Below are positions 1-64,000 of a DNA stretch of 64,000 nt, piece by piece. The number at the start of each line of letters is the position of its first letter. Within the stretch, counting starts at the first letter, position 1. The notes below the pieces were generated by a model. It was not told the origin of the DNA and made no database searches. It worked only from the letters and a program-made list of their open reading frames with translations. Both the position numbers and the translations under genes were made by a program. The stretch is from Maribacter sp. HTCC2170 (lineage in GTDB: Bacteria > Bacteroidota > Bacteroidia > Flavobacteriales > Flavobacteriaceae), in NCBI RefSeq assembly GCF_000153165.2, contig NC_014472.1, positions 186,001 through 250,000 on the forward strand, in the 5' to 3' direction.

Positions 1-389
1 TAGATCATCAATACAACAGCAGCTAGATTTGAGGTTTGAAAAGTGAACCCAACCAGAGGAATACGTATCCACCTACTGGCATTAGCTCCATCGATAGTTG
101 TTCCTTGCGCCAAAGTAAATACCAACAACACCAAAACAATAGGCATGGCAATTAATGACAAGCCCTTAAAAAAGTGTGCAGGTATCTTATGTACACCATA
201 AATAATTCCAAAACCCAAAAACAACAGAAGAGCATGCTTGATCAAATGCCCACTGGTAGTTCCATTACCAACTACATAGACCAAGTTGCTGCTCGCACTA
301 TAAACGGGCAAAAATGAAAACAAGGCCAGAAGTGCCACTACGGCCCAAATGGCTTTATCACCTTTGATATTTTTAAAGAAATTCAACAC
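1..389 (-). CDS. ftsW: FtsW cell-division SEDS protein, N-terminal part
   Basis: Partial gene running off the left edge; about 129 N-terminal codons are visible. Translation of the minus strand gives a short basic start, a hydrophobic segment with the conserved YSASSNL, later transmembrane segments, and GANASRWIRIPLVGFTFQTS, typical of the SEDS family of peptidoglycan glycosyltransferases (FtsW/RodA). Its place directly after murD in a dcw cluster points to FtsW, the septal enzyme working with the FtsI transpeptidase. No ATG fits; a GTG at 389 or the next codon TTG at 386 is the likely start, two bases after the murD stop. The gene is therefore translated in tight linkage with murD. RodA is the alternative but would not be expected here. 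Confidence 0.85.
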   Translation of the reverse strand, partial: MLNFFKNIKGDKAIWAVVALLALFSFLPVYSASSNLVYVVGNGTTSGHLIKHALLLFLGFGIIYGVHKIPAHFFKGLSLIAMPIVLVLLVFTLAQGTTIDGANASRWIRIPLVGFTFQTSNLAAVVLMI

Positions 390-391
390 TT

Positions 392-1726
392 CTATAAATT
401 TTTAATCGCTTCTTTAAATTGATGCCCTCTATCCTCATAATTCTCAAACAGATCAAAACTGGCACATGCCGGAGACAATAAAACAGTATCACCTCGTTCG
501 GCTATTTTGTAGGCCACCTTAACGGCCTCCTCCATAGCGTAGGTCTCAACCATTAAATCGACCACATTGCCAAATGCATCAACAATTTTTGAATTATCAT
601 TACCTAAACAAATGATTGCTTTTACCTTCTCACGCACCAAGGGCATTAATTCTTTATAATCATTTCCTTTATCCACTCCGCCAACAATCCACACAGTAGG
701 TGCACTCATACTATCCAGGGCATAGTATGTTGCATTCACATTCGTAGCCTTGGAATCGTTGATATATTGAACATGCTGGATCTTCAATACTTTTTCCAAT
801 CTATGCTCCGCGCCTTGAAAATTGGCAATACTTGCACGTATGGTTTCCTTACGGATTCCAATTAATTTAGCGGCCGTGGCTGCCGCCATGGTATTTTTTA
901 AATTGTGCTTGCCCTCTAATGCTAGTGTACTTGTCATCATTTCCAAAGTCTCGTTATTTGTCTTAATAATTATTCTATCGTTCTTTAAATATGCCCCTTG
1001 AGTCAATTCGTTCTTAATTGAAAAAGGCATTAATATGGATTTAACTGGGTGCTTGTTCAACCATTCTACTATAACCTCATCATCAGCGTCATAAATAAGG
1101 TAATCTTCCTTCGATTGATTCTCTGCGATTCGAAATTTCGAAGCAACATAGTTTTCAAACTTGTATTCGTAGCGATCCAAATGATCAGGAGTAATGTTGG
1201 TGATTATAGCTATGTGAGGCCTAAAATCATTTATACCATCCAATTGAAAACTGCTTATTTCCAAGACATAATTATCATGGTCATTCTCTGCGACCATTTT
1301 AGCAAAACTGTCCCCAATGTTGCCTGCCATACCTACGTCCAAACCTTCCTCTTTGAAAATATGGTTGGTTAGCATGGTTGTAGTGGTCTTTCCATTACTA
1401 CCTGTTATGCCAATGATGGTTGCATCAATATACCTTGCAGCAAACTCAATCTCAGAAATGACCGGAATCAACTTCTCCTTTAATTCTTTTATTAAAGGAA
1501 CCGTATCAGGTATTCCCGGACTTTTCATAACAACATCGGCATTCAGAATTACACTTTTTGAATGTTTTTCTTCTTCCCAATTAATCCCAATATGTTCAAG
1601 AACGTCTTTATATTTTTTCTTTATTTTGCCTTTATCTGAGACAAAAACCTCAAATCCTTTTTTCAATCCTAAAATGGCTGTACCCACTCCACTTTCTCCT
1701 CCACCAAGGATTACCAATCGTGCCAT
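392..1726 (-). CDS. murD: UDP-N-acetylmuramoylalanine--D-glutamate ligase
   Basis: Cytoplasmic Mur ligase adding D-Glu to UDP-MurNAc-L-Ala during peptidoglycan precursor synthesis. At 444 residues it has the normal family length. The N-terminal nucleotide-binding domain starts MARLVILGGGESGVG; the ATP P-loop GSNGKTT is at residues 109-115 of the central domain; NDSKATN marks the C-terminal ligase domain. It starts immediately after the mraY stop (no intergenic base) and is followed two bases later by ftsW, so the genes are clearly one transcript. Nothing unusual is seen. The order mraY-murD-ftsW matches canonical dcw clusters. Confidence 0.97.
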   Translation of the reverse strand: MARLVILGGGESGVGTAILGLKKGFEVFVSDKGKIKKKYKDVLEHIGINWEEEKHSKSVILNADVVMKSPGIPDTVPLIKELKEKLIPVISEIEFAARYIDATIIGITGSNGKTTTTMLTNHIFKEEGLDVGMAGNIGDSFAKMVAENDHDNYVLEISSFQLDGINDFRPHIAIITNITPDHLDRYEYKFENYVASKFRIAENQSKEDYLIYDADDEVIVEWLNKHPVKSILMPFSIKNELTQGAYLKNDRIIIKTNNETLEMMTSTLALEGKHNLKNTMAAATAAKLIGIRKETIRASIANFQGAEHRLEKVLKIQHVQYINDSKATNVNATYYALDSMSAPTVWIVGGVDKGNDYKELMPLVREKVKAIICLGNDNSKIVDAFGNVVDLMVETYAMEEAVKVAYKIAERGDTVLLSPACASFDLFENYEDRGHQFKEAIKNL

Positions 1727-2947
1727 CTAACGTACTTTAAGTGTCACAATTGTAATAATCGCAAGCAAAATTCCCACAATCCAAAAACGCGTTACTATCT
1801 TACTCTCGTGATACCCTTTTTTCTGGTAATGATGGTGTAATGGCGCCATAAGGAATATTCGTTTTCCCTCACCTAATTTCTTTTTGGTATACTTAAAATA
1901 ACCTACTTGCAGCATTACAGAAATCGACTCAGCAAAGAAGATTCCGCATAAAATTGGAATCAATAGTTCTTTTCTAATGATAATAGCAATGACGGCAATT
2001 ACCCCTCCAATAGTTAAACTCCCAGTATCTCCCATAAAGACTGTCGCCGGAAAAGCATTATACCACAGAAATCCGACCAACGCACCCACAAAAGCCGTTA
2101 CAAAAACCAAAAGTTCACCAACTCCGGTTATATACATAATGTCCAGATAATCCGAAAAAATAATATTACCAGACACCCAAGTAAAAACCCCTAAAGTAAA
2201 AACGATAATAGCCGATGTACCCGCCGCCAATCCGTCAATGCCATCGGTTAGATTGGCACCATTAGAAACGGCAGTCACAATTAAAATTATCATAGGAACA
2301 AATATCAACCAGACATAATCCTTTGCGCCATCTCCAGCCCATGATATAAGATTCCCATAATCAAATTCATTATTCTTTATGAATGGAACCGTTGTTCTTG
2401 TAGATTTTATATCCTCTCCCTTTACCTGTTCTACGGTATATTGTTCAGTAATTATACTTTTATCATGTTCACGCATGGTTACCTCAGGATGAAAATATAG
2501 CGTTGCACCTACAATTAATCCTAAAACCACTTGGCCCAATATTTTGAATCTTCCTTTTAGGCCGGCTTTATCTTTTTTGAAGATTTTGATATAATCATCT
2601 ATAAATCCAATTGTACCCATCCAAAGAATAGTAACTATCAACAGGATTATGTAGATATTCATAATGTCAGCGAACAATAAAACCGGTATCAAAGTGGCCA
2701 TAATAATAATCAAACCACCCATTGTTGGCGTACCCGCTTTTTGTTTCTGACCGTCTAAACCCAAATCGCGAATACTCTCACCAATTTGTTTACGTTGAAG
2801 AAAAAGAATTACTTTTTTACCATAAACAGTTGCTAAAAGCAAAGAAAAAAGAATAGCCATAGCTGCCCTAAAAGTCGTGAACCCAAAAAGGCTAGCTCCC
2901 GGCACTTGATATTCATTCTCCAAGTATTCAAATAAATAGTATAGCAT
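1727..2947 (-). CDS. mraY: Phospho-N-acetylmuramoyl-pentapeptide transferase
   Basis: Polytopic inner-membrane enzyme that transfers phospho-MurNAc-pentapeptide to undecaprenyl phosphate, giving lipid I. The protein has 406 residues. Catalytic-type motifs are visible: FIDDYIK with the paired Asp (117-118), [12 protein letters not shown] (232-243), a GDTGSL loop, and the C-terminal APLHHHY histidine cluster. Compared with the roughly 360-residue proteobacterial enzyme it carries a hydrophilic insert at about residues 153-200 between membrane segments; I believe an insert here is common in Bacteroidota, but that is recollection. It lies 24 bp after murE and abuts murD. No murF lies between murE and mraY, unlike the E. 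coli order. Confidence 0.97.
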
Positions 2948-2971
2948 TCCTTGTTCTTCTTATTAAACTCT

Positions 2972-4435
2972 TTACTTATCCAGACTTTTTAATACATCTG
3001 TTATTATCTTGAAATCATCAAAATCAATTCGCTTTCCGTTTGTTTCCTGATAGGTCTCATGGCCTTTCCCAGCCACCAAAATAATATCGTTTGCCGTTGC
3101 TAACTGACAAGCGGTTTTTATTGCCTGTTCACGGTTTTCTATTGATAGTATTTTTTTGACATTCTGAGGCTCAACACCTGCTTCCATTTCCTCAATAATT
3201 ACAGACGGGGATTCCGTTCGTGGGTTGTCTGATGTAAAAATGGTCTTATTACTCATTTGTGAAGCGATATTACCCATTACCGGACGCTTAGACTTGTCTC
3301 TGTCGCCACCACACCCCACAACGGTGATGACGTTTTCATTTCCAGTCCTCAATGTGCCGATTGTCTCGAGCACATTTTTTAGGGCGTCCGGCGTATGGGC
3401 ATAATCAACTATTGCCGTAATTTTCTCCTTTGATATATAATATTGAAATCTGCCATCTACATTATCCAATTCGCTTAATAATCGAAGCGTTTCCAATTTT
3501 TCCAGGCCTAACAAATCTGCCGTGGCATAAATGGCCAAAACATTATAGGCATTAAAGTGACCTATAAGTTTGGTCCATAACTCATCATCATCAACCTTCA
3601 ACAATTGACCGTCAAACTGATTTTCCAGAATTTGTGCCCTATAATCAGCATATGATTTTAAAGCATATGTAAACTTTCTTGCCGCTGTGTTTTGCAACAT
3701 TACCAGTCCGTTCTTATCATCAACATTGGTAAGTGCGAAAGCATTTTTTGGCAACTTATCAAACAACGATTTTTTAGTGTCCCGATATTCTGCAAATGTT
3801 TTATGGTAATCTAAATGGTCATGTGTAAGATTGGTAAAAATAGCGCCTTCAAACACCAAACCTTCAGTCCGTTTTTGATGAATGCCATGAGAACTCACCT
3901 CCATAAAGCAAAACTCCACACCTTCTTCATTCATTAAATCCAAATGCTCGTTTATGGTCATTGCATCGGGAGTGGTATGACTTGTGGCATATTCTTTATC
4001 GTCAACCATTATTTTTATAGTGGAAATCAACCCCACCTTAAATCCTGCCTTTTTAAACAGTTGATACAAAAGGCTACTAATAGTAGTCTTACCATTAGTA
4101 CCAGTAATTCCCACCAATTTCAAATTCTTGGATGGGTTATCATAATAATTGGAGGCCATTATTGCCAATGCCTTATTACCGCTATCTACCTCAACATATG
4201 TAACCCCATTTACTAATTGTTCTGGCATGGTCTCGCAGACTATGCAAACCGCACCAGAATCAATAGCCTTTTCGATAAACTTATGGCCATCGGTTAAAGT
4301 GCCTTTTATAGCTACGAAGACATCATCTAATTTTACTTTCCGCGAATCAAAACATAAAGTACCTACCATTAGATTGGTGGACCCGCTCACTGCGGTAAGG
4401 CCAACTCCAAATAATATGTCTTTTAGCAACTTCAT
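2972..4435 (-). CDS. murE: UDP-MurNAc-tripeptide synthetase, meso-DAP type
   Basis: Mur ligase adding the third stem-peptide residue. It has 487 residues, the ATP loop TGTNGKTT at 111-118, a THDHLDYH stretch at 204-211, and the C-terminal motif DNPR at 403-406. In this family DNPR marks enzymes that add meso-diaminopimelate rather than L-lysine, so the wall is expected to be DAP-type, as usual for Gram-negative bacteria. The start overlaps the end of ftsI by 4 bp (4432-4435), consistent with translational coupling. Cytoplasmic. No anomalies are seen. Confidence 0.97.
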   Translation of the reverse strand: MKLLKDILFGVGLTAVSGSTNLMVGTLCFDSRKVKLDDVFVAIKGTLTDGHKFIEKAIDSGAVCIVCETMPEQLVNGVTYVEVDSGNKALAIMASNYYDNPSKNLKLVGITGTNGKTTISSLLYQLFKKAGFKVGLISTIKIMVDDKEYATSHTTPDAMTINEHLDLMNEEGVEFCFMEVSSHGIHQKRTEGLVFEGAIFTNLTHDHLDYHKTFAEYRDTKKSLFDKLPKNAFALTNVDDKNGLVMLQNTAARKFTYALKSYADYRAQILENQFDGQLLKVDDDELWTKLIGHFNAYNVLAIYATADLLGLEKLETLRLLSELDNVDGRFQYYISKEKITAIVDYAHTPDALKNVLETIGTLRTGNENVITVVGCGGDRDKSKRPVMGNIASQMSNKTIFTSDNPRTESPSVIIEEMEAGVEPQNVKKILSIENREQAIKTACQLATANDIILVAGKGHETYQETNGKRIDFDDFKIITDVLKSLDK

Positions 4436-6438
4436 GAAAGATCCAATACGATTTTATCCACTTTATTAATATCCGTTCCGTGCGAAATAGATTGCTTCTT
4501 AACTTTTCCATTGCCCCGAACTTCAACTTTGATTCCGAGGTTCTCAAGGATTGACACAGCATCCATTCCACACATTCCTTTTACATTCGGCACCTTATTG
4601 TATTTTTTCTGGGCTTCCACATAGTATTTCTGATAGGACTCGTCCAATTTTTGATTCTCAGAATTCAGCATCTGAACCTCATCAATCAATGGGTTGGTCG
4701 CATAAACTTTTTGCGCCACAGATTTAAAAACAGGACCTGATACATCAGCACCATAATACCCAACACTTTTATCAGGTTCATGAATAACTACAATACAAGA
4801 GTACTTTGGTTCTTCTGCCGGGAAATAACCAGCAAAAGTTGATATGTACCTTAATTTATCTGGGTCTTTAGAAACATAGTTTTTCTGAGCTGTACCTGTC
4901 TTTCCTGCCATTGAGAAGTTGGGAGAATACAGTTTATGACCCGTACCATGCTTTTTCTCCACAACATTTTTCAATAATTGTTTCACTTTTGCAGCGGTCT
5001 CTTCCGAACATATTGAAGGGTTGATAACCTCTTTTTCAAATTTAATAACCGACCTATTCCATTCTTTTACCTCTTTTATCATTCGGGGTTTTACCATTTC
5101 CCCATCATTGGCGATTGCATTATAGAATGTGAGTACCTGCAATGGTGTCATTGAGACCTCATAACCATATGCCATTTGTGCTAATGAAAGCCCTGACCAC
5201 CCTTTATCACCAGGATTACGGAGTACAGGTGTCCCCTCGCCTTTTATCGGAAGCCCCAATTCTTGATGTAATTGCATACCTCGCAAACGGTTAACATATC
5301 TTTCAGGATTTTCTTTATAATTATTATGAATGACTTGGGCAAATGCCGTATTTGAGGAAACTTCAAATGCTTTGGCAAAAGAAATTTTACCATACCCACC
5401 ATGCTTGGAATCTTTGACACGGTGCTTATATATTTTCCAAGATCCCTTACCCGTATCTACGACTGCACTGGTATCGATAACCGCATCTTCAAGCGCAGCA
5501 ACCATATTCATTAATTTGAAAGTAGAACCCGGTTCATGGGACTCACCGATGGCATAGTTCAAGCGCTCATAGTACTTACCTTCTTTGGTCATTCCTAAAT
5601 TGGAAATCGCCTTAACTTCACCTGTTTTGGTTTCCATCACAATCACGGTACCGTGGTCCGCTTTATAATGCTCCAATTGTTTTAAAAGGGCGTGATGGGC
5701 AATATCTTGAATATTAATATCGATTGTGGATATTACATCATAACCGTCTTTAGGCTCAATAATATTATCCATCCCGATAGGCTTCCATTGTCCTTTGGCA
5801 ATTTTCTGCTTAAGACGTTTACCTTCAACCCCTCGCAAATATTGTCCAAAAGCACCTTCAAGTCCAACCCTAGTGTAATAACCGTTTTCATCTTTACGTT
5901 CGTACCCAACACTTCTTTCAGCAATTTTACCTAACGGATGCTCTCTTACTGTTTTCTGCTCAACGATCAACCCACCTTTATAAGGCCCTTTATTCAATAA
6001 AGGGAACTCCTTGACCGACATATAATCGGAATAATCAAGATTTCTTGCTAAAAGTGTATACCTGTTTTTATTTGCTTTTGCCTTTCGTAAAAGTTGTTGG
6101 TAATAGGAAGATGTTTTGCCTGTAAGCTTGGACAAAGAGTTGGATAATGGTTTGACCTGCTCTTTAAAATCGGTATCACTAACTGTAACAGCATCAAAAC
6201 GAATAGTATACCTTGATACTGATGTGGCCAAAAGGCTGCCATCATCAGAATATAGATTTCCTCGATTTGGAGCTATAGTAAATACTTTTTCCGTTCGTTT
6301 CATGGCAAGACCCCTGTACTTTTCACCATGTACCATCTGAATACTCACCAATTTAAAAAGCACTATACCAGCAAACAGGAATAGACAACCCGCCACAACG
6401 TACAACCTGGTCAATATGCTTTTCTCGGTAACTGCCAT
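4432..6438 (-). CDS. ftsI: Septal penicillin-binding protein (FtsI/PBP3) with PASTA domain
   Basis: Division-specific peptidoglycan transpeptidase, 668 residues. One N-terminal membrane anchor lies at about residues 10-33, followed by the dimerisation domain with the FTIAPNRGNLYS stretch. The penicillin-binding domain holds all three active-site motifs: STFK (305-308), SSN (361-363) and KTGT (513-516). The C-terminal region from about 614 (VPNVKGM onward) reads as a single PASTA domain. The gene overlaps the FtsL-like gene by 1 bp and murE by 4 bp. Its place in the dcw cluster supports FtsI over an elongation PBP2. Confidence 0.95.
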   Translation of the reverse strand: MAVTEKSILTRLYVVAGCLFLFAGIVLFKLVSIQMVHGEKYRGLAMKRTEKVFTIAPNRGNLYSDDGSLLATSVSRYTIRFDAVTVSDTDFKEQVKPLSNSLSKLTGKTSSYYQQLLRKAKANKNRYTLLARNLDYSDYMSVKEFPLLNKGPYKGGLIVEQKTVREHPLGKIAERSVGYERKDENGYYTRVGLEGAFGQYLRGVEGKRLKQKIAKGQWKPIGMDNIIEPKDGYDVISTIDINIQDIAHHALLKQLEHYKADHGTVIVMETKTGEVKAISNLGMTKEGKYYERLNYAIGESHEPGSTFKLMNMVAALEDAVIDTSAVVDTGKGSWKIYKHRVKDSKHGGYGKISFAKAFEVSSNTAFAQVIHNNYKENPERYVNRLRGMQLHQELGLPIKGEGTPVLRNPGDKGWSGLSLAQMAYGYEVSMTPLQVLTFYNAIANDGEMVKPRMIKEVKEWNRSVIKFEKEVINPSICSEETAAKVKQLLKNVVEKKHGTGHKLYSPNFSMAGKTGTAQKNYVSKDPDKLRYISTFAGYFPAEEPKYSCIVVIHEPDKSVGYYGADVSGPVFKSVAQKVYATNPLIDEVQMLNSENQKLDESYQKYYVEAQKKYNKVPNVKGMCGMDAVSILENLGIKVEVRGNGKVKKQSISHGTDINKVDKIVLDLS

Positions 6439-6758
6439 TAATCCTTTTCAGATTTTACTTTTATCTTCTTTGGAGGTGTTTCTGATGGATACAATCCATT
6501 TCCCTCGACTGTTTTTGTAATTGTAGATTCCAACTTTAATCTTTGAACATCTGACCGCAGGTCAACAAATTCACTACGCAGCTCCTTGACCTCTTCATTT
6601 AGAGCTGCAATTTGATGTACTTTTTTATCAGCGCTATGTGAGCTTCCTATCATTACTGTTGCCAAAAACGAAACAAAAATTATAAACAGCCAATTTCGTG
6701 GAGCATCGCCACTGACCAAAAACTTGCCTTTTAGTACATCTAGAATTCCTTTTTTCAT
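6438..6758 (-). CDS. FtsL-like small division membrane protein
   Basis: 106-residue bitopic protein: short basic cytoplasmic start, one membrane segment at about residues 22-42 (NWLFIIFVSFLATVMIG), then a heptad-like hydrophilic stretch (HQIAALNEEVKELRSEFVDLRSDVQRL) predicted as coiled coil. This architecture and its place between rsmH and ftsI are those of FtsL, which joins FtsQ and FtsB in the divisome. Sequence similarity to E. coli FtsL cannot be judged by eye because the family diverges strongly, so the call rests on size, topology and synteny. It overlaps ftsI by one base and follows rsmH by 7 bp. Confidence 0.8.
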   Translation of the reverse strand: MKKGILDVLKGKFLVSGDAPRNWLFIIFVSFLATVMIGSSHSADKKVHQIAALNEEVKELRSEFVDLRSDVQRLKLESTITKTVEGNGLYPSETPPKKIKVKSEKD

Positions 6759-6765
6759 TTTAACC

Positions 6766-7659
6766 TTAAATACGTTCTGCTATTCTTAATTTGGCGCTAC
6801 GTGCTCTATTGTTCAAAGCTGTTTCTTCGCGAGATGGAACTATTAATCCTCCAACTTTTTTCAAGGGAACATCGATGTTTCCATAAAAATCTTTCTCCGG
6901 TTCTCCTTCAAATAATCCGGCCCTAATGAACCGTTTAACTAATCGATCTTCCAAGGAATGATAACTTATCACACTTAATCTACCTCCAAGATTCAACAAC
7001 TCGGGAACCTGCTCCAACAACTCTTTTATTACCTGTATCTCCTGATTCACCTCTATGCGAATAGCCTGATATATCTGGGCCAATATCTTATGTTCTTTAT
7101 GCTTTGGCAAAAACTGCCTCAACACCTCTTTTAACTGTGCTGAGGTTTTTATTGGAGCCTCCTCCCTGCTCGTTATAATCTTATTGGCCATTGCATTTGC
7201 ATTTCGCAAATCTCCATACTGAAATAAAACTTTCCTCAAATCATTAAACTCGTATGAGTTTACTACATCATAGGCCGAAACACTATTTTTTTTACTCATT
7301 CGCATGTCCAAATCAGCATCAAAACGTGTTGAAAACCCACGTTCAGCTTTATCAAACTGATGTGATGAAACACCAAAATCAGCCAAAATCCCATCTACTT
7401 TTCGAATGCCATAGAACTTCAGAAACTGTCTTATATACCTAAAATTTTCATTGATCAACGTAAAACGTTCATCACCCAATTTATTGTCCAAAGCATCTTC
7501 ATCTTGATCAAATGCCAACAACCTACCTTTAGGCCCTAGTCTTTTCAATATTTCCTTGGAATGACCTCCTCCACCAAATGTCACATCAACATAAACTCCA
7601 TCTTTCTTTACATCCAGTCCTTCAACAGACTCTTTTAAGAGTACCGGATTATGATACAT
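6766..7659 (-). CDS. rsmH: 16S rRNA (cytosine1402-N4)-methyltransferase
   Basis: SAM-dependent methyltransferase modifying C1402 of 16S rRNA in the P site. The protein opens YHNPVLLKESVEGL and carries the SAM-binding DVTFGGGGHSKEIL, then LADFGVSSHQFD and the C-terminal NNRARSAKLR, all family hallmarks. An in-frame upstream start at 7683 exists, but the conserved N-terminus begins at the ATG at 7659, preceded by a GGAG about 12 bases upstream and overlapping the mraZ stop by 11 bp, so I use 7659 (297 residues). Second gene of the dcw operon. Confidence 0.95.
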   Translation of the reverse strand: MYHNPVLLKESVEGLDVKKDGVYVDVTFGGGGHSKEILKRLGPKGRLLAFDQDEDALDNKLGDERFTLINENFRYIRQFLKFYGIRKVDGILADFGVSSHQFDKAERGFSTRFDADLDMRMSKKNSVSAYDVVNSYEFNDLRKVLFQYGDLRNANAMANKIITSREEAPIKTSAQLKEVLRQFLPKHKEHKILAQIYQAIRIEVNQEIQVIKELLEQVPELLNLGGRLSVISYHSLEDRLVKRFIRAGLFEGEPEKDFYGNIDVPLKKVGGLIVPSREETALNNRARSAKLRIAERI

Positions 7660-8119
7660 CGGGAATATTTTCTCCAAAATCACCCATTACCTCCTCGGCC
7701 AAAACTTCGAACTCCTTATCTGAAATCTTAATGGCCTTTTCGTAATTATTCTGGTCCCATATTTCTATAATATCAATAGACGGGCTTAATGCTATTTCCT
7801 TCGTGATACCAGCAATTCCCATTAAATTCTTCGGAATCAACAACCTACCGGCATTGTCAATTTCAACCTCCTTTACCCCAGCCATAAAAATGCGGATAAA
7901 GTCATTGTTTTTTTTGACGAAACGATTCAATTTTTTAATGTTCAACATCATATCATTCCATCGGGACATTGGCCACAATTCCAAGCATGCTCCACTCACT
8001 GATCGTTTCAGAACGAAACCATCTTTCAAAACAGGCAATAACCTATTTTTTAGGGCAGAAGGCAACATTACCCTACCTTTGGCATCAGCTTTACAATAAT
8101 ATGCTTCGTTAAAATTCAT
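7649..8119 (-). CDS. mraZ: MraZ transcriptional regulator
   Basis: DNA-binding protein of the SpoVT-AbrB fold and known repressor of the dcw operon in other bacteria. Two half-repeats are visible, each with the signature: DAKGRVMLPSALK near the N-terminus and DNAGRLLIPKNLM near residue 93. The protein is 156 residues from the ATG at 8119; a GTG directly before it at 8122 is an alternative. It is the first gene of the operon, and three direct GTGGTA repeats 50-77 bp upstream are its probable binding site, so autoregulation is likely. Confidence 0.95.
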   Translation of the reverse strand: MNFNEAYYCKADAKGRVMLPSALKNRLLPVLKDGFVLKRSVSGACLELWPMSRWNDMMLNIKKLNRFVKKNNDFIRIFMAGVKEVEIDNAGRLLIPKNLMGIAGITKEIALSPSIDIIEIWDQNNYEKAIKISDKEFEVLAEEVMGDFGENIPDVS

Positions 8120-8152
8120 CACGCCAAAAGGCCAATTTCTCTATTTATAACT

Positions 8153-8160
8153 CAAATATA
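8153..8160 (-). promoter_or_regulatory. Candidate promoter -7 box for the dcw operon
   Basis: TATATTTG on the minus strand matches the Bacteroidota -7 consensus TAnnTTTG, placed 34 bp before the mraZ ATG. No good TTG is seen 19-21 bp further upstream; that position is taken by the MraZ-like repeats, which suggests a repressor site overlapping the upstream promoter element. Confidence 0.5.
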
Positions 8161-8170
8161 TATAAATTAT

Positions 8171-8196
8171 TACCACTATTTACCACTATTTACCAC
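8171..8196 (-). promoter_or_regulatory. MraZ boxes: three GTGGTA direct repeats at 10-bp spacing
   Basis: On the minus strand GTGGTA occurs at 8196-8191, 8186-8181 and 8176-8171, each copy exactly 10 bp from the next and separated by AT-rich 4-bp spacers. Known MraZ sites are direct repeats with one-turn periodicity (TGGGA-N5 in Enterobacteria, AAAGTGK-type in Mollicutes). The first copy here reads AAAGTGGT. Position directly upstream of mraZ and next to the -7 box supports an autoregulatory operator. Confidence 0.75.
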
Positions 8197-8353
8197 TTTG
8201 TTGATAAATTCAATTCATTTTGAAGTAAATGGGATGGTTATTGAATTCGAATGAGATTATGTTTTCGTTCAACTTTGGAGGCATTGTTCGAAGAATATCC
8301 CAACCTTCCAATTACAATATGGCAGCAATGGACAGGAATTTTGAGGAATTGCC

Positions 8354-8361
8354 TATATTTG
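8354..8361 (+). promoter_or_regulatory. Candidate -7 box for the alpha/beta hydrolase-engB unit
   Basis: TATATTTG matches TAnnTTTG and lies 26 bp before the ATG at 8387. No convincing -33 TTG at the usual distance. The rest of 8201-8350, between the divergent mraZ and this gene, shows no other recognisable feature. Confidence 0.4.
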
Positions 8362-8386
8362 CCAATTAAGACCAGAAGTGTTCTGA

Positions 8387-9151
8387 ATGGAAGAAAAGAT
8401 TATTACAGAAGGCAAATATCGATATATTGAAAAGGGAGAAGGAACACCTATTATAATTTTACATGGTCTTATGGGCGGGTTGAGCAACTTCAAAGGTGTA
8501 TCCGAACATTTTCCACAAAAAGGATATAAAGTTTTGATTCCCGAGCTTCCGATTTATACAATGCCACTATTGAAGACCAACGTAAAAAGCTTCGCTAAAT
8601 ATTTAGAGAAATTCATTGAATACAAGGGTCTAAAAGATGTTATTCTTTTGGGTAATTCTTTAGGCGGACACATTGGACTATTGCATACAAAATTATACCC
8701 AAAAATGGTTAAGGCTTTGGTAATCACCGGTAGCTCAGGGCTTTACGAAAGTGCCATGGGTGACGGTTATCCCAAGCGCGGGGATTATGAATTCATAAAG
8801 AAAAAAGCGCAAGATGTTTTTTATGATCCTGCCGTAGCTACCAAAGAAATTGTGGACGAGGTTTTTGCAACTGTAAATGATAGGGTGAAATTAGTTAAGA
8901 CCCTTTCAATTGCGAAAAGTGCCATTCGTCACAATATGTCAAAGGATCTTCCCAAAATGAAAAACCCCACCTGCATTATTTGGGGGAAAAATGACTCGGT
9001 TACTCCACCAAATGTCGCGGAGGAATTTCATGAGTTATTACCTGACTCTGACCTGTTTTGGATAGAAAAGTGCGGTCACGCACCAATGATGGAACACCCT
9101 GATCAATTCAACGAGATTCTTGATGCTTGGTTAGAGCAACGAAATTTCTAA
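8387..9151 (+). CDS. Alpha/beta-fold hydrolase
   Basis: 254-residue cytoplasmic protein (no signal peptide) with alpha/beta-hydrolase landmarks: oxyanion region LHGLMGGL near residue 26, nucleophile elbow GNSLGGH, acid loop near NDSVTPP, and catalytic His in [11 protein letters not shown] close to the C-terminus. The triad Ser-Asp-His therefore looks intact. Substrate cannot be predicted; carboxylesterase or C-C hydrolase activities are possible. It is co-oriented with engB, only 11 bp upstream of it, suggesting one transcript. Confidence 0.85.
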
Positions 9152-9162
9152 AATTCAATTTT

Positions 9163-9774
9163 ATGAAAATAAAGTCGGCAGACTTTGTAATGAGCAATTC
9201 CGATGTTGCCAAATGCCCTAATGAACCTTTACCTGAGTATGCTTTTATAGGACGTTCAAATGTAGGTAAGTCTTCGCTCATTAATATGTTGACCGAACGT
9301 AAAAGTCTCGCCAAAACCTCGGGAAGACCTGGAAAAACACAGCTCATAAACCATTTCAAAATAAATGGCAATTGGTTTCTGGTAGATTTACCAGGCTATG
9401 GCTACGCCCGTGTTTCAAAAAAGGACAAAAGGACTTTTCAAAAATATATCACCGACTATTTTATAAAGCGCAAGCAATTGGTCAGCGCCTTTGTCTTGGT
9501 AGATATTCGTCATGAACCCCAAAAGGTTGACATGGAGTTTATGGAATACCTAGGAGAAAACATGATTCCTTTTAGCATCATTTTCACAAAAGCAGATAAA
9601 TTGAAACCCAAGCAAATGGAGGCTAATGTGAATTCCTATGTCAAGGAATTGCTCAATGGTGTTTGGGAAGAAGCACCTAATTACTTTGTTACTTCCTCCT
9701 CAAAAAATATGGGCAGAGACGAACTCTTACACTACATAGAAAGTATAAATCAAGAATTCTTCAAAGAAAACTAG
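9163..9774 (+). CDS. engB: Ribosome-biogenesis GTPase EngB/YsxC
   Basis: GTPase of the YihA/YsxC family, needed for late 50S subunit assembly. Starting at ATG 9163 the protein has 203 residues and contains the G1 loop [10 protein letters not shown]3 DLPGYG, G4 TKAD and a G5-like SSS near the C-terminus. The TTG at 9127 that opens the reading frame lies inside the preceding hydrolase gene and adds 12 non-conserved residues, so I reject it as the start. The family's [11 protein letters not shown]-like N-terminus agrees with the ATG. Confidence 0.95.
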
Positions 9775-9781
9775 TAAGAGA

Positions 9782-10144
9782 TCAAACCCTTTGCTGAATT
9801 ATTTTTATCAAATCTTCCGCTCTTTGCATTGCATTCATTTCTTTTGTTTGTACCAAAACCTTCAAATCACCGCTAACAACAGTCAAAACCACAGGATATT
9901 CAAATTTTAATTGTGCCTTTGACCCATACTTTTTCGTGAATTCATCCCTGTGCAAAAACTCCATGCTCAACTTGGTCTCTTTTCTAAATTTCTTCCAAAC
10001 TTTATTTTCAGCAAATACTCCATAGGTAATATCACAAAGATTACATTCGTAGGTACTTGGACTGAATATCTTATGAAGACTATCAAGTATCATATTATGC
10101 TTACCTGAATTGGCATTATAAACAAAGATTATTTTTTCCAGCAT
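9782..10144 (-). CDS. Conserved small protein of unknown function with YNANSGK start
   Basis: 120-residue soluble protein. The opening IIFVYNANSGKHNMILDSLHKI resembles a short nucleotide-binding loop (NSGK) but there is no other GTPase motif, so a GTPase label would not be justified. CNLCDITYG holds a CxxC pair. No membrane segment or signal peptide. It is convergent with engB (7 bp between stops) and divergent from the PhoD-like gene, with a perfect 9-bp inverted repeat in the shared upstream region. I do not recognise a characterised family. Confidence 0.7.
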   Translation of the reverse strand: MLEKIIFVYNANSGKHNMILDSLHKIFSPSTYECNLCDITYGVFAENKVWKKFRKETKLSMEFLHRDEFTKKYGSKAQLKFEYPVVLTVVSGDLKVLVQTKEMNAMQRAEDLIKIIQQRV

Positions 10145-10188
10145 TTCAACTCTAAGTGTTTAATATCTAAAAGTATTATATTTAATAA

Positions 10189-10213
10189 CACATTGGTCAT
10201 ACAAACCAATGTG
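10189..10213. repeat. Perfect 9-bp inverted repeat in a divergent intergenic region
   Basis: CACATTGGT at 10189-10197 and ACCAATGTG at 10205-10213, separated by 7 bp, lie between the divergent 120-residue gene and the PhoD-like phosphatase gene. There is no T-run, so it is not a typical terminator. It may be an operator or a 5'-UTR hairpin 13 bp ahead of the phosphatase start. Confidence 0.6.
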
Positions 10214-10225
10214 CCCTTACCTTAA

Positions 10226-11860
10226 ATGACTAAAATTCTTCCTATGAGAAAAACACTGATTCTTTCACTATTCTTTATTTGCATTTTAGGCTGTGCTGAG
10301 CAAAAAAAGGAACAAATTCCACCTGTGATTTCACCTTTTTCGAATGTTGATACTTTGTCTATAAATGATTGGTGGAATCGCAAGAACAACCCAATAATTA
10401 ATCTAAAAGTAAATCGGGATAGTGTTTTGGCCTTTGGAATTTACACGGTTTCCAATAGAACACTAAAACTAAGTGCCCAGTTATATCCATTATATCCAGA
10501 AGAAACACGTGAAGTTAGATTAGAAATTGAAGAAAATGGGATGTGGCGAGAAATCCAAAATCAAATTGTAAACGATTTGGGGTGGTCTGCCCTATTTAGG
10601 GTAGAAGATTGGGATGACTCCAATAACTATAAATATAGATTGCGCCATGGGGAGAAATCAACTTTTGAGGGTTTGATACGCAAAGATCCAAAAAACAAAA
10701 ACGAGGTAGTGTTGGCTGCCTTGTCCTGTAACTCTAACAAAGACCGTGGATTAAGGGAAAACTATGTACGTAACATTAATCATCAAAATCCAGATTTAAT
10801 GTTTTTCGCCGGCGACCAATCCTATGACCATACGGAACATACAGCTGCTTGGCTAAAATTTGGACTTCAATTTAAAGAGACGTTCAGAAACCGACCTTGC
10901 ATTACCATTCCTGATGATCATGATATTGGCCAAGGTAACCTATGGGGTGAAAATGGCAAGGTTTCCACGGCAAAAGGCAGTCCGGATGGCGGCTATCGCT
11001 ATCATCCTGAATATGTGAAAATGGTGGAACGGTGCCAGACTTCCCATTTACCTGACCCTTATGATCCTACACCTGTGGAACAAGGAATAGGCGTTTATTA
11101 TACCAATCTATTATTGGGTGATATTGATTTTGCGATTTTGGAAGATCGAAAGTTCAAATCGGGGCCGAAAGGAAAAATACCTCAACAAGGACCAAGGCCT
11201 GATCATATAAGAAATCCGGAATATGATCCAGCATCGATTGATTTAGAGGGCTTGAAACTATTAGGTAACCGTCAATTACACTTTTTAGAGGATTGGGGCA
11301 ATCAAAATACGGAGTTAGTGAAAGTGGTCCTCTCTCAAACTGGTTTCTGCGGCGGAGCTCATATTCATGGGCAAAAAGAGAATCGTTTACATGCAGATTT
11401 AGACTCAAACGGTTGGCCCCAAACTGGAAGAAACAAAGCTCTCGGATTGATAAAAAAGGCGAGTGCAGTTCATATAGCTGGAGACCAGCATTTAGCAACA
11501 GTTATAAAACAGGGTATACATGAATTTGGAGATGGACCCTGGGCCTTCGTGGTACCCGCAATCGTGAATGACTATTATAGCAGGTGGTGGTGGCCAGAAG
11601 ATGAAAAAGCTGGGGCAAATCCAAACACCAACACATCACTACCCTGGACTGGAGATTATTTGGATGGTTTCAATAATAAAATAAGCATGTATGCCTATGT
11701 AAATCCTGAGAGTAGTTCAAAAGGAGGTGGTTACGGACTTATAAGGTTCAACACAAAATCAAATGAAACAACTTTTGAATGTTGGCCGAGATATGTTGAT
11801 GTTACACAACCAAATGCCCAACAATTTGAAGGGTGGCCAATGACGGTTAAGATAAAGTAG
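10226..11860 (+). CDS. PhoD-like metallophosphoesterase lipoprotein
   Basis: Up to 544 residues. A lipoprotein signal peptide is visible: after the internal Met at 10244, MRKTLILSLFFICILGC has a lipobox LGC, so the mature protein is probably lipid-anchored in the envelope; 10244 may be the true start. Metal-site motifs of the PhoD/calcineurin-like fold follow: FFAGDQSYDH, the IPDDHDIGQGN pair, GAHIHGQ, and AGDQHLATV near the C-terminal half. Known relatives are phosphodiesterase/alkaline phosphatase D enzymes; the actual substrate is unknown. Monocistronic; its stop is 4 bp from the stop of the convergent phosphofructokinase gene, with no clear terminator between. Confidence 0.85.
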   Translation: MTKILPMRKTLILSLFFICILGCAEQKKEQIPPVISPFSNVDTLSINDWWNRKNNPIINLKVNRDSVLAFGIYTVSNRTLKLSAQLYPLYPEETREVRLEIEENGMWREIQNQIVNDLGWSALFRVEDWDDSNNYKYRLRHGEKSTFEGLIRKDPKNKNEVVLAALSCNSNKDRGLRENYVRNINHQNPDLMFFAGDQSYDHTEHTAAWLKFGLQFKETFRNRPCITIPDDHDIGQGNLWGENGKVSTAKGSPDGGYRYHPEYVKMVERCQTSHLPDPYDPTPVEQGIGVYYTNLLLGDIDFAILEDRKFKSGPKGKIPQQGPRPDHIRNPEYDPASIDLEGLKLLGNRQLHFLEDWGNQNTELVKVVLSQTGFCGGAHIHGQKENRLHADLDSNGWPQTGRNKALGLIKKASAVHIAGDQHLATVIKQGIHEFGDGPWAFVVPAIVNDYYSRWWWPEDEKAGANPNTNTSLPWTGDYLDGFNNKISMYAYVNPESSSKGGGYGLIRFNTKSNETTFECWPRYVDVTQPNAQQFEGWPMTVKIK

Positions 11861-11864
11861 AGAA

Positions 11865-13199
11865 TTAGCGCATCTCAAAGGGCTGTCCTGTACTTTCTAG
11901 AGCGGCGTACCAATAACCGCCTTCCATATTAATTTTCTTTCTTTTGTTGGTTACTGCTGTTATCGGTAAGTATACATATTGATTATTAACTCGACCGACT
12001 ACAAATTTACTCCTTCCAGACATAGCTCCATGTACTGCATGATAAGCCAATCCGCTACAAAAAACGCTATCTCCAGGATTGGCTGGCGCACTCCTAATAA
12101 TATAACTTGGGTCTATATATTTTATGGTGACTTCGTAGTTATTTTTCTTAAAATAATCAGCTATACTATTTTTCAAAAATAGCCCAATGTCATCATGCTG
12201 AATATTCCCAGAGGCGTCTGTAAGTTGCCCGTTCTTATCTTTGTTGAAAAGATTCTGTCCTGCTCCTTCGGCCACTACTATAACCGCATGATGTTTTGAA
12301 TCCAACCTTTTTTTAAGCGTTTCTAAAAATCCGTTTTCACCCTCGAGTTCAAAATGCATTTCCGGAATCAAAACAAAGTTTACAACGGGCATTGATATTG
12401 CCGCTGATGCTGCTATAAAACCACTATCTCGACCCATTAGTTTTACAATGGCAATGCCATTATAGGCACCAGTTGCTTCATTATGAGCATCCCTAATAAT
12501 TGGATTTGCAACATGATAAGCCGTTTCATATCCAAACGACTTGTCAATAAGATTAATATCGTTATCTATTGTTTTCGGAATACCTATGACCGAAATATTC
12601 AAACCACGTTTTTCTATTTCCTCACCAATGGCATTGGCACCTTTTAAAGTTCCATCACCACCAATGGTAAATAACAAATCAACACCATTATCAACCAAGG
12701 TATCCACCATTATACCAATATCCTGACCACCTCTGGACGAACCCAGAATTGTTCCTCCAAATTCATGGATATCCTTGACATATTCTGGCGTTAGATTCAC
12801 AAAACCGTGCTCGTATGAAGGGTTTAATCCTTCAAAACCATAACGGACACCCAATATTTCCTTGACACCGTAAAAGTAATGTAACCCCATTACAAGGCTT
12901 CGAATCACATTATTAATTCCAGGGCACAATCCCCCACAAGTAACAACTGCCGCTGTGGTTTTTTTGGGATCAAAAAAGATCTTTTCTCTCGGACCCGCTT
13001 TTTCCATAGCTAAAGGTTCCTTCGCATCAGCAGTATTCTTCTTGAATTCTTTTAGAGAGATATTCTGTAGTATTTTTTCATCTTCGTTGACAAAATTGAA
13101 TATATCATCACCTTGAACTTTACTTAACCCCAAAGGAGAATCAAATAAAGCTTTTCCCAGAACATTAATATCGAACATTTCTTCGTTTTTCATTTCCAT
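11865..13199 (-). CDS. 6-phosphofructokinase, ATP type of the plant/TP0108-like group
   Basis: Glycolytic kinase making fructose 1,6-bisphosphate, 444 residues, longer than the roughly 320-residue E. coli type because of an N-terminal extension of about 75 residues. Phosphoryl-donor motif GGDGT (180-184) has Gly after GGD, the feature linked to ATP use, while PKTIDND (208-214) carries the Lys usually linked to PPi-dependent enzymes. The combination is that of the plant-type/TP0108 group, for which ATP use is documented. MGRDSGF and the sugar-phosphate region are present. The start follows from a Met-rich N-terminus; MKNEEMF two residues on is possible. Convergent with the phosphatase gene. 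Confidence 0.88.
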   Translation of the reverse strand: MEMKNEEMFDINVLGKALFDSPLGLSKVQGDDIFNFVNEDEKILQNISLKEFKKNTADAKEPLAMEKAGPREKIFFDPKKTTAAVVTCGGLCPGINNVIRSLVMGLHYFYGVKEILGVRYGFEGLNPSYEHGFVNLTPEYVKDIHEFGGTILGSSRGGQDIGIMVDTLVDNGVDLLFTIGGDGTLKGANAIGEEIEKRGLNISVIGIPKTIDNDINLIDKSFGYETAYHVANPIIRDAHNEATGAYNGIAIVKLMGRDSGFIAASAAISMPVVNFVLIPEMHFELEGENGFLETLKKRLDSKHHAVIVVAEGAGQNLFNKDKNGQLTDASGNIQHDDIGLFLKNSIADYFKKNNYEVTIKYIDPSYIIRSAPANPGDSVFCSGLAYHAVHGAMSGRSKFVVGRVNNQYVYLPITAVTNKRKKINMEGGYWYAALESTGQPFEMR

Positions 13200-13349
13200 T
13201 GTCCAGACGTATTACGAATTAAAACAAGCTATAAATTTACGACTTATCAACAAGACTTCCATACTTCAATAACCTGAAAAATACCTTGAAGACGATATTT
13301 GACAATACATTGGAACAATTGTATCAGCGCAAACGATTGAGGGCAATCT

Positions 13350-13685
13350 TTACTTTTTCAATTCCAATTTTTCTGCAAAATAATCACAGAAATCTTTCAT
13401 TGTGGCCGTCATTTTTTCATCCTGCGTGGCCTTCATAAACGTATCGGAAAGAGATACCAATGTTTGATGAAAAAACACCTTCATCTCATCAACGGGCATA
13501 TCCTTTGTCCATAAATCAATTTTCAAAGATTCTTGGTTTTTACTATCCCAAACAGATAAAAGCATAGCTTTTGCGTCTTCGTTATTGATACCTCCATCTT
13601 CTGCAGACCAAGTTAGTTCTTCAGGAACACGATTTTCATCTAATCCCACCTTTAAAGTTATCTCCGATGTGTGTGATTTTGCCAT
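13350..13685 (-). CDS. gldC: Gliding motility protein GldC
   Basis: 111-residue soluble protein matching GldC: opens MAKSHTSEITLKVGLDENRVPEELTW, followed by SAEDGG and a C-terminal helix with FCDYFAEKLELKK. GldC is an accessory gliding protein known in Flavobacterium johnsoniae, encoded beside gldB, as here. Its start codon directly abuts the gldB stop, so translation is coupled. Its biochemical role is not established. About 150 bp of apparently featureless DNA separate it from the phosphofructokinase gene. Confidence 0.9.
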   Translation of the reverse strand: MAKSHTSEITLKVGLDENRVPEELTWSAEDGGINNEDAKAMLLSVWDSKNQESLKIDLWTKDMPVDEMKVFFHQTLVSLSDTFMKATQDEKMTATMKDFCDYFAEKLELKK

Positions 13686-14642
13686 TTATTTCTTTGGTTT
13701 GTAGTTGGATTTTTTAAAGATTTCTTCCGCCGAAAAGTTCATTAAATGTTGTAAAGAAACATCATTCTTTTCCATAAAAGACCGAACAATCTGCCATCCT
13801 AAAAAACGTCCCAATTGGCCAGGGGACTCATTGTCCAGTTCCAAGCCGAATTTAGAAAAGGGGGCCGGGTCTAAAAATTGTTGTGACAATTTACTATCCG
13901 TACTATATAATAATTCGCGTTCAATAAAATACCTCCACATAGGTTCTTCATTAAGCTGAGCCCATGTCAATTCATCTTCCGAATATGTTATCTTTTGTTC
14001 ATCTGAATGAAAGGGCATTATTTTATCTTTTAGATATAATACTTTACCCTGATAAATCAATTGCGCCAGGAAAGTTCTTTCTCTTGGACGTGAAACGACT
14101 TTATTGGCAAATGCATTTGCCGCGTTACTAACAATATAATCACGATTCATATCCGAAGCGATGTAGTTCTGCAACTCCCTATAATACTTATGCTCTGCTC
14201 CCAGGTAATTATCCAGTCCAATAAGTAATAAGCTATCGGCCAAAACTATGCGGTTATTATAGTCTACTGTGTTAGTAACCGTAATTACCCTAGGCACCTC
14301 ATATTTTGGGAAATAGTATTTTATATACTTAAACAACAACTCAATATCTGCCTTCTCTTTTTCAAAGTCGCTAAATTCAACCTTTACTTCTTCCCGTAAT
14401 TCCATTTGCAGTGAGTCCTGTAGTTTTGCAATCCAGACACTATCAGGGGCGGGAAATAAATAAGGGTATTCTTTTCTAAGTTTTGGAATATCAACCGGCG
14501 AAGCATTGGCAAATTCATTATCAAATCTTGACACTTTTAAATCCAAAGACATCTTGCTAACTTCTTCACTGACCTTATCTTCCGATTCACAACCAGTAAT
14601 AATAATTAGAAATACCAATAATAAATAAAATGGGTTCTTCAT
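13686..14642 (-). CDS. gldB: Gliding motility lipoprotein GldB
   Basis: 318-residue lipoprotein with signal peptide MKNPFYLLLVFLIIITGC and a lipobox Cys at residue 18. GldB is required for gliding and type IX secretion in Flavobacterium johnsoniae, and the gldB-gldC pair is typical of Flavobacteriaceae. The mature part is rich in charged residues with no membrane segment. It is divergent from nadE. On its strand TAACTTTG at 14707-14700 matches the TAnnTTTG box and may be its promoter, about 58 bp before the ATG. Confidence 0.9.
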   Translation of the reverse strand: MKNPFYLLLVFLIIITGCESEDKVSEEVSKMSLDLKVSRFDNEFANASPVDIPKLRKEYPYLFPAPDSVWIAKLQDSLQMELREEVKVEFSDFEKEKADIELLFKYIKYYFPKYEVPRVITVTNTVDYNNRIVLADSLLLIGLDNYLGAEHKYYRELQNYIASDMNRDYIVSNAANAFANKVVSRPRERTFLAQLIYQGKVLYLKDKIMPFHSDEQKITYSEDELTWAQLNEEPMWRYFIERELLYSTDSKLSQQFLDPAPFSKFGLELDNESPGQLGRFLGWQIVRSFMEKNDVSLQHLMNFSAEEIFKKSNYKPKK

Positions 14643-14699
14643 ATAAAGTAATTTCCTTTAAATTTTAATCTTAAAGAGCAAGGCTTTATTTTTATCGGG

Positions 14700-14707
14700 C
14701 AAAGTTA
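14700..14707 (-). promoter_or_regulatory. Candidate -7 box for gldB-gldC
   Basis: TAACTTTG on the minus strand fits TAnnTTTG in the 91-bp gldB/nadE divergent region. A TTTG lies 11 bp upstream, too close for a standard -33 element, so confidence is limited. Confidence 0.35.
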
Positions 14708-14733
14708 ATCGTTTTAATCAAATAAAAACTCCC

Positions 14734-15522
14734 ATGAAAACCGAAAAAGTTATTGACCATATCGTTCTTTGGTTAAAAGATTATGCTGAAAATGCAGGAA
14801 TTAAAGGGTTTGTTATTGGAATCTCCGGAGGGATTGATTCTGCCGTTACTTCAACCTTATGTGCTAAAACCGGTCTAGACCTACTTTGTTTGGAAATGCC
14901 AATTCACCAAGAAAAGAGCCAAGTAAGTAGAGCTCAAAATCATATTGCATGGCTGAAAACCAATTTTGACAAAACAAGTGACTTAACTGTTGAGCTTACC
15001 GCTGTCTTTGATAATTTTATAAGCGCAGTACCCGCAGTTGAGAATGAAGCGGATAGATTTATGTCTTTAGCCAATACCAGGGCAAGACTCAGAATGACCA
15101 CCCTATATTATTTTGCTGCTTTGAACGGATATTTAGTAGCTGGAACAGGGAATAAGGTTGAAGATTTTGGAGTTGGTTTTTATACCAAATATGGTGATGG
15201 CGGAGTGGACCTTAGTCCGATTGCCGATTTAATGAAAAGCGAAGTGTACGAAATTGCCAAAGTATTGGGAATCAATGAAGAAATAATAAAAGCCGCACCT
15301 ACTGATGGCCTCTGGGGTGATGACCGAACTGATGAAGATCAAATAGGAGCCACATACCCTGAATTGGAGTGGGCTATGGAAGAAAGCGATAAAGGCATGT
15401 CCGCCAACGACTTTTCTGGCCGAAAACAACAAGTTTTCACTATATTTAAAAAATTGAATTCAGTGAATCAACATAAAATGATACCAATACCAATTTGTAA
15501 GATTCCTGAGACATTAAAATAA
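14734..15522 (+). CDS. nadE: Ammonia-dependent NAD+ synthetase
   Basis: Converts nicotinic acid adenine dinucleotide to NAD with ATP. It has 262 residues, with only the synthetase domain: PP-loop SGGIDS at 31-36, then NTRARLRMTTLY and the GTGNKVEDFGVGFYTKYGDGGVDLSPIADLMKSEV-type active-site region. It lacks the N-terminal glutaminase domain of the larger NadE, so ammonia must be the nitrogen donor. Gene order gldC-gldB/nadE divergent is a familiar Flavobacteriaceae arrangement. Confidence 0.95.
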   Translation: MKTEKVIDHIVLWLKDYAENAGIKGFVIGISGGIDSAVTSTLCAKTGLDLLCLEMPIHQEKSQVSRAQNHIAWLKTNFDKTSDLTVELTAVFDNFISAVPAVENEADRFMSLANTRARLRMTTLYYFAALNGYLVAGTGNKVEDFGVGFYTKYGDGGVDLSPIADLMKSEVYEIAKVLGINEEIIKAAPTDGLWGDDRTDEDQIGATYPELEWAMEESDKGMSANDFSGRKQQVFTIFKKLNSVNQHKMIPIPICKIPETLK

Positions 15523-15631
15523 CCATTCAACTAAAAATCAAATACATAAATCGAAAATAATACCAAACATTAACTAAATAACTGAATTTTACCAACCAAA
15601 TTAGATATTTTTATCTTACATTGTCTGTCAG

Positions 15632-15639
15632 TAGTTTTG
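15632..15639 (+). promoter_or_regulatory. Candidate -7 box for the NarL-type regulator
   Basis: TAGTTTTG fits TAnnTTTG 39 bp before the ATG at 15679. No TTG lies at the usual spacing, so support is partial. Confidence 0.35.
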
Positions 15640-15678
15640 GATGACATTGTATGAACTTATCTAGAAAAAATCAACAAA

Positions 15679-16308
15679 ATGATTAAAGTGCTAATTGCGG
15701 ACAACCATCCTATCATTAGAATGGGCGTTAAACAAGTATTGAACAATGCAAGTGGAATTGAAGTTGTAGAGGATGTTTCAACTACTTCGGAGCTTTTTAA
15801 TAAGCTTGAAGCAACTTCACCTGATGTGGTAATGTTAGAAATGGACATTCCAGAGATTAATGGTATCGCCACTTTAAGGAGAATGAAAAAAGAATATCCT
15901 GATGTGAAGGTGTTAATGTACAGTGGACAATCTGAAGACGTCTACGCTCTAAGTACCATAAGAGCAGGTGCTTTTGGTTACCTTTCAAAAGCATCTGATA
16001 TTGATTACATCATTTCTGCTGTAAAGAAAGTGGCCGAAGGAAATATGTTTATCACCAATGAACTTGCACAACGTTTGGCTTTTGATGAAGGAACTCAAAA
16101 ACCACGTAGATTCTTTAGAAAACTATCTACAAGAGAAGTTGAAGTTCTTAAATTATTGGCGAGCGGCAAACGTAACAAAGATGTTGCCTTGGGTCTTAAC
16201 CTGAATGAAAAAACGGTTAGTACCTATAAGGCGCGCTTAATGAAAAAATTAAACGTTGACAACATGGTAGATTTATTGCAACAAGCAAAAGCCTTGGAAT
16301 TGTATTAA
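15679..16308 (+). CDS. NarL/FixJ-type response regulator with Glu at the phosphoacceptor position
   Basis: 209 residues: receiver domain (about 1-120) and LuxR-type helix-turn-helix (about 145-205, KLSTREVEVLKLLASGKRNKDVALGLNLNEKTVSTYKARLMKKL). The acidic pocket has D8 and the conserved Lys in GYLSKAS. The usual acceptor motif LLDxxMP reads MLEMDIP here, placing Glu54 where the phosphorylated Asp normally sits; Asp56 is two residues later and not in register. A Glu at this site often mimics the phosphorylated state, so the protein may act without a kinase. No histidine kinase gene is nearby. Target genes are unknown. Confidence 0.9.
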   Translation: MIKVLIADNHPIIRMGVKQVLNNASGIEVVEDVSTTSELFNKLEATSPDVVMLEMDIPEINGIATLRRMKKEYPDVKVLMYSGQSEDVYALSTIRAGAFGYLSKASDIDYIISAVKKVAEGNMFITNELAQRLAFDEGTQKPRRFFRKLSTREVEVLKLLASGKRNKDVALGLNLNEKTVSTYKARLMKKLNVDNMVDLLQQAKALELY

Positions 16309-16328
16309 ATCCTAAAAGTTTAAGTATT

Positions 16329-16362
16329 AAAAAGCCTGACCAATATTGGTCAGGCTTTTTTT
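16329..16362. terminator. Bidirectional terminator between regulator and dnaG
   Basis: GC-rich stem AAGCCTGACCA / TGGTCAGGCTT with a 4-base loop, flanked by an A-run and a T-run, sits between convergent genes ending at 16308 and 16384. It can serve both strands. Confidence 0.9.
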
Positions 16363-16383
16363 AATCGCATCATTTTTTCAGTT

Positions 16384-18363
16384 TTAGGACAATACCCTAT
16401 TCAGCTTTTTGTTAAGTAACTTATTCAGGTTTAAATAGTTCATTATCTCCTCGAGCGTCTCACTATTATCTTCAAAATTATCTTCCGTACTATTCTGTAA
16501 GGTCTCCATTCTTCTTTTAATCAAGAAACAACGAAGGGTGAGAATAGTTTCACTGACCAACTGAGATACACCTATTATTTTATCCTTGGGGTAGATATCC
16601 TTACTTTCCCAATTGTGTAATACATACTTTTCCTCTTCCATTAAAATGGAAGATATCTCAGTAACCATTTCCTGATCTAAATCAGCTATAAACGTATTTA
16701 TCGCAAAATCTTCTTTCTCATTAAGTTGCTCGATTAACTTATAATAAATACTCTTAAAATGCTGATTTGCAAGTTCAATTTCATCGTCTTGAAGATCCAG
16801 GTATATTTTTTCATACACTTTAACTTCTAAAGATTCAGGTTCCAAAATTAAATCGCCATCTTCATTTTCTTTTAACACCAAATCCTCGAACTCCTCTTTT
16901 TTGTTCCCGTAAAGCAATAACAGCTCAATTATTTTCCGTTCCAATTCATATTGAACATCTACCTTTTCAGGCACAGGTTCATTTTTGACAACATCAAATG
17001 CCTTTTGCTCCTGTTTTGCTTTTTTGGAAGCCTCTGCAATATCTTTTTTTCCAATCTGGGCCAAAGTATTGAATAAGACAGCCTCGGAAACATTCATTAT
17101 CTGAGCGCATTCTTGAATGTAAATCTCTTTTTTAATGGTATCAGGAATTTTTGAAATACTATTTACAATATCCCGAACAGTATCGGCCCTCTTTATAGGG
17201 TCATTGGAAGCTTCTTCAACCAACAATGAAGCCTTAAACTGAATAAAGTCTTTTGAATTCTGCTGTAAAAAATTGATAATATCCTCAAGCTCATTGTTTT
17301 TAGCAAAACTGTCTGGGTCTTCTCCTTCAGGAAAAGTACAGACCTTAACGTTCATTCCCTGCTCCAATATCAAATCTATACCCCGAAGAGATGCCCTAAG
17401 ACCAGCAGCATCGCCATCAAAAAGAACCGTGATGTTTTTGGTCAAACGATTTATTAAACGAATTTGCTCAGGAGTCAGCGCTGTTCCACTTGAAGAAACT
17501 ACATTATGAATTCCTCTTTGATAAAATTGAATTACATCTGTATACCCTTCCACCAAATAACAATTATCTTCTTTGGCTATGGCTTGCTTTGCATAGTAAA
17601 TACCATAGAGAACCTTACTCTTATGATAAATCTCACTTTCAGGAGAGTTTAAGTATTTAGCAGCCTTTTTGTCATTGGTCAAAATACGTCCTCCAAAACC
17701 CAAAACCCGGCCACTCATCGAATGTATTGGGAACATTACCCTACCCTTAAACCTATCGAACTTTCTAGAACCATTAGGATTCTTGGGGTCTTCTTTTACA
17801 ATGGTAAGACCGGTTTTCTCAAGATAGTTTAACTTGTACCCTTTATCCAAAGCCGCGGTGGTAAAACCATCCCACCGGTCAAGACAATAACCGAGTCCAA
17901 ATTTTTTGATGGTCTCATCAGTGTAGCCCCGTTCTTTGAAGTATGTTAACCCAATTGCCTTACCCAATTCTGACTCCCATAACATTTGGGCAAAATGGGA
18001 CTGAGCAAATTCTGAAACCAAATACATACTTTCCCTTTCATTGGCCTCTTGTTTTTGCTCATCAGTACGCTCGGTTTCCTCAACTTCAATATTGTATTTT
18101 TTTGCCAAATATTTTATGGCTTCAGGGTAAGTGAAATGTTCATGCTCCATTAGAAACGCAACCACATTACCTCCTTTACCGCTACTAAAGTCTTTCCAAA
18201 TCTGTTTAACAGGCGATACCATAAAACTTGGTGTTCGCTCATCTGAAAACGGACTTAACCCTTTAAAATTGGAACCTGATTTTTTTAATTGGACAAAATC
18301 ACCGATCACCTCCTCTAAACGGGCGGTTTCATATACTTGATCAATGGTCGATTTTGAAATCAT
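16384..18363 (-). CDS. dnaG: DNA primase DnaG lacking its zinc ligands
   Basis: Replicative primase, 659 residues. The N-terminal CHC2-type domain aligns well (NFKGLSPFSDERTPSFMVSP...KDFSSGKGG) but the four zinc ligands of the standard enzyme (C-x2-H...C-x2-C) are replaced by Ser37, Ser40, Asp58 and Ser61. The RNA polymerase/Toprim core is intact: GRVMFPIHSMSGRVLGFGGR, LVEGYTDVIQF and LFDGDAAG. The C-terminal part is the helicase-interacting region and is longer and more acidic than in E. coli (581 residues). The start ATG at 18363 gives the usual MISKSTIDQVYETARLEEVIG. I believe zinc-ligand loss is widespread in this phylum, but that is recollection. Confidence 0.95.
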   Translation of the reverse strand: MISKSTIDQVYETARLEEVIGDFVQLKKSGSNFKGLSPFSDERTPSFMVSPVKQIWKDFSSGKGGNVVAFLMEHEHFTYPEAIKYLAKKYNIEVEETERTDEQKQEANERESMYLVSEFAQSHFAQMLWESELGKAIGLTYFKERGYTDETIKKFGLGYCLDRWDGFTTAALDKGYKLNYLEKTGLTIVKEDPKNPNGSRKFDRFKGRVMFPIHSMSGRVLGFGGRILTNDKKAAKYLNSPESEIYHKSKVLYGIYYAKQAIAKEDNCYLVEGYTDVIQFYQRGIHNVVSSSGTALTPEQIRLINRLTKNITVLFDGDAAGLRASLRGIDLILEQGMNVKVCTFPEGEDPDSFAKNNELEDIINFLQQNSKDFIQFKASLLVEEASNDPIKRADTVRDIVNSISKIPDTIKKEIYIQECAQIMNVSEAVLFNTLAQIGKKDIAEASKKAKQEQKAFDVVKNEPVPEKVDVQYELERKIIELLLLYGNKKEEFEDLVLKENEDGDLILEPESLEVKVYEKIYLDLQDDEIELANQHFKSIYYKLIEQLNEKEDFAINTFIADLDQEMVTEISSILMEEEKYVLHNWESKDIYPKDKIIGVSQLVSETILTLRCFLIKRRMETLQNSTEDNFEDNSETLEEIMNYLNLNKLLNKKLNRVLS

Positions 18364-18399
18364 TTGTGGGATAAAACTAGCGAATAAAAATAGGCAATT

Positions 18400-18429
18400 T
18401 TAGTTTATCTTAGGATAGGCAAAACTAAA
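18400..18429. repeat. Inverted repeat in the dnaG divergent promoter region
   Basis: TTTAGTTT and AAACTAAA form an 8-bp inverted repeat just upstream of the zinc-ribbon gene and about 40-65 bp upstream of dnaG. The motif ATAGGCAA also occurs twice in direct orientation within this 69-bp region. Function unknown; a shared operator is possible. Confidence 0.4.
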
Positions 18430-18432
18430 CAA

Positions 18433-18672
18433 ATGATACTATTCTTCGGAATGAGACCTGGTAAAGAGAAAGTGCAAAAATTACATACTATAAAATGTGA
18501 TTTCTGCGGACAGAAAAGTACTTTGACCGCATACATACGGAAAAATTATTTTCATTTGTTCTGGATAAAACTCTTTAAGATATCAAAGAATGAAATAATT
18601 GAATGTTCTCATTGCAAAAGAACATATTATAAGGAAGAATTTACTACAGAAATGAAAAAATCCTTGGAATAA
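18433..18672 (+). CDS. Small zinc-ribbon protein
   Basis: 79-residue protein with two CxxC knuckles, CDFCGQ at about residue 22 and CSHCKR at about 56, separated by an aromatic stretch (NYFHLFWIKLFKISKNE). This pattern resembles small zinc-ribbon proteins of the zinc_ribbon_15 type; function unknown. It is divergent from dnaG, 69 bp away. The last codons overlap the terminator hairpin of the convergent outer-membrane gene, which fixes part of the C-terminal coding sequence as palindromic. Confidence 0.7.
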   Translation: MILFFGMRPGKEKVQKLHTIKCDFCGQKSTLTAYIRKNYFHLFWIKLFKISKNEIIECSHCKRTYYKEEFTTEMKKSLE

Positions 18673-18683
18673 AATCCCAAGGA
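18654..18683 (-). terminator. Terminator of the sigma/outer-membrane gene set, overlapping a CDS on the other strand
   Basis: On the minus strand the stem TCCTTGG / CCAAGGA with a 9-base loop is followed by TTTTTTC. It lies 11 bp after the stop of the gene at 18694 and overlaps the last four codons and stop of the plus-strand zinc-ribbon gene. Confidence 0.75.
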
Positions 18684-18693
18684 TTCATAAACA

Positions 18694-19776
18694 CTATAAA
18701 TCAAACCGAAGGCCCAAAGAGATATTGTTCTGCTCTATAAGTGCATCTTTAAAAATCGGGTTCAAATCATACTTCGCGTATAACAAAACCCCATCAAAAC
18801 CCACATAAGCACTTAAACCATATACTAAATCATTGGTATTGTACCCTCTTTTTAATTTATCTTTCACGTTTTCACCATTACGGTTGTACTTCAGTTTCTG
18901 GCGAGTTCCCATATTAAACCCTCCGTAGGCTCCAATTCCCAATCTAAATTGATTTCGAAGTGAATATCGCATCGTCTTGTCAGTCTTATGCAATTTTGAG
19001 GGACCAAATTCCAAATGAACAGGGAAAACCAAATTATCCATTCTAATCTTTGATTTCTTAAGATCAAATTCGAAATCTTGCAATTCAACTTGTCCATTCT
19101 CGGCCACAAAATACTGGTTGTTCTTGGGCTTTAGGCCATTAAACTGGAAAGAAAACCCATAGTTCAATCGTAAAAAATTCGTATTTTCAAAAACCCGTGT
19201 TCTCCAAGACCAACCCATTTCAAAAAAGCGGCTACCACCAATTTTATAAGGAGAATCATTGATTGATCGACCATCAATCAGTGCATTGTTCAGGCCAATG
19301 GCCATTACAAAATCAGAATACGTCCTTCGGTCATATTTTAATTCTCTTTTTATTCTTCTTCTTTTTTCCCAAAGTAACGATGAACCGTCTGCTCTTTTAA
19401 AATCAAAATTAATTTCTATAGAAGATATCCCAGTGCTATCAATAGTTTCAACATCCAAAACTTCTCCGTGGTTACGCTCCAATAAAAGAATTTCATTTTC
19501 TACTATAGCAACTCGGTTTTCAATGTTGAGTGCGCGCTTTTTTGCTGCGGTTTCTTTTAATACCTTGGACTCTTCATAGCTAATTTGATTTTTCTCATAT
19601 CGTTTGTTGATCTGCTCTACTTCAAACTTCAATGCCTCTTTCTCTTGAAGACTTATTTGTTCTTTTTGCCTCAGCAGAAATTCTACTTTTTGTTGATAAT
19701 CCTCTTCCTGGCTAATTACGTTTTGGACCGCCAAAGTGGAAAAAAACACTACTAAATAAATGGTAATAACTCTCAT
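18694..19776 (-). CDS. Secreted beta-barrel-like outer-membrane protein with coiled-coil N-terminus
   Basis: 360 residues with a signal peptide (about 1-22, ending NVISQ). Residues about 23-105 are highly charged and predicted coiled coil (KEQISLQEKEALKFEVEQINKRY). The C-terminal part has alternating hydrophobic strands and ends ISLGLRFDL, an aromatic-containing outer-membrane beta-barrel terminus. I do not recognise a characterised family. It is third in line after the ECF sigma and the membrane regulator genes, so it is a likely target or sensor of that sigma system. Confidence 0.75.
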   Translation of the reverse strand: MRVITIYLVVFFSTLAVQNVISQEEDYQQKVEFLLRQKEQISLQEKEALKFEVEQINKRYEKNQISYEESKVLKETAAKKRALNIENRVAIVENEILLLERNHGEVLDVETIDSTGISSIEINFDFKRADGSSLLWEKRRRIKRELKYDRRTYSDFVMAIGLNNALIDGRSINDSPYKIGGSRFFEMGWSWRTRVFENTNFLRLNYGFSFQFNGLKPKNNQYFVAENGQVELQDFEFDLKKSKIRMDNLVFPVHLEFGPSKLHKTDKTMRYSLRNQFRLGIGAYGGFNMGTRQKLKYNRNGENVKDKLKRGYNTNDLVYGLSAYVGFDGVLLYAKYDLNPIFKDALIEQNNISLGLRFDL

Positions 19777-19800
19777 ACTAAATTGATTTTAGGATTTAAT

Positions 19801-19828
19801 CCTCCCACCCCTCCTATTTGGAGGAGGG
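19801..19828. repeat. GGAGG-type palindromic element
   Basis: CCCTCCT...GGAGGAGGG-like inverted sequence lies between the outer-membrane gene and the membrane regulator gene. Stem copies CCTCC/GGAGG are repeated, and no T-run follows. Similar GGAGG palindromes occur between genes in many flavobacterial genomes by my recollection. Confidence 0.45.
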
Positions 19829-19856
19829 AAAGAAATAAATATTTGATTGATGGATA

Positions 19857-20600
19857 CTAATTATTGCGGTCAGCAACCGCCGTTCTTACTTTGAGGAAAC
19901 CTTCCTTTAAGGTTTCAAAAATTTGCTCTCTAAATGACTGATCCAACTCCCCTTCTACTTCATTCAATAGTGCCATAGCATCTACTTTGCCCTCTTTACC
20001 AAAAATTTTATCGGTCAAGATCTCTTGTTGTGCCTTTCTCAGCAATGAATCTACTTCAGCACTTGAAACCGGCAAATTGCTATTTTCCAACAAATTGACT
20101 TGAGCAACGACCTCTGCAATTTTTGCATTTAACAACTGCTCTTTTGTGTTGGTTATAATTTCATTTTCAGTAATATCTCTATTAACCTCCTCGTTAGAGG
20201 CTATTTGCGAATCATTGTCTATCGCCTTCTCTATTTTTTCCCTTGGTTCATTTATTTTTTTTTGAACAATAACTCTTTGTGCATTGATAACTTTTTCTTC
20301 TACTTCTTTTTGGTTGATTACCTCATGCTGCTTTTCAGGTATGTTAATACTTTCTTTAGGCGTTTCTACTATTTGAACCTCCGTATTAATAGCTGCCTCC
20401 TGCCTATTAAAAAATATTGTAGAAATCAGCAATACTCCAACAAAAGCTGCCGCAATACTATACCAAAAGAACCTATTGGACTTTGAGGTCTCTGGTGATT
20501 GCAACTGACTGGAAATCTTGTCCCAAGATTCCATTGATGGGCTTATCTCCCTTTCGTTCAGTTTGTTCTTAATATGTTTTTCAAATTTATCGGGTTCCAT
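19857..20600 (-). CDS. Putative anti-sigma-like membrane protein
   Basis: 247 residues. An N-terminal cytoplasmic domain (about 1-42, MEPDKFEKHIKNKLNEREISPSMESWDKISSQL) is followed by one membrane segment (about 44-65, FFWYSIAAAFVGVLLISTIFF) and a long Glu/Lys-rich periplasmic part. The gene overlaps the end of the ECF sigma gene by 14 bp. This topology and linkage are typical of Bacteroidota anti-sigma factors, but no zinc-binding anti-sigma motif is visible, so the call rests mainly on context. Confidence 0.7.
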   Translation of the reverse strand: MEPDKFEKHIKNKLNEREISPSMESWDKISSQLQSPETSKSNRFFWYSIAAAFVGVLLISTIFFNRQEAAINTEVQIVETPKESINIPEKQHEVINQKEVEEKVINAQRVIVQKKINEPREKIEKAIDNDSQIASNEEVNRDITENEIITNTKEQLLNAKIAEVVAQVNLLENSNLPVSSAEVDSLLRKAQQEILTDKIFGKEGKVDAMALLNEVEGELDQSFREQIFETLKEGFLKVRTAVADRNN

Positions 20601-21150
20601 AACCTATAATATTTTGTTGCTGCAATTTTTCTTGCAGTGTTTTTCTAGCTTTAAATAATTGCGATTTTGATGTGCTTTCCGAAATCTGCAACATCTCTGC
20701 AATTTCATTGTGCTTATAACCTTCAACTACATATAGCACAAAGACCATTTTATATCCTTCTGGTAAAGCATCTATGAGCATTTGTATGTATTCAACATCC
20801 ATATCGGAAGAAATTATGCTCGTTCCCGATTCGTATCTGTCATATAACTCATCATCATAGACCACAAATTGTTGTTTTCTGACATAAGAAATGCTCTCGC
20901 GTATCATTATCCGCCGTATCCAACCTTCAAAACTCCCTTTGAACTTAAAAGTGTTCAAATTTTTGAAAACCTTTAAAAACCCGCAGATCATAACGTCCTC
21001 GGCAAATTGTAAATCTTTCACGTATTGCCTACACACCCCCAACATTTTGGGTGCATACTTATCATAAATACGCTTCTGCGCATCTTGATTTTCCGCAGTT
21101 GCTCTTTTTATGAGTTGTTTCTCGTTGTTATAAAATGGAATGATCTTCAA
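20587..21150 (-). CDS. ECF-type RNA polymerase sigma factor
   Basis: 187 residues with both ECF regions: sigma-2 (about 25-90, YDKYAPKMLGVCRQYVKDLQFAEDV...FKGSFEGWIRRIMIRESISYVRK) and sigma-4 (about 120-175, ALPEGYKMVFVLYVVEGYKHNEIAEMLQISESTSKSQLFKARKTLQEKL). The canonical DxxQ/DxF region reads EDVMICGFLKVFKN. It overlaps the regulator gene by 14 bp, so the two products are probably made together. TAATTTTG at 21189-21182 may be its -7 promoter box. Confidence 0.9.
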   Translation of the reverse strand: MKIIPFYNNEKQLIKRATAENQDAQKRIYDKYAPKMLGVCRQYVKDLQFAEDVMICGFLKVFKNLNTFKFKGSFEGWIRRIMIRESISYVRKQQFVVYDDELYDRYESGTSIISSDMDVEYIQMLIDALPEGYKMVFVLYVVEGYKHNEIAEMLQISESTSKSQLFKARKTLQEKLQQQNIIGYGTR

Positions 21151-21181
21151 ATTGTTTGATTGTCTTCTATAAAGATAGACG

Positions 21182-21189
21182 CAAAATTA
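21182..21189 (-). promoter_or_regulatory. Candidate -7 box for the ECF sigma operon
   Basis: TAATTTTG on the minus strand fits TAnnTTTG, 32 bp before the ATG at 21150. No matching -33 TTG is seen at normal spacing. Confidence 0.4.
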
Positions 21190-21262
21190 AAGGAGATGGT
21201 TGCCTAAGGTTTAAAAAAAATTCAAACCCATAGCTATCAATTTGATTTTGAATGATTTAAAA

Positions 21263-22240
21263 CTATTTTTTTCTGTCAACCACATAATCCACCATCAACT
21301 CTAGCGAATCTCTATATGCCGATTTTGGGTAACTTAAAAGTAAATCCAAGGCTTGTTTCTTAAACTCATGCATTTTAGACTCTGCATAGGTTAAACCTCC
21401 TTTGTCTTTGACAAATGCAATTACCTCTTTAACTCTTTTCTTATCTCGGTTATGATTCTTAACCGAGTTTATGAGCCATTTCTTTTCGGATTTTGAACAT
21501 ATATTCAAAACATGGATAAGTGGCAAGGTCATTTTTTGTTCCTTAATATCTATTCCAGTAGGTTTCCCTATTTTCTGTTCGCCATAGTCGAAGAGGTCAT
21601 CCTTAATCTGAAAGGCCATACCACAAAACTCTCCGAATTTTCTAAAAGTTTCTACTTCCTCAGATTCTGGTTTGACAGAACAGGCGCCCATACTACAACA
21701 GGCAGCGATTAAAGTTGCTGTTTTTTGGCGAATTATATCATAGTAAATTTCTTCATCAATATCCAATCTACGTGCTTTCTCTATCTGCAAAAGCTCACCC
21801 TCACTCATTTCACGAACCGCCACGGATATAATTCTCAATAAATCAAAATCGCCATTATCAAGTGATAATAAAAGCCCTTTTGAAAATAGGTAATCACCAA
21901 CCAGTACTGCAATTTTGTTTTTCCAAAGTGCATTTATAGAGAAAAAACCTCTACGTTTATTGCTTTCATCTACTACATCATCATGCACCAAACTTGCCGT
22001 ATGGATCAATTCTATAATAGAAGCTCCGCGATAGGTACGTTCATTAACCTCACCATTATTCAATAATTTGGCAGTCAGGAACACGAACATAGGACGCATC
22101 TGCTTTCCTTTTCGGTTTACTATATAATAGGTGATGCGATTTAGTAGAGCGACCTTGGAAGACATGGATTCGCGGAACTTGGTTTCAAAAAGCTCCATTT
22201 CCTGATTAACAGGATCCTTTATTTGAGATACAACTTTCAA
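21263..22240 (-). CDS. Trans-polyprenyl diphosphate synthase
   Basis: 325-residue prenyl chain elongase of the IspB type, probably making the side chain of menaquinone. First aspartate-rich motif DDVVDES (after LIHTASLVH) and second motif KDDLFDYG are both intact, as is GKQMRP near the N-terminus. Product chain length cannot be read from the sequence. It is separated from rlmN by 93 bp and from the sigma gene by 112 bp; it may have its own promoter. Cytoplasmic, membrane-associated at most. Confidence 0.9.
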   Translation of the reverse strand: MKVVSQIKDPVNQEMELFETKFRESMSSKVALLNRITYYIVNRKGKQMRPMFVFLTAKLLNNGEVNERTYRGASIIELIHTASLVHDDVVDESNKRRGFFSINALWKNKIAVLVGDYLFSKGLLLSLDNGDFDLLRIISVAVREMSEGELLQIEKARRLDIDEEIYYDIIRQKTATLIAACCSMGACSVKPESEEVETFRKFGEFCGMAFQIKDDLFDYGEQKIGKPTGIDIKEQKMTLPLIHVLNICSKSEKKWLINSVKNHNRDKKRVKEVIAFVKDKGGLTYAESKMHEFKKQALDLLLSYPKSAYRDSLELMVDYVVDRKK

Positions 22241-22333
22241 ATAATTTAGTTTAACGTCTTACCTGGTTTGGTCGCTAAATTTAGGGAAAAAAATATGGTA
22301 TTTTCTTAAATACAAAGGGTGAATTGACAAATG

Positions 22334-23380
22334 CTACGACTTATTCGCCAATTGACCACATGCGGCATCAATATCCTTGCCTCTTGAGCGCCGAACTGTC
22401 ACCGTAATTCCTCTACGCTCAAGTGTGTCTACATACATATCAATGGCTTTATTATTTGCTTGTTGAAAATCACCATCATCTATAGGGTTATATTCTATCA
22501 AATTAACCTTGGATGGAGCAAATCTACAGAAATCGACCAAGGCCTCAGCATCATTTAGTGTGTCATTTATTCCTTTCCAAACGACATACTCATAAGTTAT
22601 TCTACTCTTGGTCTTACTGTACCAATATTGTAAAGCCTCTCTTAAATCTGCCAACGTCAGCGTTGCATTAAAGGGCATAATCGAAGTTCTAATCTCATCT
22701 ATGGCAGAATGTAATGAAACGGCCAATTTGAATTTAACCTGCTCATCGGCCATTTTCCGAATCATTTTAGGTACCCCGGAGGTTGAAACAGTGATTCTTT
22801 TTGGTGACATCCCCAATCCATCGGGAGAGGTGATTTTATCAATTGCCTTTAGCACATTATTGTAATTCATTAAGGGTTCACCCATGCCCATGAAGACAAT
22901 ATTACTTAGAGGCCTATTAAAATACAATCGACTCTCATTATCAATTGCAACCACCTGATCAAAAATTTCATCAGGATTAAGATTACGCATCCGCTTTAAT
23001 CTCGCTGTTGCACAGAACTTACAATCCAAACTACAGCCTACTTGACTAGATACACAAGCTGTTGTTCTTGTTTTTGTTGGAATCAAAACCGATTCTACCA
23101 CCAAATCATCATGCAAACGAACGGCATTTTTGATTGTGCCATCCTTGCTTCTTTGCATTTGATCTACCTTGATATGATTGATCACAAAATTAGAAGTCAA
23201 AAGGGTTCTAGTTTCTTTGGAAATATTGGTCATTACCTCAAAAGAATATGCAGACTTTTTCCAAAGCCATTCATAGACCTGATTTCCACGAAAAGCCTTA
23301 TCGCCATTGGCAACGAAAAACTCTCGCAATTGATCCAAGGTCAAAGCCCTAATATCTTTCTTTTTGATAACTTCTTTCAT
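22334..23380 (-). CDS. rlmN: 23S rRNA/tRNA adenine-C2 methyltransferase RlmN
   Basis: Radical-SAM enzyme methylating A2503 of 23S rRNA and A37 of some tRNAs. From ATG 23380 it has 348 residues, matching the family; an upstream in-frame start at 23422 falls inside the terminator of queA and is rejected. The radical-SAM CxxxCxxC is C116-LD-C120-KF-C123, the FMGMGEPLMN motif follows, and the C-terminal catalytic Cys is in DAACGQL. Cytoplasmic. Located directly downstream of the queA terminator, with no good promoter recognised. Confidence 0.95.
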   Translation of the reverse strand: MKEVIKKKDIRALTLDQLREFFVANGDKAFRGNQVYEWLWKKSAYSFEVMTNISKETRTLLTSNFVINHIKVDQMQRSKDGTIKNAVRLHDDLVVESVLIPTKTRTTACVSSQVGCSLDCKFCATARLKRMRNLNPDEIFDQVVAIDNESRLYFNRPLSNIVFMGMGEPLMNYNNVLKAIDKITSPDGLGMSPKRITVSTSGVPKMIRKMADEQVKFKLAVSLHSAIDEIRTSIMPFNATLTLADLREALQYWYSKTKSRITYEYVVWKGINDTLNDAEALVDFCRFAPSKVNLIEYNPIDDGDFQQANNKAIDMYVDTLERRGITVTVRRSRGKDIDAACGQLANKS

Positions 23381-23395
23381 TATTCGATTGAAACT

Positions 23396-23434
23396 AAAAA
23401 CCCGCTCTATAAAAAATATCAATAAAGCGGGTTT
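23396..23434 (-). terminator. Terminator downstream of queA
   Basis: On the minus strand AAACCCGCT pairs with AGCGGGTTT across an AT-rich loop and is followed by TTT; it lies 47 bp after the queA stop. Confidence 0.8.
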
Positions 23435-23480
23435 TAAATTCTCTGGTTTTACGGTTCCTTTTTTAAGGGAAAAGCAAAGC

Positions 23481-24530
23481 TTATATAATCAACATTGCAT
23501 CACCATAAGAATAAAACTTATAGCTTTCCAAGATAGCTTCTTTATATGCCTTCTTCATTAAATCATGCCCTATGAAAGCCGAAACCATCATCAGTAAGGT
23601 AGATTTTGGCAAATGAAAATTAGTGACCATACAATTTGCAATACTGAATTCGTACGGTGGAAAAACAAATTTATTAGTCCAACCATTGAACGTATTCAAA
23701 GTATGTTCTGAAGAAACCGCGCTTTCCAATCCGCGCATAGCTGTTGTACCAACTGCACACACTTTTCTTTTATTGCTCTTGGCATTATTGACTATTTCAG
23801 TGGCTTTTTCATCAATAATCAACTCTTCACTATCCATCTTATGTTTGGATAAATCTTCAACTTCTACAGGGTTGAAAGTTCCTAAACCAACATGCAAAGT
23901 CAATTCAGCGAAATCCACTCCCTTGATTTCAAGGCGCTTCAATAAATGTTTAGAAAAATGCAAACCAGCAGTAGGTGCAGCCACGGCACCCTCATGTTTT
24001 GCATATATAGTCTGGTACCGTGTTTCATCTTCCTCCTCAACATCACGTTTAATATACTTTGGCAATGGAGTTTGGCCTAGTTCACGAAGTTTTCTTCTAA
24101 AATCTGTATAAGAGCCATCATATAAGAAACGTAGCGTTCTACCTCTAGATGTCGTATTGTCAATAACCTCGGCAACTAGACTTTCGTCCTCTCCAAAATA
24201 AAGCTTGTTGCCAATACGTATTTTACGTGCTGGATCAACAAGAACATCCCAAAGACGTTGTTCTTCATTCAATTCACGTAGTAAAAACACCTCAATACGT
24301 GCACCTGTTTTTTCCTTATTACCATATAATCTAGCAGGAAAAACTTTAGTGTTGTTCAAGACCATTACATCTCCTTCATCAAAATAATTAATCAAATCCT
24401 TGAACATTTTATGCTCAATCTTGCCAGTTTCTCTATGGATGACCATTAATTTAGATTCGTCCCTGTTTTCAGCAGGGTACTCAGCTAACAAATCATTTGG
24501 AAGTTCAAAATTGAAGTGCGATAATTTCAT
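23481..24530 (-). CDS. queA: S-adenosylmethionine:tRNA ribosyltransferase-isomerase
   Basis: Queuosine pathway enzyme that transfers the ribosyl moiety of SAM to preQ1 in tRNA. 349 residues with the typical opening [37 protein letters not shown] and the C-terminal [18 protein letters not shown]. It uses SAM, whose synthesis is encoded elsewhere in this window. A well-formed promoter (TTG-N20-TATATTTG) lies 46-76 bp upstream and a terminator follows, so it is probably a single-gene unit. Confidence 0.96.
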
Positions 24531-24575
24531 ATGGTTGTAATTATTGTAAATTTTATTAGCAAAAATTGCGGCTGC

Positions 24576-24606
24576 AAATATACGACCTCGACATAGCGGA
24601 TGTCAA
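24576..24606 (-). promoter_or_regulatory. Bacteroidota-type promoter of queA
   Basis: On the minus strand TTG (within TTGACA) at 24606-24604, a 20-bp spacer, then TATATTTG at 24583-24576. Both elements and spacing fit the -33/-7 consensus of this phylum. Predicted transcription start near 24569, about 39 bases before the ATG. Confidence 0.7.
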
Positions 24607-24629
24607 GTAAATCGCCGATTAAATCATAA

Positions 24630-25859
24630 TTATAATTTCCGAAGCTTAAAACCAAGGGTCTCAAGGTCTTTCCAAAAATCGGGATATGATTTGGAAACTA
24701 CCTCGGCATCATTAATATTGAACGAAGTTTTTAAAGCTAAAGGACCAAAGGCCATGGCCATTCTATGGTCATTATACGTATCAACCGAAACGCCTGATTT
24801 AATACTATTTGATTTTTTTAAAGTCAAGGTCTCATTTGTCACCACAACATCTGCACCGAACTTTGTAAGTTCATCGTGCATTGCCACCAACCTATCTGTT
24901 TCCTTAATCTTAAGGGTATGTAAGCCTCTTAGTTCACAGCCTATTCCCAATCCAAGACAGGTAACCGCAATGGTCTGGGCAATATCGGGGGCATTGGCCA
25001 AATCGCACTCAATTAAATCAAGTGAACAATCCTGAGTCTTCGTTAATACTATTTCGTTATTGACAAATGTGGTATCTACACCAAAGCTTTCATAAATATT
25101 AGCTAGTACACTATCTCCCTGTAAACTGTCTCGTTTATAGGAGCCCAATTTAATTTCTGAACCAACTTTACTCAAGGCAACAATACTATAGAAATATGAA
25201 GCAGAACTCCAATCAGATTCTACGACCAATTCTGTTCTCCCAACATTATTTTTTGGCAAAACTTTGATAATATTATCACTAAAAGAGGTCTCAACTCCTA
25301 TTTGGTTTAATAGCCCCAATGTCATCTTTATATATGGGACGGAAGTTATCTCACCTACTAAATTGAGCTCTAAACCATTTTCCAAGCTAGGGGCAATCAG
25401 CAATAAAGATGAGATGTATTGACTACTTATATTCGCAGGCAAACTAACCTGATGTTTTTGGATTTTTTTTCCTTTTATCTTAATTGGGGGATAGCCTTCG
25501 TTATTTACATATTCAATATCGGCACCCAAATTTTTTAAAGCATCGACCAATACTTTCACTGGTCTCTCTGTCATTCTTTGAGAACCCGTCAAAACCACTT
25601 CTTTATCCGGTTGGGAGGCAAAATACCCTGTTAAAAAACGCATTGCCGTACCTGCATGATGAATATCTACTTCCCCATTTGAAATAGCAAGACCTTTCTG
25701 CATGACCTCAGCGTCATCAGAATTAGATAAATTTTCTATAGATATGTTTGGATAAAGGGCTTGTAACAATAATGAACGGTTAGATTCACTTTTTGAGCCG
25801 GTAATTTGCACAGAGGAATTTAAAAAATCACTGGCTGGACCAGATAGGTTTAATTTCAA
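24630..25859 (-). CDS. aroA: 3-phosphoshikimate 1-carboxyvinyltransferase (EPSP synthase)
   Basis: Sixth step of the shikimate pathway, 409 residues, slightly shorter than the 427-residue E. coli enzyme. PEP and shikimate-3-phosphate site motifs are seen: ITGSKSESNRSLLLQAL near the N-terminus (an unusual Glu in the KSxSNR region), HAGTAMRFLTGYF and the C-terminal TYNDHRMAMAFGPLAL. Last gene after rsgA-dtd-mazG-like; a hairpin separates it from the MazG-like gene. It feeds chorismate to the Phe/Tyr operon at 30-34 kb but is not linked to it. Confidence 0.94.
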   Translation of the reverse strand: MKLNLSGPASDFLNSSVQITGSKSESNRSLLLQALYPNISIENLSNSDDAEVMQKGLAISNGEVDIHHAGTAMRFLTGYFASQPDKEVVLTGSQRMTERPVKVLVDALKNLGADIEYVNNEGYPPIKIKGKKIQKHQVSLPANISSQYISSLLLIAPSLENGLELNLVGEITSVPYIKMTLGLLNQIGVETSFSDNIIKVLPKNNVGRTELVVESDWSSASYFYSIVALSKVGSEIKLGSYKRDSLQGDSVLANIYESFGVDTTFVNNEIVLTKTQDCSLDLIECDLANAPDIAQTIAVTCLGLGIGCELRGLHTLKIKETDRLVAMHDELTKFGADVVVTNETLTLKKSNSIKSGVSVDTYNDHRMAMAFGPLALKTSFNINDAEVVSKSYPDFWKDLETLGFKLRKL

Positions 25860-25872
25860 GATAGATAGGTTT

Positions 25873-25906
25873 AAAAGAAAAGCCCAAATATAACATTATT
25901 TGAGCT
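25873..25906 (-). terminator. Stem-loop at the end of the MazG-like gene
   Basis: An 11-bp stem (one G-U pair) spans the last codons and stop of the MazG-like gene and is followed on the minus strand by CTTTTCTTTT. It may end or attenuate transcription from the rsgA-dtd-mazG-like unit before aroA. Confidence 0.6.
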
Positions 25907-26222
25907 TCTCATTGTTTTGGTGCCTATCATGGTCCCGTTTAGCTTTAAGACCCATTTTCTTATTAAAAGCTTCCTCTAAATCAATTCCTGTTTGATTGGC
26001 CAGACAAAGAACCACAAAAAGTACATCGGCAAGTTCTTCTCCAAGATCTTTGCCTTTGTCCGATTCTTTTTCACTCTGCTCACCATATCTTCGAGCAATA
26101 ATACGGGCCACTTCACCAACCTCTTCAGTTAGCTGGGCCATATTGGTCAATTCATTAAAATAGCGAACGCCATGTTCTTTGATCCAATTATCTACCTCCT
26201 GCTGCGTTTTTTGTATTCCCAT
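25896..26222 (-). CDS. MazG-like nucleotide pyrophosphohydrolase
   Basis: 108-residue single-domain all-alpha NTP pyrophosphatase. Metal-binding acidic motifs are visible: LTEEVGEVARII and, 25 residues on, GEELADVLFVVLCLANQTGIDLEEAF. Members hydrolyse non-canonical or excess nucleoside triphosphates; the exact substrate is not predictable. The start overlaps the dtd stop by one base. The 3' end forms part of a stem-loop. Confidence 0.88.
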   Translation of the reverse strand: MGIQKTQQEVDNWIKEHGVRYFNELTNMAQLTEEVGEVARIIARRYGEQSEKESDKGKDLGEELADVLFVVLCLANQTGIDLEEAFNKKMGLKAKRDHDRHQNNEKLK

Positions 26223-26674
26223 TATTCCCTGTTTTTTGAATCAATACTTATAGTAACCGGACCATCATTCAACAACTCTACTTTCATGTCAGCACCAAAA
26301 ATACCTGTTCCTACATTCTTACCCAGATCCTTTTGAATTTGCCCTACAAACTTCTTATAAAGCGGTATTGCAATATCTGGTTTTGCAGCTTTAATATATG
26401 AAGGTCTATTGCCTTTTTTGGTAGATGCGTGCAACGTAAACTGACTAACAACAATGACATCACCGCCAACGTCCAATAATGATTTGTTCATAACACCATT
26501 TTCATCATTGAAAATCCTAAGATTCAATATCTTTCTTGAAAGCCAATCAATATCTTCTTGACCATCTTCATTTTCAACCCCCAATAGTATCAAGTAACCC
26601 AAACCTATACTTGATACCACTTTATCGTCAACAGTCACTCTAGCCTTTGAAACCCTTTGAATAATAATCCTCAT
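26222..26674 (-). CDS. dtd: D-aminoacyl-tRNA deacylase
   Basis: 150-residue DTD that removes D-amino acids from mischarged tRNA. Catalytic SQFTLHA and the Gly-cisPro proofreading element in NDGPVTISID are both present, and the N-terminus MRIIIQRVSKARVTVD is typical. It lies between rsgA (27 bp upstream) and the MazG-like gene (1-bp overlap), forming a translation-quality and housekeeping operon. Confidence 0.95.
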   Translation of the reverse strand: MRIIIQRVSKARVTVDDKVVSSIGLGYLILLGVENEDGQEDIDWLSRKILNLRIFNDENGVMNKSLLDVGGDVIVVSQFTLHASTKKGNRPSYIKAAKPDIAIPLYKKFVGQIQKDLGKNVGTGIFGADMKVELLNDGPVTISIDSKNRE

Positions 26675-26701
26675 ATTTATAATCTTCTTACCGTCACTTA
26701 T

Positions 26702-27655
26702 CTATTGATTATTCTCAAAATTATCAATTCGATAAGTCTCGTCATCACCAGAAACCATTTGCGCATAGCTCTTATATCTGGACCACGTGACTTCATTACT
26801 TTCCAGGGCTGCCTTAACCGCACATTTTGGCTCATCTAAATGAAGGCAGTTATTGAATTTGCAATCAGCTTTAAGTTTAAAAAATTCTGGAAAATAATCC
26901 CCGATTTCATCTTTTTCCATATCAAAAATCCCAAAACCACGAATACCAGGAGTATCAATAATCCTGGCATCAAAACTTAAATCGAACATTTCAGCAAAAG
27001 TAGTCGTATGTTGGCCCTGCAGGTGTTGTTCAGATATCTCAGTGGTCTTAATATTCAGTTCAGGCTCCAAAACATTTATCAATGTAGATTTACCCACGCC
27101 TGAATTACCAGAAAACATACTGGTTTTACCTATCATTAGATTTTTAACCTTATCAACATTTTTTCCAGTTTTTGCAGAAATACCAATACAGGTGTAACCA
27201 ATTTCACGATACAAAGCCGCCAAATACTTCACCTCAAGTAGTTCTTCCTCATCATAAGAATCAATCTTGTTAAAAAGTAAAATTGCAGGAATATCATAGG
27301 CTTCGGCAGTTGCCAAAAATCTATCTATAAAAATGGTATATGTCTTTGGGTTTTTAAGTGTTATGAGCAAAAATACTTGATCTAAGTTTGAGGCAATAAT
27401 GTGGTTTTGCTTTGATAGTTTTACTGATTTTCTAACTATATAGTTTTTTCTATCGGTTATCTCAGTAATAATACCAATGGTTTCATCACCAATTTTTTCA
27501 ACATCAAATTTGACAATATCACCTACTGCAACCGGATTGGTGCTTTTGATTCCCTTAATACGAAATTTGCCCTTTATCCTACACTTATAAAAAGTTCCAC
27601 TATTGGTTTTTACGGTATACCAACTACCAGTAGATTTATAAACCGTGCCAACCAT
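26702..27655 (-). CDS. rsgA: Ribosome small-subunit GTPase RsgA
   Basis: Circularly permuted GTPase acting in late 30S maturation, 317 residues. N-terminal OB-fold (about 1-70), then GTPase motifs in permuted order: LLFNKID (G4), SAKTG (G5), GNSGVGKSTLINVL (G1) and DTPGIRGFG (G3). The C-terminal zinc motif C...C-x-H...C is in DCKFNNCLHLDEPKCAV. First gene of the rsgA-dtd-mazG-like-aroA run. Confidence 0.95.
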   Translation of the reverse strand: MVGTVYKSTGSWYTVKTNSGTFYKCRIKGKFRIKGIKSTNPVAVGDIVKFDVEKIGDETIGIITEITDRKNYIVRKSVKLSKQNHIIASNLDQVFLLITLKNPKTYTIFIDRFLATAEAYDIPAILLFNKIDSYDEEELLEVKYLAALYREIGYTCIGISAKTGKNVDKVKNLMIGKTSMFSGNSGVGKSTLINVLEPELNIKTTEISEQHLQGQHTTTFAEMFDLSFDARIIDTPGIRGFGIFDMEKDEIGDYFPEFFKLKADCKFNNCLHLDEPKCAVKAALESNEVTWSRYKSYAQMVSGDDETYRIDNFENNQ

Positions 27656-27708
27656 ACATCTTTTATAAGTGTTGATACAAAGTAAATCATTTAATGGTCA
27701 AAATAATA

Positions 27709-27716
27709 TATATTTG
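27709..27716 (+). promoter_or_regulatory. Candidate -7 box for the secreted protein gene at 27765
   Basis: TATATTTG fits TAnnTTTG 48 bp before the ATG in the 109-bp region divergent from rsgA. No good -33 element. Confidence 0.4.
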
Positions 27717-27764
27717 GTATTATTGTTGATAATCAAAATAGAACATTTATAAAACCATTACAAA

Positions 27765-28568
27765 ATGAAAAAATTATTTTTACTATTATTAATTATGATC
27801 GGTTTTCAAGGCCTTTCACAAGAAACCATTACCAATGAATCTGTAGTACAGATGATGGAACTTGGTTTTGATGATTATATGATTATTGATAAAATCAATA
27901 CTTCAGATGTCAAATTTGATGCTTCAATTTCAGCACTTGGAACCCTAAAAAAAGCTGGTGTATCTTCAGAGATTCTTTCTTTGATTATGGCAAAGTCAAA
28001 ACAAAATACCAAATCCAAAACCGGTATTTACTACTTGGCAGAAAATGGCGAAGATAAATTGATCCAGCCCAGCGTATTTTCAGGTACAAACTCAAATGCT
28101 GCAGCTCAAAGGCTAGTTTCAGGTTTAATAAATTCCAAGAAAAAGGCTCAGTTGCCAGGTATCCATTCAAATAATGTACTAAAAACAAGAGCCCCAGAAT
28201 TCACTTTTATTTTCGACCCAAGTGTAACTGAGGTTGACAATATGCAGAATAACCAAGGAGGGGATACGGGTATATTTAACTGGTGGTTTAGAATGGCCAG
28301 CAACCCTAATGAATTTGTTTTGGTAAAACTTACGGTTAAAGAGAAAAAGAACTTACGGGAAGTTATTACTGGCAAGAAAAGCTGGATAGCAAGCAGCAGC
28401 GGTATCGATCCAAAATATGCGCTGAACTTTTCTATGGAAGAAATAGAAGGCAATAAATTTAAAGTAACTCCAGATGCTTTAGAGCCTGGTGAGTACTGCT
28501 TTATTTACCAAGGTGCCGTTCCTCAAGGAAGGGATAATCAATCCGTTTTTGATTTCTCAATTCAATAA
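27765..28568 (+). CDS. Secreted protein of unknown function
   Basis: 267 residues with signal peptide MKKLFLLLLIMIGFQGLSQ. Residues about 20-70 (ITNESVVQMMELGFDDYMIIDKINTSDVKFDASISALGTLKKAGVSSEILSLIM) form a short helical module that recurs in many Bacteroidota secreted proteins by my recollection. The rest has mixed strands; no enzymatic motif is visible. Divergent from rsgA and followed by a strong terminator, so monocistronic. Confidence 0.75.
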   Translation: MKKLFLLLLIMIGFQGLSQETITNESVVQMMELGFDDYMIIDKINTSDVKFDASISALGTLKKAGVSSEILSLIMAKSKQNTKSKTGIYYLAENGEDKLIQPSVFSGTNSNAAAQRLVSGLINSKKKAQLPGIHSNNVLKTRAPEFTFIFDPSVTEVDNMQNNQGGDTGIFNWWFRMASNPNEFVLVKLTVKEKKNLREVITGKKSWIASSSGIDPKYALNFSMEEIEGNKFKVTPDALEPGEYCFIYQGAVPQGRDNQSVFDFSIQ

Positions 28569-28602
28569 AATATTCTTTCAGCAGTAGGTAGTAAAAAGTA
28601 TT

Positions 28603-28637
28603 AAAAGTCCTCTATGAAATCTTAGAGGACTTTTTTT
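28603..28637 (+). terminator. Rho-independent terminator
   Basis: AAGTCCTCTA / TAGAGGACTT stem with an 8-base loop followed by seven T. Ends the secreted-protein gene 35 bp upstream. Confidence 0.9.
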
Positions 28638-28710
28638 ATATTTTCTACGCAACCTTCTGTTTATTCAGTTGTCCTTATCTTTATATTAATTAAAACTTAA
28701 ATTAGACGTC

Positions 28711-29151
28711 ATGAAAAAATTAATTATCGTTGTTTCCTTGTTGGGTTTACTTTCATATGAAACAAATGCCCAAGAATACAAAGTAATTACCAGTGTTGAA
28801 TCTATTGTATCCAGCGGATTGGGAAGGTCTCGAATAATAAGTGCTAACGAAGACAAGGATTATCAAGAGTTCACAAGCGTCCAAACTGATGAAGACAAAA
28901 CCCGAAATAAATCGAAAAGAGACGAAATTAGAGTTAAGAATTTTGAGGAAACCAAATTATTGAACTTTTTCAATATTGGTGGAATTCGTTTTCAGAATAT
29001 CGCAGCGAATGATGCTCTTATTACTTCAAAAATAAATACAATGGTCGCCGAAGGATGGGAATTGGCTTTTGTAACCAGCGCTGTAGAAAGTGATGGTGGT
29101 AAAGGTGATGGTTCAGGGATCTTTATTACCCGTTATATTTTTAAAAGATAA
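28711..29151 (+). CDS. Small secreted protein of unknown function
   Basis: 146 residues with signal peptide MKKLIIVVSLLGLLSYETNAQ. The mature part has a charged, Lys/Asp-rich middle (about 45-75) and ends ITRYIFKR. MVAEGWELAFVTS resembles the 'long-winded' repeat of DUF4177-like proteins (GWEL), but one short match is weak. Function unknown. It has its own promoter region between two terminators. Confidence 0.7.
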   Translation: MKKLIIVVSLLGLLSYETNAQEYKVITSVESIVSSGLGRSRIISANEDKDYQEFTSVQTDEDKTRNKSKRDEIRVKNFEETKLLNFFNIGGIRFQNIAANDALITSKINTMVAEGWELAFVTSAVESDGGKGDGSGIFITRYIFKR

Positions 29152-29182
29152 AAAAAGCCCTGATGATCTCATCAGGGCTTTT
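29151..29182. terminator. Bidirectional terminator
   Basis: AAAAGCCCTGAT / ATCAGGGCTTTT stem, 6-base loop, between convergent genes ending at 29151 and 29188. Confidence 0.9.
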
Positions 29183-29187
29183 AGTTT

Positions 29188-29862
29188 TTAGTCTTTAATA
29201 TAGACCCTGCCACCAGCCAGGGTCTTTTTATTTACATCTTTGGGATTCCCATATACATAAACATCTCCCCCAGCCTTTACATTTATATCCACTTTTTCTG
29301 ATGCAAAAACTTCAGCTTCACCTGCCGCAGTTATCTTTATATCAGTATTGGAAGTCTTGAGTTCTCTACCTTCGAATACACCACCAGTATTTAATACCAC
29401 CCATTGGTTTTCGGCCAAGCCTGAAGCTTCAACAATTCCACCCGTTACCGCCCTAACTTCCAAATCAACAACATCTAACCCTGCTTTTATTTGGGCACCT
29501 TCTTGTGAGCGTATTTCCAAATGGTCTTGTTTTATCAATTCATTACAAACGATTTTAGCTCCTTCATTCCCATCAATAACATCTAAATGTTTATAAAAGA
29601 CCTCAATGAAAGTGTCCTCACCTCTAAACCTTTTGTCCAACTGCATTCTTAATTTCAAAGTACCGTTGTCATTCACAACTTTTATATCAAAGACATTATC
29701 ACCTTTAATGGTAATTCTGTTTTCATCTGATTTTATAAGGTTCACTTCAATAAGATCAAAGACCTTGATTTTATTGAAATCACCCACTTCTTTATCTATC
29801 ATTCTTTGGGCAGAAACAGTAAGTGAACTTATGGCCACTAAAAGGAAAAGTATTTTTTTCAT
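29188..29862 (-). CDS. Head-GIN domain (DUF2807) secreted protein
   Basis: 224 residues with signal peptide MKKILFLLVAISSLTVSAQ, then the opening GDFNKIKVFDLIEVNLIKSDENRITIKGD typical of DUF2807, and a right-handed beta-repeat with many VxxxxxGxV strands (VDLEVRAVTGGIVEAS, TAAGEAEVFASEKVDINVKAGGDVYVYG). The family is annotated as putative auto-transporter adhesin head; its function is not established. A second DUF2807 protein is encoded at 35346. It is placed downstream of the DAHP-synthase terminator and is monocistronic. Confidence 0.85.
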   Translation of the reverse strand: MKKILFLLVAISSLTVSAQRMIDKEVGDFNKIKVFDLIEVNLIKSDENRITIKGDNVFDIKVVNDNGTLKLRMQLDKRFRGEDTFIEVFYKHLDVIDGNEGAKIVCNELIKQDHLEIRSQEGAQIKAGLDVVDLEVRAVTGGIVEASGLAENQWVVLNTGGVFEGRELKTSNTDIKITAAGEAEVFASEKVDINVKAGGDVYVYGNPKDVNKKTLAGGRVYIKD

Positions 29863-29922
29863 TTGTTCTATTCTTTTTGATTTCTTTAAAGATTGAAATT
29901 AAGAATGATTGTTACAGTTTTC

Positions 29923-29956
29923 AAAAAAAAATCCCGATTATAAATCGGGATTTTTT
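29923..29956. terminator. Terminator of the aromatic amino-acid operon
   Basis: ATCCCGATT / AATCGGGAT stem with A-run and T-run on either side, immediately after the stop of the DAHP synthase-chorismate mutase gene at 29957. On the minus strand it is followed by eight T. Confidence 0.9.
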
Positions 29957-31039
29957 CTAAGATTGCATGATCTTCTCTTGATGATTGATTGATTCTTGGT
30001 GAATTGACTTGAACATTTTAAGCACAAACTCTTCGCTCAATCCTTTTGACTCCCCTTCCAGTATCATCGCACCTAGAATCTGGTTCCAACGATTACTCTG
30101 AAGAACTGCCACATTCTTTTCTTTTTTGAGTTTTCCTATTCCATCTGATACCTTCATTCTCTTTCCTAAGGTCTCGATTAATTGATTGTCCAAAATATCT
30201 ATCTGTGCCCTAAGGTTATCTAATTTACCCATGTATTCAGCTTCTTCATCAGACTCTTTTCTTATACGTAGATCTTTCATAATCTGAACCAATGTTTTAG
30301 GTGTTACCTGTTGGGCCGCATCACTCCAAGCATTTTCTGGGTCATGATGAGTCTCTATGATCAACCCATCAAAATTAAGGTCCAACGCAGTTTGGGATAC
30401 ATCAAAAATCATATTTCTGTTTCCAGTAATATGAGATGGATCATTGATAATTGGCAAATCAGGGAATTTGGTCTGTAATTCAATAGCCAATTGCCACTCC
30501 GGTATATTTCTATACTTTGACTTTTCATATGTAGAGAACCCCCTGTGTATAACACCTAAGTTTTTGATATTTGCGCTGTATAACCTTTCAACAGCTCCCA
30601 ACCATAAAGACAAATCAGGATTTACAGGGTTTTTAATCAAAACAGTCTTCTCGGTACCCTCTAAAGCATCAGCAATTTCCTGAACAATAAATGGGCTAAC
30701 AGTTGACCTAGCTCCAATCCACAATAAATCAATGTCATGCTCCAATGCCAATTCAACATGTGCTTTGTTAGCAACTTCTGTTGCCGTTTTCAATCCTGTC
30801 TCCTCCTTAACCTTTTGTAACCATTTAAGGCCTAAAGCCCCAACACCTTCAAAATTACCTGGACGGGTTCTTGGTTTCCAAATACCGGCACGATAATAGT
30901 TAACATCTGTATCTTTAAGTTCATGTGCAATTTTCAAGACCTGTTCTTCTGTTTCAGCACTACATGGGCCCGCAATAACCAACGGATGATCTAATCCTAA
31001 ATCATCTAACCATGTTCTCATTTTTTTTGAATTCTCCAT
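29957..31039 (-). CDS. Bifunctional DAHP synthase / chorismate mutase
   Basis: 360-residue fusion. The N-terminal part (about 1-265) is a short-type 3-deoxy-7-phosphoheptulonate synthase with AGPCSAETEEQ, YRAGIWKPRTRPGNFEG, VIHRGFSTYEK and DPSHITGNR. The C-terminal part (about 268-360, LDNLRAQIDILDNQLIETLGKRMKVSDGIGKLKKEKN) is an AroQ-type chorismate mutase. One protein thus covers the first committed step of the shikimate route and the first step of the Phe/Tyr branch; the mutase domain may mediate feedback control. Last gene of the operon behind the Phe/Tyr leader, 13 bp after tyrA and followed by a strong terminator. Confidence 0.95.
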   Translation of the reverse strand: MENSKKMRTWLDDLGLDHPLVIAGPCSAETEEQVLKIAHELKDTDVNYYRAGIWKPRTRPGNFEGVGALGLKWLQKVKEETGLKTATEVANKAHVELALEHDIDLLWIGARSTVSPFIVQEIADALEGTEKTVLIKNPVNPDLSLWLGAVERLYSANIKNLGVIHRGFSTYEKSKYRNIPEWQLAIELQTKFPDLPIINDPSHITGNRNMIFDVSQTALDLNFDGLIIETHHDPENAWSDAAQQVTPKTLVQIMKDLRIRKESDEEAEYMGKLDNLRAQIDILDNQLIETLGKRMKVSDGIGKLKKEKNVAVLQSNRWNQILGAMILEGESKGLSEEFVLKMFKSIHQESINHQEKIMQS

Positions 31040-31052
31040 TTTTAGTATACTA

Positions 31053-31910
31053 TTATTTGTTTAGTGGTATTCCTCTTAAAATTTCCTTTATTCTATTTGT
31101 ATTGTTCATTTCTTTGTAAATCCCCTCAAAATCATCTTTCAGTAAAAGCTGTCTAAAGTCTTCGAGGTTTTGAATATATTCCTCTAAAGTCTCTACTACA
31201 TTTTCCTTGTTCTGTTCAAAAATCGGTGTCCACATGGCTGGTGAACTTTTTGCTAAACGTACCGTACTTTCAAATCCCGACCCTGCCATGTCAAAAATAT
31301 CGCGCTCATTTTTCTCTTTTTCAATTACGGTCTTTCCCAACATAAATGAACTTATATGTGATAAATGCGATACATAGGCGATATGCTTGTCATGAGCCTC
31401 TGGGTTCATATACCTAATTCGCATGCCCATTTGCTGGAATAACTCTAATGCTCTTTCTTGAAGTTTGAATGCCGTTTTTTCAACCTCGCAGATGATATTG
31501 GTTTTTCCCTGGTACAAACCATCTATTGCTGCTGATGGGCCTGAAAATTCTGTTCCTGCTATTGGATGACTTGCCAAAAAATTTCTCCTTTTCGGGTGAT
31601 TTTCCAAACTTTTACAAAGGATAGCTTTTGTTGAACCAGCATCTACCACAACACAATCATCATTGACTTCTTCCAGTATTTTTGGAAGTTCAATTACCAT
31701 TGCATCGACCGGTATACTAACAATTACAATATCTGCCAAATTCAAATCATTGTAGCTTGACTTGTAATCTATTATATCCAAGTTAATAGCTTCATCTAAA
31801 TGGGTCGCACTCGAATCCACACCATAAATCTTGGTATTAGGGTTAAGCCTTTTTATGTCTTTGGCCATTGAACCGCCAATTAATCCGATACCGATTATAA
31901 ATACATTCAT
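31053..31910 (-). CDS. tyrA: Prephenate dehydrogenase
   Basis: 285 residues. The NAD(P)-binding Rossmann loop is GIGLIGGSMA at the N-terminus; the substrate region includes SHPIAGTEFSGP and HDKHIAYVSHLSHISS. It converts prephenate to 4-hydroxyphenylpyruvate on the way to tyrosine. No chorismate mutase or ACT domain is fused; the mutase is supplied by the neighbouring DAHP synthase fusion. One base separates it from the aminotransferase gene. Confidence 0.92.
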   Translation of the reverse strand: MNVFIIGIGLIGGSMAKDIKRLNPNTKIYGVDSSATHLDEAINLDIIDYKSSYNDLNLADIVIVSIPVDAMVIELPKILEEVNDDCVVVDAGSTKAILCKSLENHPKRRNFLASHPIAGTEFSGPSAAIDGLYQGKTNIICEVEKTAFKLQERALELFQQMGMRIRYMNPEAHDKHIAYVSHLSHISSFMLGKTVIEKEKNERDIFDMAGSGFESTVRLAKSSPAMWTPIFEQNKENVVETLEEYIQNLEDFRQLLLKDDFEGIYKEMNNTNRIKEILRGIPLNK

Positions 31911-31911
31911 C

Positions 31912-33057
31912 TTAAAACCTTTCTAATGCTTCTTTTATTTTTTCCAATTTCACGCAGAGCGAAAATCGAATATACCCTTCTCCGTTGCTTCCAAATATTG
32001 TGCCTGGAGCAATGAAAATATTTTTATCGTATAAAACGCTATCTACAAACTCCTCTGAGGAAACGGATCCTTTGGGTAATTTCGCCCAAACAAACATCCC
32101 CACCGCATTTTTATCATAAGAGCAATTGAGTTTATCAACCAATGCAAACATCGCTTCCCTGCGTTTGGTATAAAGTTGGTCCAATGAACTAAACCAGTCT
32201 TCTCCACTTTTCAATGCAGCAACAGCTCCTTTCTGAATACCATAGAACATGCCCGAGTCCATATTGCTTTTCACCTTCAAAATAGCGTTGATGTGTGCTT
32301 TATTCCCAAGTACCATACCAACACGCCAGCCTGCCATATTAAAGGTTTTACTTAAGGAATTAAGCTCTAAAGTCACCTCTTTTGCTCCTTCAATACTTAA
32401 AATACTAATGGGGTTTTTACTTAAGACAAAACTGTAAGGGTTGTCATTTACCAAAAGGATGTTGTTCTTCTTAGCGAACTGAACTAAACTCAATAATTGG
32501 TCCTTAGTAGCAGTAGCTCCTGTTGGCATATGCGGGTAACTAACCCACATGATTTTAACCTTGTTTAAATCTTGCTTTTGTAAATCATCCAAATTGGGAA
32601 ACCAACCAGATTCCTCTGTAAGATTATACAGTCTTGGAACTCCCCCAACCAGTTTTGTAACTGAAGTATAGGTAGGGTATCCTGGATTCGGAATTAATAC
32701 TTCATCGCCTTCATTTAAAAAGGCCATACTAATATGCATAATCCCCTCTTTTGATCCCATTAAAGGCAAAATCTCTGCATTTTCATCCGCAACCACATCG
32801 AATTTATCTTTATAAAAATCCGAAATGGCCTTACGTAATTGAGGTAAACCTTGATAACTTTGGTATTGATGTGCCCCTGCTTCTGTTATTGATTGTTGAA
32901 TAGAAGTAATCACCTCCTCCGACGGCGCCAAATCTGGGCTACCGATACCCATATTTATTATTGGTTTTCCTTCAGTAATTAGTCCACGAACTTCCCTCAA
33001 CTTTTTTGAGAAGTAATATTCTTCAACTGTCCTTAATCTTTCGGCTGTCTGAATCAT
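31912..33057 (-). CDS. Class I/II PLP aminotransferase, probably aromatic
   Basis: 381 residues. PLP lysine in SLSKTFNMAGWRVGM; NPGYPTY, SYPHMPTGA and NDNPYSF motifs of fold-type I aminotransferases. Its place between pheA and tyrA suggests it transaminates phenylpyruvate and 4-hydroxyphenylpyruvate (or prephenate) as the last step of Phe/Tyr synthesis. By sequence alone aspartate or LL-DAP aminotransferase activity would also be possible. Overlaps pheA by 4 bp (ATGA). Confidence 0.88.
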   Translation of the reverse strand: MIQTAERLRTVEEYYFSKKLREVRGLITEGKPIINMGIGSPDLAPSEEVITSIQQSITEAGAHQYQSYQGLPQLRKAISDFYKDKFDVVADENAEILPLMGSKEGIMHISMAFLNEGDEVLIPNPGYPTYTSVTKLVGGVPRLYNLTEESGWFPNLDDLQKQDLNKVKIMWVSYPHMPTGATATKDQLLSLVQFAKKNNILLVNDNPYSFVLSKNPISILSIEGAKEVTLELNSLSKTFNMAGWRVGMVLGNKAHINAILKVKSNMDSGMFYGIQKGAVAALKSGEDWFSSLDQLYTKRREAMFALVDKLNCSYDKNAVGMFVWAKLPKGSVSSEEFVDSVLYDKNIFIAPGTIFGSNGEGYIRFSLCVKLEKIKEALERF

Positions 33058-33881
33058 ATTCTCGCATTTTTATACTCTCCCAAAACCCTGAAATTCTCTG
33101 ACATTATTTCCAAAAGTGATTTGGCCTTGGCAAAATTATCATATTCATCAAAAGTAACATCGACAAAAAAGGCGTATTTCCAAGGGGTTTCAATAATCGG
33201 TAACGACTGGATCTTGGTCAAATTGAGGCTACAATCACTCATCACATTCAACACAGTTGCCAAACTTCCCCTTTTGTGGTCAGTAACAAAACGTAAAGAC
33301 GCTTTGTTGATCTCACTTTTAGGCCATTCCTTATTCTTGGTCTTTACTATGATGAACCTAGTTGAATTGTTTTTAATCGTCTGTATTCCAGGAGCGATAA
33401 TCTCCAAATCATATAGGTCGGCAGCCACACTTGGAGCGATTGCTGCAATTCCCTTTAATTGTTTATCGTGGATTTGTTTCGCAGTTTCTGCCGTATCCAC
33501 GTCCTCAACCATTTTTATATGAGGGTTTGTCTTCAAAAACTCCCGACATTGCAAAAGCGCCATAGGGTGCGACCTTACTTCTGTGATTTCATTTATAGAC
33601 TGCCCTTCGAGGGCCATTAAATTGTGATGTATGTTCAAATAATGCTCCCCAATAATATGTAATTTCTTATCGTCTATCAATGCGTAATTAGGAATAATTG
33701 AACCTGCAATGGAGTTCTCTATTGCCATTACCCCTTTATCCGCTGTTGAATCAACCAAACAATCTACCAAACCATGAAAAGACATACATTCAACCAAATC
33801 AATATCCTTATCAAAATATTCCTTTGTTACTTGATGATGGTTTGAACCTTTTATTCCCTGTATGGCTATTTTTAAACTCAT
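33054..33881 (-). CDS. pheA: Prephenate dehydratase
   Basis: 275 residues, dehydratase domain plus C-terminal ACT regulatory domain, no chorismate mutase. The catalytic TRF is in NSTRFIIVKTKN; IAIQGIKGSNHHQV replaces the more usual GxxGSY start. The ACT region GSLATVLNVMSDCSLNLTKIQSLPI has QSLP in place of the common ESRP phenylalanine-binding motif, so feedback binding may differ. First gene of a four-gene Phe/Tyr operon, preceded by a leader peptide and attenuator at 33921-34043. Confidence 0.94.
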   Translation of the reverse strand: MSLKIAIQGIKGSNHHQVTKEYFDKDIDLVECMSFHGLVDCLVDSTADKGVMAIENSIAGSIIPNYALIDDKKLHIIGEHYLNIHHNLMALEGQSINEITEVRSHPMALLQCREFLKTNPHIKMVEDVDTAETAKQIHDKQLKGIAAIAPSVAADLYDLEIIAPGIQTIKNNSTRFIIVKTKNKEWPKSEINKASLRFVTDHKRGSLATVLNVMSDCSLNLTKIQSLPIIETPWKYAFFVDVTFDEYDNFAKAKSLLEIMSENFRVLGEYKNARI

Positions 33882-33920
33882 GATCTCTTATTATCCTAAA
33901 TACTCCAGCTTTTTTTAACA

Positions 33921-33946
33921 AAAAAAGTCCCGTTTTTCACGGGACT
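33921..33946 (-). terminator. Attenuator terminator of the pheA operon
   Basis: On the minus strand AGTCCCGT (33946-33939), loop GAAAA, ACGGGACT (33933-33926), then a T-run. It lies 26 bases after the leader-peptide stop and about 40 bases before pheA ATG. A second copy of ACGGGACT at 33986-33979, inside the leader-peptide coding sequence, can pair with the same AGTCCCGT and so form the competing antiterminator. Confidence 0.88.
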
Positions 33947-33971
33947 CAATGTTATATTTTTTTACAATACA

Positions 33972-34043
33972 CTACAACAGTCCCGTTTCTCTCTTAAAAA
34001 AGAAGAAAAAATAAAAACCATTATAGAAATACTGCTTACTCAT
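33972..34043 (-). CDS. Phe/Tyr-rich leader peptide of the pheA operon
   Basis: Short open frame of 23 codons starting ATG AGT AAG CAG at 34043 and ending TAG at 33972. Residues 5-16 contain ten aromatic residues out of twelve: Tyr at 5, 7 and 11; Phe at 6, 10 and 12-16, giving five consecutive Phe codons. It precedes the operon for Phe and Tyr synthesis and a terminator with an alternative antiterminator arm, the same architecture as E. coli pheL. Ribosome stalling on the Phe run would expose the ACGGGACT segment at codons 20-22 and prevent termination. No strong Shine-Dalgarno sequence is seen and the promoter was not resolved. Confidence 0.88.
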   Translation of the reverse strand: MSKQYFYNGFYFFFFFKRETGLL

Positions 34044-34082
34044 CTTATTGTCAAATCTTTGGCTAAGGTAATTATTAAATTT

Positions 34083-34112
34083 AAAAATCGTCTTTTACCA
34101 CGATTTTTTTTT
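34083..34112. terminator. Terminator-like hairpin after the serine hydrolase gene
   Basis: AAAAATCGT / ACGATTTTT stem with an 8-base loop, 58 bp downstream of the hydrolase stop on the minus strand. The plus strand has the longer T-run, but no plus-strand gene ends here. It separates the hydrolase transcript from the pheA leader. Confidence 0.6.
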
Positions 34113-34169
34113 GTTTTTTTCATGAATGTGCAATTTCATTAAAGAATTCCTTCTAAAATTGGGCATTTA

Positions 34170-35264
34170 TTAAGAATCACAAATTATCTGGTCGATAGAT
34201 TCATCCAATTCTTTCTGGATTCTGGGATTAGTACAGTTCGCTAAAATTGAGAGTACAATTTGTTCGTTAGGGTAAACAAACAAATTTGAATACCCCCCAA
34301 CTCCGTTTCCTATGTGACCAAAATAACGTCTTCCCTTACTATCCTCACTTACCTGCCAACCTAAACCATAATAAGTAGGTTTACCATTAACTATTTGAGA
34401 TGTAAGAAATTCAGAAATAACGTCGTTATCGCGAATTTCATTGTCTAAATAGAACTGCCCAAATTTGGCAATATCCTCGGAAGTGGAAACATAACCCCCA
34501 CCCGCTAATTTATAATCATTATTGACCGGAATGGCTTTTCGAAAACCCAATCTACTTTTTGAGTAAAATGATGATAGATATCGAACTCCTTGTTCTAAGG
34601 TCTCGAACCCACTCAACCAGACAGCCTCACTGAATGTATTCGATAAGCCCAAAGGAATCAATACTTTTTCCCGGACATATTCTTCAAATGAAACACCACT
34701 GACTTCTTGCATCGCCAAGGAAATCAACACCCAATCAAAGCTATTGTAATGATAATCACTACCTGGCTTAAAAAGCAAATCATCGTCCTTGAATATTTCA
34801 AGACTATCCTTAATTGAATAGAGCTTGTTCAATCCATATTCTTTACCCTTGTACCCTCTGATTCCTGCGGTATGACCTGCTAATTGACGAATGGTAAAAT
34901 CATATTCCTTCTTTGGAAAAAACGGAACATAATTATACAAAGAGGCATCCAGGTCTATGACTCCATCTTTTACCATATGAGCAAGGGCTGTGGCGGCAAT
35001 ATTCTTTGAGACACTTGCGATACGAAATATTGTTCTCTGCGGGTCAACAACTATTTTCTCCTCCAAATCGGCATATCCATATCCTTTTTGAAAAATGGTT
35101 TTACCTTCTTTCAAAACAGTAATTGCCAACCCTGGAATTCTCTTTTCTTCTATTAATGAATTCAATAAATCATCTGCTTTGGCCAATCCCTTAGAATTTG
35201 GATACAGGCTTTCATTACTCTCAGATGAAAATAGATTATTCAAATATGTCAAAATCGATTTCAA
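34170..35264 (-). CDS. Serine hydrolase of the beta-lactamase / class C family
   Basis: Up to 364 residues. Active-site SxxK is S84-V-S-K87; the Tyr motif is in YHYNSFDW; the third motif is GHIGNGVGGYSN near the C-terminus, corresponding to the KTG/HxG position. Members include esterases, D-aminopeptidases and PBP-like enzymes; the substrate is unknown. The start is uncertain: no ATG is available, the frame can begin at TTG 35264 or TTG 35252, and no clear signal peptide is encoded although most relatives are exported. The frame stays open further upstream with a hydrophobic stretch (KLYSYLLFLIKS) but no start codon. Confidence 0.8.
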   Translation of the reverse strand: MKSILTYLNNLFSSESNESLYPNSKGLAKADDLLNSLIEEKRIPGLAITVLKEGKTIFQKGYGYADLEEKIVVDPQRTIFRIASVSKNIAATALAHMVKDGVIDLDASLYNYVPFFPKKEYDFTIRQLAGHTAGIRGYKGKEYGLNKLYSIKDSLEIFKDDDLLFKPGSDYHYNSFDWVLISLAMQEVSGVSFEEYVREKVLIPLGLSNTFSEAVWLSGFETLEQGVRYLSSFYSKSRLGFRKAIPVNNDYKLAGGGYVSTSEDIAKFGQFYLDNEIRDNDVISEFLTSQIVNGKPTYYGLGWQVSEDSKGRRYFGHIGNGVGGYSNLFVYPNEQIVLSILANCTNPRIQKELDESIDQIICDS

Positions 35265-35345
35265 AATTGAATCAATACTTTTAATTAAAAATAATAGATA
35301 GCTATAAAGTTTTACATGGACCCACCCCTCAATATATTTCCGAAA

Positions 35346-36095
35346 CTACTTGAAAATTAGTTTGCCCGTGTACAATTCCTCAACCTCAATTGTTGCTGGT
35401 TGATTAAAACTTATTACATCTCCAGTACCTCGGATAACTCCAGTTATTGATTGTTGTGGGTTAACTTGGATATCATTGGTTCCTCTATGATTAAGGCTAA
35501 TAGTTTCAGAAACCAAATCTTCAGCTTCAATTCGTGAATCACCAGCAGCCACTGTCACACTTAAGTGCTCCGTATTTCCCCTTAATTTGAAATATGCTAT
35601 TCCGTTTGCAACCACCCCTACGTTTTTCGAATTCAATTCCAAATCGAACTCCCCATCTGTGGTTTCCGCATCCGGATTTACAAAACTTTCCGAATACAAC
35701 CTTATAGAAGAATAACCTAGAACTCCATTGCTTTTAATTGGCAACCCAGTGCTACTTCGTATTTCTGTAATATTTGGAGAAGTAACATATACTTTGGTAA
35801 GACCATAATCCCTGAAGAAATTACAACCGTTTTCATTTTGCAAAATCAATCTATCACCTTCAACGTATGCAGTAACTTCGTTTAGAAGAAATTCACCCGT
35901 TTCAATCTCCACCTTTTGCACATCACCTTGCTCAAGTATTAAGCTAACATTTTCAAACACCGTTATTTTTGCGAAAGTGTCCATGTCAACTTCTACCCTA
36001 ACAAGTTCTCCGGCATCTTGAAAACAGTCCGGTGCATTCTCATTATTACAAGAGATCAAAATCATAAAAAGTAATATGTTCAGTATCTTTTTCAT
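35346..36095 (-). CDS. Head-GIN domain (DUF2807) lipoprotein
   Basis: 249 residues with lipoprotein signal [16 protein letters not shown] (lipobox Cys16). The mature part opens with the DUF2807-type [27 protein letters not shown] and continues in short beta-repeats. Function is not established. Four-base overlap (ATGA) with the PagL-like gene shows translational coupling, so the lipoprotein may act with that outer-membrane enzyme. Confidence 0.83.
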
Positions 36096-37192
36096 AATCT
36101 CACTCCAATTCCGAATTCAACCGCTTCGGCCTTAGCCCCATGTGATTTTAAGGTTATTGCTCCAAAAATCTTATCACCAAAATAACGTTTTAGTCCAACC
36201 CTGTTATACATCTTCCCTTCAAAATCAAAAGGGTAATAAACATAATAACCTAACTGCGTTATTATGGACATCTCATTAATAAATAATTCATGACCCAAAA
36301 AAAGACCAACACGTTTGTAGTCATCATCCGAAGAAACGCCATTTTCAGGAAAAGCAATGGATTGAAACCTTATCAATTCCTTCAAAAATCTTGAAAAATA
36401 AATATCTGCACCTATTTGAATTGCACTCTTTCTACCCAATCGTTTGTCAGCATAAGCTGATATAATATAAAAAGGATATTGACCCATATCTATAACATCA
36501 CTTTCATTCAATCCTGCCCTAAAAACCAAGTTATACTTTATAGGTTCGGTGACATTTACTTTTTCCGGATCAACCAAATATGCCAATTCTTTTCCTCCAT
36601 CCAAATCATAAATCAAGCCAGCGTTAAAGGCAAAAGTATTGGTAGATGTATTAGGGGCTCTAAAGTTGGCATTTGAATAGTGGATGATTGAAACCCCCGC
36701 CTTAAAACCTAATCCCTTGAAGATATTTTCTTTGTGGTAGTTCAACATCAGATATGTAGAACTCATAAAATCAGAGCCATAGGCATTATTCCTGAAGTTT
36801 TCATACTTATCATAGGGGTTCGAAGTATGGGCAATCCCCTGACCTATACGAAACTGCATGTTTCGTTTGAAGAAATAGAAATTATAATGTGCATAAAGAC
36901 TGTAATTATGGCCCAACGTTGAATTGTTCATATTTTGGTAAATGAACGAAGCTCCTATGTCCGGGTAATTATATTCTTGATGCCATTCTTCATCTCCGTA
37001 GGTTTTACGATTTAGACTCAATATCAATCCAGCTGGATGGTCAGAAATGAGATGTGATATATCAGTATTATGAAGCATAATCGATCCATAATACTGATTT
37101 ACATCTAAAGTATATTTCATTAGCTTCTCATTACTCTGCGAAAAGCCAATGGAAAATACCAGTAAAACTATGGGAAGTAACCTTAGGTTCAT
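36092..37192 (-). CDS. PagL-like lipid A deacylase / acyloxyacyl hydrolase family outer-membrane protein
   Basis: 366 residues with signal peptide [19 protein letters not shown] and many amphipathic strands ending [10 protein letters not shown]. The central [17 protein letters not shown] contains H171-Y-S173, matching the catalytic His-x-Ser of PagL, which removes the 3-O acyl chain of lipid A. It is much longer than Pseudomonas PagL (about 170 residues), as in other Bacteroidota members I recall. Predicted to sit in the outer membrane and remodel LPS. First gene of a unit with the DUF2807 lipoprotein. Confidence 0.75.
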
Positions 37193-37207
37193 GGGGTGTA
37201 AAAATAG

Positions 37208-37225
37208 TAAAAAGTAGGTTTCCCT
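37208..37225 (-). terminator. Weak terminator candidate after metF
   Basis: On the minus strand TAGG-GAAA-CCTA followed by CTTTTT, about 50 bp after the metF stop. The stem is only four base pairs, so this is tentative. Confidence 0.3.
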
Positions 37226-37276
37226 ATTATGTGTATTACTGTTTCAAAACTCTCATTTCAAAAAAGAAAAATGAAT

Positions 37277-38230
37277 CTAGAATACACCTTTTGCAATTGC
37301 ATGGATATTATCCGATTTGCCCATTGAGTAATAGTGCAATACAGGAACACCAGCAGCTTTTAACTCTTTAGACTGCTGTATTGCCCAATCCACACCTACT
37401 TGACGAACCGCCTTGTTGTCTTTACAATCATCAACAGCATCTATCAAATCCTGAGGCAAATCTATACGAAATACTTGAGGCAACAGTTGCAAATGTCTTT
37501 TTACCGCGATAGGTTTTATACCCGGAATAATTGGAACATTGATACCTATTTCTTTTGCCGCATCAACAAATTCAAAATATTTTTGATTGTCAAAGAACAT
37601 TTGAGTCACCACATAGTCCGCCCCTGCATCAACTTTTTCTTTTAATCGTTTTAAATCTGATTGCAGTGATGGTGCCTCCAAATGTTTTTCTGGATAACCG
37701 GCAACCCCAATACAGAAATCGGCACAATTGTCAGATTCTATCTCTTCATGCAAGTACTTACCACAATTTAAATTTTGTATCTGCCCAACCAATTCACTGG
37801 CAAAAGCATGACCGCCTTTTGTGGCTTCAAAGTATTTCTGTTCGCTACGTGCATCACCGCGCAAGGCCATGACATTCTGAATTCCTAAATAATGACAATC
37901 AACAAGTACATATTCCGTTTCCTCTTTGGTAAAACCTCCACATAAAATATGCGGCACCGTATCTACTTTATATTTATGTTGAATAGAAGCACATATCCCC
38001 ACAGTACCGGGACGTCTTCGTGTCAATTTTTTATCTAACAGCCCAGATTTGTTAATGTAAACATATTCTTCTCGGGACGTAGTCACATCAATAAACGGAG
38101 GTTTAAACTCCATTAACGGATCAATGTTATTATACAATTCTTGAATGTTTTTCCCTTTTACTGGAGGAACTATCTCAAAAGAAAACAATGTTTTCCCTTT
38201 GGCATTTAATATGTGATCTGTAATCTTCAT
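37277..38230 (-). CDS. metF: 5,10-methylenetetrahydrofolate reductase
   Basis: 317 residues. Reduces methylene-THF to 5-methyl-THF, the methyl donor for MetH, using FAD. Motifs: FSFEIVPPVKG (N-terminal E of the TIM barrel), DVTTSR, ALRGD and YVVTQMFFDNQKYFEFV; C-terminal IPGIKPI. Last gene of the metH1-lipoprotein-metH2-metF unit, 18 bp after metH2, hence under the SAM-I riboswitch ahead of metH1. Confidence 0.96.
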   Translation of the reverse strand: MKITDHILNAKGKTLFSFEIVPPVKGKNIQELYNNIDPLMEFKPPFIDVTTSREEYVYINKSGLLDKKLTRRRPGTVGICASIQHKYKVDTVPHILCGGFTKEETEYVLVDCHYLGIQNVMALRGDARSEQKYFEATKGGHAFASELVGQIQNLNCGKYLHEEIESDNCADFCIGVAGYPEKHLEAPSLQSDLKRLKEKVDAGADYVVTQMFFDNQKYFEFVDAAKEIGINVPIIPGIKPIAVKRHLQLLPQVFRIDLPQDLIDAVDDCKDNKAVRQVGVDWAIQQSKELKAAGVPVLHYYSMGKSDNIHAIAKGVF

Positions 38231-38248
38231 TCTGATTTGTATAATTAT

Positions 38249-40939
38249 TTAATCTTCCGCAATATTTGGTGCCAGCCATTTATTGGCATCCTCTAAAGGT
38301 ATTCCCTTTCTTTTGGCATAATCCAAAACCTGATCTTCTTTTATTTTTCCCAATCCAAAATAACGGGCCTCTGGGTTAGCAAAATAATAGCCGCTCACGC
38401 TCGCAGCCGGCCACATCGCCAAACTCTCTGTTAGTTCAACATCAATCTTTTCTTTAACTCCTAGAATTTCCCAAATGGTTAATTTCTCCAAATGGTCAGG
38501 ACATGCAGGATAACCAGGTGCCGGGCGAATACCTTTATATGTTTCTTTAATGAGTTCTTCATTACTCAGATGTTCATTCGACGAATAGCCCCAATACTTG
38601 GTTCTCACTTCTTTATGCAAATACTCCGCAAATGCTTCGGCCAAACGATCAGCTAGGGCCTTAATCATAATCGAACTATAATCATCATGATCCTCCTCAA
38701 ATTTTGCAGCTAAATCTGCAGTACCAAAACCAGTACTAACACAAAAACAACCAATATAATCCTGAATACCTGTTTCCTGTGGAGCGATGAAATCTGCCAG
38801 CGCAAAATTGGGCACTCCTTCTCTTTTTTTCAGTTGCTGACGGAGTGTTCTAAACTTTTTAGTTTCATCGTTGATCAAGACCTTAATATCATCACTATCG
38901 ACTGAATTTGCTAGAAACAGTCCAAAAATAGCCTTTGCCTTCAATTGACTTTTGTCAACTATTGTTTTCAGCATGGCCTTGGCATCTTCAAAAAGTTCTC
39001 TTGCCTGTTGACCTACAACATTGTCTTTGAGAATATCAGGGTATTTACCATGTAAGTCCCAACTTCTAAAAAAGGGTGACCAATCTATAAATTGAACCAA
39101 TTTCTGTAAATCAAAATCTTCGATAACCTGAATACCCAATTCATTTGGTTTTATTACCTCTTCAGTTTTCCAATCAATTTTGAATTTATTGGCTCTAGCC
39201 TCATTAATGGTCCTATATTCTTTTTGTTTTGAGCGTTTCAAGAATTTATCCCTAAACTCCTCATAGTTCAGCTTAATCTCTTTTTTATAATTATCCGAGT
39301 TTTCTTTCTGCAATAAATCCCCAACCACCGTAACTGCCCTTGAGGCATCATTTACATGAACAACCGCATTTTTGTACTGAGGATCAATTTTCACTGCGGT
39401 ATGTGCTTTACTGGTGGTGGCACCCCCTATGAGCAGAGGAACATTAAAATTTTGACGTTCCATTTCCTTGGCAAGAAACACCATTTCATCCAATGATGGG
39501 GTTATTAATCCACTTAACCCAATGATATCAACATTTTCATCTTTTGCTGCATTGATGATTTTCTCAGGAGGTACCATAACTCCTAAATCAACAATCTCAT
39601 AATTGTTACAGGCCAAAACCACGCTCACAATATTCTTACCGATATCATGAACATCCCCTTTGACCGTTGCCATAAGGATTTTTCCGGCAGCACCTCCAGC
39701 TATAGCATCAGGGTTATTTTTCTTTTCTTCTTCTATAAAGGGAAGTAAATGGGCCACCGCTTTTTTCATCACTCTTGCAGATTTAACCACTTGCGGTAAG
39801 AACATTTTTCCGCTACCAAAAAGGTCGCCCACAACATTCATCCCAGTCATCAAATGACCTTCAATTACTTCAATAGGTCTATTTACATTTGTTCGGGCCT
39901 CTTCAACATCCTCAACAATATATTGATCTATCCCCTTAACCAGTGCTCTGGTTATTCGGTCTTGTAAAGAATCTTCTCTCCATGACAGATCGACTTTACT
40001 TTCTTTGGCTTTTCCAACAACAGATTCTGCGAAATCCAATAACCGTTCTGTAGCATCATCTCGCCGATCCAAAATAACATCTTCAACATGTTTCAATAAA
40101 TCTTTAGGAATATCATCATACACCTCTAACATGGTTGGGTTTACAATACCCATATTCATGCCCGCCTGTATAGCATGATATAAGAAAACTGAATGCATGG
40201 CTTCACGAACCGGGTTATTTCCCCTGAAACTAAAAGAAACATTACTAACTCCACCACTTACACTACAGTATGGAAGGTTCGTCTTAACCCATTTTGTTGC
40301 ATCAATAAAATCCAGTGCGTTTCGTCTGTGTTCCTCCATTCCGGTTGCTACCGGAAAAACATTCAAGTCAAAAATGATATCTTCAGGTGCGAAACCTACC
40401 TCGTTGACCAAAATACTATAGGAACGTTTAGAAATCTCCAATCGTCTTTCATAATTATCTGCTTGCCCCACTTCATCAAACGCCATTACGATTACTGCAG
40501 CACCATATCGTTTTATGAGTTTGGCTTGTTGAACAAATTGTTCTTTACCTTCTTTTAAACTAATGGAATTAACAACGCATTTTCCTTGTACTACCTGTAG
40601 TCCTGCTTCAATTATTTCCCATTTAGAACTATCGATCATAATGGGTACCCGTGCAATATCAGGCTCAGCAATAATGAGATTTAGGTATTTCACCATAGCC
40701 GCTTTACCATTGATGAGTCCGTCATCCATATTAATATCAATAATCTGGGCACCGCCCTCTACTTGGTGCCGGGCAACATCCAAAGCTTCTTCAAATTTTT
40801 CTTCTTTAATAAGACGCAAAAACCTTTTTGAGCCGGCTACGTTTGTACGTTCCCCTACATTTATGAAGTTACTTTCAGGGGTTACCACTAGTGGTTCGAG
40901 TCCGCTTAACTTTAGATATTTTTGAGATATTGTACTCAT
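38249..40939 (-). CDS. Methionine synthase, C-terminal subunit: folate, cobalamin and activation domains
   Basis: 896 residues equivalent to the part of E. coli MetH after the homocysteine module. In order: pterin-binding domain (about 15-300, [14 protein letters not shown]), cobalamin-binding module with [14 protein letters not shown] (the DxHxxG cobalt ligand His) and GLSGLITPS at about 430-560, and the reactivation domain binding SAM (about 600-896, including [12 protein letters not shown]). The homocysteine/zinc domain is encoded separately by the gene at 41444. It overlaps the small lipoprotein gene by one base, and metF follows. Confidence 0.95.
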
Positions 40940-41421
40940 TAATTCAAACGATTAATTTGGTTTTCATAACCAATCCTGATATACTTTTCAACAATATATC
41001 TTTTCAAACCAGCTTCCTTTATTTCTTCTAAACCAGTTTGAATTAGAGAATCTCCTTTTATTGTAATTTTAAAAGGAAACTTGTGGTTTCTTAAATTATC
41101 GGCTCCAATAAATTCCAATGTTTCTATATAGTCTTCACCTTTCAGCTCATACGTTCCTGCACCTGCATAAAACCCTTCACTAGTTTTTGGTTTTTGATTG
41201 AAAAAGGCAAAATGGGATTTGTTGATGATTTTTATAAAATCAGCTTTCGATAAATCCCTTACGACCACTGAATCGTTCTCACGAATTTCACCATACACTA
41301 ATTTCCAAGTACCTTCTAAGTTATTACCTGTCTCTTTGAGATTTTCAATTTGTTTTTTATTGGACAAATTACAAGATATAAAAGTTGTCATGACAACAAT
41401 AAAAACACCAAAACCTCTCAT
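40939..41421 (-). CDS. Small lipoprotein inserted between the two MetH genes
   Basis: 160 residues with a signal peptide ending in a lipobox-like ISC ([17 protein letters not shown], Cys17). The mature part has lipocalin-like features: [15 protein letters not shown] near the start and alternating strands ([23 protein letters not shown]). No function is known. It is co-directional and tightly packed: 22 bp after metH1 and a 1-bp overlap with metH2, so it shares their transcript. Its link to methionine synthesis is unexplained. Confidence 0.72.
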
Positions 41422-41443
41422 GATTTATTCTATTTAAGACTCG

Positions 41444-42436
41444 TTACAAACTATTTCTTGGCTCAAAATCCTTAACCAAATCTGCCATTGCCGAAATGTG
41501 TTCCGGAGTAGTACCACAACAACCTCCAACAATATTCACTAATCCTTTTTCTAGATATTCTTTTATCTGAGAAGCCATCTGTTCTGGAGTTTCATCGTAT
41601 TCCCCAAAAGCGTTTGGCAATCCAGCATTCGGGTGCGCAGAAACAGCAAAATCTGTCTTTGCGGACAAAACTTCTAAATGAGGCACCAACTGACTTGCCC
41701 CAAGGGCACAGTTAAATCCTACTGACAAGATTGGGATATGGGAAATCGAAATCAAAAATGCTTCGGCTGTTTGTCCTGACAAGGTTCTTCCGGAGGCATC
41801 GGTAATAGTACCGCTCACCATAATCGGAATATCCATATTTCGCTCTTCCTTCACTTCCTCAATAGCAAAAAGTGCAGCCTTTGCATTCAACGTATCAAAA
41901 ATTGTTTCGACCAAAAGTAAATCGACCCCTCCATCAATTAGAGCCTCAACTTGTTGTTTATAAGCAATTCTTAGTTCATCAAATGAAACCGCCCTAAATC
42001 CTGGGTCATTGACATCTGGTGACATACTAGCTGTTTTATTGGTTGGACCAATACTCCCTGCTACAAATCTTGGTTTGTCCGGGTTCTTAACAGTAAACTC
42101 ATCAGCGACTTTTCGGGCAATCCTTGCTGATTCATAATTCAGCTCGTAGACCAACTCCTCCATCTGGTAATCTGCCATCGCGATTGTTGTTCCAGAAAAA
42201 GTATTCGTCTCAATAATATCGGCACCAGCCTCTAAATACTTCGCATGAATTATAGCAATGGCCTCAGGCTGTGTTAACGACAATAAATCATTATTACCCT
42301 GTAATGACAGTGGCCATTCTTTAAAACGCTCTCCCCTAAAATCCTCTTCCGTAAATTTATACCGTTGAAGCATGGTGCCCGTGGCACCATCAAGTATCAA
42401 TACACGTTCTTTTAATATGTCTTTTATCTCTTTCAT
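41444..42436 (-). CDS. Methionine synthase, homocysteine S-methyltransferase subunit
   Basis: 330 residues forming only the homocysteine-binding TIM barrel of MetH. Zinc ligands are present: VGFNCALGA and the C-terminal [12 protein letters not shown]. Opening [13 protein letters not shown] is typical. It must work with the cobalamin subunit encoded at 38249. It is the first gene after a SAM-I riboswitch (42539-42640), so high SAM should switch it off. A 6-bp hairpin lies 27 bp before the ATG. Confidence 0.94.
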
Positions 42437-42462
42437 TCTTAATTCAAAACCATGTGAATTAT

Positions 42463-42478
42463 ATAGTCAATAGACTAT
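42463..42478 (-). other. Short hairpin between the SAM-I aptamer and metH1
   Basis: ATAGTC-TATT-GACTAT on the minus strand, 27 bp before the metH1 ATG. It may be part of the riboswitch expression platform; no T-run follows. Confidence 0.4.
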
Positions 42479-42538
42479 GGTTTAAAACTGTTAAAAAATG
42501 TATCAAGATTGGATGAAAGAAAGACCTTCTTTTTCTCT

Positions 42539-42640
42539 GTTATCTTTCACGCCATAGGCGTAATAGAATGTAGCACCTACTTTAAAGTAAAGGGTTGCCA
42601 AGGTTTCATTGGGTCTAGTCCCTCCGCCTTTCTTGATAAC
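42539..42640 (-). promoter_or_regulatory. SAM-I (S-box) riboswitch ahead of metH1
   Basis: The minus strand shows the S-box core in order: P1 GTTATC, CAAGAAAGGCGGAGGGAC (kink-turn and conserved GGA), ATGAAACC, GGCAACC, AGGTGCTA, and closing P1 GATAAC. All highly conserved segments of the class are present and correctly spaced. It sits in a 297-bp gap between cysG-like and metH1, about 100 nt before the metH1 ATG. By class behaviour SAM binding would reduce expression of metH1-metH2-metF. A small open frame covering this stretch is not a gene. Confidence 0.95.
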
Positions 42641-42668
42641 GGTTTCAGTATTGTTTATGAACTGGTTG

Positions 42669-42699
42669 CAAAGAAACGGCACAGTTACTTTAAATGCAA
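42669..42699 (-). promoter_or_regulatory. Candidate promoter of the metH1 riboswitch transcript
   Basis: TTG at 42699-42697, 20-bp spacer, TTTCTTTG at 42676-42669 (one mismatch to TAnnTTTG). The predicted start near 42662 is about 22 nt before the aptamer, a sensible distance. Confidence 0.5.
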
Positions 42700-42733
42700 G
42701 GAATAGCCGAAGATTTAGGTAATCCAATAAACA

Positions 42734-43315
42734 TTACTCGTCGGAATTTACCAACGACCTAGTCAACCTGTTCATTTTATCCACCTTTTGCCCGAAGTCA
42801 TCTTTTAGCCTTTTCCTATAACTATTAAGATTCCTTACCATTTCATCTATATCCTCTGGGATTACTTCCTCAAAAAATTGGCGCAGTCTTTTTGCCGTTG
42901 TTGGGGATTGACCATTGGTTGATATTGCAATTTTGACATTACCCTTTGTTACAATACCCCCCATGTAGAAATCACAGTATGGCGGATTGTCGGCCACATT
43001 TACTAATTTATCCTGCTGCCTACAATCTTTGTACACCTTAAGATTAACATTTGGATTATCAGTTGTTGCCACAACTAGGTGCATGCCATCTAAGTGCCTT
43101 TTATGATAGGTCTCTTTTATTAATACAGCCTCAAACTTTTTGGCCAAAATTAAAGTTTCATCTCTGAACATTGGTGATACTATGGTAATATTTGCATCTG
43201 GACTCGACTTAGTCAAAAACCGTAATTTTTCTTCTGCAACCTCACCCCCACCGATAATCAAAATTGTCAACTTTGAAGTCTTCAAAAAAATTGGGTATAG
43301 ATTGTTCCTTTCCAT
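42734..43315 (-). CDS. Siroheme synthase N-terminal type: precorrin-2 dehydrogenase / sirohydrochlorin ferrochelatase
   Basis: 193 residues from ATG 43315; an in-frame TTG two codons upstream is less likely. It has a Rossmann loop (TILIIGGGEVAEEKL) and the CysG-A body (NPPYCDFYMGGIVTKGNVKIAISTNGQSPTTAKRLRQF). It oxidises precorrin-2 and may insert iron to finish siroheme, the cofactor of the sulfite reductase two genes upstream. Two bases separate it from the methyltransferase gene. It is the C-terminally truncated, stand-alone form of the E. coli trifunctional CysG. Confidence 0.9.
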   Translation of the reverse strand: MERNNLYPIFLKTSKLTILIIGGGEVAEEKLRFLTKSSPDANITIVSPMFRDETLILAKKFEAVLIKETYHKRHLDGMHLVVATTDNPNVNLKVYKDCRQQDKLVNVADNPPYCDFYMGGIVTKGNVKIAISTNGQSPTTAKRLRQFFEEVIPEDIDEMVRNLNSYRKRLKDDFGQKVDKMNRLTRSLVNSDE

Positions 43316-43317
43316 TA

Positions 43318-44085
43318 TCAATGTGTTACTTCCAATTCAGAATATTGTTTTTGAACTTCAAAAATCCGTTCTCTATGTTGCACAACTTCGCCAATAATTA
43401 TAATAGCTGGGTTTGCCAGTTCTTGTCGCTTAACTATAGTCTCTATTGTACCAATTGTCCCTACACCAACTTTCTCATTTTTCCGCGTGCCATTTTGGAT
43501 GATGGCTATTGGTGTTTCTGATTTCCCTTCTTGTTTGAATAAATCAACAATTGCAGTTAATTTACTCATCCCCATTAGAATTACTACAGTAGCGTTTGAT
43601 TTGGCTGCCAAGTGAACATCTTTGGATAAATTATGGTCCTTAGTTGTCCCTGTTATCACCCAAAAACTTTCTGCAGCACCTCTTTTAGTTACTGGAATTT
43701 GCTGGGCTGCCGGCACTGATACCGATGATGAAATACCTGGCACCATAGCAACTTCCAACCCATGGGCGGCTGCATATTCCATTTCTTCTGCCCCTCTACC
43801 AAAAACGAATGGATCACCACCCTTTAATCTAACAACATGGCCATGCGACTTAGCTCTTTTGACAATCAACTCATTTATTTGTTCTTGCTGATAAGCGTAG
43901 CAACCTCTGCGCTTACCGACAAATATGTGTTCTGCTTGGGGAGCATAACCCAATAACTCTTTATCAACCAAAGCATCATATAAAACAACGACAGCATTTG
44001 ATAAGGCTTTTACACCCTTCAAAGTGATTAAGTCCACATCTCCTGGGCCAGCCCCAACTACCGTTAATTTAGGTTCTTTATACAT
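43318..44085 (-). CDS. cobA: Uroporphyrinogen-III C-methyltransferase
   Basis: Makes precorrin-2 by two SAM-dependent methylations. From ATG 44085 it has 255 residues, with the opening LTVVGAGPGDVDLITLKG, VRLKGGDPFVFGRGAEE and PVTKRGAAESFWVITG. The frame extends 18 codons upstream into the sulfite reductase gene, but the conserved N-terminus begins at 44085, which overlaps that gene by 8 bp. With the next gene it supplies siroheme for sulfite reduction. Confidence 0.94.
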   Translation of the reverse strand: MYKEPKLTVVGAGPGDVDLITLKGVKALSNAVVVLYDALVDKELLGYAPQAEHIFVGKRRGCYAYQQEQINELIVKRAKSHGHVVRLKGGDPFVFGRGAEEMEYAAAHGLEVAMVPGISSSVSVPAAQQIPVTKRGAAESFWVITGTTKDHNLSKDVHLAAKSNATVVILMGMSKLTAIVDLFKQEGKSETPIAIIQNGTRKNEKVGVGTIGTIETIVKRQELANPAIIIIGEVVQHRERIFEVQKQYSELEVTH

Positions 44086-46168
44086 TGACCAAGTCCAATT
44101 TTCTATAAGCGTCAACACTTTCAAGAAAGTATTTTGCATCCTCTAAATAGCTTTTTGCAAATTCAGAAGTTGGCTCATTTTTCTTTATTTGTAAAACCAA
44201 TTCAGAAAATTCACTTTTAAGTTCAATTCTCTTTGAATCCACGAATATTTTATCAAAATCTTTTATAATACTCGAATGGGTATTGGTTTTTGTTTTTTCC
44301 GCAGTCAATAGAGCCTTTGCTGAATTAACCATTGCAGCATATGAATGATATATACTTGCAGCCCATTTACCCTGCCCATAACTGGAAGAAGCATTTTGCA
44401 CTTTCTCCTCGCTCTCATATAACAAGGTGGCTATTAGGTCAATAACTACGCCCGCGCATTCTCCTATTCCTATAGCTTTCTGGTATTTTTCCTTTGCCCC
44501 CCAATCAATAAAATCTTCTTGGGTAAGATTATCCAATGCTCCCAATGGCTTGAGTAAATTGTAGAAGTAGGGCTCTCCCTTTTTTTCGTAATAGGAAGCA
44601 TATGACAAACCCTCTCCATTTGCATCATAATCATTCAAAACCAACCGTAATGCTTCTGGTCCTCTTCTGCTTGGCACCTTTATCACTTTGTCAGCAAACA
44701 GTCCACGTCCATTTCCTAAGTTACCACCACCTAAAAGTACTTGTAAGGCAGGGGCAACCAATTTGTCTTTTGTTCTAATTGACATGCCCTGAAAACCAAT
44801 ATTGGCCATACTGTGCTGACCACATGCATTCATACATCCGCTTATTTTAATAACCACATCAGGGTTATTTATATAATGTGGAAACTCTGCTTTAATTACT
44901 CTTTCCAATTCTTGTGCAATACCTGTACTACTGGCAATACCAAGATTACACGTATCTGTACCCGGGCATGCGGTTATATCCAATGCCTTATTATATCCAG
45001 GATTGGCAAAACCCAACTTCTCCAATTCCGCATAAAAGAAAGGAATCAATTCTTCTTTTACATAGGGAACAAGGATATTCTGGCGAAGCGACAATCGTAT
45101 TTCACCCGCGGCATAATTCTTAACCAAATCGGCAAGTAATCGAGCTTTGTCCGTATAAAAATCGCCCAACAAAACTTTGATTCCGATAGCTACATACCCA
45201 TCTTGTTTTTGAGGAATCACATTCGTTGACTTCCATTGCTCAAAGGTCTTTTGATCAATAATATCAACCTTTGGAATAGCGACATTCACAATATTAACTT
45301 TAGGGTATGATTCAAAATCTATTATGTATTGCTTAAAAGGAACAGCAACCTGTTCTTCATCAATTAGTTTTTTGAAACCATCCAATCCAAGATCCTTGAG
45401 TAAAAATTTCAATCGTGCTTTTGCTCTACTCTTGCGCTCCCCGTATCGGTCAAAAACGCGAACAACAGCCTCCATTTTTGGTATTATTTTATCAGCTTCC
45501 AAAAAATCATAAAGTACATCTGCATGCCGCGGTTGCGAACCTAAACCACCTGCTAGCATTACTTTGAAACCTCTTACCCCATTTTGGATTTTGGCAATAA
45601 AACCAATATCATGCATATAAGACAAACCAGTATCGGCATCACTTGCTGAAAAAGACACTTTGAACTTTCGACCCATTTCTTGACCCACCGGATTTCGCAG
45701 AAAGTACTCAAATACTGCTTGGGCATAAGGCGAAACATCAAAAGGTTCATCCATATCTACACCGGCTGTTTCACTTGCAGTAACGTTCCTTACCGTATTA
45801 CCACATGCTTCTCGCAATGTAACCTCATCTTTCTCTAATTGCGCCCAAAGCTCAGGCGTTCTATCCAAATCAACATAGTGTATTTGAATATCCTGTCTGG
45901 TGGTAATGTGTAATCGCCCTGTGGAATACTCATCTGACACATCACATATTCGCTTAAGCTGTTTGGAAGTTACTTTACCATAGGGCAACTTAATACGAAT
46001 CATCTGAACACCAAATTGACGTTGCCCATAAACACCACGAGCCAATCGAAGACTTCTGAATTTCTCTTCATCTAAATTGCCTTCTTTAAATTGGCGGATT
46101 TTAGCTTCTAATTCAATGATATCCTTTTCAACAATCGGATTCTCTATTTCTGTTCTAAAACTTTTCAT
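44078..46168 (-). CDS. Siroheme sulfite (or nitrite) reductase with HEPN-like C-terminal domain
   Basis: 696 residues. Residues about 1-560 form a ferredoxin-type nitrite/sulfite reductase with two half-repeats; the siroheme/4Fe-4S cysteines are in TACPGTDTCNLG and SGCMNACGQHS. Residues 578-696 are an added helical domain (YGQGKWAASIYHSYAAMVNSAKALL...THSSIIKDFDKIF) resembling HEPN domains, without the Rx4-6H nuclease motif. Neighbours in sulfate assimilation and siroheme synthesis favour sulfite as substrate. A 15-bp candidate regulator site lies 35-49 bp before the start. No flavin domain is present, so electrons must come from ferredoxin or a separate partner. Confidence 0.9.
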   Translation of the reverse strand: MKSFRTEIENPIVEKDIIELEAKIRQFKEGNLDEEKFRSLRLARGVYGQRQFGVQMIRIKLPYGKVTSKQLKRICDVSDEYSTGRLHITTRQDIQIHYVDLDRTPELWAQLEKDEVTLREACGNTVRNVTASETAGVDMDEPFDVSPYAQAVFEYFLRNPVGQEMGRKFKVSFSASDADTGLSYMHDIGFIAKIQNGVRGFKVMLAGGLGSQPRHADVLYDFLEADKIIPKMEAVVRVFDRYGERKSRAKARLKFLLKDLGLDGFKKLIDEEQVAVPFKQYIIDFESYPKVNIVNVAIPKVDIIDQKTFEQWKSTNVIPQKQDGYVAIGIKVLLGDFYTDKARLLADLVKNYAAGEIRLSLRQNILVPYVKEELIPFFYAELEKLGFANPGYNKALDITACPGTDTCNLGIASSTGIAQELERVIKAEFPHYINNPDVVIKISGCMNACGQHSMANIGFQGMSIRTKDKLVAPALQVLLGGGNLGNGRGLFADKVIKVPSRRGPEALRLVLNDYDANGEGLSYASYYEKKGEPYFYNLLKPLGALDNLTQEDFIDWGAKEKYQKAIGIGECAGVVIDLIATLLYESEEKVQNASSSYGQGKWAASIYHSYAAMVNSAKALLTAEKTKTNTHSSIIKDFDKIFVDSKRIELKSEFSELVLQIKKNEPTSEFAKSYLEDAKYFLESVDAYRKLDLVNV

Positions 46169-46202
46169 GATAATTTTTTAAATCAACATTATCCTATTAT
46201 AT

Positions 46203-46217
46203 CTATCTATTTAATAG
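46203..46217. promoter_or_regulatory. Candidate sulfur-regulator site C
   Basis: CTATCTATTTAATAG, matching the consensus CTATNKATTTARTAG shared with two sites upstream of DUF2061-cysHDN. Located 35 bp before the sulfite reductase ATG. The half-sites CTA/TAG form a quasi-palindrome, as expected for a dimeric regulator such as Rrf2. Confidence 0.6.
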
Positions 46218-46262
46218 ATTATTTAAAACAATTGTTATATGCTATAATTTGATAAAAAGAGT

Positions 46263-47510
46263 TTAACTAATAAACCCTGCCCCTACTGTATTGTTAGATT
46301 GTGTATCAATTAAAATAAATGACCCATTTGTCCTATGATTCTTGAAAGCATCAAAGAAAATAGGTTTATTCAATTTAAAAGACACTCTAGCTATATCATT
46401 GATCTTCAATGAATCTACATTTTCTTCAATACCAGAATAATCAGGATTGATTTTATGATGGATGGCATCTACCTTTGCCAACACCTTATTTACACCATGT
46501 TGTAACACATACTTCCCTCCTGTATTGAGAGTTTTGGCATCCATCCACGAAATTGTAGCAGTGAATTGTTTGTCTATTGTTGGTAGGTCATTAGCCTTTA
46601 CGAGCATATCGCCACGACTGACATTAATCTCATCTTCCAAAGTAATAGTAACCGATGATCGTCTTGATGCTGTTTGACATTTCTCATCATAAAAATAAAT
46701 GTCTTTTATTATTGATTTGGTCTGGGATGGCAAAGCTACCACTTCGTCCCCCACACTTAATTGCCCGCCATAAACCTTGCCTGCAAAGCCTCTGAAATCA
46801 TGAAAATCTTCAGTTTTAGGTCTAATAACATATTGAACAGGAAATCTTGGCGTACCAATATTGAAAATATCCTTTTTATCTAATTTCTCTAGATGGTCCA
46901 ATAAGGAATCACCCTGATACCAAGGCATGTTTTCTGAAGTGTTGACCACGTTGTCTCCTTTTAGGGCACTAACAGGAATAAAGGAAATATTTTGATCTTG
47001 ATAATCCCGTTTACTCATCAAGGCTTCAAAATCTGTTTTTATAGCATTATAGGTTGACTCCGAATAATCAACAAGATCCATTTTGTTTATCGCAACTATT
47101 ACATCTTTAATCCGCAATAGATTATTAATAAAGAAATGACGATTGGTTTGCTCAATTACTCCTTTTCTTGCATCGATCAAAATAATTGCCGCCTGTGAAG
47201 TCGAAGCTCCAGTCACCATGTTTCTTGTGTATTCTACATGACCTGGAGTATCAGCAATGATATAACTTTTATTGGGTGTGGAGAAGTAAATATGGGCTAC
47301 ATCTATGGTAATACCCTGTTCTCGCTCTGCCACTAACCCATCTGTCGCTAAAGAAAAATCTAAATAATCATAACCTTTCTGCTTACTGGTTTTTTCAATG
47401 GCTTCTAACTTATCGGTAGTAAGTGATTTTGTATCATATAGAATTCTACCAATCAAAGTGCTTTTTCCGTCATCTACACTACCCGCCGTTGCTATTTTTA
47501 GTACTTCCAT
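46263..47510 (-). CDS. cysN: Sulfate adenylyltransferase subunit 1 (GTPase)
   Basis: 415 residues, the GTP-hydrolysing subunit that powers APS formation by CysD. GTPase motifs: GSVDDGKSTLIGR, DTPGH, NKMD and the elongation-factor-like beta-barrels after about 220. There is no fused APS kinase (CysC) domain. A degenerate 7-bp-period repeat lies between cysD and this gene. Confidence 0.96.
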   Translation of the reverse strand: MEVLKIATAGSVDDGKSTLIGRILYDTKSLTTDKLEAIEKTSKQKGYDYLDFSLATDGLVAEREQGITIDVAHIYFSTPNKSYIIADTPGHVEYTRNMVTGASTSQAAIILIDARKGVIEQTNRHFFINNLLRIKDVIVAINKMDLVDYSESTYNAIKTDFEALMSKRDYQDQNISFIPVSALKGDNVVNTSENMPWYQGDSLLDHLEKLDKKDIFNIGTPRFPVQYVIRPKTEDFHDFRGFAGKVYGGQLSVGDEVVALPSQTKSIIKDIYFYDEKCQTASRRSSVTITLEDEINVSRGDMLVKANDLPTIDKQFTATISWMDAKTLNTGGKYVLQHGVNKVLAKVDAIHHKINPDYSGIEENVDSLKINDIARVSFKLNKPIFFDAFKNHRTNGSFILIDTQSNNTVGAGFIS

Positions 47511-47515
47511 CCTAT

Positions 47516-47558
47516 TTTGCTATTTGCCTTTAGCTATTAGCCGTTGGCTGAATTTTAT
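47516..47558. repeat. Degenerate heptameric repeat upstream of cysN
   Basis: Units of the form GCTATTT, GCCTTTA, GCTATTA, GCCGTTG and GCTGAAT follow with a 7-bp period. Related perfect units occur at 49181-49201. No function known. Confidence 0.5.
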
Positions 47559-47611
47559 TAATTTGTTAAGCTAATGGCCATTGCCAAAAGCAAATTTTTA
47601 TTGTGAAAAAT

Positions 47612-48511
47612 TTAAAAATATCCTTGTTGCTTTCTTTTTTCCATGGCTGCCTCAGAGCGCTTATCATCTATCCTTGCACCTCTTTCTGAAATGGTAGATT
47701 CCCTTATTTCTTGGACCACACTGGCAATATCGGCAGCCTCAGAAAATACTGCCGCGGTACAGCTCATATCTCCTACAGTTCTAAAACGAACCATTTTTTC
47801 CAATACTTCTTCATGATCCTCTTGGAATACATAATCAGAATGCGACCAAATCAATCCGTCACGCAGGAATATCTTTCTTTTATGGGCAAAGTATATAGAG
47901 GGTATTTCAATTTCTTCTTTTTCTATGTAAGACCAAACGTCTAATTCTGTCCAATTGGAAATTGGAAAAACCCTTACATTTTGACCCAATTCTATTTGTC
48001 CGTTCAACATATCGAAAAGCTCCGGCCTTTGATTCTTCTCATCCCATTGTCCAAAATCATCCCGCACTGAAAACACGCGTTCCTTGGCTCTGGCCTTTTC
48101 TTCATCACGCCGTGCTCCACCAATGCAAGCATCAAACTTGAACTCTTCAATAGCATCTAAAAGGGTGGTTGTTTGTAAAGAATTTCTGCTCGAATATCGC
48201 CCAGATTCTTCTTTAACCTTTCCTTGGTCTATAGAATCCTGAACATTCCTCACAATTAATTCCAACCCTAATTCTTCAACCAATCTATCCCTAAATTCGA
48301 TTGTCTCTGGAAAGTTATGTCCAGTATCAATGTGCATTAATGGAAAGGGAATCTTTGCTGGATAAAAAGCTTTTTGAGCCAATCTTACCAAAGTTATTGA
48401 GTCTTTTCCTCCTGAAAACAATAAAACCGGCTTTTCAAATTGGGCGGCTACCTCTCTCATTATATAAATCGCCTCGTTTTCTAGCGCGTTAATATTTGAA
48501 GTATCTTTCAT
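47612..48511 (-). CDS. cysD: Sulfate adenylyltransferase subunit 2
   Basis: 299 residues, ATP-PP-loop enzyme forming adenosine 5'-phosphosulfate. PP-loop LLFSGGKDSITLVRL; MHIDTGHNFPE; GGARRDEEKARAKER; C-terminal KRSEAAMEKRKQQGYF, all typical. 24 bp after cysH and about 100 bp before cysN. Confidence 0.97.
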   Translation of the reverse strand: MKDTSNINALENEAIYIMREVAAQFEKPVLLFSGGKDSITLVRLAQKAFYPAKIPFPLMHIDTGHNFPETIEFRDRLVEELGLELIVRNVQDSIDQGKVKEESGRYSSRNSLQTTTLLDAIEEFKFDACIGGARRDEEKARAKERVFSVRDDFGQWDEKNQRPELFDMLNGQIELGQNVRVFPISNWTELDVWSYIEKEEIEIPSIYFAHKRKIFLRDGLIWSHSDYVFQEDHEEVLEKMVRFRTVGDMSCTAAVFSEAADIASVVQEIRESTISERGARIDDKRSEAAMEKRKQQGYF

Positions 48512-48535
48512 TTATGCTGTACTTAATCAATGTTA

Positions 48536-49159
48536 TTATATATGTAAACCACATTCGCGATTTTCAAGAACCTTAGTTGGGTCAAAATATTTGTGCTCAT
48601 TGGGTAAACTTCTTTTTTTAAGATATGAGTCCAGTTGCCCATCGCTCCAATGGTAAAAAGGACTCACCTTTAAAACTCCATCTTTGCTTAAACTCAAAAT
48701 ATCAAGTGAATCGCGATGTGCAGTCTGACCCTTTCTCAAGTTCGTAAACCAAACGTCAGGTTTAATCTCTTCCATTGCCCTTCTAAAAGGTTCCAACTTC
48801 ACTTGCTCAGTGAACTCGCCATGTTTTGGGTCATCAATTCCTGGCATACCAAGTACAATATCTCTATGGGAAGATGTCTGTCTAGGCACATACAACTTTA
48901 CATTTAGTCCTAAAATCTCGATAAGCTCTTCAGCATGCCTATATGTTTGGGGGGTGTTATAACCAGTATCACACCAAACAACAGGAATATTTTTCCTCAC
49001 CTGGGTAACTGCATTTAATATAGCTACTTCGTATGGCCTAAAATTGGTGGTTACAACAGCATTCTTAGCGTACTTCACAGCCCAAGAAATGATTTCCTCT
49101 GGTGGTATACCCTTGAATTGAATATTCAGCTTTTTAATCTGATGTTCCGAAAATTCCAT
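48536..49159 (-). CDS. cysH: PAPS/APS reductase, iron-sulfur-free type
   Basis: 207 residues. Thioredoxin- or glutaredoxin-dependent reductase releasing sulfite. Core motifs VVTTNFRPYEVAILNAVTQ and VWCDTGYNTPQTY, and the C-terminal catalytic ECGLHI. The paired Cys motifs that bind 4Fe-4S in bacterial APS reductases are missing, which in classic schemes means a PAPS-specific enzyme. No APS kinase gene is seen in this cluster, leaving the substrate open. 34 bp after the DUF2061 gene, between it and cysD. Confidence 0.93.
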   Translation of the reverse strand: MEFSEHQIKKLNIQFKGIPPEEIISWAVKYAKNAVVTTNFRPYEVAILNAVTQVRKNIPVVWCDTGYNTPQTYRHAEELIEILGLNVKLYVPRQTSSHRDIVLGMPGIDDPKHGEFTEQVKLEPFRRAMEEIKPDVWFTNLRKGQTAHRDSLDILSLSKDGVLKVSPFYHWSDGQLDSYLKKRSLPNEHKYFDPTKVLENRECGLHI

Positions 49160-49180
49160 TTGAATTGATTTTAAAATTTC

Positions 49181-49201
49181 TATTTGCTATTTGCTATTTG
49201 C
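49181..49201. repeat. TATTTGC tandem repeat, three copies
   Basis: Three perfect TATTTGC units end-to-end between DUF2061 and cysH. The stop codon of DUF2061 (TAG in AAATAG) lies inside the first unit on the coding strand. Confidence 0.8.
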
Positions 49202-49454
49202 CCCAGTTAACCAGGTTCCATAAGCGTTCGTGAAAAAAATACAGCACCATTTTAGTCAAAAAATCTATTGATGCAATAGAAGCTGCCAAAGCAATCTTTC
49301 CCGTAAGTATGTACGAAATAAGAAGGGTATCCAAAGTGCCGACAACTCTCCAACTGAATGCTTTGGCAATACTACGAATGGGTTTTTCAGATTTCCTGTC
49401 CTTTTGAAAATCGGTCTTCTCCTTTTTATTTAAAATCAATTGGTCTGCAATCAT
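49194..49454 (-). CDS. DUF2061 small membrane protein
   Basis: 86 residues with two predicted membrane segments (about 37-53, VVGTLDTLLISYILTG, and 55-75, ALAASIASIDFLTKMVLYF) and the family signature SIAKAFSWRVVGTLDT and HERLWNLV. DUF2061 genes are commonly linked to sulfate-assimilation genes; the function is unknown. First gene of the cysHDN unit, with two candidate regulator sites upstream. Confidence 0.85.
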   Translation of the reverse strand: MIADQLILNKKEKTDFQKDRKSEKPIRSIAKAFSWRVVGTLDTLLISYILTGKIALAASIASIDFLTKMVLYFFHERLWNLVNWGK

Positions 49455-49473
49455 GACTATATTTTCTTTTATC

Positions 49474-49488
49474 CTATGGATTTAATAG
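49474..49488. promoter_or_regulatory. Candidate sulfur-regulator site A
   Basis: CTATGGATTTAATAG, 20 bp before the DUF2061 ATG. Fits the three-site consensus CTATNKATTTARTAG. Confidence 0.6.
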
Positions 49489-49553
49489 AGTATGCAAAAA
49501 TAGAATTATAATTAATACCTAGACGTTAAATATTATTAAATATTAAATTTACC

Positions 49554-49568
49554 CTATTGATTTAGTAG
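49554..49568. promoter_or_regulatory. Candidate sulfur-regulator site B
   Basis: CTATTGATTTAGTAG, 100 bp before the DUF2061 ATG and about 110 bp from the end of the Rrf2 gene. Same consensus as sites A and C. Nothing else was recognised in the 222-bp gap. Confidence 0.6.
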
Positions 49569-49676
49569 ATTTATAACAAACTGACCCTATGATTGAAGAA
49601 TAATCAATTAGTTACTTTGTTTTTTGAATATTAGGAAGAGTATGAGAAATTCAGTGGGAAATTCGTGGTTATACCC

Positions 49677-50087
49677 CTATTTAATCAAATCAGCAAGGGT
49701 ATTGTTCCGATAGATTTCCAAGGCGCTATCCCTTACTTGAAGCATTAATTTATGAACCGAGCACGTTTTCTCATCTGGACAATCTTCACACCTTTCATAA
49801 AAATTAAGACTAACACAAGGTACCATTGCTATAGGACCCTCAAGAATTCGCATGACATCGGTCATAAGAATATCTTTAGGCTCCTTAATTAGGTAATAAC
49901 CACCCCCTTTTCCTTTCTTTGAACCAAGAATTCCCGTTTTTCGAAGACTTAACAAGATACTCTCCAAAAACTTTTGGGAAATATTTTCGTTCCTAGCAAT
50001 TTCAGCAATTTGCACAGGTTGTCTATTTTCCTGTGAGGCAAGAAAAGTTAAAGCCTTTAGGCCATATTTGGTCTTTTTGGATAGCAT
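49677..50087 (-). CDS. Rrf2-family transcriptional regulator
   Basis: 136 residues. The winged helix-turn-helix (about 1-70, MLSKKTKYGLKALTFLA...RKTGILGSKKGKGGGYYL) is typical of IscR/CymR/NsrR. Cysteines C91, C100, C103 and C109 occupy the region where IscR-type regulators bind an iron-sulfur cluster, so it may sense Fe-S or sulfur status. It lies between the methionine and sulfate-reduction genes; the nearby CTATNKATTTARTAG sites are its plausible targets. 58 bp after the second sulfhydrylase gene. Confidence 0.9.
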   Translation of the reverse strand: MLSKKTKYGLKALTFLASQENRQPVQIAEIARNENISQKFLESILLSLRKTGILGSKKGKGGGYYLIKEPKDILMTDVMRILEGPIAMVPCVSLNFYERCEDCPDEKTCSVHKLMLQVRDSALEIYRNNTLADLIK

Positions 50088-50145
50088 TTAACGAAGATAG
50101 AAAAATTTAATATTTTCATATGAATCCAAACAACATTAAAACTGT

Positions 50146-51315
50146 TTAACTTAATGCTTGCTCAATATCGCCAATAATATCCTCAATATGTTCCAAGCCA
50201 ACTGATATTCTAACAGAGCCATCAGTAATCCCAACAGATTGCCTTTCTTCAGCTGAAAGCTTGCTATGTGTTGTCGATGCTGGGTGAGTCACAATACTCC
50301 TCGAATCACCTAAATTGGCTGACAAGGACAATAGTTTTATCGAATCGAAAAACTTCCTCCCAGCCTCAAGTCCGCCTTTAACTTCGAAAGCAACAACACA
50401 GCCACCAGCTTTCATCTGCCTTTTAGCAATTTCATACTTAGGATGCGACTTTAAAAAAGGATATTTCACCCAGGTTATTTTGTCATGCTGCTCCAGATAT
50501 TCTGCTAATTTCATTGCATTTTCGCAATGCCTGTCAACCCGGATTGCCAAAGTCTCCAAACTCTTGGATAAAACCCAAGCATTAAAAGGTGATAATGCTG
50601 GACCAGTTATTCGAGAAAAACGATAAATCTTGTCAACCAATTCTTTGCTCCCAACTGTAATGCCTGCCAAAACCCTTCCTTGTCCGTCCATAAGTTTAGT
50701 GCCAGAGTGAATTACTAAATCTGCACCAAACTTTATGGGTTGCTGCAAATATGGCGATGCAAAGCAATTATCAATAATCAAAATAAGATTATGTTTCTTC
50801 GCAATTCTTCCTAGAGCCTCCAAATCAAGTATATCAACTCCTGGATTGGTTGGGGATTCAGCATATATAACCTTTGTCTGGGGTGTTACCATTTTATCAA
50901 TGGTTTCGAGTTCATCTATCTTAAAAAAGCTATGGGTAATATTCCATTTAGGAAAAAAATTGGTAAACAAACTATGTGTTGAACCAAAAACGCTTCTTGC
51001 AGATAATATATGATCCCCACTGCTCAACAAAGCAGCAAATGTTGAAAAAACAGCTGCCATACCAGAAGCAAATGCAAAACCGTCCTCAGCACCTTCCATC
51101 TTACATACCTTATCAATAAATTCTGAAGAATTCGGGTTTGAATATCTTGAATAAATATTACGTTCTTTTTCCTCGGCGAAAGACGCTCGCATATCCTCAG
51201 CATCTTCAAAGACAAAACTAGAAGTCAAGTACATGGGACTAGAATGCTCCAAATATTGTGACCGCTCTAATTGTGTGCGAATTGCTTCCGTTTCAAATTT
51301 TTTACTCTTTCCCAT
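50146..51315 (-). CDS. PLP-dependent Cys/Met metabolism enzyme, probably O-succinyl/acetylhomoserine sulfhydrylase
   Basis: 389 residues. PLP lysine in IHSGTKLMDGQGR; SRYSNPNSSEF near the N-terminus and the C-terminal RISVGLEHIEDIIGDI are family features. MetZ-like sulfhydrylase is the best guess; cystathionine gamma-synthase or lyase activity cannot be excluded. Two bases after the MetX-AK-HSD gene, so it shares that riboswitch-controlled transcript. A paralogue at 54769 lies on the other side of the fusion gene. Confidence 0.85.
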   Translation of the reverse strand: MGKSKKFETEAIRTQLERSQYLEHSSPMYLTSSFVFEDAEDMRASFAEEKERNIYSRYSNPNSSEFIDKVCKMEGAEDGFAFASGMAAVFSTFAALLSSGDHILSARSVFGSTHSLFTNFFPKWNITHSFFKIDELETIDKMVTPQTKVIYAESPTNPGVDILDLEALGRIAKKHNLILIIDNCFASPYLQQPIKFGADLVIHSGTKLMDGQGRVLAGITVGSKELVDKIYRFSRITGPALSPFNAWVLSKSLETLAIRVDRHCENAMKLAEYLEQHDKITWVKYPFLKSHPKYEIAKRQMKAGGCVVAFEVKGGLEAGRKFFDSIKLLSLSANLGDSRSIVTHPASTTHSKLSAEERQSVGITDGSVRISVGLEHIEDIIGDIEQALS

Positions 51316-51317
51316 AA

Positions 51318-54300
51318 CTATCCTTTTTCAGCAATACGAAGAATATCCCCAAAAACACCTCTTGCCGTAACAGCCGCACCTGCTCCTGCACCTTGAATTA
51401 CCAATGGGTGCTCACCATATGACTCAGTATAAATTTCTATAATTGAATCTGAACCTTTTACTTGACCCAGAGCACTTTCTTTTGGCACCGAAATCAATTT
51501 TACATCCAATTTACCTTTCTCTTTTCTAAGATCACCATGCAAATCACCCACATATCGCAATACATGACCAGGTTTTTGGTTCTTTTTTAATTGATTGAAC
51601 TTTTCGTCCAACACTTCTAAATTACCCATAAATTCGTCCACAGTGACATCTTGAAGTATCGTTGGAATCAAATTCTGAATTTTAATATCGAAAAACTCAT
51701 TACTTAATTCCAACTCCCTTGCCAAGATCAATAATTTACGACCGACATCATTCCCTGATAAATCCTCCCTAGGATCGGGCTCGGTAAACCCTTTATTCAT
51801 AGCATCCTTAAGAATCGCTGAAAAAGAAGTGTTGACCTCAGAGAACGTATTAAATATATAGCTTAAAGACCCTGAAAACACACCTTTGATCCTCGTAATA
51901 TTCTCTCCGGACAAATGAAGTAATTTTATTGTATCTATAAGTGGCAACCCCGCCCCAACATTAGTTTCATAGAGGTATTGTTTTTGGTTTTTGACTAATT
52001 CATCCCTCAACAATTGATAATAATCAAAACCTAAAGTGTTGGCTATCTTATTGGATGAGACCAAATCAAACCCATTTTCAACAAACTCAAAATAGTTGGC
52101 AACAAACTCTTCGCTCGCCGTATTATCAACAGCTATCAAATTTTCAAAATGATGTTTCTTGGCATATGCAAAAACATCTGTCAATTCATAAGCAACACCT
52201 TTTTCCTTTATTGTTTTTTTCCAGTTTTTTGGAATTCCTTTTTCATTGAATAGTACTTTCTTAGAATTTGCCACTGCAAAAACGTTTAAATCTATTCCTT
52301 TACGTTTTTCAATTGTCTTAGCCGATTTCAAGATTTGATCAACCAATGTACCGCCTACATTGCCGTGCCCAAAAATTACAACATTGACTTTTTTACTTAT
52401 GCCGAAAATCTGACCGTGCATTACATTCAAAGCCTTGTGCAAATCTGATTTATTGACCACCAAACTCACGTTCTTTCCTGTAACCGTATTATTGAAAAGC
52501 AAGGGAACAATCTGATTTTGGATCAATGAATTATAGGGTTTATGGAAAGTACTTAAATCCTGACCCACAATTGAAATTACCGATACATCATCGACCACAG
52601 TTATCCTATTGATATCCTTTGATTGAAAATCATGGGCAAATTCCCTTTGGAGTGCGATTTTTGCCTTTTGCGCACTATCTGCATTAACCACCAACCCTAT
52701 TCCTCGTTCAGAAGAACCTTGCGAAATAATGCTAACACTTATATTGTTATCGCCCAAGGACCTGAATATTCGAGCGTCAATTCCCACCTTTCCTAGGAGT
52801 CCACGACCTTCCAAATTGATCAATGCAACATCCTCTATAACAGATAAGGACTTTATACCTTCTTTATTCGTTTTAGCACTGATTAGAGTTCCCTCATTAT
52901 CACTTTTAAATGTATTTAATATTCGCAGGGGAATATTTTTTTCAATCAGTGGAATAATTGTTTTTGCATGAAGTATAGTTGCACCAAAATTAGCTAGCTC
53001 GTTCGCTTCGCTGTATGAAAGTTCTGATATTCGTTTCGCCTCAGCAACATAATCAGGATTAGCAGTAAATATACCATCTACGTGCGTATAATTTTGAAGC
53101 TCCTCAGCATCAAGGTAGTTTGCAATCATGGCAGCAGAATAATTACTTCCGTTCCTCCCCAATGTTGTGGTTTCATTTTCTAAGGTCGAAGCTATAAAAC
53201 CAGTAATCACCGGAACAGCTTCTTCGCCTAATTGGGAAAACTCGCGTAGCACATTTTCTTTTGAAACCGCCTCGATAACATGGGCATCACCAAATGTATC
53301 ATCAGTTTTAATAAGCTTTCGCGAATCCATCAATCTGGCGTTGATTCCCTTTCCTATTAAGAGTTTGGTAATTAATTTTGCCGAAATCACTTCCCCATAA
53401 GATAATACCTGGTCTCTTATTTTGGCACTATAATCCCCAAGCAAGGAAACACCTTCGAATAATTTGAACAACCCTTCAAACTCTGAAGAGAGGTTCACAT
53501 TTTTAAATGTATGTGTTTGATAGCTCTCGAACTTCTCAAAATCCTTTGAGTAATCTTTTCCTTCAGCAGCTTTTTCCAGTATCGCCTCTAATTGATCAGT
53601 AGCTTTTTCCCTCGCCGATAAAACCACTGCAATATTCTCACCTTTCTTAACCTTGTTGGTTATAATGTTCAACACATGACCTAACCCCTCTCCATTGCTA
53701 AGCGATTTTCCGCCAAACTTCAAGACTTTTATTCCTTGAGTTTTTCCATTGGTATTAAAAATACCGTTGAGCAGCTTTTGCATTTGTTCAAACTCAATTA
53801 AAAATGCATCATGCCCATGAAGCGATTGCACCTCACCATAGGTAACATTACTTTTCGCCTGTGCCAACTGCTTAAAGGTTTCTTTATTTTCCTTGGCCGT
53901 AAAAAAGAGATCAGAATCTACACCTACGATATGGATATTGGTATTACTATTTTGAAGATTAACAAAGGCTGATTCCCCATTTCGTGTAATGTCAATAGTT
54001 TTCAATAATTGGTTCATTAATTTATAAGCCGAAACTTGAAAACGATCCTTCAATTTCTCGCCATGGTGCATTAACCAACTTTCAACATTGAATACTTGTA
54101 GTTCTTCATTCGTACTCCTTTTGAATCGCTCTTTAAAAGACTCTGGAGTGCGATAGCACAACATGGCATGCATACGCGCATCGTGAACAGGTTGTTTAGA
54201 ATTTACCAAAAACTGCTCCTGAATTTGACAATTGGCAATCAACCAATCTGTAGATTTCCAATCAGATGCAACAGGAATCAAATGAGTCGTCAAATTTGGA

Positions 54301-54704
54301 TTCAAGGCTGCCATTTCCCAAGCAATACCACCTCCCAGTGAGCCTCCTATCATGGCAAAAAGTTTATCAATTTTCAACTCCTTAAGACCCAATAAAAAAA
54401 TCCTAGCAACATCTCCTGCAACAAAATCCTTGTAATTTTCAATTACAAATCCGTCATAGCCATTCCCAGGAATATTAAAGGCCATAATTGTATATTTATT
54501 GGTATCTATACACTTGCCCTCTCCAATTAGGGCAGACCACCATCCTTCAGGCCCTGTTACATTTGAGTTTCCCGTCAAAGCATGATTAACCAATATTATC
54601 GGTGCCTCATGCAAGTTTTTTCCAAAAAGTTGATACGATAGTGAGATATCCTGTTCAACCCCGCTGATGGTTTTATAATTCTTTAATTCTAATTGATGTA
54701 GCAT
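51318..54704 (-). CDS. Trifunctional fusion: homoserine O-acetyltransferase (MetX) - aspartokinase - homoserine dehydrogenase
   Basis: 1128 residues with three enzymes in one chain. Residues 1-320 are a MetX-type alpha/beta hydrolase with intact triad: Ser122 in GGSLGG, Asp265 in VDSDLFF, His298 in LHGHDAF. From residue 325 (VLKFGGKSL) follows a ThrA-like aspartokinase with ACT domains at about 640-780, then homoserine dehydrogenase from about 800 (VVIFGHGNVGGTL, ETNVGAGLPLIDT). The protein would take aspartate to aspartyl phosphate, reduce the semialdehyde to homoserine and acetylate it, missing only aspartate-semialdehyde dehydrogenase. Downstream of the SAM-I riboswitch at 56186. Confidence 0.93.
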   Translation of the reverse strand: MLHQLELKNYKTISGVEQDISLSYQLFGKNLHEAPIILVNHALTGNSNVTGPEGWWSALIGEGKCIDTNKYTIMAFNIPGNGYDGFVIENYKDFVAGDVARIFLLGLKELKIDKLFAMIGGSLGGGIAWEMAALNPNLTTHLIPVASDWKSTDWLIANCQIQEQFLVNSKQPVHDARMHAMLCYRTPESFKERFKRSTNEELQVFNVESWLMHHGEKLKDRFQVSAYKLMNQLLKTIDITRNGESAFVNLQNSNTNIHIVGVDSDLFFTAKENKETFKQLAQAKSNVTYGEVQSLHGHDAFLIEFEQMQKLLNGIFNTNGKTQGIKVLKFGGKSLSNGEGLGHVLNIITNKVKKGENIAVVLSAREKATDQLEAILEKAAEGKDYSKDFEKFESYQTHTFKNVNLSSEFEGLFKLFEGVSLLGDYSAKIRDQVLSYGEVISAKLITKLLIGKGINARLMDSRKLIKTDDTFGDAHVIEAVSKENVLREFSQLGEEAVPVITGFIASTLENETTTLGRNGSNYSAAMIANYLDAEELQNYTHVDGIFTANPDYVAEAKRISELSYSEANELANFGATILHAKTIIPLIEKNIPLRILNTFKSDNEGTLISAKTNKEGIKSLSVIEDVALINLEGRGLLGKVGIDARIFRSLGDNNISVSIISQGSSERGIGLVVNADSAQKAKIALQREFAHDFQSKDINRITVVDDVSVISIVGQDLSTFHKPYNSLIQNQIVPLLFNNTVTGKNVSLVVNKSDLHKALNVMHGQIFGISKKVNVVIFGHGNVGGTLVDQILKSAKTIEKRKGIDLNVFAVANSKKVLFNEKGIPKNWKKTIKEKGVAYELTDVFAYAKKHHFENLIAVDNTASEEFVANYFEFVENGFDLVSSNKIANTLGFDYYQLLRDELVKNQKQYLYETNVGAGLPLIDTIKLLHLSGENITRIKGVFSGSLSYIFNTFSEVNTSFSAILKDAMNKGFTEPDPREDLSGNDVGRKLLILARELELSNEFFDIKIQNLIPTILQDVTVDEFMGNLEVLDEKFNQLKKNQKPGHVLRYVGDLHGDLRKEKGKLDVKLISVPKESALGQVKGSDSIIEIYTESYGEHPLVIQGAGAGAAVTARGVFGDILRIAEKG

Positions 54705-54739
54705 TATTAACGTACTCTATAATTATTGATATTCTCCTC

Positions 54740-54771
54740 TACCCAAAGGGCAAAGGAGAATTTGAAATCTA
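54740..54771 (-). other. Intercistronic hairpin between sulfhydrylase and fusion gene
   Basis: ATTCTCCT / AGGAGAAT arms enclose a GC-containing inner stem (GCCC-TTTG-GGT). No T-run follows. It may stabilise or process the mRNA, or be a dispersed palindrome like the one at 19801. Confidence 0.5.
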
Positions 54772-56061
54772 TACCAAAATTGATTTGTCAACGGCTTCGA
54801 ATGCAGACTCTAAATCTGCCTTTAAATCCTCAATATCCTCTAAACCAACTGATAACCTTATTAAATCTTGACCTACACCTGCAGCTTCCTGCTGTTCTGA
54901 AGTCAATTGTTGATGTGTTGTACTTGCTGGATGGATAATCAAAGATTTTGTATCCCCAATATTGGCCAATAACGAGAACACCTGCGTTGCATCTGTCACT
55001 TGTTTGGCAGCTTCAAAACCGCCTTTAATTCCAAAAGTGACCAATCCACTTTGTCCTTTTGATAAATACTCCTTGGCAAGATCATTATAAGCACTACTCT
55101 CCAAACCAGGATAATTAACCCAAGCAACGTCTTGTCGACCTTCCAACCATTTAGCCAGTTCCAAGGCATTTTCACTGTGTTGTTTAATACGAACCGACAG
55201 TGTTTCCAACCCTTGAATAATTTGAAAAGCATTATATGGGCTAAGGGCTCCCCCAAAATCGCGAAGGCCTTCCAAAATCAGTTTAAAAGTAAAAGCAGCT
55301 GCACCCAGAGCCTCATGGTAAACTAACCCATGATATCCTGCTGAGGGCTCAGTGAATTCAGGAAACTTGCCATTGGACCAATCAAAGGTTCCTGCATCAA
55401 TTATTGCTCCTCCCAATGAGTTTCCTTGACCCCCAATATATTTTGTTAACGAGTGAATAACCAAATTCGCCCCATGCTCAATTGGATTCAATAAAGCAGG
55501 TGTGGCCACTGTATTATCAACAATAAATGGCACTTTAGCCGCTTTTGCTTGAGCAGAAATACCTTTTAGGTCAAGAACATCCAATTTTGGATTCCCTAAT
55601 GATTCAACAAAAATAGCCCGCGTATTCTCTTGGACAGCACTACCAAAATTCTCAGGATCCGAGGCATCGACAAAAGTTGTTGTGATACCCAGTCTTGGTA
55701 AAGTAACATTCAATAGATTAAAAGTCCCACCATAAAGACTGCTCGACGCGACTATATGATCACCAGCCTTCAATAAAGTTAATAACCCTGTAGAAATTGC
55801 AGCCGTCCCTGATGCAAAAACAACCGCACCTACACCACCTTCAATGGCAGCCAAACGATCTTGAAGAATTTGATTCGTTGGATTATTAAGACGCGTATAA
55901 ATAAACCCTAGCTCCTTTAAGGAAAATAAGTTGGCCGCATGATCTGTATCGTTAAAAACGTACGAGGAAGTTTGGTAAATAGGCACTGCTCTTGTACCAC
56001 CTGTTTGTGTTGTGTCATGCCCAGCATGCAGTGCATTTGTAGAAAATTTTTGATTACCCAT
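54769..56061 (-). CDS. O-acetylhomoserine aminocarboxypropyltransferase (sulfhydrylase)
   Basis: 430 residues, the longer MET17/MetY type. It opens NALHAGHDTTQTGGTRAVPIYQTSSYVF; PLP lysine in VIHSLTKYIGGQGNSLGG; C-terminal RLSVGLEDIEDLKADL. It makes homocysteine from O-acetylhomoserine and sulfide, matching the MetX activity encoded next. First gene after the second SAM-I riboswitch. Confidence 0.95.
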   Translation of the reverse strand: MGNQKFSTNALHAGHDTTQTGGTRAVPIYQTSSYVFNDTDHAANLFSLKELGFIYTRLNNPTNQILQDRLAAIEGGVGAVVFASGTAAISTGLLTLLKAGDHIVASSSLYGGTFNLLNVTLPRLGITTTFVDASDPENFGSAVQENTRAIFVESLGNPKLDVLDLKGISAQAKAAKVPFIVDNTVATPALLNPIEHGANLVIHSLTKYIGGQGNSLGGAIIDAGTFDWSNGKFPEFTEPSAGYHGLVYHEALGAAAFTFKLILEGLRDFGGALSPYNAFQIIQGLETLSVRIKQHSENALELAKWLEGRQDVAWVNYPGLESSAYNDLAKEYLSKGQSGLVTFGIKGGFEAAKQVTDATQVFSLLANIGDTKSLIIHPASTTHQQLTSEQQEAAGVGQDLIRLSVGLEDIEDLKADLESAFEAVDKSILV

Positions 56062-56162
56062 GATTTTAATTTGTTTTAGTTGTTAATTAAATAAATCAAA
56101 ACACCAGCACCATAATTGCGATGAAGCAATATGGAAAATCAAAAAGTTAAAAAGAAAGAGAC

Positions 56163-56179
56163 AATTACATTTTGTAATT
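56163..56179 (-). other. Hairpin in the expression platform of the second SAM-I riboswitch
   Basis: On the minus strand AATTACA-AAA-TGTAATT is followed by GTCTCTTTCTTTTT, a terminator-like arrangement 7 nt after the aptamer. The stem is AT-rich and would be a weak terminator. Confidence 0.45.
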
Positions 56180-56185
56180 CGTTTC

Positions 56186-56306
56186 GTTATCTGCCGATAT
56201 GCTGAATTAATTTCAACAGTTGGTAGAATTTAGCACCTTCTTTATTATAGAAACAAAGGGTTGCTAAGGCTTCATAGGGTCTAATCCCTCCACCTTTCTT
56301 GATAAC
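56186..56306 (-). promoter_or_regulatory. SAM-I (S-box) riboswitch ahead of O-acetylhomoserine sulfhydrylase
   Basis: The minus strand shows P1 GTTATC, CAAGAAAGGTGGAGGGA, ATGAAGCC, AGCAACC, AAGGTGCTAAATTC and closing GATAAC, the same conserved blocks as the metH1 copy. The aptamer ends 125 nt before the ATG at 56061. This is in the one intergenic gap over 300 bp (56062-56382); the remainder is AT-rich leader with one small hairpin (ATTGC/GCAAT). SAM should repress the sulfhydrylase and probably the downstream MetX-AK-HSD and MetZ-like genes. Confidence 0.95.
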
Positions 56307-56336
56307 AATTCAATATGTGTTTGAACTTTTGAACGA

Positions 56337-56344
56337 CAAATATA
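56337..56344 (-). promoter_or_regulatory. -7 box of the sulfhydrylase riboswitch transcript
   Basis: TATATTTG fits TAnnTTTG; the predicted start near 56330 is about 24 nt before the aptamer. No good -33 TTG. Confidence 0.5.
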
Positions 56345-56382
56345 AGGCCGCAACTTTGGTTTTTCCTAATCTTTTATGAAAA

Positions 56383-57639
56383 TTATATCTTAAATGCTGC
56401 TTTCACCTCATCAACCATATCCAATTTCTCCCATGTGAACAGTTCAACCTCTGTTTCTATTCTGCCATTGTATGGTGATTCAAAAACTTTAGTAATCACC
56501 TTAGGCTCTTTACCCATATGACCGTAGGCTGCTGTTTCCAAATAAATTGGGTTTCGCAGCTTTAACCGTTCCTCAATGGCAAAAGGTCGCATATCGAATA
56601 ATTGGGAGACTATTTCCGCAATTTCTCCATCACTTTTATCAACCTTAGAGGTTCCATACGTGTTTACGAAAATAGAGGTTGGCTCCACTACACCTATTGC
56701 ATAACTCACCTGCACTAAAACTTCATCCGAAATGCCAGCTGCCACAAGGTTTTTTGCGATATGACGTGCTGCATAGGCTGCACTTCTATCTACCTTGCTT
56801 GGGTCTTTGCCACTAAATGCACCGCCACCATGGGCGCCTTTTCCACCATAAGTATCAACAATTATCTTTCTACCTGTAAGACCCGTATCCCCATGAGGTC
56901 CACCAATCACAAATTTCCCTGTAGGATTGATATGATATTTTATTTGATCATCAAACAGGGTCTGCATATTCGAAGGCAATTGATTAACGACGAGTGGAAT
57001 CAGGATTGATATGATATCATCTTTGATTTTGGCCAACATTTTATCATCATTGGCATCAAATTGATCATGTTGAGTAGAAACTACTATAGTATCTATTCGT
57101 TGAGGAACATTATCATCAGAATACTCAATGGTCACCTGTGCTTTTGCATCCGGTCTTAAATAAGCTATTTCATTTCCTTCACGTCTCAAGTCTGCCAAGG
57201 TCTGCAAAATTCTATGAGAAATATCAAGAGCTAAGGGCATATAATTTTCGGTTTCTTTTGTAGCATAACCAAACATCATTCCTTGGTCCCCTGCACCTTG
57301 TTCTTCTTTTGAACCTCTATCAACACCTTGGTTAATGTCCTGTGATTGTTCATGAATCAAAGAAATAACTCCGCATGAATCTCCACTAAACTGGTACTCC
57401 CCTTTAGTATAGCCTATCTTATTGATAACATTCCTGGCAATATTCTGAACATCCAGATAGGTATGACTTTTTACTTCTCCGGCCAAAACTACTTGACCAG
57501 TTGTCACCAATGTTTCACAAGCCACTTTGCTTTCGGGGTCAAAAGCCAAAAAACTATCCAACAAAGCATCACTGATTTGATCCGCAACTTTGTCCGGATG
57601 CCCTTCACTAACAGATTCTGAGGTAAATAAATATGCCAT
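56383..57639 (-). CDS. metK: S-adenosylmethionine synthetase
   Basis: 418 residues. Motifs: [70 protein letters not shown]. It forms SAM from methionine and ATP, the ligand for the riboswitches flanking it. The ATG at 57639 is preceded by a SAM-II-like aptamer. Slightly longer than E. coli MetK (384), with extra residues in the C-terminal half. Confidence 0.97.
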
Positions 57640-57693
57640 TATTCTATACTATAATTATAGGAAAAAATGAAATGATTGCAGGTGAAGCGTAGT

Positions 57694-57711
57694 TACTGAT
57701 ATTTTTCAGTA
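57694..57711 (-). other. Hairpin between the SAM-II-like aptamer and metK
   Basis: TACTGA-AAAATA-TCAGTA directly after the aptamer. Its first arm (ACTG) could also pair with the CAGT pseudoknot strand, so it may belong to the expression platform. Confidence 0.5.
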
Positions 57712-57714
57712 GGT

Positions 57715-57775
57715 ACTGCTTTAGCATTTTATGAAGTTGAGAACTTCGAGGTTGCAATCAGTCAAATCTTTCCTC
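57715..57775 (-). promoter_or_regulatory. SAM-II-like riboswitch ahead of metK
   Basis: Minus-strand order: P1 5' arm GAGG, then AAAGATTTG (conserved GAUUUG loop), pseudoknot strand ACTG, ATTGCA, P1 3' arm CCTC, an inserted GAAGTT/AACTTC hairpin, then ATAAAATGCTAAAGCAGT. The conserved GCUAAA is followed by CAGT, complementary to ACTG, and GC/GC forms the inner pseudoknot pair. This matches the H-type pseudoknot of SAM-II (GAUUU, UUGCA, GCUAAA blocks). It lies 76 nt before the metK ATG, consistent with function. An additional 8-nt complement of TGATTGCA follows at 57673-57680 and could disrupt the fold. Confidence 0.8.
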
Positions 57776-57788
57776 TTGATGTCGATGG

Positions 57789-57796
57789 CAAAAGTA
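57789..57796 (-). promoter_or_regulatory. -7 box of the metK riboswitch transcript
   Basis: TACTTTTG fits TAnnTTTG; the predicted start is about 7 nt before the aptamer. No clear -33 TTG. Confidence 0.45.
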
Positions 57797-57844
57797 TGAA
57801 TTTAGTTTTGTTCTAAAAATGGTTTAACAATAATTTATTGTGCT

Positions 57845-60523
57845 CTAAAGATTATACTTCACAGTAAAAAGCACATATCGCGGCTGTACAAAATAGGATT
57901 GTGTTGCGTAGAATAATTCATTCGTACTATCACTATTCAAAGAATCGGTATCAAGTAAGTTCGTACCCTTTAACCCAAATTCCCATTTACTATCTGCTTT
58001 TTGGTAACTTAAATTGGACTCTAAAAAGCCGTAGGTGTTTTTAATTGTATTTTCTTTATCTGTATACTGATAATAATCGTAATCAAGATTGAAAATAAAA
58101 TTCTTAAAAAGGGGGGTGTCAAACTTTACAAAGGGCCTTTTGGTGTAAAAGGTTGTTTCTAAGTCAGCATTTTTATAATTATTGACCATATATCTGTAAC
58201 CTAATTCCAAATTTGGGGCATTACTGAAATTAGTCGATAATGAGGTAGTATAACTTTGGGTAAACGAATCTGAAGTTTGCTGCTCCCCTCCTATAAGGTT
58301 GTTTGTTGTTGACCATGCAACATTGCCCCGAAAAGAACCTTTTATCTTTCCAAAAGTACGTTCATACCTACCCATTGCCGATAATGATTCATCTTTAAAA
58401 TTTGAATTTATGGTAGTCCCGACTCTATTGATTCCGACAATTTCTGAACTGTTTTTAAAGGCATCAATCTTTTTAGTGTAAACGATATTCCCAAAAATAT
58501 TCGTGAAATTGAACATATTGAAACTAAAGAAATTCAGCGACAGATTATGGTTTAAAGCACTTTCCAAATCACGATTGCCCCTATAGATCGAATTATAGGA
58601 ATTAAGTACATATGCCAGGGCAAATTTATTCACATCGGTAAAAGCACGGGTCATCTGGTAATTGAACCTTAAATTCTCAGATTTTTTGAGTTGCATATTT
58701 ATATACATATCGGGCAAAAAAGAAGTCAGCTTATCGGTAACCTCTGTATCTGACTGAAGATTTTTTGCTGTGTATGTATGCAATGTGGCCCCAGGATTGA
58801 AAGTGAAAATCCCTGTAATAAATTTATAATGAAAACCCATGTACAAATCTGAAACGGAGTATGTAATATCGTTTTCAAAGTCATTACCCGTTAAGGTCAA
58901 TGCACTGGCATTATCCAATATTTGATAAATGGAGGAATTGAAATTCTGATGGCTTTGAGTGGTACCCAAAGTAAGGTTCAAATTGCTTTTACTTCCTAAA
59001 ATATGGTAATAATCAATTTTTGCATCCACCTTATTCGTGAATGTCTTTTTTGCTTGATTTAAATCGTACATTTCTTGGTCGGTAACCACAGGAAAAATAT
59101 CAGAAAAAGCAAACTCCCTTCTTAGAGCTTCATAGAATGGGTCTTCGGCTTGGTACAAATACTGGGCTTCGACAGCAAAAATATTCTTGTCGTTCATTGT
59201 ATAGTACAGATTCACATTTTGATTTATTGATGTAGGTTTTTGCTTTTTCTCTTCAACTATTTCATCTACAATATCAGATACTGAAAGCACATCTATTGTT
59301 TCAAAATCATCTGATTGTTTCAAAAACAAATCGTAATCCATTTGAAAATCATCATTGGGTTTAAATCTTGTACTTAACTTAGCCAACCCTAAATGAACGG
59401 TTTGATCAGTTTTAGTAGAAGCCTCTTCTATTTCATTACTGGAAATGAAGGTTGTACTTTTTTGGGTTTCCATTAATGTCCCAGTATAGGAATAAATACC
59501 AAAACCACTTAAATCCCAGGCTTTATTTGGAGAATAACTCACATTTACCGCAGCAAATTTAGTTTCAAGGTCTTTGGCCCTATTATTCTGCATTGTTGAA
59601 AGCCCCAATGCATCTGAACCTGTACCAATACTACTTCCCCCACGAGAGTTCAAATTTCTAAAGCCGCCAGTAAAATTTCTGTAATCGCGTCGAGTAAAAG
59701 GCACTTCGCCCACATTATTCATATCTGTTATGATATTGATACTGCCCTTAGGCGAGTAATAAAATAGTTTAGGGTGTGCCAGATATCGGGCTTCTGGACC
59801 ATATCCTGCCGTAATTTCACCAAACCAAAAATTCTTTTTCCCTTCCTTTAATTTAATGTTCAATGCTACATTATCATCATCATTGGTTAAACCTCGCATT
59901 TGCGAAATTTCATTATAGTTTTTTAAAACTTCGACCTTACTGAGCGCATCAGCTGGAATATTCTCGACTGCCAATTTAGAATCGCCATCAAAAAAATCTT
60001 TGCCCTCTACCATCACTTTTTGCACCGTTTTCCCCTCAACTTCAATTTGTCCATTATCATTGACCTCTATTCCAGGAAGGTTCTCTAATACATCTTTTAA
60101 CTTTTTTTCTGTACCGGTAACAAAAGCATCCGTGTCATAAACAATAGTATCACCCTTTACTGATACCGGCATTTCATAAGTGACTTCAACATCATCCAAC
60201 ATATTCACTTGTTGGTTCAAAGTAAAATCCTTGGTAATCTCTTTAGCGACGGGAGTTATTGCAAAAACTTCGGTAGCAAAACCTATGTAACTTATTTTTA
60301 CTGTATATGCCACATTCATCTTCAGGTTAAGCTTGTAACGCCCTGAATGATTTGTAATCCCATATGACTCTAATCCCTTGGTCTCATCATTAATGGCAAT
60401 AACATTGGCCATTTCAATGTTTGTACCTGTACTATCACTTACAATCCCAGTAAGTAAAACTTCCTGGGCAAGACAGGAAACCATAACACCAAAAAATGCA
60501 ATACAAAACAATATCCTTTTCAT
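57845..60523 (-). CDS. Outer-membrane beta-barrel protein with carboxypeptidase-like regulatory domain (TonB-receptor-like)
   Basis: 892 residues with signal peptide MKRILFCIAFFGVMVSCLAQ. Residues about 22-105 form the carboxypeptidase-regulatory-like beta-sandwich (LTGIVSDSTGTNIEMANVIA), followed by a plug-like stretch (LKDVLENLPGIEVNDNGQIEVEGKTVQKVMVEGKDFF) and a long barrel ending RYVLFTVKYNL. No TonB box could be assigned. Together with the following GLPGLI gene it forms a pair common in Flavobacteriaceae. The ligand is unknown. The adjacency to metK is probably coincidental. Confidence 0.87.
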   Translation of the reverse strand: MKRILFCIAFFGVMVSCLAQEVLLTGIVSDSTGTNIEMANVIAINDETKGLESYGITNHSGRYKLNLKMNVAYTVKISYIGFATEVFAITPVAKEITKDFTLNQQVNMLDDVEVTYEMPVSVKGDTIVYDTDAFVTGTEKKLKDVLENLPGIEVNDNGQIEVEGKTVQKVMVEGKDFFDGDSKLAVENIPADALSKVEVLKNYNEISQMRGLTNDDDNVALNIKLKEGKKNFWFGEITAGYGPEARYLAHPKLFYYSPKGSINIITDMNNVGEVPFTRRDYRNFTGGFRNLNSRGGSSIGTGSDALGLSTMQNNRAKDLETKFAAVNVSYSPNKAWDLSGFGIYSYTGTLMETQKSTTFISSNEIEEASTKTDQTVHLGLAKLSTRFKPNDDFQMDYDLFLKQSDDFETIDVLSVSDIVDEIVEEKKQKPTSINQNVNLYYTMNDKNIFAVEAQYLYQAEDPFYEALRREFAFSDIFPVVTDQEMYDLNQAKKTFTNKVDAKIDYYHILGSKSNLNLTLGTTQSHQNFNSSIYQILDNASALTLTGNDFENDITYSVSDLYMGFHYKFITGIFTFNPGATLHTYTAKNLQSDTEVTDKLTSFLPDMYINMQLKKSENLRFNYQMTRAFTDVNKFALAYVLNSYNSIYRGNRDLESALNHNLSLNFFSFNMFNFTNIFGNIVYTKKIDAFKNSSEIVGINRVGTTINSNFKDESLSAMGRYERTFGKIKGSFRGNVAWSTTNNLIGGEQQTSDSFTQSYTTSLSTNFSNAPNLELGYRYMVNNYKNADLETTFYTKRPFVKFDTPLFKNFIFNLDYDYYQYTDKENTIKNTYGFLESNLSYQKADSKWEFGLKGTNLLDTDSLNSDSTNELFYATQSYFVQPRYVLFTVKYNL

Positions 60524-60574
60524 GGGAAGAAATACTTTGAAATAAATATCAATACTTAAGTGAGTTTTGGTTTA

Positions 60575-61432
60575 TTAGAATCTACGATCTCCTGGCGGCC
60601 TTCTATTTCTAAAATTCTCCCTCATTTCCTGCATTTTCTTTTTTGAGATGTCATTATACTCTTGTTGGTTCACTTTTTTACCTTTTGTGGGAGCTTTTAT
60701 ATCTACCTTTTCTTTTGGGTTCAATATAATCTTGGAACAGATGATTGTTGTAATATCATCTCTAACTTCAAGAATAAGCCCCGGAAGACCCCAGTATTCA
60801 TCAGGACCATGATTTATTGGCACTTCTGGAGTATACCATGCAACAATCTGAACTTCTTTCTCAATAACTTCTTCCTCCTTTTCCTCTTTATCATCATTCA
60901 TTTTCCTATTTCCTTCTGGCCCCGGACCAGGTGGTCTAAAAGCCCTCGGGTTTCTTCGTTGTATCATTTTTGTGGCGGTAGCTTTGAAAGCGGTATAATT
61001 TCCAATTTGTTTCGTTTCACTACCCATTTTCCAATCTAGTTTTGGAAGGCTGTCCTCTATCAAAAATATCTTTCCTAAAAGTTCATTTTTCGATAAATAC
61101 TTTTGCTCTTGAATGTTCTTATAATAATCCCCATTACCACCACTCATCATACGGAACATCATTCCACGTCTATTATAAGTATTGGGTTGCTCCAGCTTTT
61201 CCTCTTCTTTATAAATTGATTCGGCCGTATTGAAAATGAGTGTAAAAGACCTTTCACTGGCGCTTTTAATACGTTCCATAATTTCCTTTTTACGGTCTTC
61301 TGGAATTTGCCTTCCGCCAAAATCCATATTCACCTGTGTTTTACTTTCGTAAACCGCCTTTCCTTGGAAATCTTGGGAAATTACGCTTTGAAGGGTAAGC
61401 AAAAACAAGAGACTTATCAATACTAATTTCAT
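60575..61432 (-). CDS. GLPGLI family secreted protein
   Basis: 285 residues from ATG 61432, which begins a clear signal peptide MKLVLISLLFLLTLQSVISQ; the 33 codons upstream in frame are not signal-like and are rejected. The family-defining WGLPGLILEV is present at about residue 210. The C-terminal tail is Arg/Pro-rich (NFRNRRPPGDRRF). Function unknown; members are usually paired with an outer-membrane barrel gene as here (51 bp apart). Confidence 0.9.
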   Translation of the reverse strand: MKLVLISLLFLLTLQSVISQDFQGKAVYESKTQVNMDFGGRQIPEDRKKEIMERIKSASERSFTLIFNTAESIYKEEEKLEQPNTYNRRGMMFRMMSGGNGDYYKNIQEQKYLSKNELLGKIFLIEDSLPKLDWKMGSETKQIGNYTAFKATATKMIQRRNPRAFRPPGPGPEGNRKMNDDKEEKEEEVIEKEVQIVAWYTPEVPINHGPDEYWGLPGLILEVRDDITTIICSKIILNPKEKVDIKAPTKGKKVNQQEYNDISKKKMQEMRENFRNRRPPGDRRF

Positions 61433-61604
61433 GTCAGTAATTTTGATTTGATTATTAGACGATTCTTTCGTGAATAGGTTTAATCCAAAATTAAATATTT
61501 TTTCATCGGATTTTATGCTTAGGATTTTCACGAACTATTGTTATCTCGTATATTGTGTACCTAACAAATTTGTTATCTAACCTATACAAATTCATTATTA
61601 AGGT

Positions 61605-62219
61605 ATGCACATTGCAGTTGCAGGAAATATTGGCGCCGGAAAGACCACACTTACTAAATTACTTGCAAAACATTATAAATGGGAGGCACATTTTGAAGAT
61701 GTTGTCGATAACCCTTATCTAGATGATTTCTACAATCAAATGGAGCGCTGGAGTTTTAACCTCCAGATTTATTTCTTAAACCATAGATATCGTCAAGTAT
61801 TGAGTTTTCGTGAGAGCGGAAAAGACATTATTCAGGATAGGACCATTTATGAAGATGCTTATATTTTTGCTCCTAACCTTCATGCGATGGGTCTTATGAC
61901 CAATCGGGATTTTAGTAACTACTCGAGTCTTTTCGAGTTGATGGAAAGCTTGGTGCAACCACCAGACCTTTTGATATACCTTCGAAGTTCCATTCCCAAT
62001 CTGGTAAGTCAAATTCATAAACGAGGGCGGGAATATGAAAACACCATCTCGATTGACTATTTAAGCAGATTGAATGAACGTTATGAGGCATGGATCCATG
62101 GGTATGAAAAAGGAAAACTTCTCATAGTAGATGTTGACAATCTTGATTTTGTTGACAATCCTGAAGACCTTGGAGAAATTTTAAACAAAATAGACGCCGA
62201 GATAAACGGTTTGTTTTAG
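61605..62219 (+). CDS. Deoxynucleoside kinase
   Basis: 204 residues. P-loop AGNIGAGKTTLTKLL at the N-terminus, then DVVDNPYLDDFY, QDRTIYEDAYIF (catalytic/ERS-like region) and a LID-like IHKRGREYE. Phosphorylates deoxynucleosides in salvage; deoxyadenosine/deoxyguanosine kinases are the nearest bacterial type, but specificity is not readable. 12 bp before the peptidase gene. Confidence 0.9.
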   Translation: MHIAVAGNIGAGKTTLTKLLAKHYKWEAHFEDVVDNPYLDDFYNQMERWSFNLQIYFLNHRYRQVLSFRESGKDIIQDRTIYEDAYIFAPNLHAMGLMTNRDFSNYSSLFELMESLVQPPDLLIYLRSSIPNLVSQIHKRGREYENTISIDYLSRLNERYEAWIHGYEKGKLLIVDVDNLDFVDNPEDLGEILNKIDAEINGLF

Positions 62220-62231
62220 CAATTGAATCCT

Positions 62232-62942
62232 ATGACCAATTGCATATTAGCAAGTACCTCAACTTTACACGGTGGCACCTATTTAAATTATCTCTTTGAA
62301 TCTCTAAACGAGCTATTCGAAAATGCTGATGAAATTCTTTTTATTCCTTATGCCAGACCAACAGGAATTACCTATGATGATTACACAAAAATAGCCCAAA
62401 AAGGGTTCAAGAATATCAATAAAACCATTGTGGGCATTCATACTTTTGATGACCCCGTAAAGGCAATTAAAAATGCCAAAGGCATCTTTATAGGTGGTGG
62501 AAATTCTTTTGTTTTGGTAAATTCATTATATGAGAATAATATTCTCCCCTCCCTAAAAGAAGCTATCACCAATGGCGTGCCTTATTTGGGAACAAGTGCA
62601 GGAAGCAACATTGCAGGGCCAAATATTATGACCACGAATGATATGCCCATTGTATATCCTCCAAGTTATGACACACTAGGGATTATCCCGTTCACCATCA
62701 ATGCGCACTATCTAGACCCAGAACCAACATCCACACACAAGGGTGAAACTAGAGAAACTCGCATAAAGGAATTTCATGTTTTTAATGATTTACCTGTGGT
62801 AGGACTTAGGGAGGGAAGCTGGATTCGTCTTCAAAACCAAGGTATTATATTGAAAGGCAACGATTATAGTGCCCGCATATTTGAAAAAAACAAGGAGGCT
62901 TACGAACTGCCGACCGAATCTTCATTAGGTTTTTTAAGGTAG
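62232..62942 (+). CDS. pepE: Dipeptidase E (serine peptidase family S51)
   Basis: 236 residues from ATG 62232; an in-frame TTG at 62223 is less likely. Nucleophile Ser in LGTSAGSNIAGP, with the His-containing INAHYLDPEP region and GIFIGGGNSFVLVN. PepE cleaves Asp-X dipeptides in the cytoplasm. Probably co-transcribed with the deoxynucleoside kinase gene. Confidence 0.92.
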   Translation: MTNCILASTSTLHGGTYLNYLFESLNELFENADEILFIPYARPTGITYDDYTKIAQKGFKNINKTIVGIHTFDDPVKAIKNAKGIFIGGGNSFVLVNSLYENNILPSLKEAITNGVPYLGTSAGSNIAGPNIMTTNDMPIVYPPSYDTLGIIPFTINAHYLDPEPTSTHKGETRETRIKEFHVFNDLPVVGLREGSWIRLQNQGIILKGNDYSARIFEKNKEAYELPTESSLGFLR

Positions 62943-63200
62943 AAAAACTACTGACTGTCTCTTCTATTAAGAGCTTAAGCAAATCTCCAAATTCATTCCC
63001 TCATTGATTGATGGTTTTCGCTCAAGAAGAAGCCCCATTCACTCATTTATCATTTTACATGCCTAGAATAGGTCTTATTTTCAAAGTAACATTTAACAAG
63101 CCTAAAAACTGACTATATAAATTCCGGATATAGATATAGTAGACTTGTAAACAAATGTTTAACCTCGCCTTAATAACCATTGGGCACAAATTTTGAAAAA

Positions 63201-63905
63201 ATGAAACCAAAAAAGAATCCGAAAAGAGATTTGAACAAGAACAGTGGGCTTTATTTTGTGATTGGCTTAATGCTGGTCCTATGCCTTACCTTTATCGCCT
63301 TTGAATGGAAATCATATGACAAACCGTTTTATGATGACATTGGGATGAATACGTTGGATAATGAAATTACTGAAGAGTTGCCTCCAATTATTCTACCAAA
63401 AACCCCTCCACCTCCGCCTCCAATAACACCCACGGTCATTGAACTCGCAAAGGATGATGACCCGATTATTGAAACAATTATTGAAACCTCTGAAAGTAGT
63501 GAGGAAACACCTATTATAGAAGTGTCAGATGTTATCTATGAGGAAGTACAACCAGAAATTGATGTTGATTGGATATCGATAGAGGAAGTACCTGTTTTTC
63601 CTGGCTGTGAAAATGAAAAGGACAAAAGAGCCTGTTTTCAAAAAATGATGAATAAACACATTCAGAAAGCAATCCGATATCCTGAAGAAGCCCAAGAAAT
63701 GGGTCTTGAAGGTAAGGTGTTCACTCAATTCACTATTCAAGCAGACGGCACAATAGGTGAAATTCGTTTACGTGGTCCTCACAAGGCGTTGGAAAAAGAA
63801 AGTGCAAGAATAATAAATAGACTCCCTATTATGACCCCTGGTAAACAAAGGGATAGAAATGTGAAAGTAGCTTTTACAATTCCTATTAATTTTAGACTAC
63901 AATAA
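63201..63905 (+). CDS. TonB family energy-transducing protein
   Basis: 234 residues from ATG 63201; the TTG at 63180 adds seven residues with no support. Cytoplasmic basic start, one membrane anchor (about 16-37, GLYFVIGLMLVLCLTFIAFEW), a Pro-rich segment (ILPKTPPPPPPITPTV) and an acidic spacer, then a C-terminal TonB domain (AIRYPEEAQEMGLEGKVFTQFTIQADGTI). It would transmit proton-motive force to outer-membrane receptors. The 258 bp before it hold no recognised feature. Confidence 0.9.
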   Translation: MKPKKNPKRDLNKNSGLYFVIGLMLVLCLTFIAFEWKSYDKPFYDDIGMNTLDNEITEELPPIILPKTPPPPPPITPTVIELAKDDDPIIETIIETSESSEETPIIEVSDVIYEEVQPEIDVDWISIEEVPVFPGCENEKDKRACFQKMMNKHIQKAIRYPEEAQEMGLEGKVFTQFTIQADGTIGEIRLRGPHKALEKESARIINRLPIMTPGKQRDRNVKVAFTIPINFRLQ

Positions 63906-63920
63906 AACCATAAAAAACAA

Positions 63921-63948
63921 AAAACCCTGACGCAATGGTCAGGGTTTT
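63921..63948. terminator. Bidirectional terminator after the TonB gene
   Basis: AAAACCCTGAC / GTCAGGGTTTT stem with 6-base loop between the TonB gene and a convergent reading frame at the window end. Confidence 0.9.
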
Positions 63949-63975
63949 CATTATTTGAGTTAGTATCTAAGATTA

Positions 63976-64000
63976 TTATTCCTCAATAACCTCTTCAATC
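63976..64000 (-). CDS. C-terminal end of an unidentified gene
   Basis: The minus strand carries an open frame ending IEEVIEE-stop at 63976, just beyond a bidirectional terminator. Only eight codons are in the window, so nothing can be said about the product. Confidence 0.35.

Follow-up and report, generated by a model that had tools for sequence, protein, structure and literature searches.

The short Phe- and Tyr-rich reading frame that stands before the pheA-aminotransferase-tyrA-DAHPS/CM operon in the window (the whole 64-kb stretch of DNA analysed here) encodes, as we conclude with high confidence from sequence comparison, the leader peptide of a genuine ribosome-mediated Phe/Tyr transcription attenuator. 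Its visible parts are the leader itself, three RNA arms, covariation between these arms, a regular spacing, the biosynthetic content of the operon and a wide conservation of the whole arrangement. The first-pass annotation had proposed leader-peptide control at this one locus, and the proposal is now backed by the finding of leader and terminator together in 176 of the 233 regions upstream of pheA that remain once duplicates are removed, by covariation of the antiterminator helix A:B and by the distance that separates the last aromatic codon from arm A. The order of the genes that follow the leader, which it had also named, is borne out by their Pfam domains. The features concerned are as follows.

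34063..34070, minus strand: TACCTTAG, probably the -7 box of a promoter, with 19 nt between it and the leader ATG
34043..33972, minus strand: leader peptide frame MSKQYFYNGFYFFFFFKRETGLL, 23 codons plus TAG, with the ATG at 34043 and the end of the TAG at 33972
33996..34010, minus strand: Phe codons 12-16 of the leader, five in succession, the presumed stall site, from the sequence and the conserved spacing between the last aromatic codon and arm A
33979..33986, minus strand: arm A ACGGGACT, 5' arm of the antiterminator, inside codons 20-22, from the sequence and A:B covariation
33939..33946, minus strand: arm B AGTCCCGT, the segment common to the antiterminator (with A) and the terminator (with C)
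33926..33933, minus strand: arm C ACGGGACT, 3' arm of the terminator, from the sequence and B:C covariation
33920..33925, minus strand: U-run of the intrinsic terminator, from the sequence
33054..33881, minus strand: pheA, prephenate dehydratase, the first gene under the proposed control (Pfam PF00800, E 9.8e-58)
31912..33057, minus strand: class I/II aminotransferase (Pfam PF00155), with a 4-nt overlap with pheA
31053..31910, minus strand: tyrA, prephenate dehydrogenase (Pfam PF02153/PF20463)
29957..31039, minus strand: DAHP synthase fused to chorismate mutase (Pfam PF00793 + PF01817)

Re-reading of the letters reproduced exactly the 23-codon minus-strand frame described earlier, with 7 Phe and 3 Tyr and five consecutive Phe codons, as well as the terminator and the second copy of ACGGGACT in codons 20-22 that can pair with the first arm of the terminator; the positions of the arms have now been located. 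Arm A begins 9 nt past the last Phe codon of MSKQYFYNGFYFFFFFKRETGLL, A is separated from B by 32 nt, B from C by a loop of 5 nt, and C from the pheA start by 44 nt. ACGGGACT and AGTCCCGT are mutual reverse complements, and the three arm copies are the sole occurrences of either octamer on both strands of the 64-kb window. Arm B is able to pair with A or with C, never with both together; folding energies at the locus were -13.2 kcal/mol for the B:C hairpin and -11.1 kcal/mol for A:B, and the minimum free energy fold of the whole leader contains an additional long-range helix. Aromatic runs (F5+ or [FY]6+) occur at 2 of the 2724 short-frame starts in the window (ATG, GTG or TTG, both strands, frames of 10-40 codons), MSKQYFYNGFYFFFFFKRETGLL being one of the two.

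In the scheme that these arms suggest, the leader would be translated, and transcription would end or read through in response to Phe and Tyr. When the supply of charged tRNA-Phe or tRNA-Tyr runs low, the ribosome would stall in the aromatic block with its 3' edge at or just before A; A:B would then form, C would be left single-stranded and RNA polymerase would read through into pheA-aminotransferase-tyrA-DAHPS/CM. When aromatic amino acids are plentiful, the ribosome would reach the stop codon and cover A, so that B:C would form and transcription would end at the U-run.

The arrangement was sought upstream of pheA with a detector that required an ATG frame with at least four aromatic residues in six codons and, within 110 nt, a hairpin with at least six G/C in its arms followed by a U-run. 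PheA was searched in 40 relatives, in genomes of the order (246), the class (296) and the phylum (148), and additionally in genome contigs, where the best 80 of 580 candidate loci were kept. The resulting 259 regions comprise 30 loci from relatives, 30 + 40 places from the order search (143 genomes matched), 60 places from the class search (90 genomes matched), 20 from the phylum search (128 matched), and the best 80 of the 580 candidates minus L091, which came without upstream DNA; those from the genome searches were picked for family diversity and are a non-random sample. Leader and terminator occurred together in 201 of the 259 regions, duplicates included, as against 3 of 1295 dinucleotide shuffles of the same regions. 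Removal of 26 duplicate or near-identical regions left the 233 mentioned above, where 174 of the 176 positive regions also have arm A. In L087 and L262, which have leader and terminator, arm A was not found by the rule used. An intrinsic terminator, predicted as a hairpin with a U-run, thus lies between the leader frame and the first gene in these 176 regions. A greedy cut at 0.75 similarity, made before the boundaries of L058 were corrected, defined a set of 70 divergent leaders. A promoter immediately ahead of the leader ATG presumably gives rise to the leader RNA: the box TACCTTAG is near the flavobacterial consensus TAnnTTTG as quoted in the available part of PMC9723704, and a loose set of -7-like patterns, counted without a shuffled control, has a match in the 60 nt upstream of 55 of the 70 divergent leaders, at variable distance.

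By its sequence, the element is found in most relatives examined across Bacteroidia. Non-duplicate regions with leader and terminator number 12 of 12 in the genus, 111 of 112 in the remaining family (no element was detected in L017), 10 of 11 in the other families of the order except f5 and f16 (none was detected in L027), 40 of 59 in other orders of the class, and 3 of 3 among regions from further classes that share this type of PheA. Among the holders are Zobellia, Maribacter, Arenibacter, Flagellimonas, Robiginitalea, Cellulophaga, Tenacibaculum, Winogradskyella and many Flavobacterium. The check on relatives that the first-pass annotation had suggested for Flavobacteriaceae, aromatic runs together with covarying arms, was run and came out positive far beyond that family. 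No element was detected in 19 regions of the class outside the order, among which L194, L250 and L252 by eye have an aromatic leader with matching arms; their departures are two imperfect terminator stems and one apparent GTG start. In the f30 regions L189, L190 and L247, pheA apparently lies close behind another reading frame, so any leader would have to stand further upstream. The genomes of 0.3-0.6 Mb (f16, L162-L168) retain PheA, and the attenuator was found in none of the seven examined; in one of them, L163, a short aromatic reading frame, MKFINFYFFIEKKI, stands with no terminator and may be what is left of the attenuator. The element was likewise found in none of 11 f5 genomes with a different PheA, nor in the one f5 genome with the usual type. 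In other classes, L223, L224 and L225 (G653, G563 and G603) have a Bacteroidia-type PheA together with an aromatic leader. Because all three of these out-of-class Bacteroidia-type PheA come with the leader, as against none of 17 regions with a different PheA type, the operon may, on this sequence evidence, have moved between classes together with its leader.

The distribution also bears on a more ordinary explanation, in which the hairpin is the 3' terminator of the gene upstream and the aromatic frame has arisen by chance. The upstream neighbour is a beta-lactamase-like gene that lies on the same strand and ends at 34170, and the hairpin could stop its transcript too. A homolog of this neighbour, however, was found in the fetched DNA of 19 of 137 long loci with a leader (duplicates kept), so the leader is retained next to different upstream genes, and it tracks pheA class-wide; moreover, an ordinary terminator would leave the aromatic codons and arm A unconserved. 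That the element is conserved beside pheA rather than beside this neighbour speaks against the terminator of the upstream gene as a full explanation; this reading was rejected, and we give it practically no chance.

Coding signal was assessed in the 70 divergent leaders over the last aromatic codon and as many as eight codons before it (630 codons in total). The first codon position was T in 82%, the second T or A in 86% and the third T or C in 91%; 291 codons were Phe, 192 Tyr, 17 Trp and 9 Leu, with Phe and Tyr together reaching 483. The leaders had been chosen by aromatic density and their richness is partly selected, but this does not apply to the pattern over codon positions or to the co-occurrence of terminator and arm A. 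Such a frame-specific pattern argues that the T-rich tract is read as codons, since a plain U-tract would lack a frame of this kind. It therefore speaks against a ligand- or protein-sensing RNA, either a riboswitch or the target of a U-tract binding protein, in which the tract would not be read as codons. A sensor of this kind would suit the U-rich tract, the A/U-rich spacer between A and B (window positions 33947-33978) and the mild enrichment of TATAAC in that spacer (9 of 68 divergent leaders against 1.6 expected), which is possibly a pause signal or mere composition. Yet in addition to the strong codon signal, no Rfam family reached its cut-off at this locus, and on an unsystematic look no conserved structure was noticed besides A:B and B:C. 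A U-tract or riboswitch without translation was rejected on the codon signal and the Rfam result, and a sensing RNA appears extremely improbable.

Beyond its aromatic residues, the peptide is rather free in sequence across the 70 divergent leaders: Phe and Tyr interchange and positions shift. Arrest peptides, by comparison, normally depend on fixed residues. Nascent-peptide arrest of the TnaC kind, in which free Phe/Tyr or another ligand would act instead of a tRNA shortage, would produce a similar-looking architecture, and a peptide of similar size is indeed conserved; what the divergent leaders keep, however, is aromatic richness and not a specific sequence. An arrest peptide was rejected on this freedom and is, in our judgement, very improbable. 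The leader is better described as a short frame rich in the amino acids that the operon produces, conserved as such in 70 leaders. Phe and Tyr are both present in all 70, Trp in 31, and Phe and Tyr together make up 34% of leader residues. The first-pass annotation had supposed that Phe, and perhaps Tyr, is sensed; this underrates Tyr, which is just as regular. As judged from the codons, the leader therefore probably responds to both Phe and Tyr, and perhaps to every aromatic amino acid, and not to Phe by itself.

The two alternative helices were examined for covariation in an alignment of 31 related leaders. In B:C, 99.2% of cells were standard-paired, and 4 pairs with 22 cells were altered on both sides; in A:B, the corresponding values were 90.7%, 4 pairs and 7 cells, while slid registers gave at most 52.4% paired. 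None of 500 shuffles matched the covariation scores of A:B or of B:C, and counts of further pair types were as high or higher in 38 of 500 shuffles for A:B and in 489 of 500 for B:C. Of the A:B pairs, the outermost is open in 15 of the 31 relatives, so that the antiterminator core amounts to 6-7 bp. Specificity of A for its own B was further measured in the 70 divergent leaders: the mean for own pairs was 17.26, as opposed to 10.25 +/- 0.60 for swapped pairs, and none of 10,000 permutations was as high. The same was true within f1 (n=29; 17.66 against 11.55 +/- 0.90, 0 of 10,000) and outside the order (n=36; 16.69 against 10.49 +/- 0.85, 0 of 10,000). The terminator was the more stable of the two helices in 65 of 68 leaders, with medians of -14.2 against -7.8 kcal/mol. 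The antiterminator A:B shares arm B with the terminator, and the two are mutually exclusive.

The position of arm A relative to the codons is equally constrained. In 54 of 68 divergent leaders, A starts 7-12 nt past the last aromatic codon, compared with 12.3% in shuffled regions (binomial p ~1e-36, an overstated value, as the lineages are not independent). The median is 10 nt, and a spacing of 7-12 nt is also seen in 157 of 174 non-duplicate leaders. Arm A was sought solely downstream of the last aromatic codon, in the shuffled controls too, and earlier positions were unable to score. The stop codon, on the other hand, drifts between 9 nt ahead of the start of A and 31 nt past it, and its distance to B is held at a median of 28 nt, for which reason a finishing ribosome should leave the terminator free to form. 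A fixed aromatic-to-A spacing with a drifting stop codon is the pattern predicted by the stalling model and not by its rivals. In E. coli, the ribosome footprint extends from -18 to +12, reaching some 12 nt beyond the start of the A-site codon. With this footprint assumed, a ribosome modelled at the last aromatic codon left A wholly free in 43 of 68 leaders and at least 70% free in 61, and covered half or more of it in 4; modelled at the stop codon, it covered A fully in 49 of 68, at least half of it in 59 and none of it in 4. Stalled and finishing ribosomes would thus expose different segments, as expected of an attenuator, provided that the E. coli footprint applies.

In the trp/pheL scheme, pairing between segments 1 and 2 protects the terminator if translation of the leader does not take place. 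Folding against shuffled upstream sequence revealed no conserved protector (1:2-type) helix over A among 68 leaders: pairing of A with the upstream leader had a median of -7.6 kcal/mol against -6.9 kcal/mol in the shuffled sequence (mean z -0.5), and equalled the strength of A:B in 7 of the 68. A weak or lineage-specific protector helix could still be present. As no conserved segment was found to sequester A, read-through would be expected if the leader is untranslated or if the ribosome stalls at any point before A. Where a ribosome stalls upstream of A should then matter little, which lends some weight to the view that the attenuator is real and senses a general slowing of translation, through any starvation or an antibiotic, and not aromatics specifically. 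The leaders do hold Lys, Arg, Asn, Gly and similar codons as well. On the other hand, Phe and Tyr account for a third of their residues, the spacing is set relative to the last aromatic codon and the products of the operon are Phe and Tyr, and we consider general sensing unlikely.

The attenuator may be part of something larger, an ancient three-segment "ruler" switch that would be spread over Bacteroidia, be ON by default, gauge Phe, Tyr and Trp jointly and travel with the operon into other classes; we put this forward tentatively, as a tenable proposal that we would not quite favour. If it is true, the distances from the last aromatic codon to A (~10 nt) and from the stop codon to B (~28 nt) would be the only ones held, while the peptide, the sequence of the arms and the position of the stop codon would drift. 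The leader would then act as a general aromatic-amino-acid gauge, with Trp appearing in 31 of 70 leaders, for an operon that has its own DAHP synthase.

Other leaders were seen in the same genome. Bacteroid-trp (RF01692) has a sole match in the genome (L222, C1:43940-44056, 75.4 bits), comprising a leader MKNRTNNTWWWSNLRKTS and then a terminator upstream of a frame that reads as trpE-like. By eye, GTCGTGA at its stop codon pairs with the terminator loop and the start of the 3' arm, and the antiterminator layout differs from that of the pheA leader. At the hisG locus (L221, G000:C1 near 2747190), a candidate His leader MRNQNTHHHFYTCSQAR is followed by a strong terminator whose 5' arm is, by inspection, able to pair with the end of MRNQNTHHHFYTCSQAR; no Rfam family reached its cut-off there. 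At the ilvD locus (L263, G000:C1 near 3042083), a candidate branched-chain leader MKLRNNLVNIILIVPALG stands before a 14-bp terminator, ~200 nt before ilvD, and an arm overlapping the stop codon of MKLRNNLVNIILIVPALG is able, again by inspection, to pair with the terminator 5' arm. No Thr leader was found within 600 nt upstream of the homoserine dehydrogenase match L264, but this negative carries little weight, as the stretch lies inside a long reading frame. Overall, amino-acid operons of this genome seem to be commonly controlled by attenuation.

Regulatory RNAs of another kind also occur in the window. Two SAM-I (S box) riboswitches and one SAM-II (long loop) riboswitch lie within ~15 kb, so that two riboswitch classes for one ligand stand side by side.

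42537-42642, minus strand: SAM riboswitch before a homocysteine S-methyltransferase frame
56184-56308, minus strand: SAM riboswitch before a Cys/Met PLP-enzyme frame
57711-57781, minus strand: SAM riboswitch before S-adenosylmethionine synthetase
51318-54704, minus strand: 1128-aa three-part fusion of an alpha/beta hydrolase (N-terminal), an amino-acid kinase with ACT, and a homoserine dehydrogenase (C-terminal), one gene downstream of the riboswitch-preceded Cys/Met PLP-enzyme frame

Enterobacterial pheL/pheA combines a Phe-rich leader peptide with an intrinsic terminator and an alternative pairing set by the ribosome. The pheA leader described here resembles it (RF01859) in all three respects, and to that extent the pheL-type architecture assigned to it by the first-pass annotation stands; what does not carry over is the four-segment layout. 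Unlike in pheL, arm A lies at or near the leader stop codon and pairs directly with the terminator 5' arm, three segments compete with no conserved protector found, Tyr codons (and Trp in 31 of 70 leaders) are mixed with those for Phe, and the operon also contains tyrA and DAHPS/CM. A four-segment copy of pheL was rejected on the missing conserved protector and on the RF01859 (Phe_leader) score at the locus, 23.2 bits (E 0.097, 331-nt query) against a cut-off of 55.

Within Bacteroidota, leader-peptide attenuators are known to some degree, and their description as far less documented needs correcting in view of RF01692 and of a pheA 5' element in F. psychrophilum (PMC9723704, in the part available). 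RF01692 is named 'Bacteroidete tryptophan peptide leader RNA' in Rfam and appears as a table row in the accessible portion of Weinberg et al. 2010 (PMC2864571). It shares with the pheA leader the phylum, the genome and the order of leader peptide and then terminator; unlike the pheA leader, which it did not match (cut-off 49 bits), it uses Trp codons, and by inspection its stop-codon arm pairs with the terminator loop and 3' arm and not with the 5' arm. The F. psychrophilum transcriptome gave strong clues for leader-peptide attenuation before amino-acid operons, and the available text places the pheA and hisG 5' elements in other Flavobacteriaceae genera, without Rfam hits (PMC9723704). Compared by description only, that pheA element is very probably the same as the one here; the part of PMC9723704 at hand, in contrast to the present work, gives it no peptide, arms, spacing or spread beyond the family. 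For B. thetaiotaomicron, sORFs reminiscent of leader peptides are mentioned in the portion of PMC7366714 seen. No dedicated description of a Bacteroidota pheA leader peptide was found among the best-matching literature, subscription papers aside, PMC9723704 being the nearest. The existence of the element can thus be regarded as half announced there, as far as its available text goes. In so far as their text was accessible, the papers found contain neither the peptide with its three arms and ruler nor the missing protector, the spread across the class or the small-genome absences.

With the pheA leader, whose peptide falls below the length for standard gene calling, Bacteroidota gain a clearly dissectable amino-acid attenuator. 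Its 176 non-duplicate natural versions would let the footprint ruler behind attenuation be read straight from evolution. To our knowledge, Bacteroidota ribosomes are independent of Shine-Dalgarno pairing. Coupling of transcription and translation in this phylum becomes directly testable through the pheA attenuator with a reporter.

Outside the phylum, the closest likenesses in kind are the Corynebacterium ilvB uORF motif (PMC11109978) and Listeria Rli60 (PMC5864092), each of which, in the parts of these reports available, has a leader rich in the product amino acids and an antiterminator set against a terminator. Rli60 was tested with a reporter and is described, in that same available text, as a ribosome-mediated attenuator with four segments. 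Both differ from the pheA leader in serving branched-chain amino acids and in belonging to other phyla, whereas the arrangement described here appears to apply the same principle, with three segments, to the aromatic amino acids of Bacteroidia.
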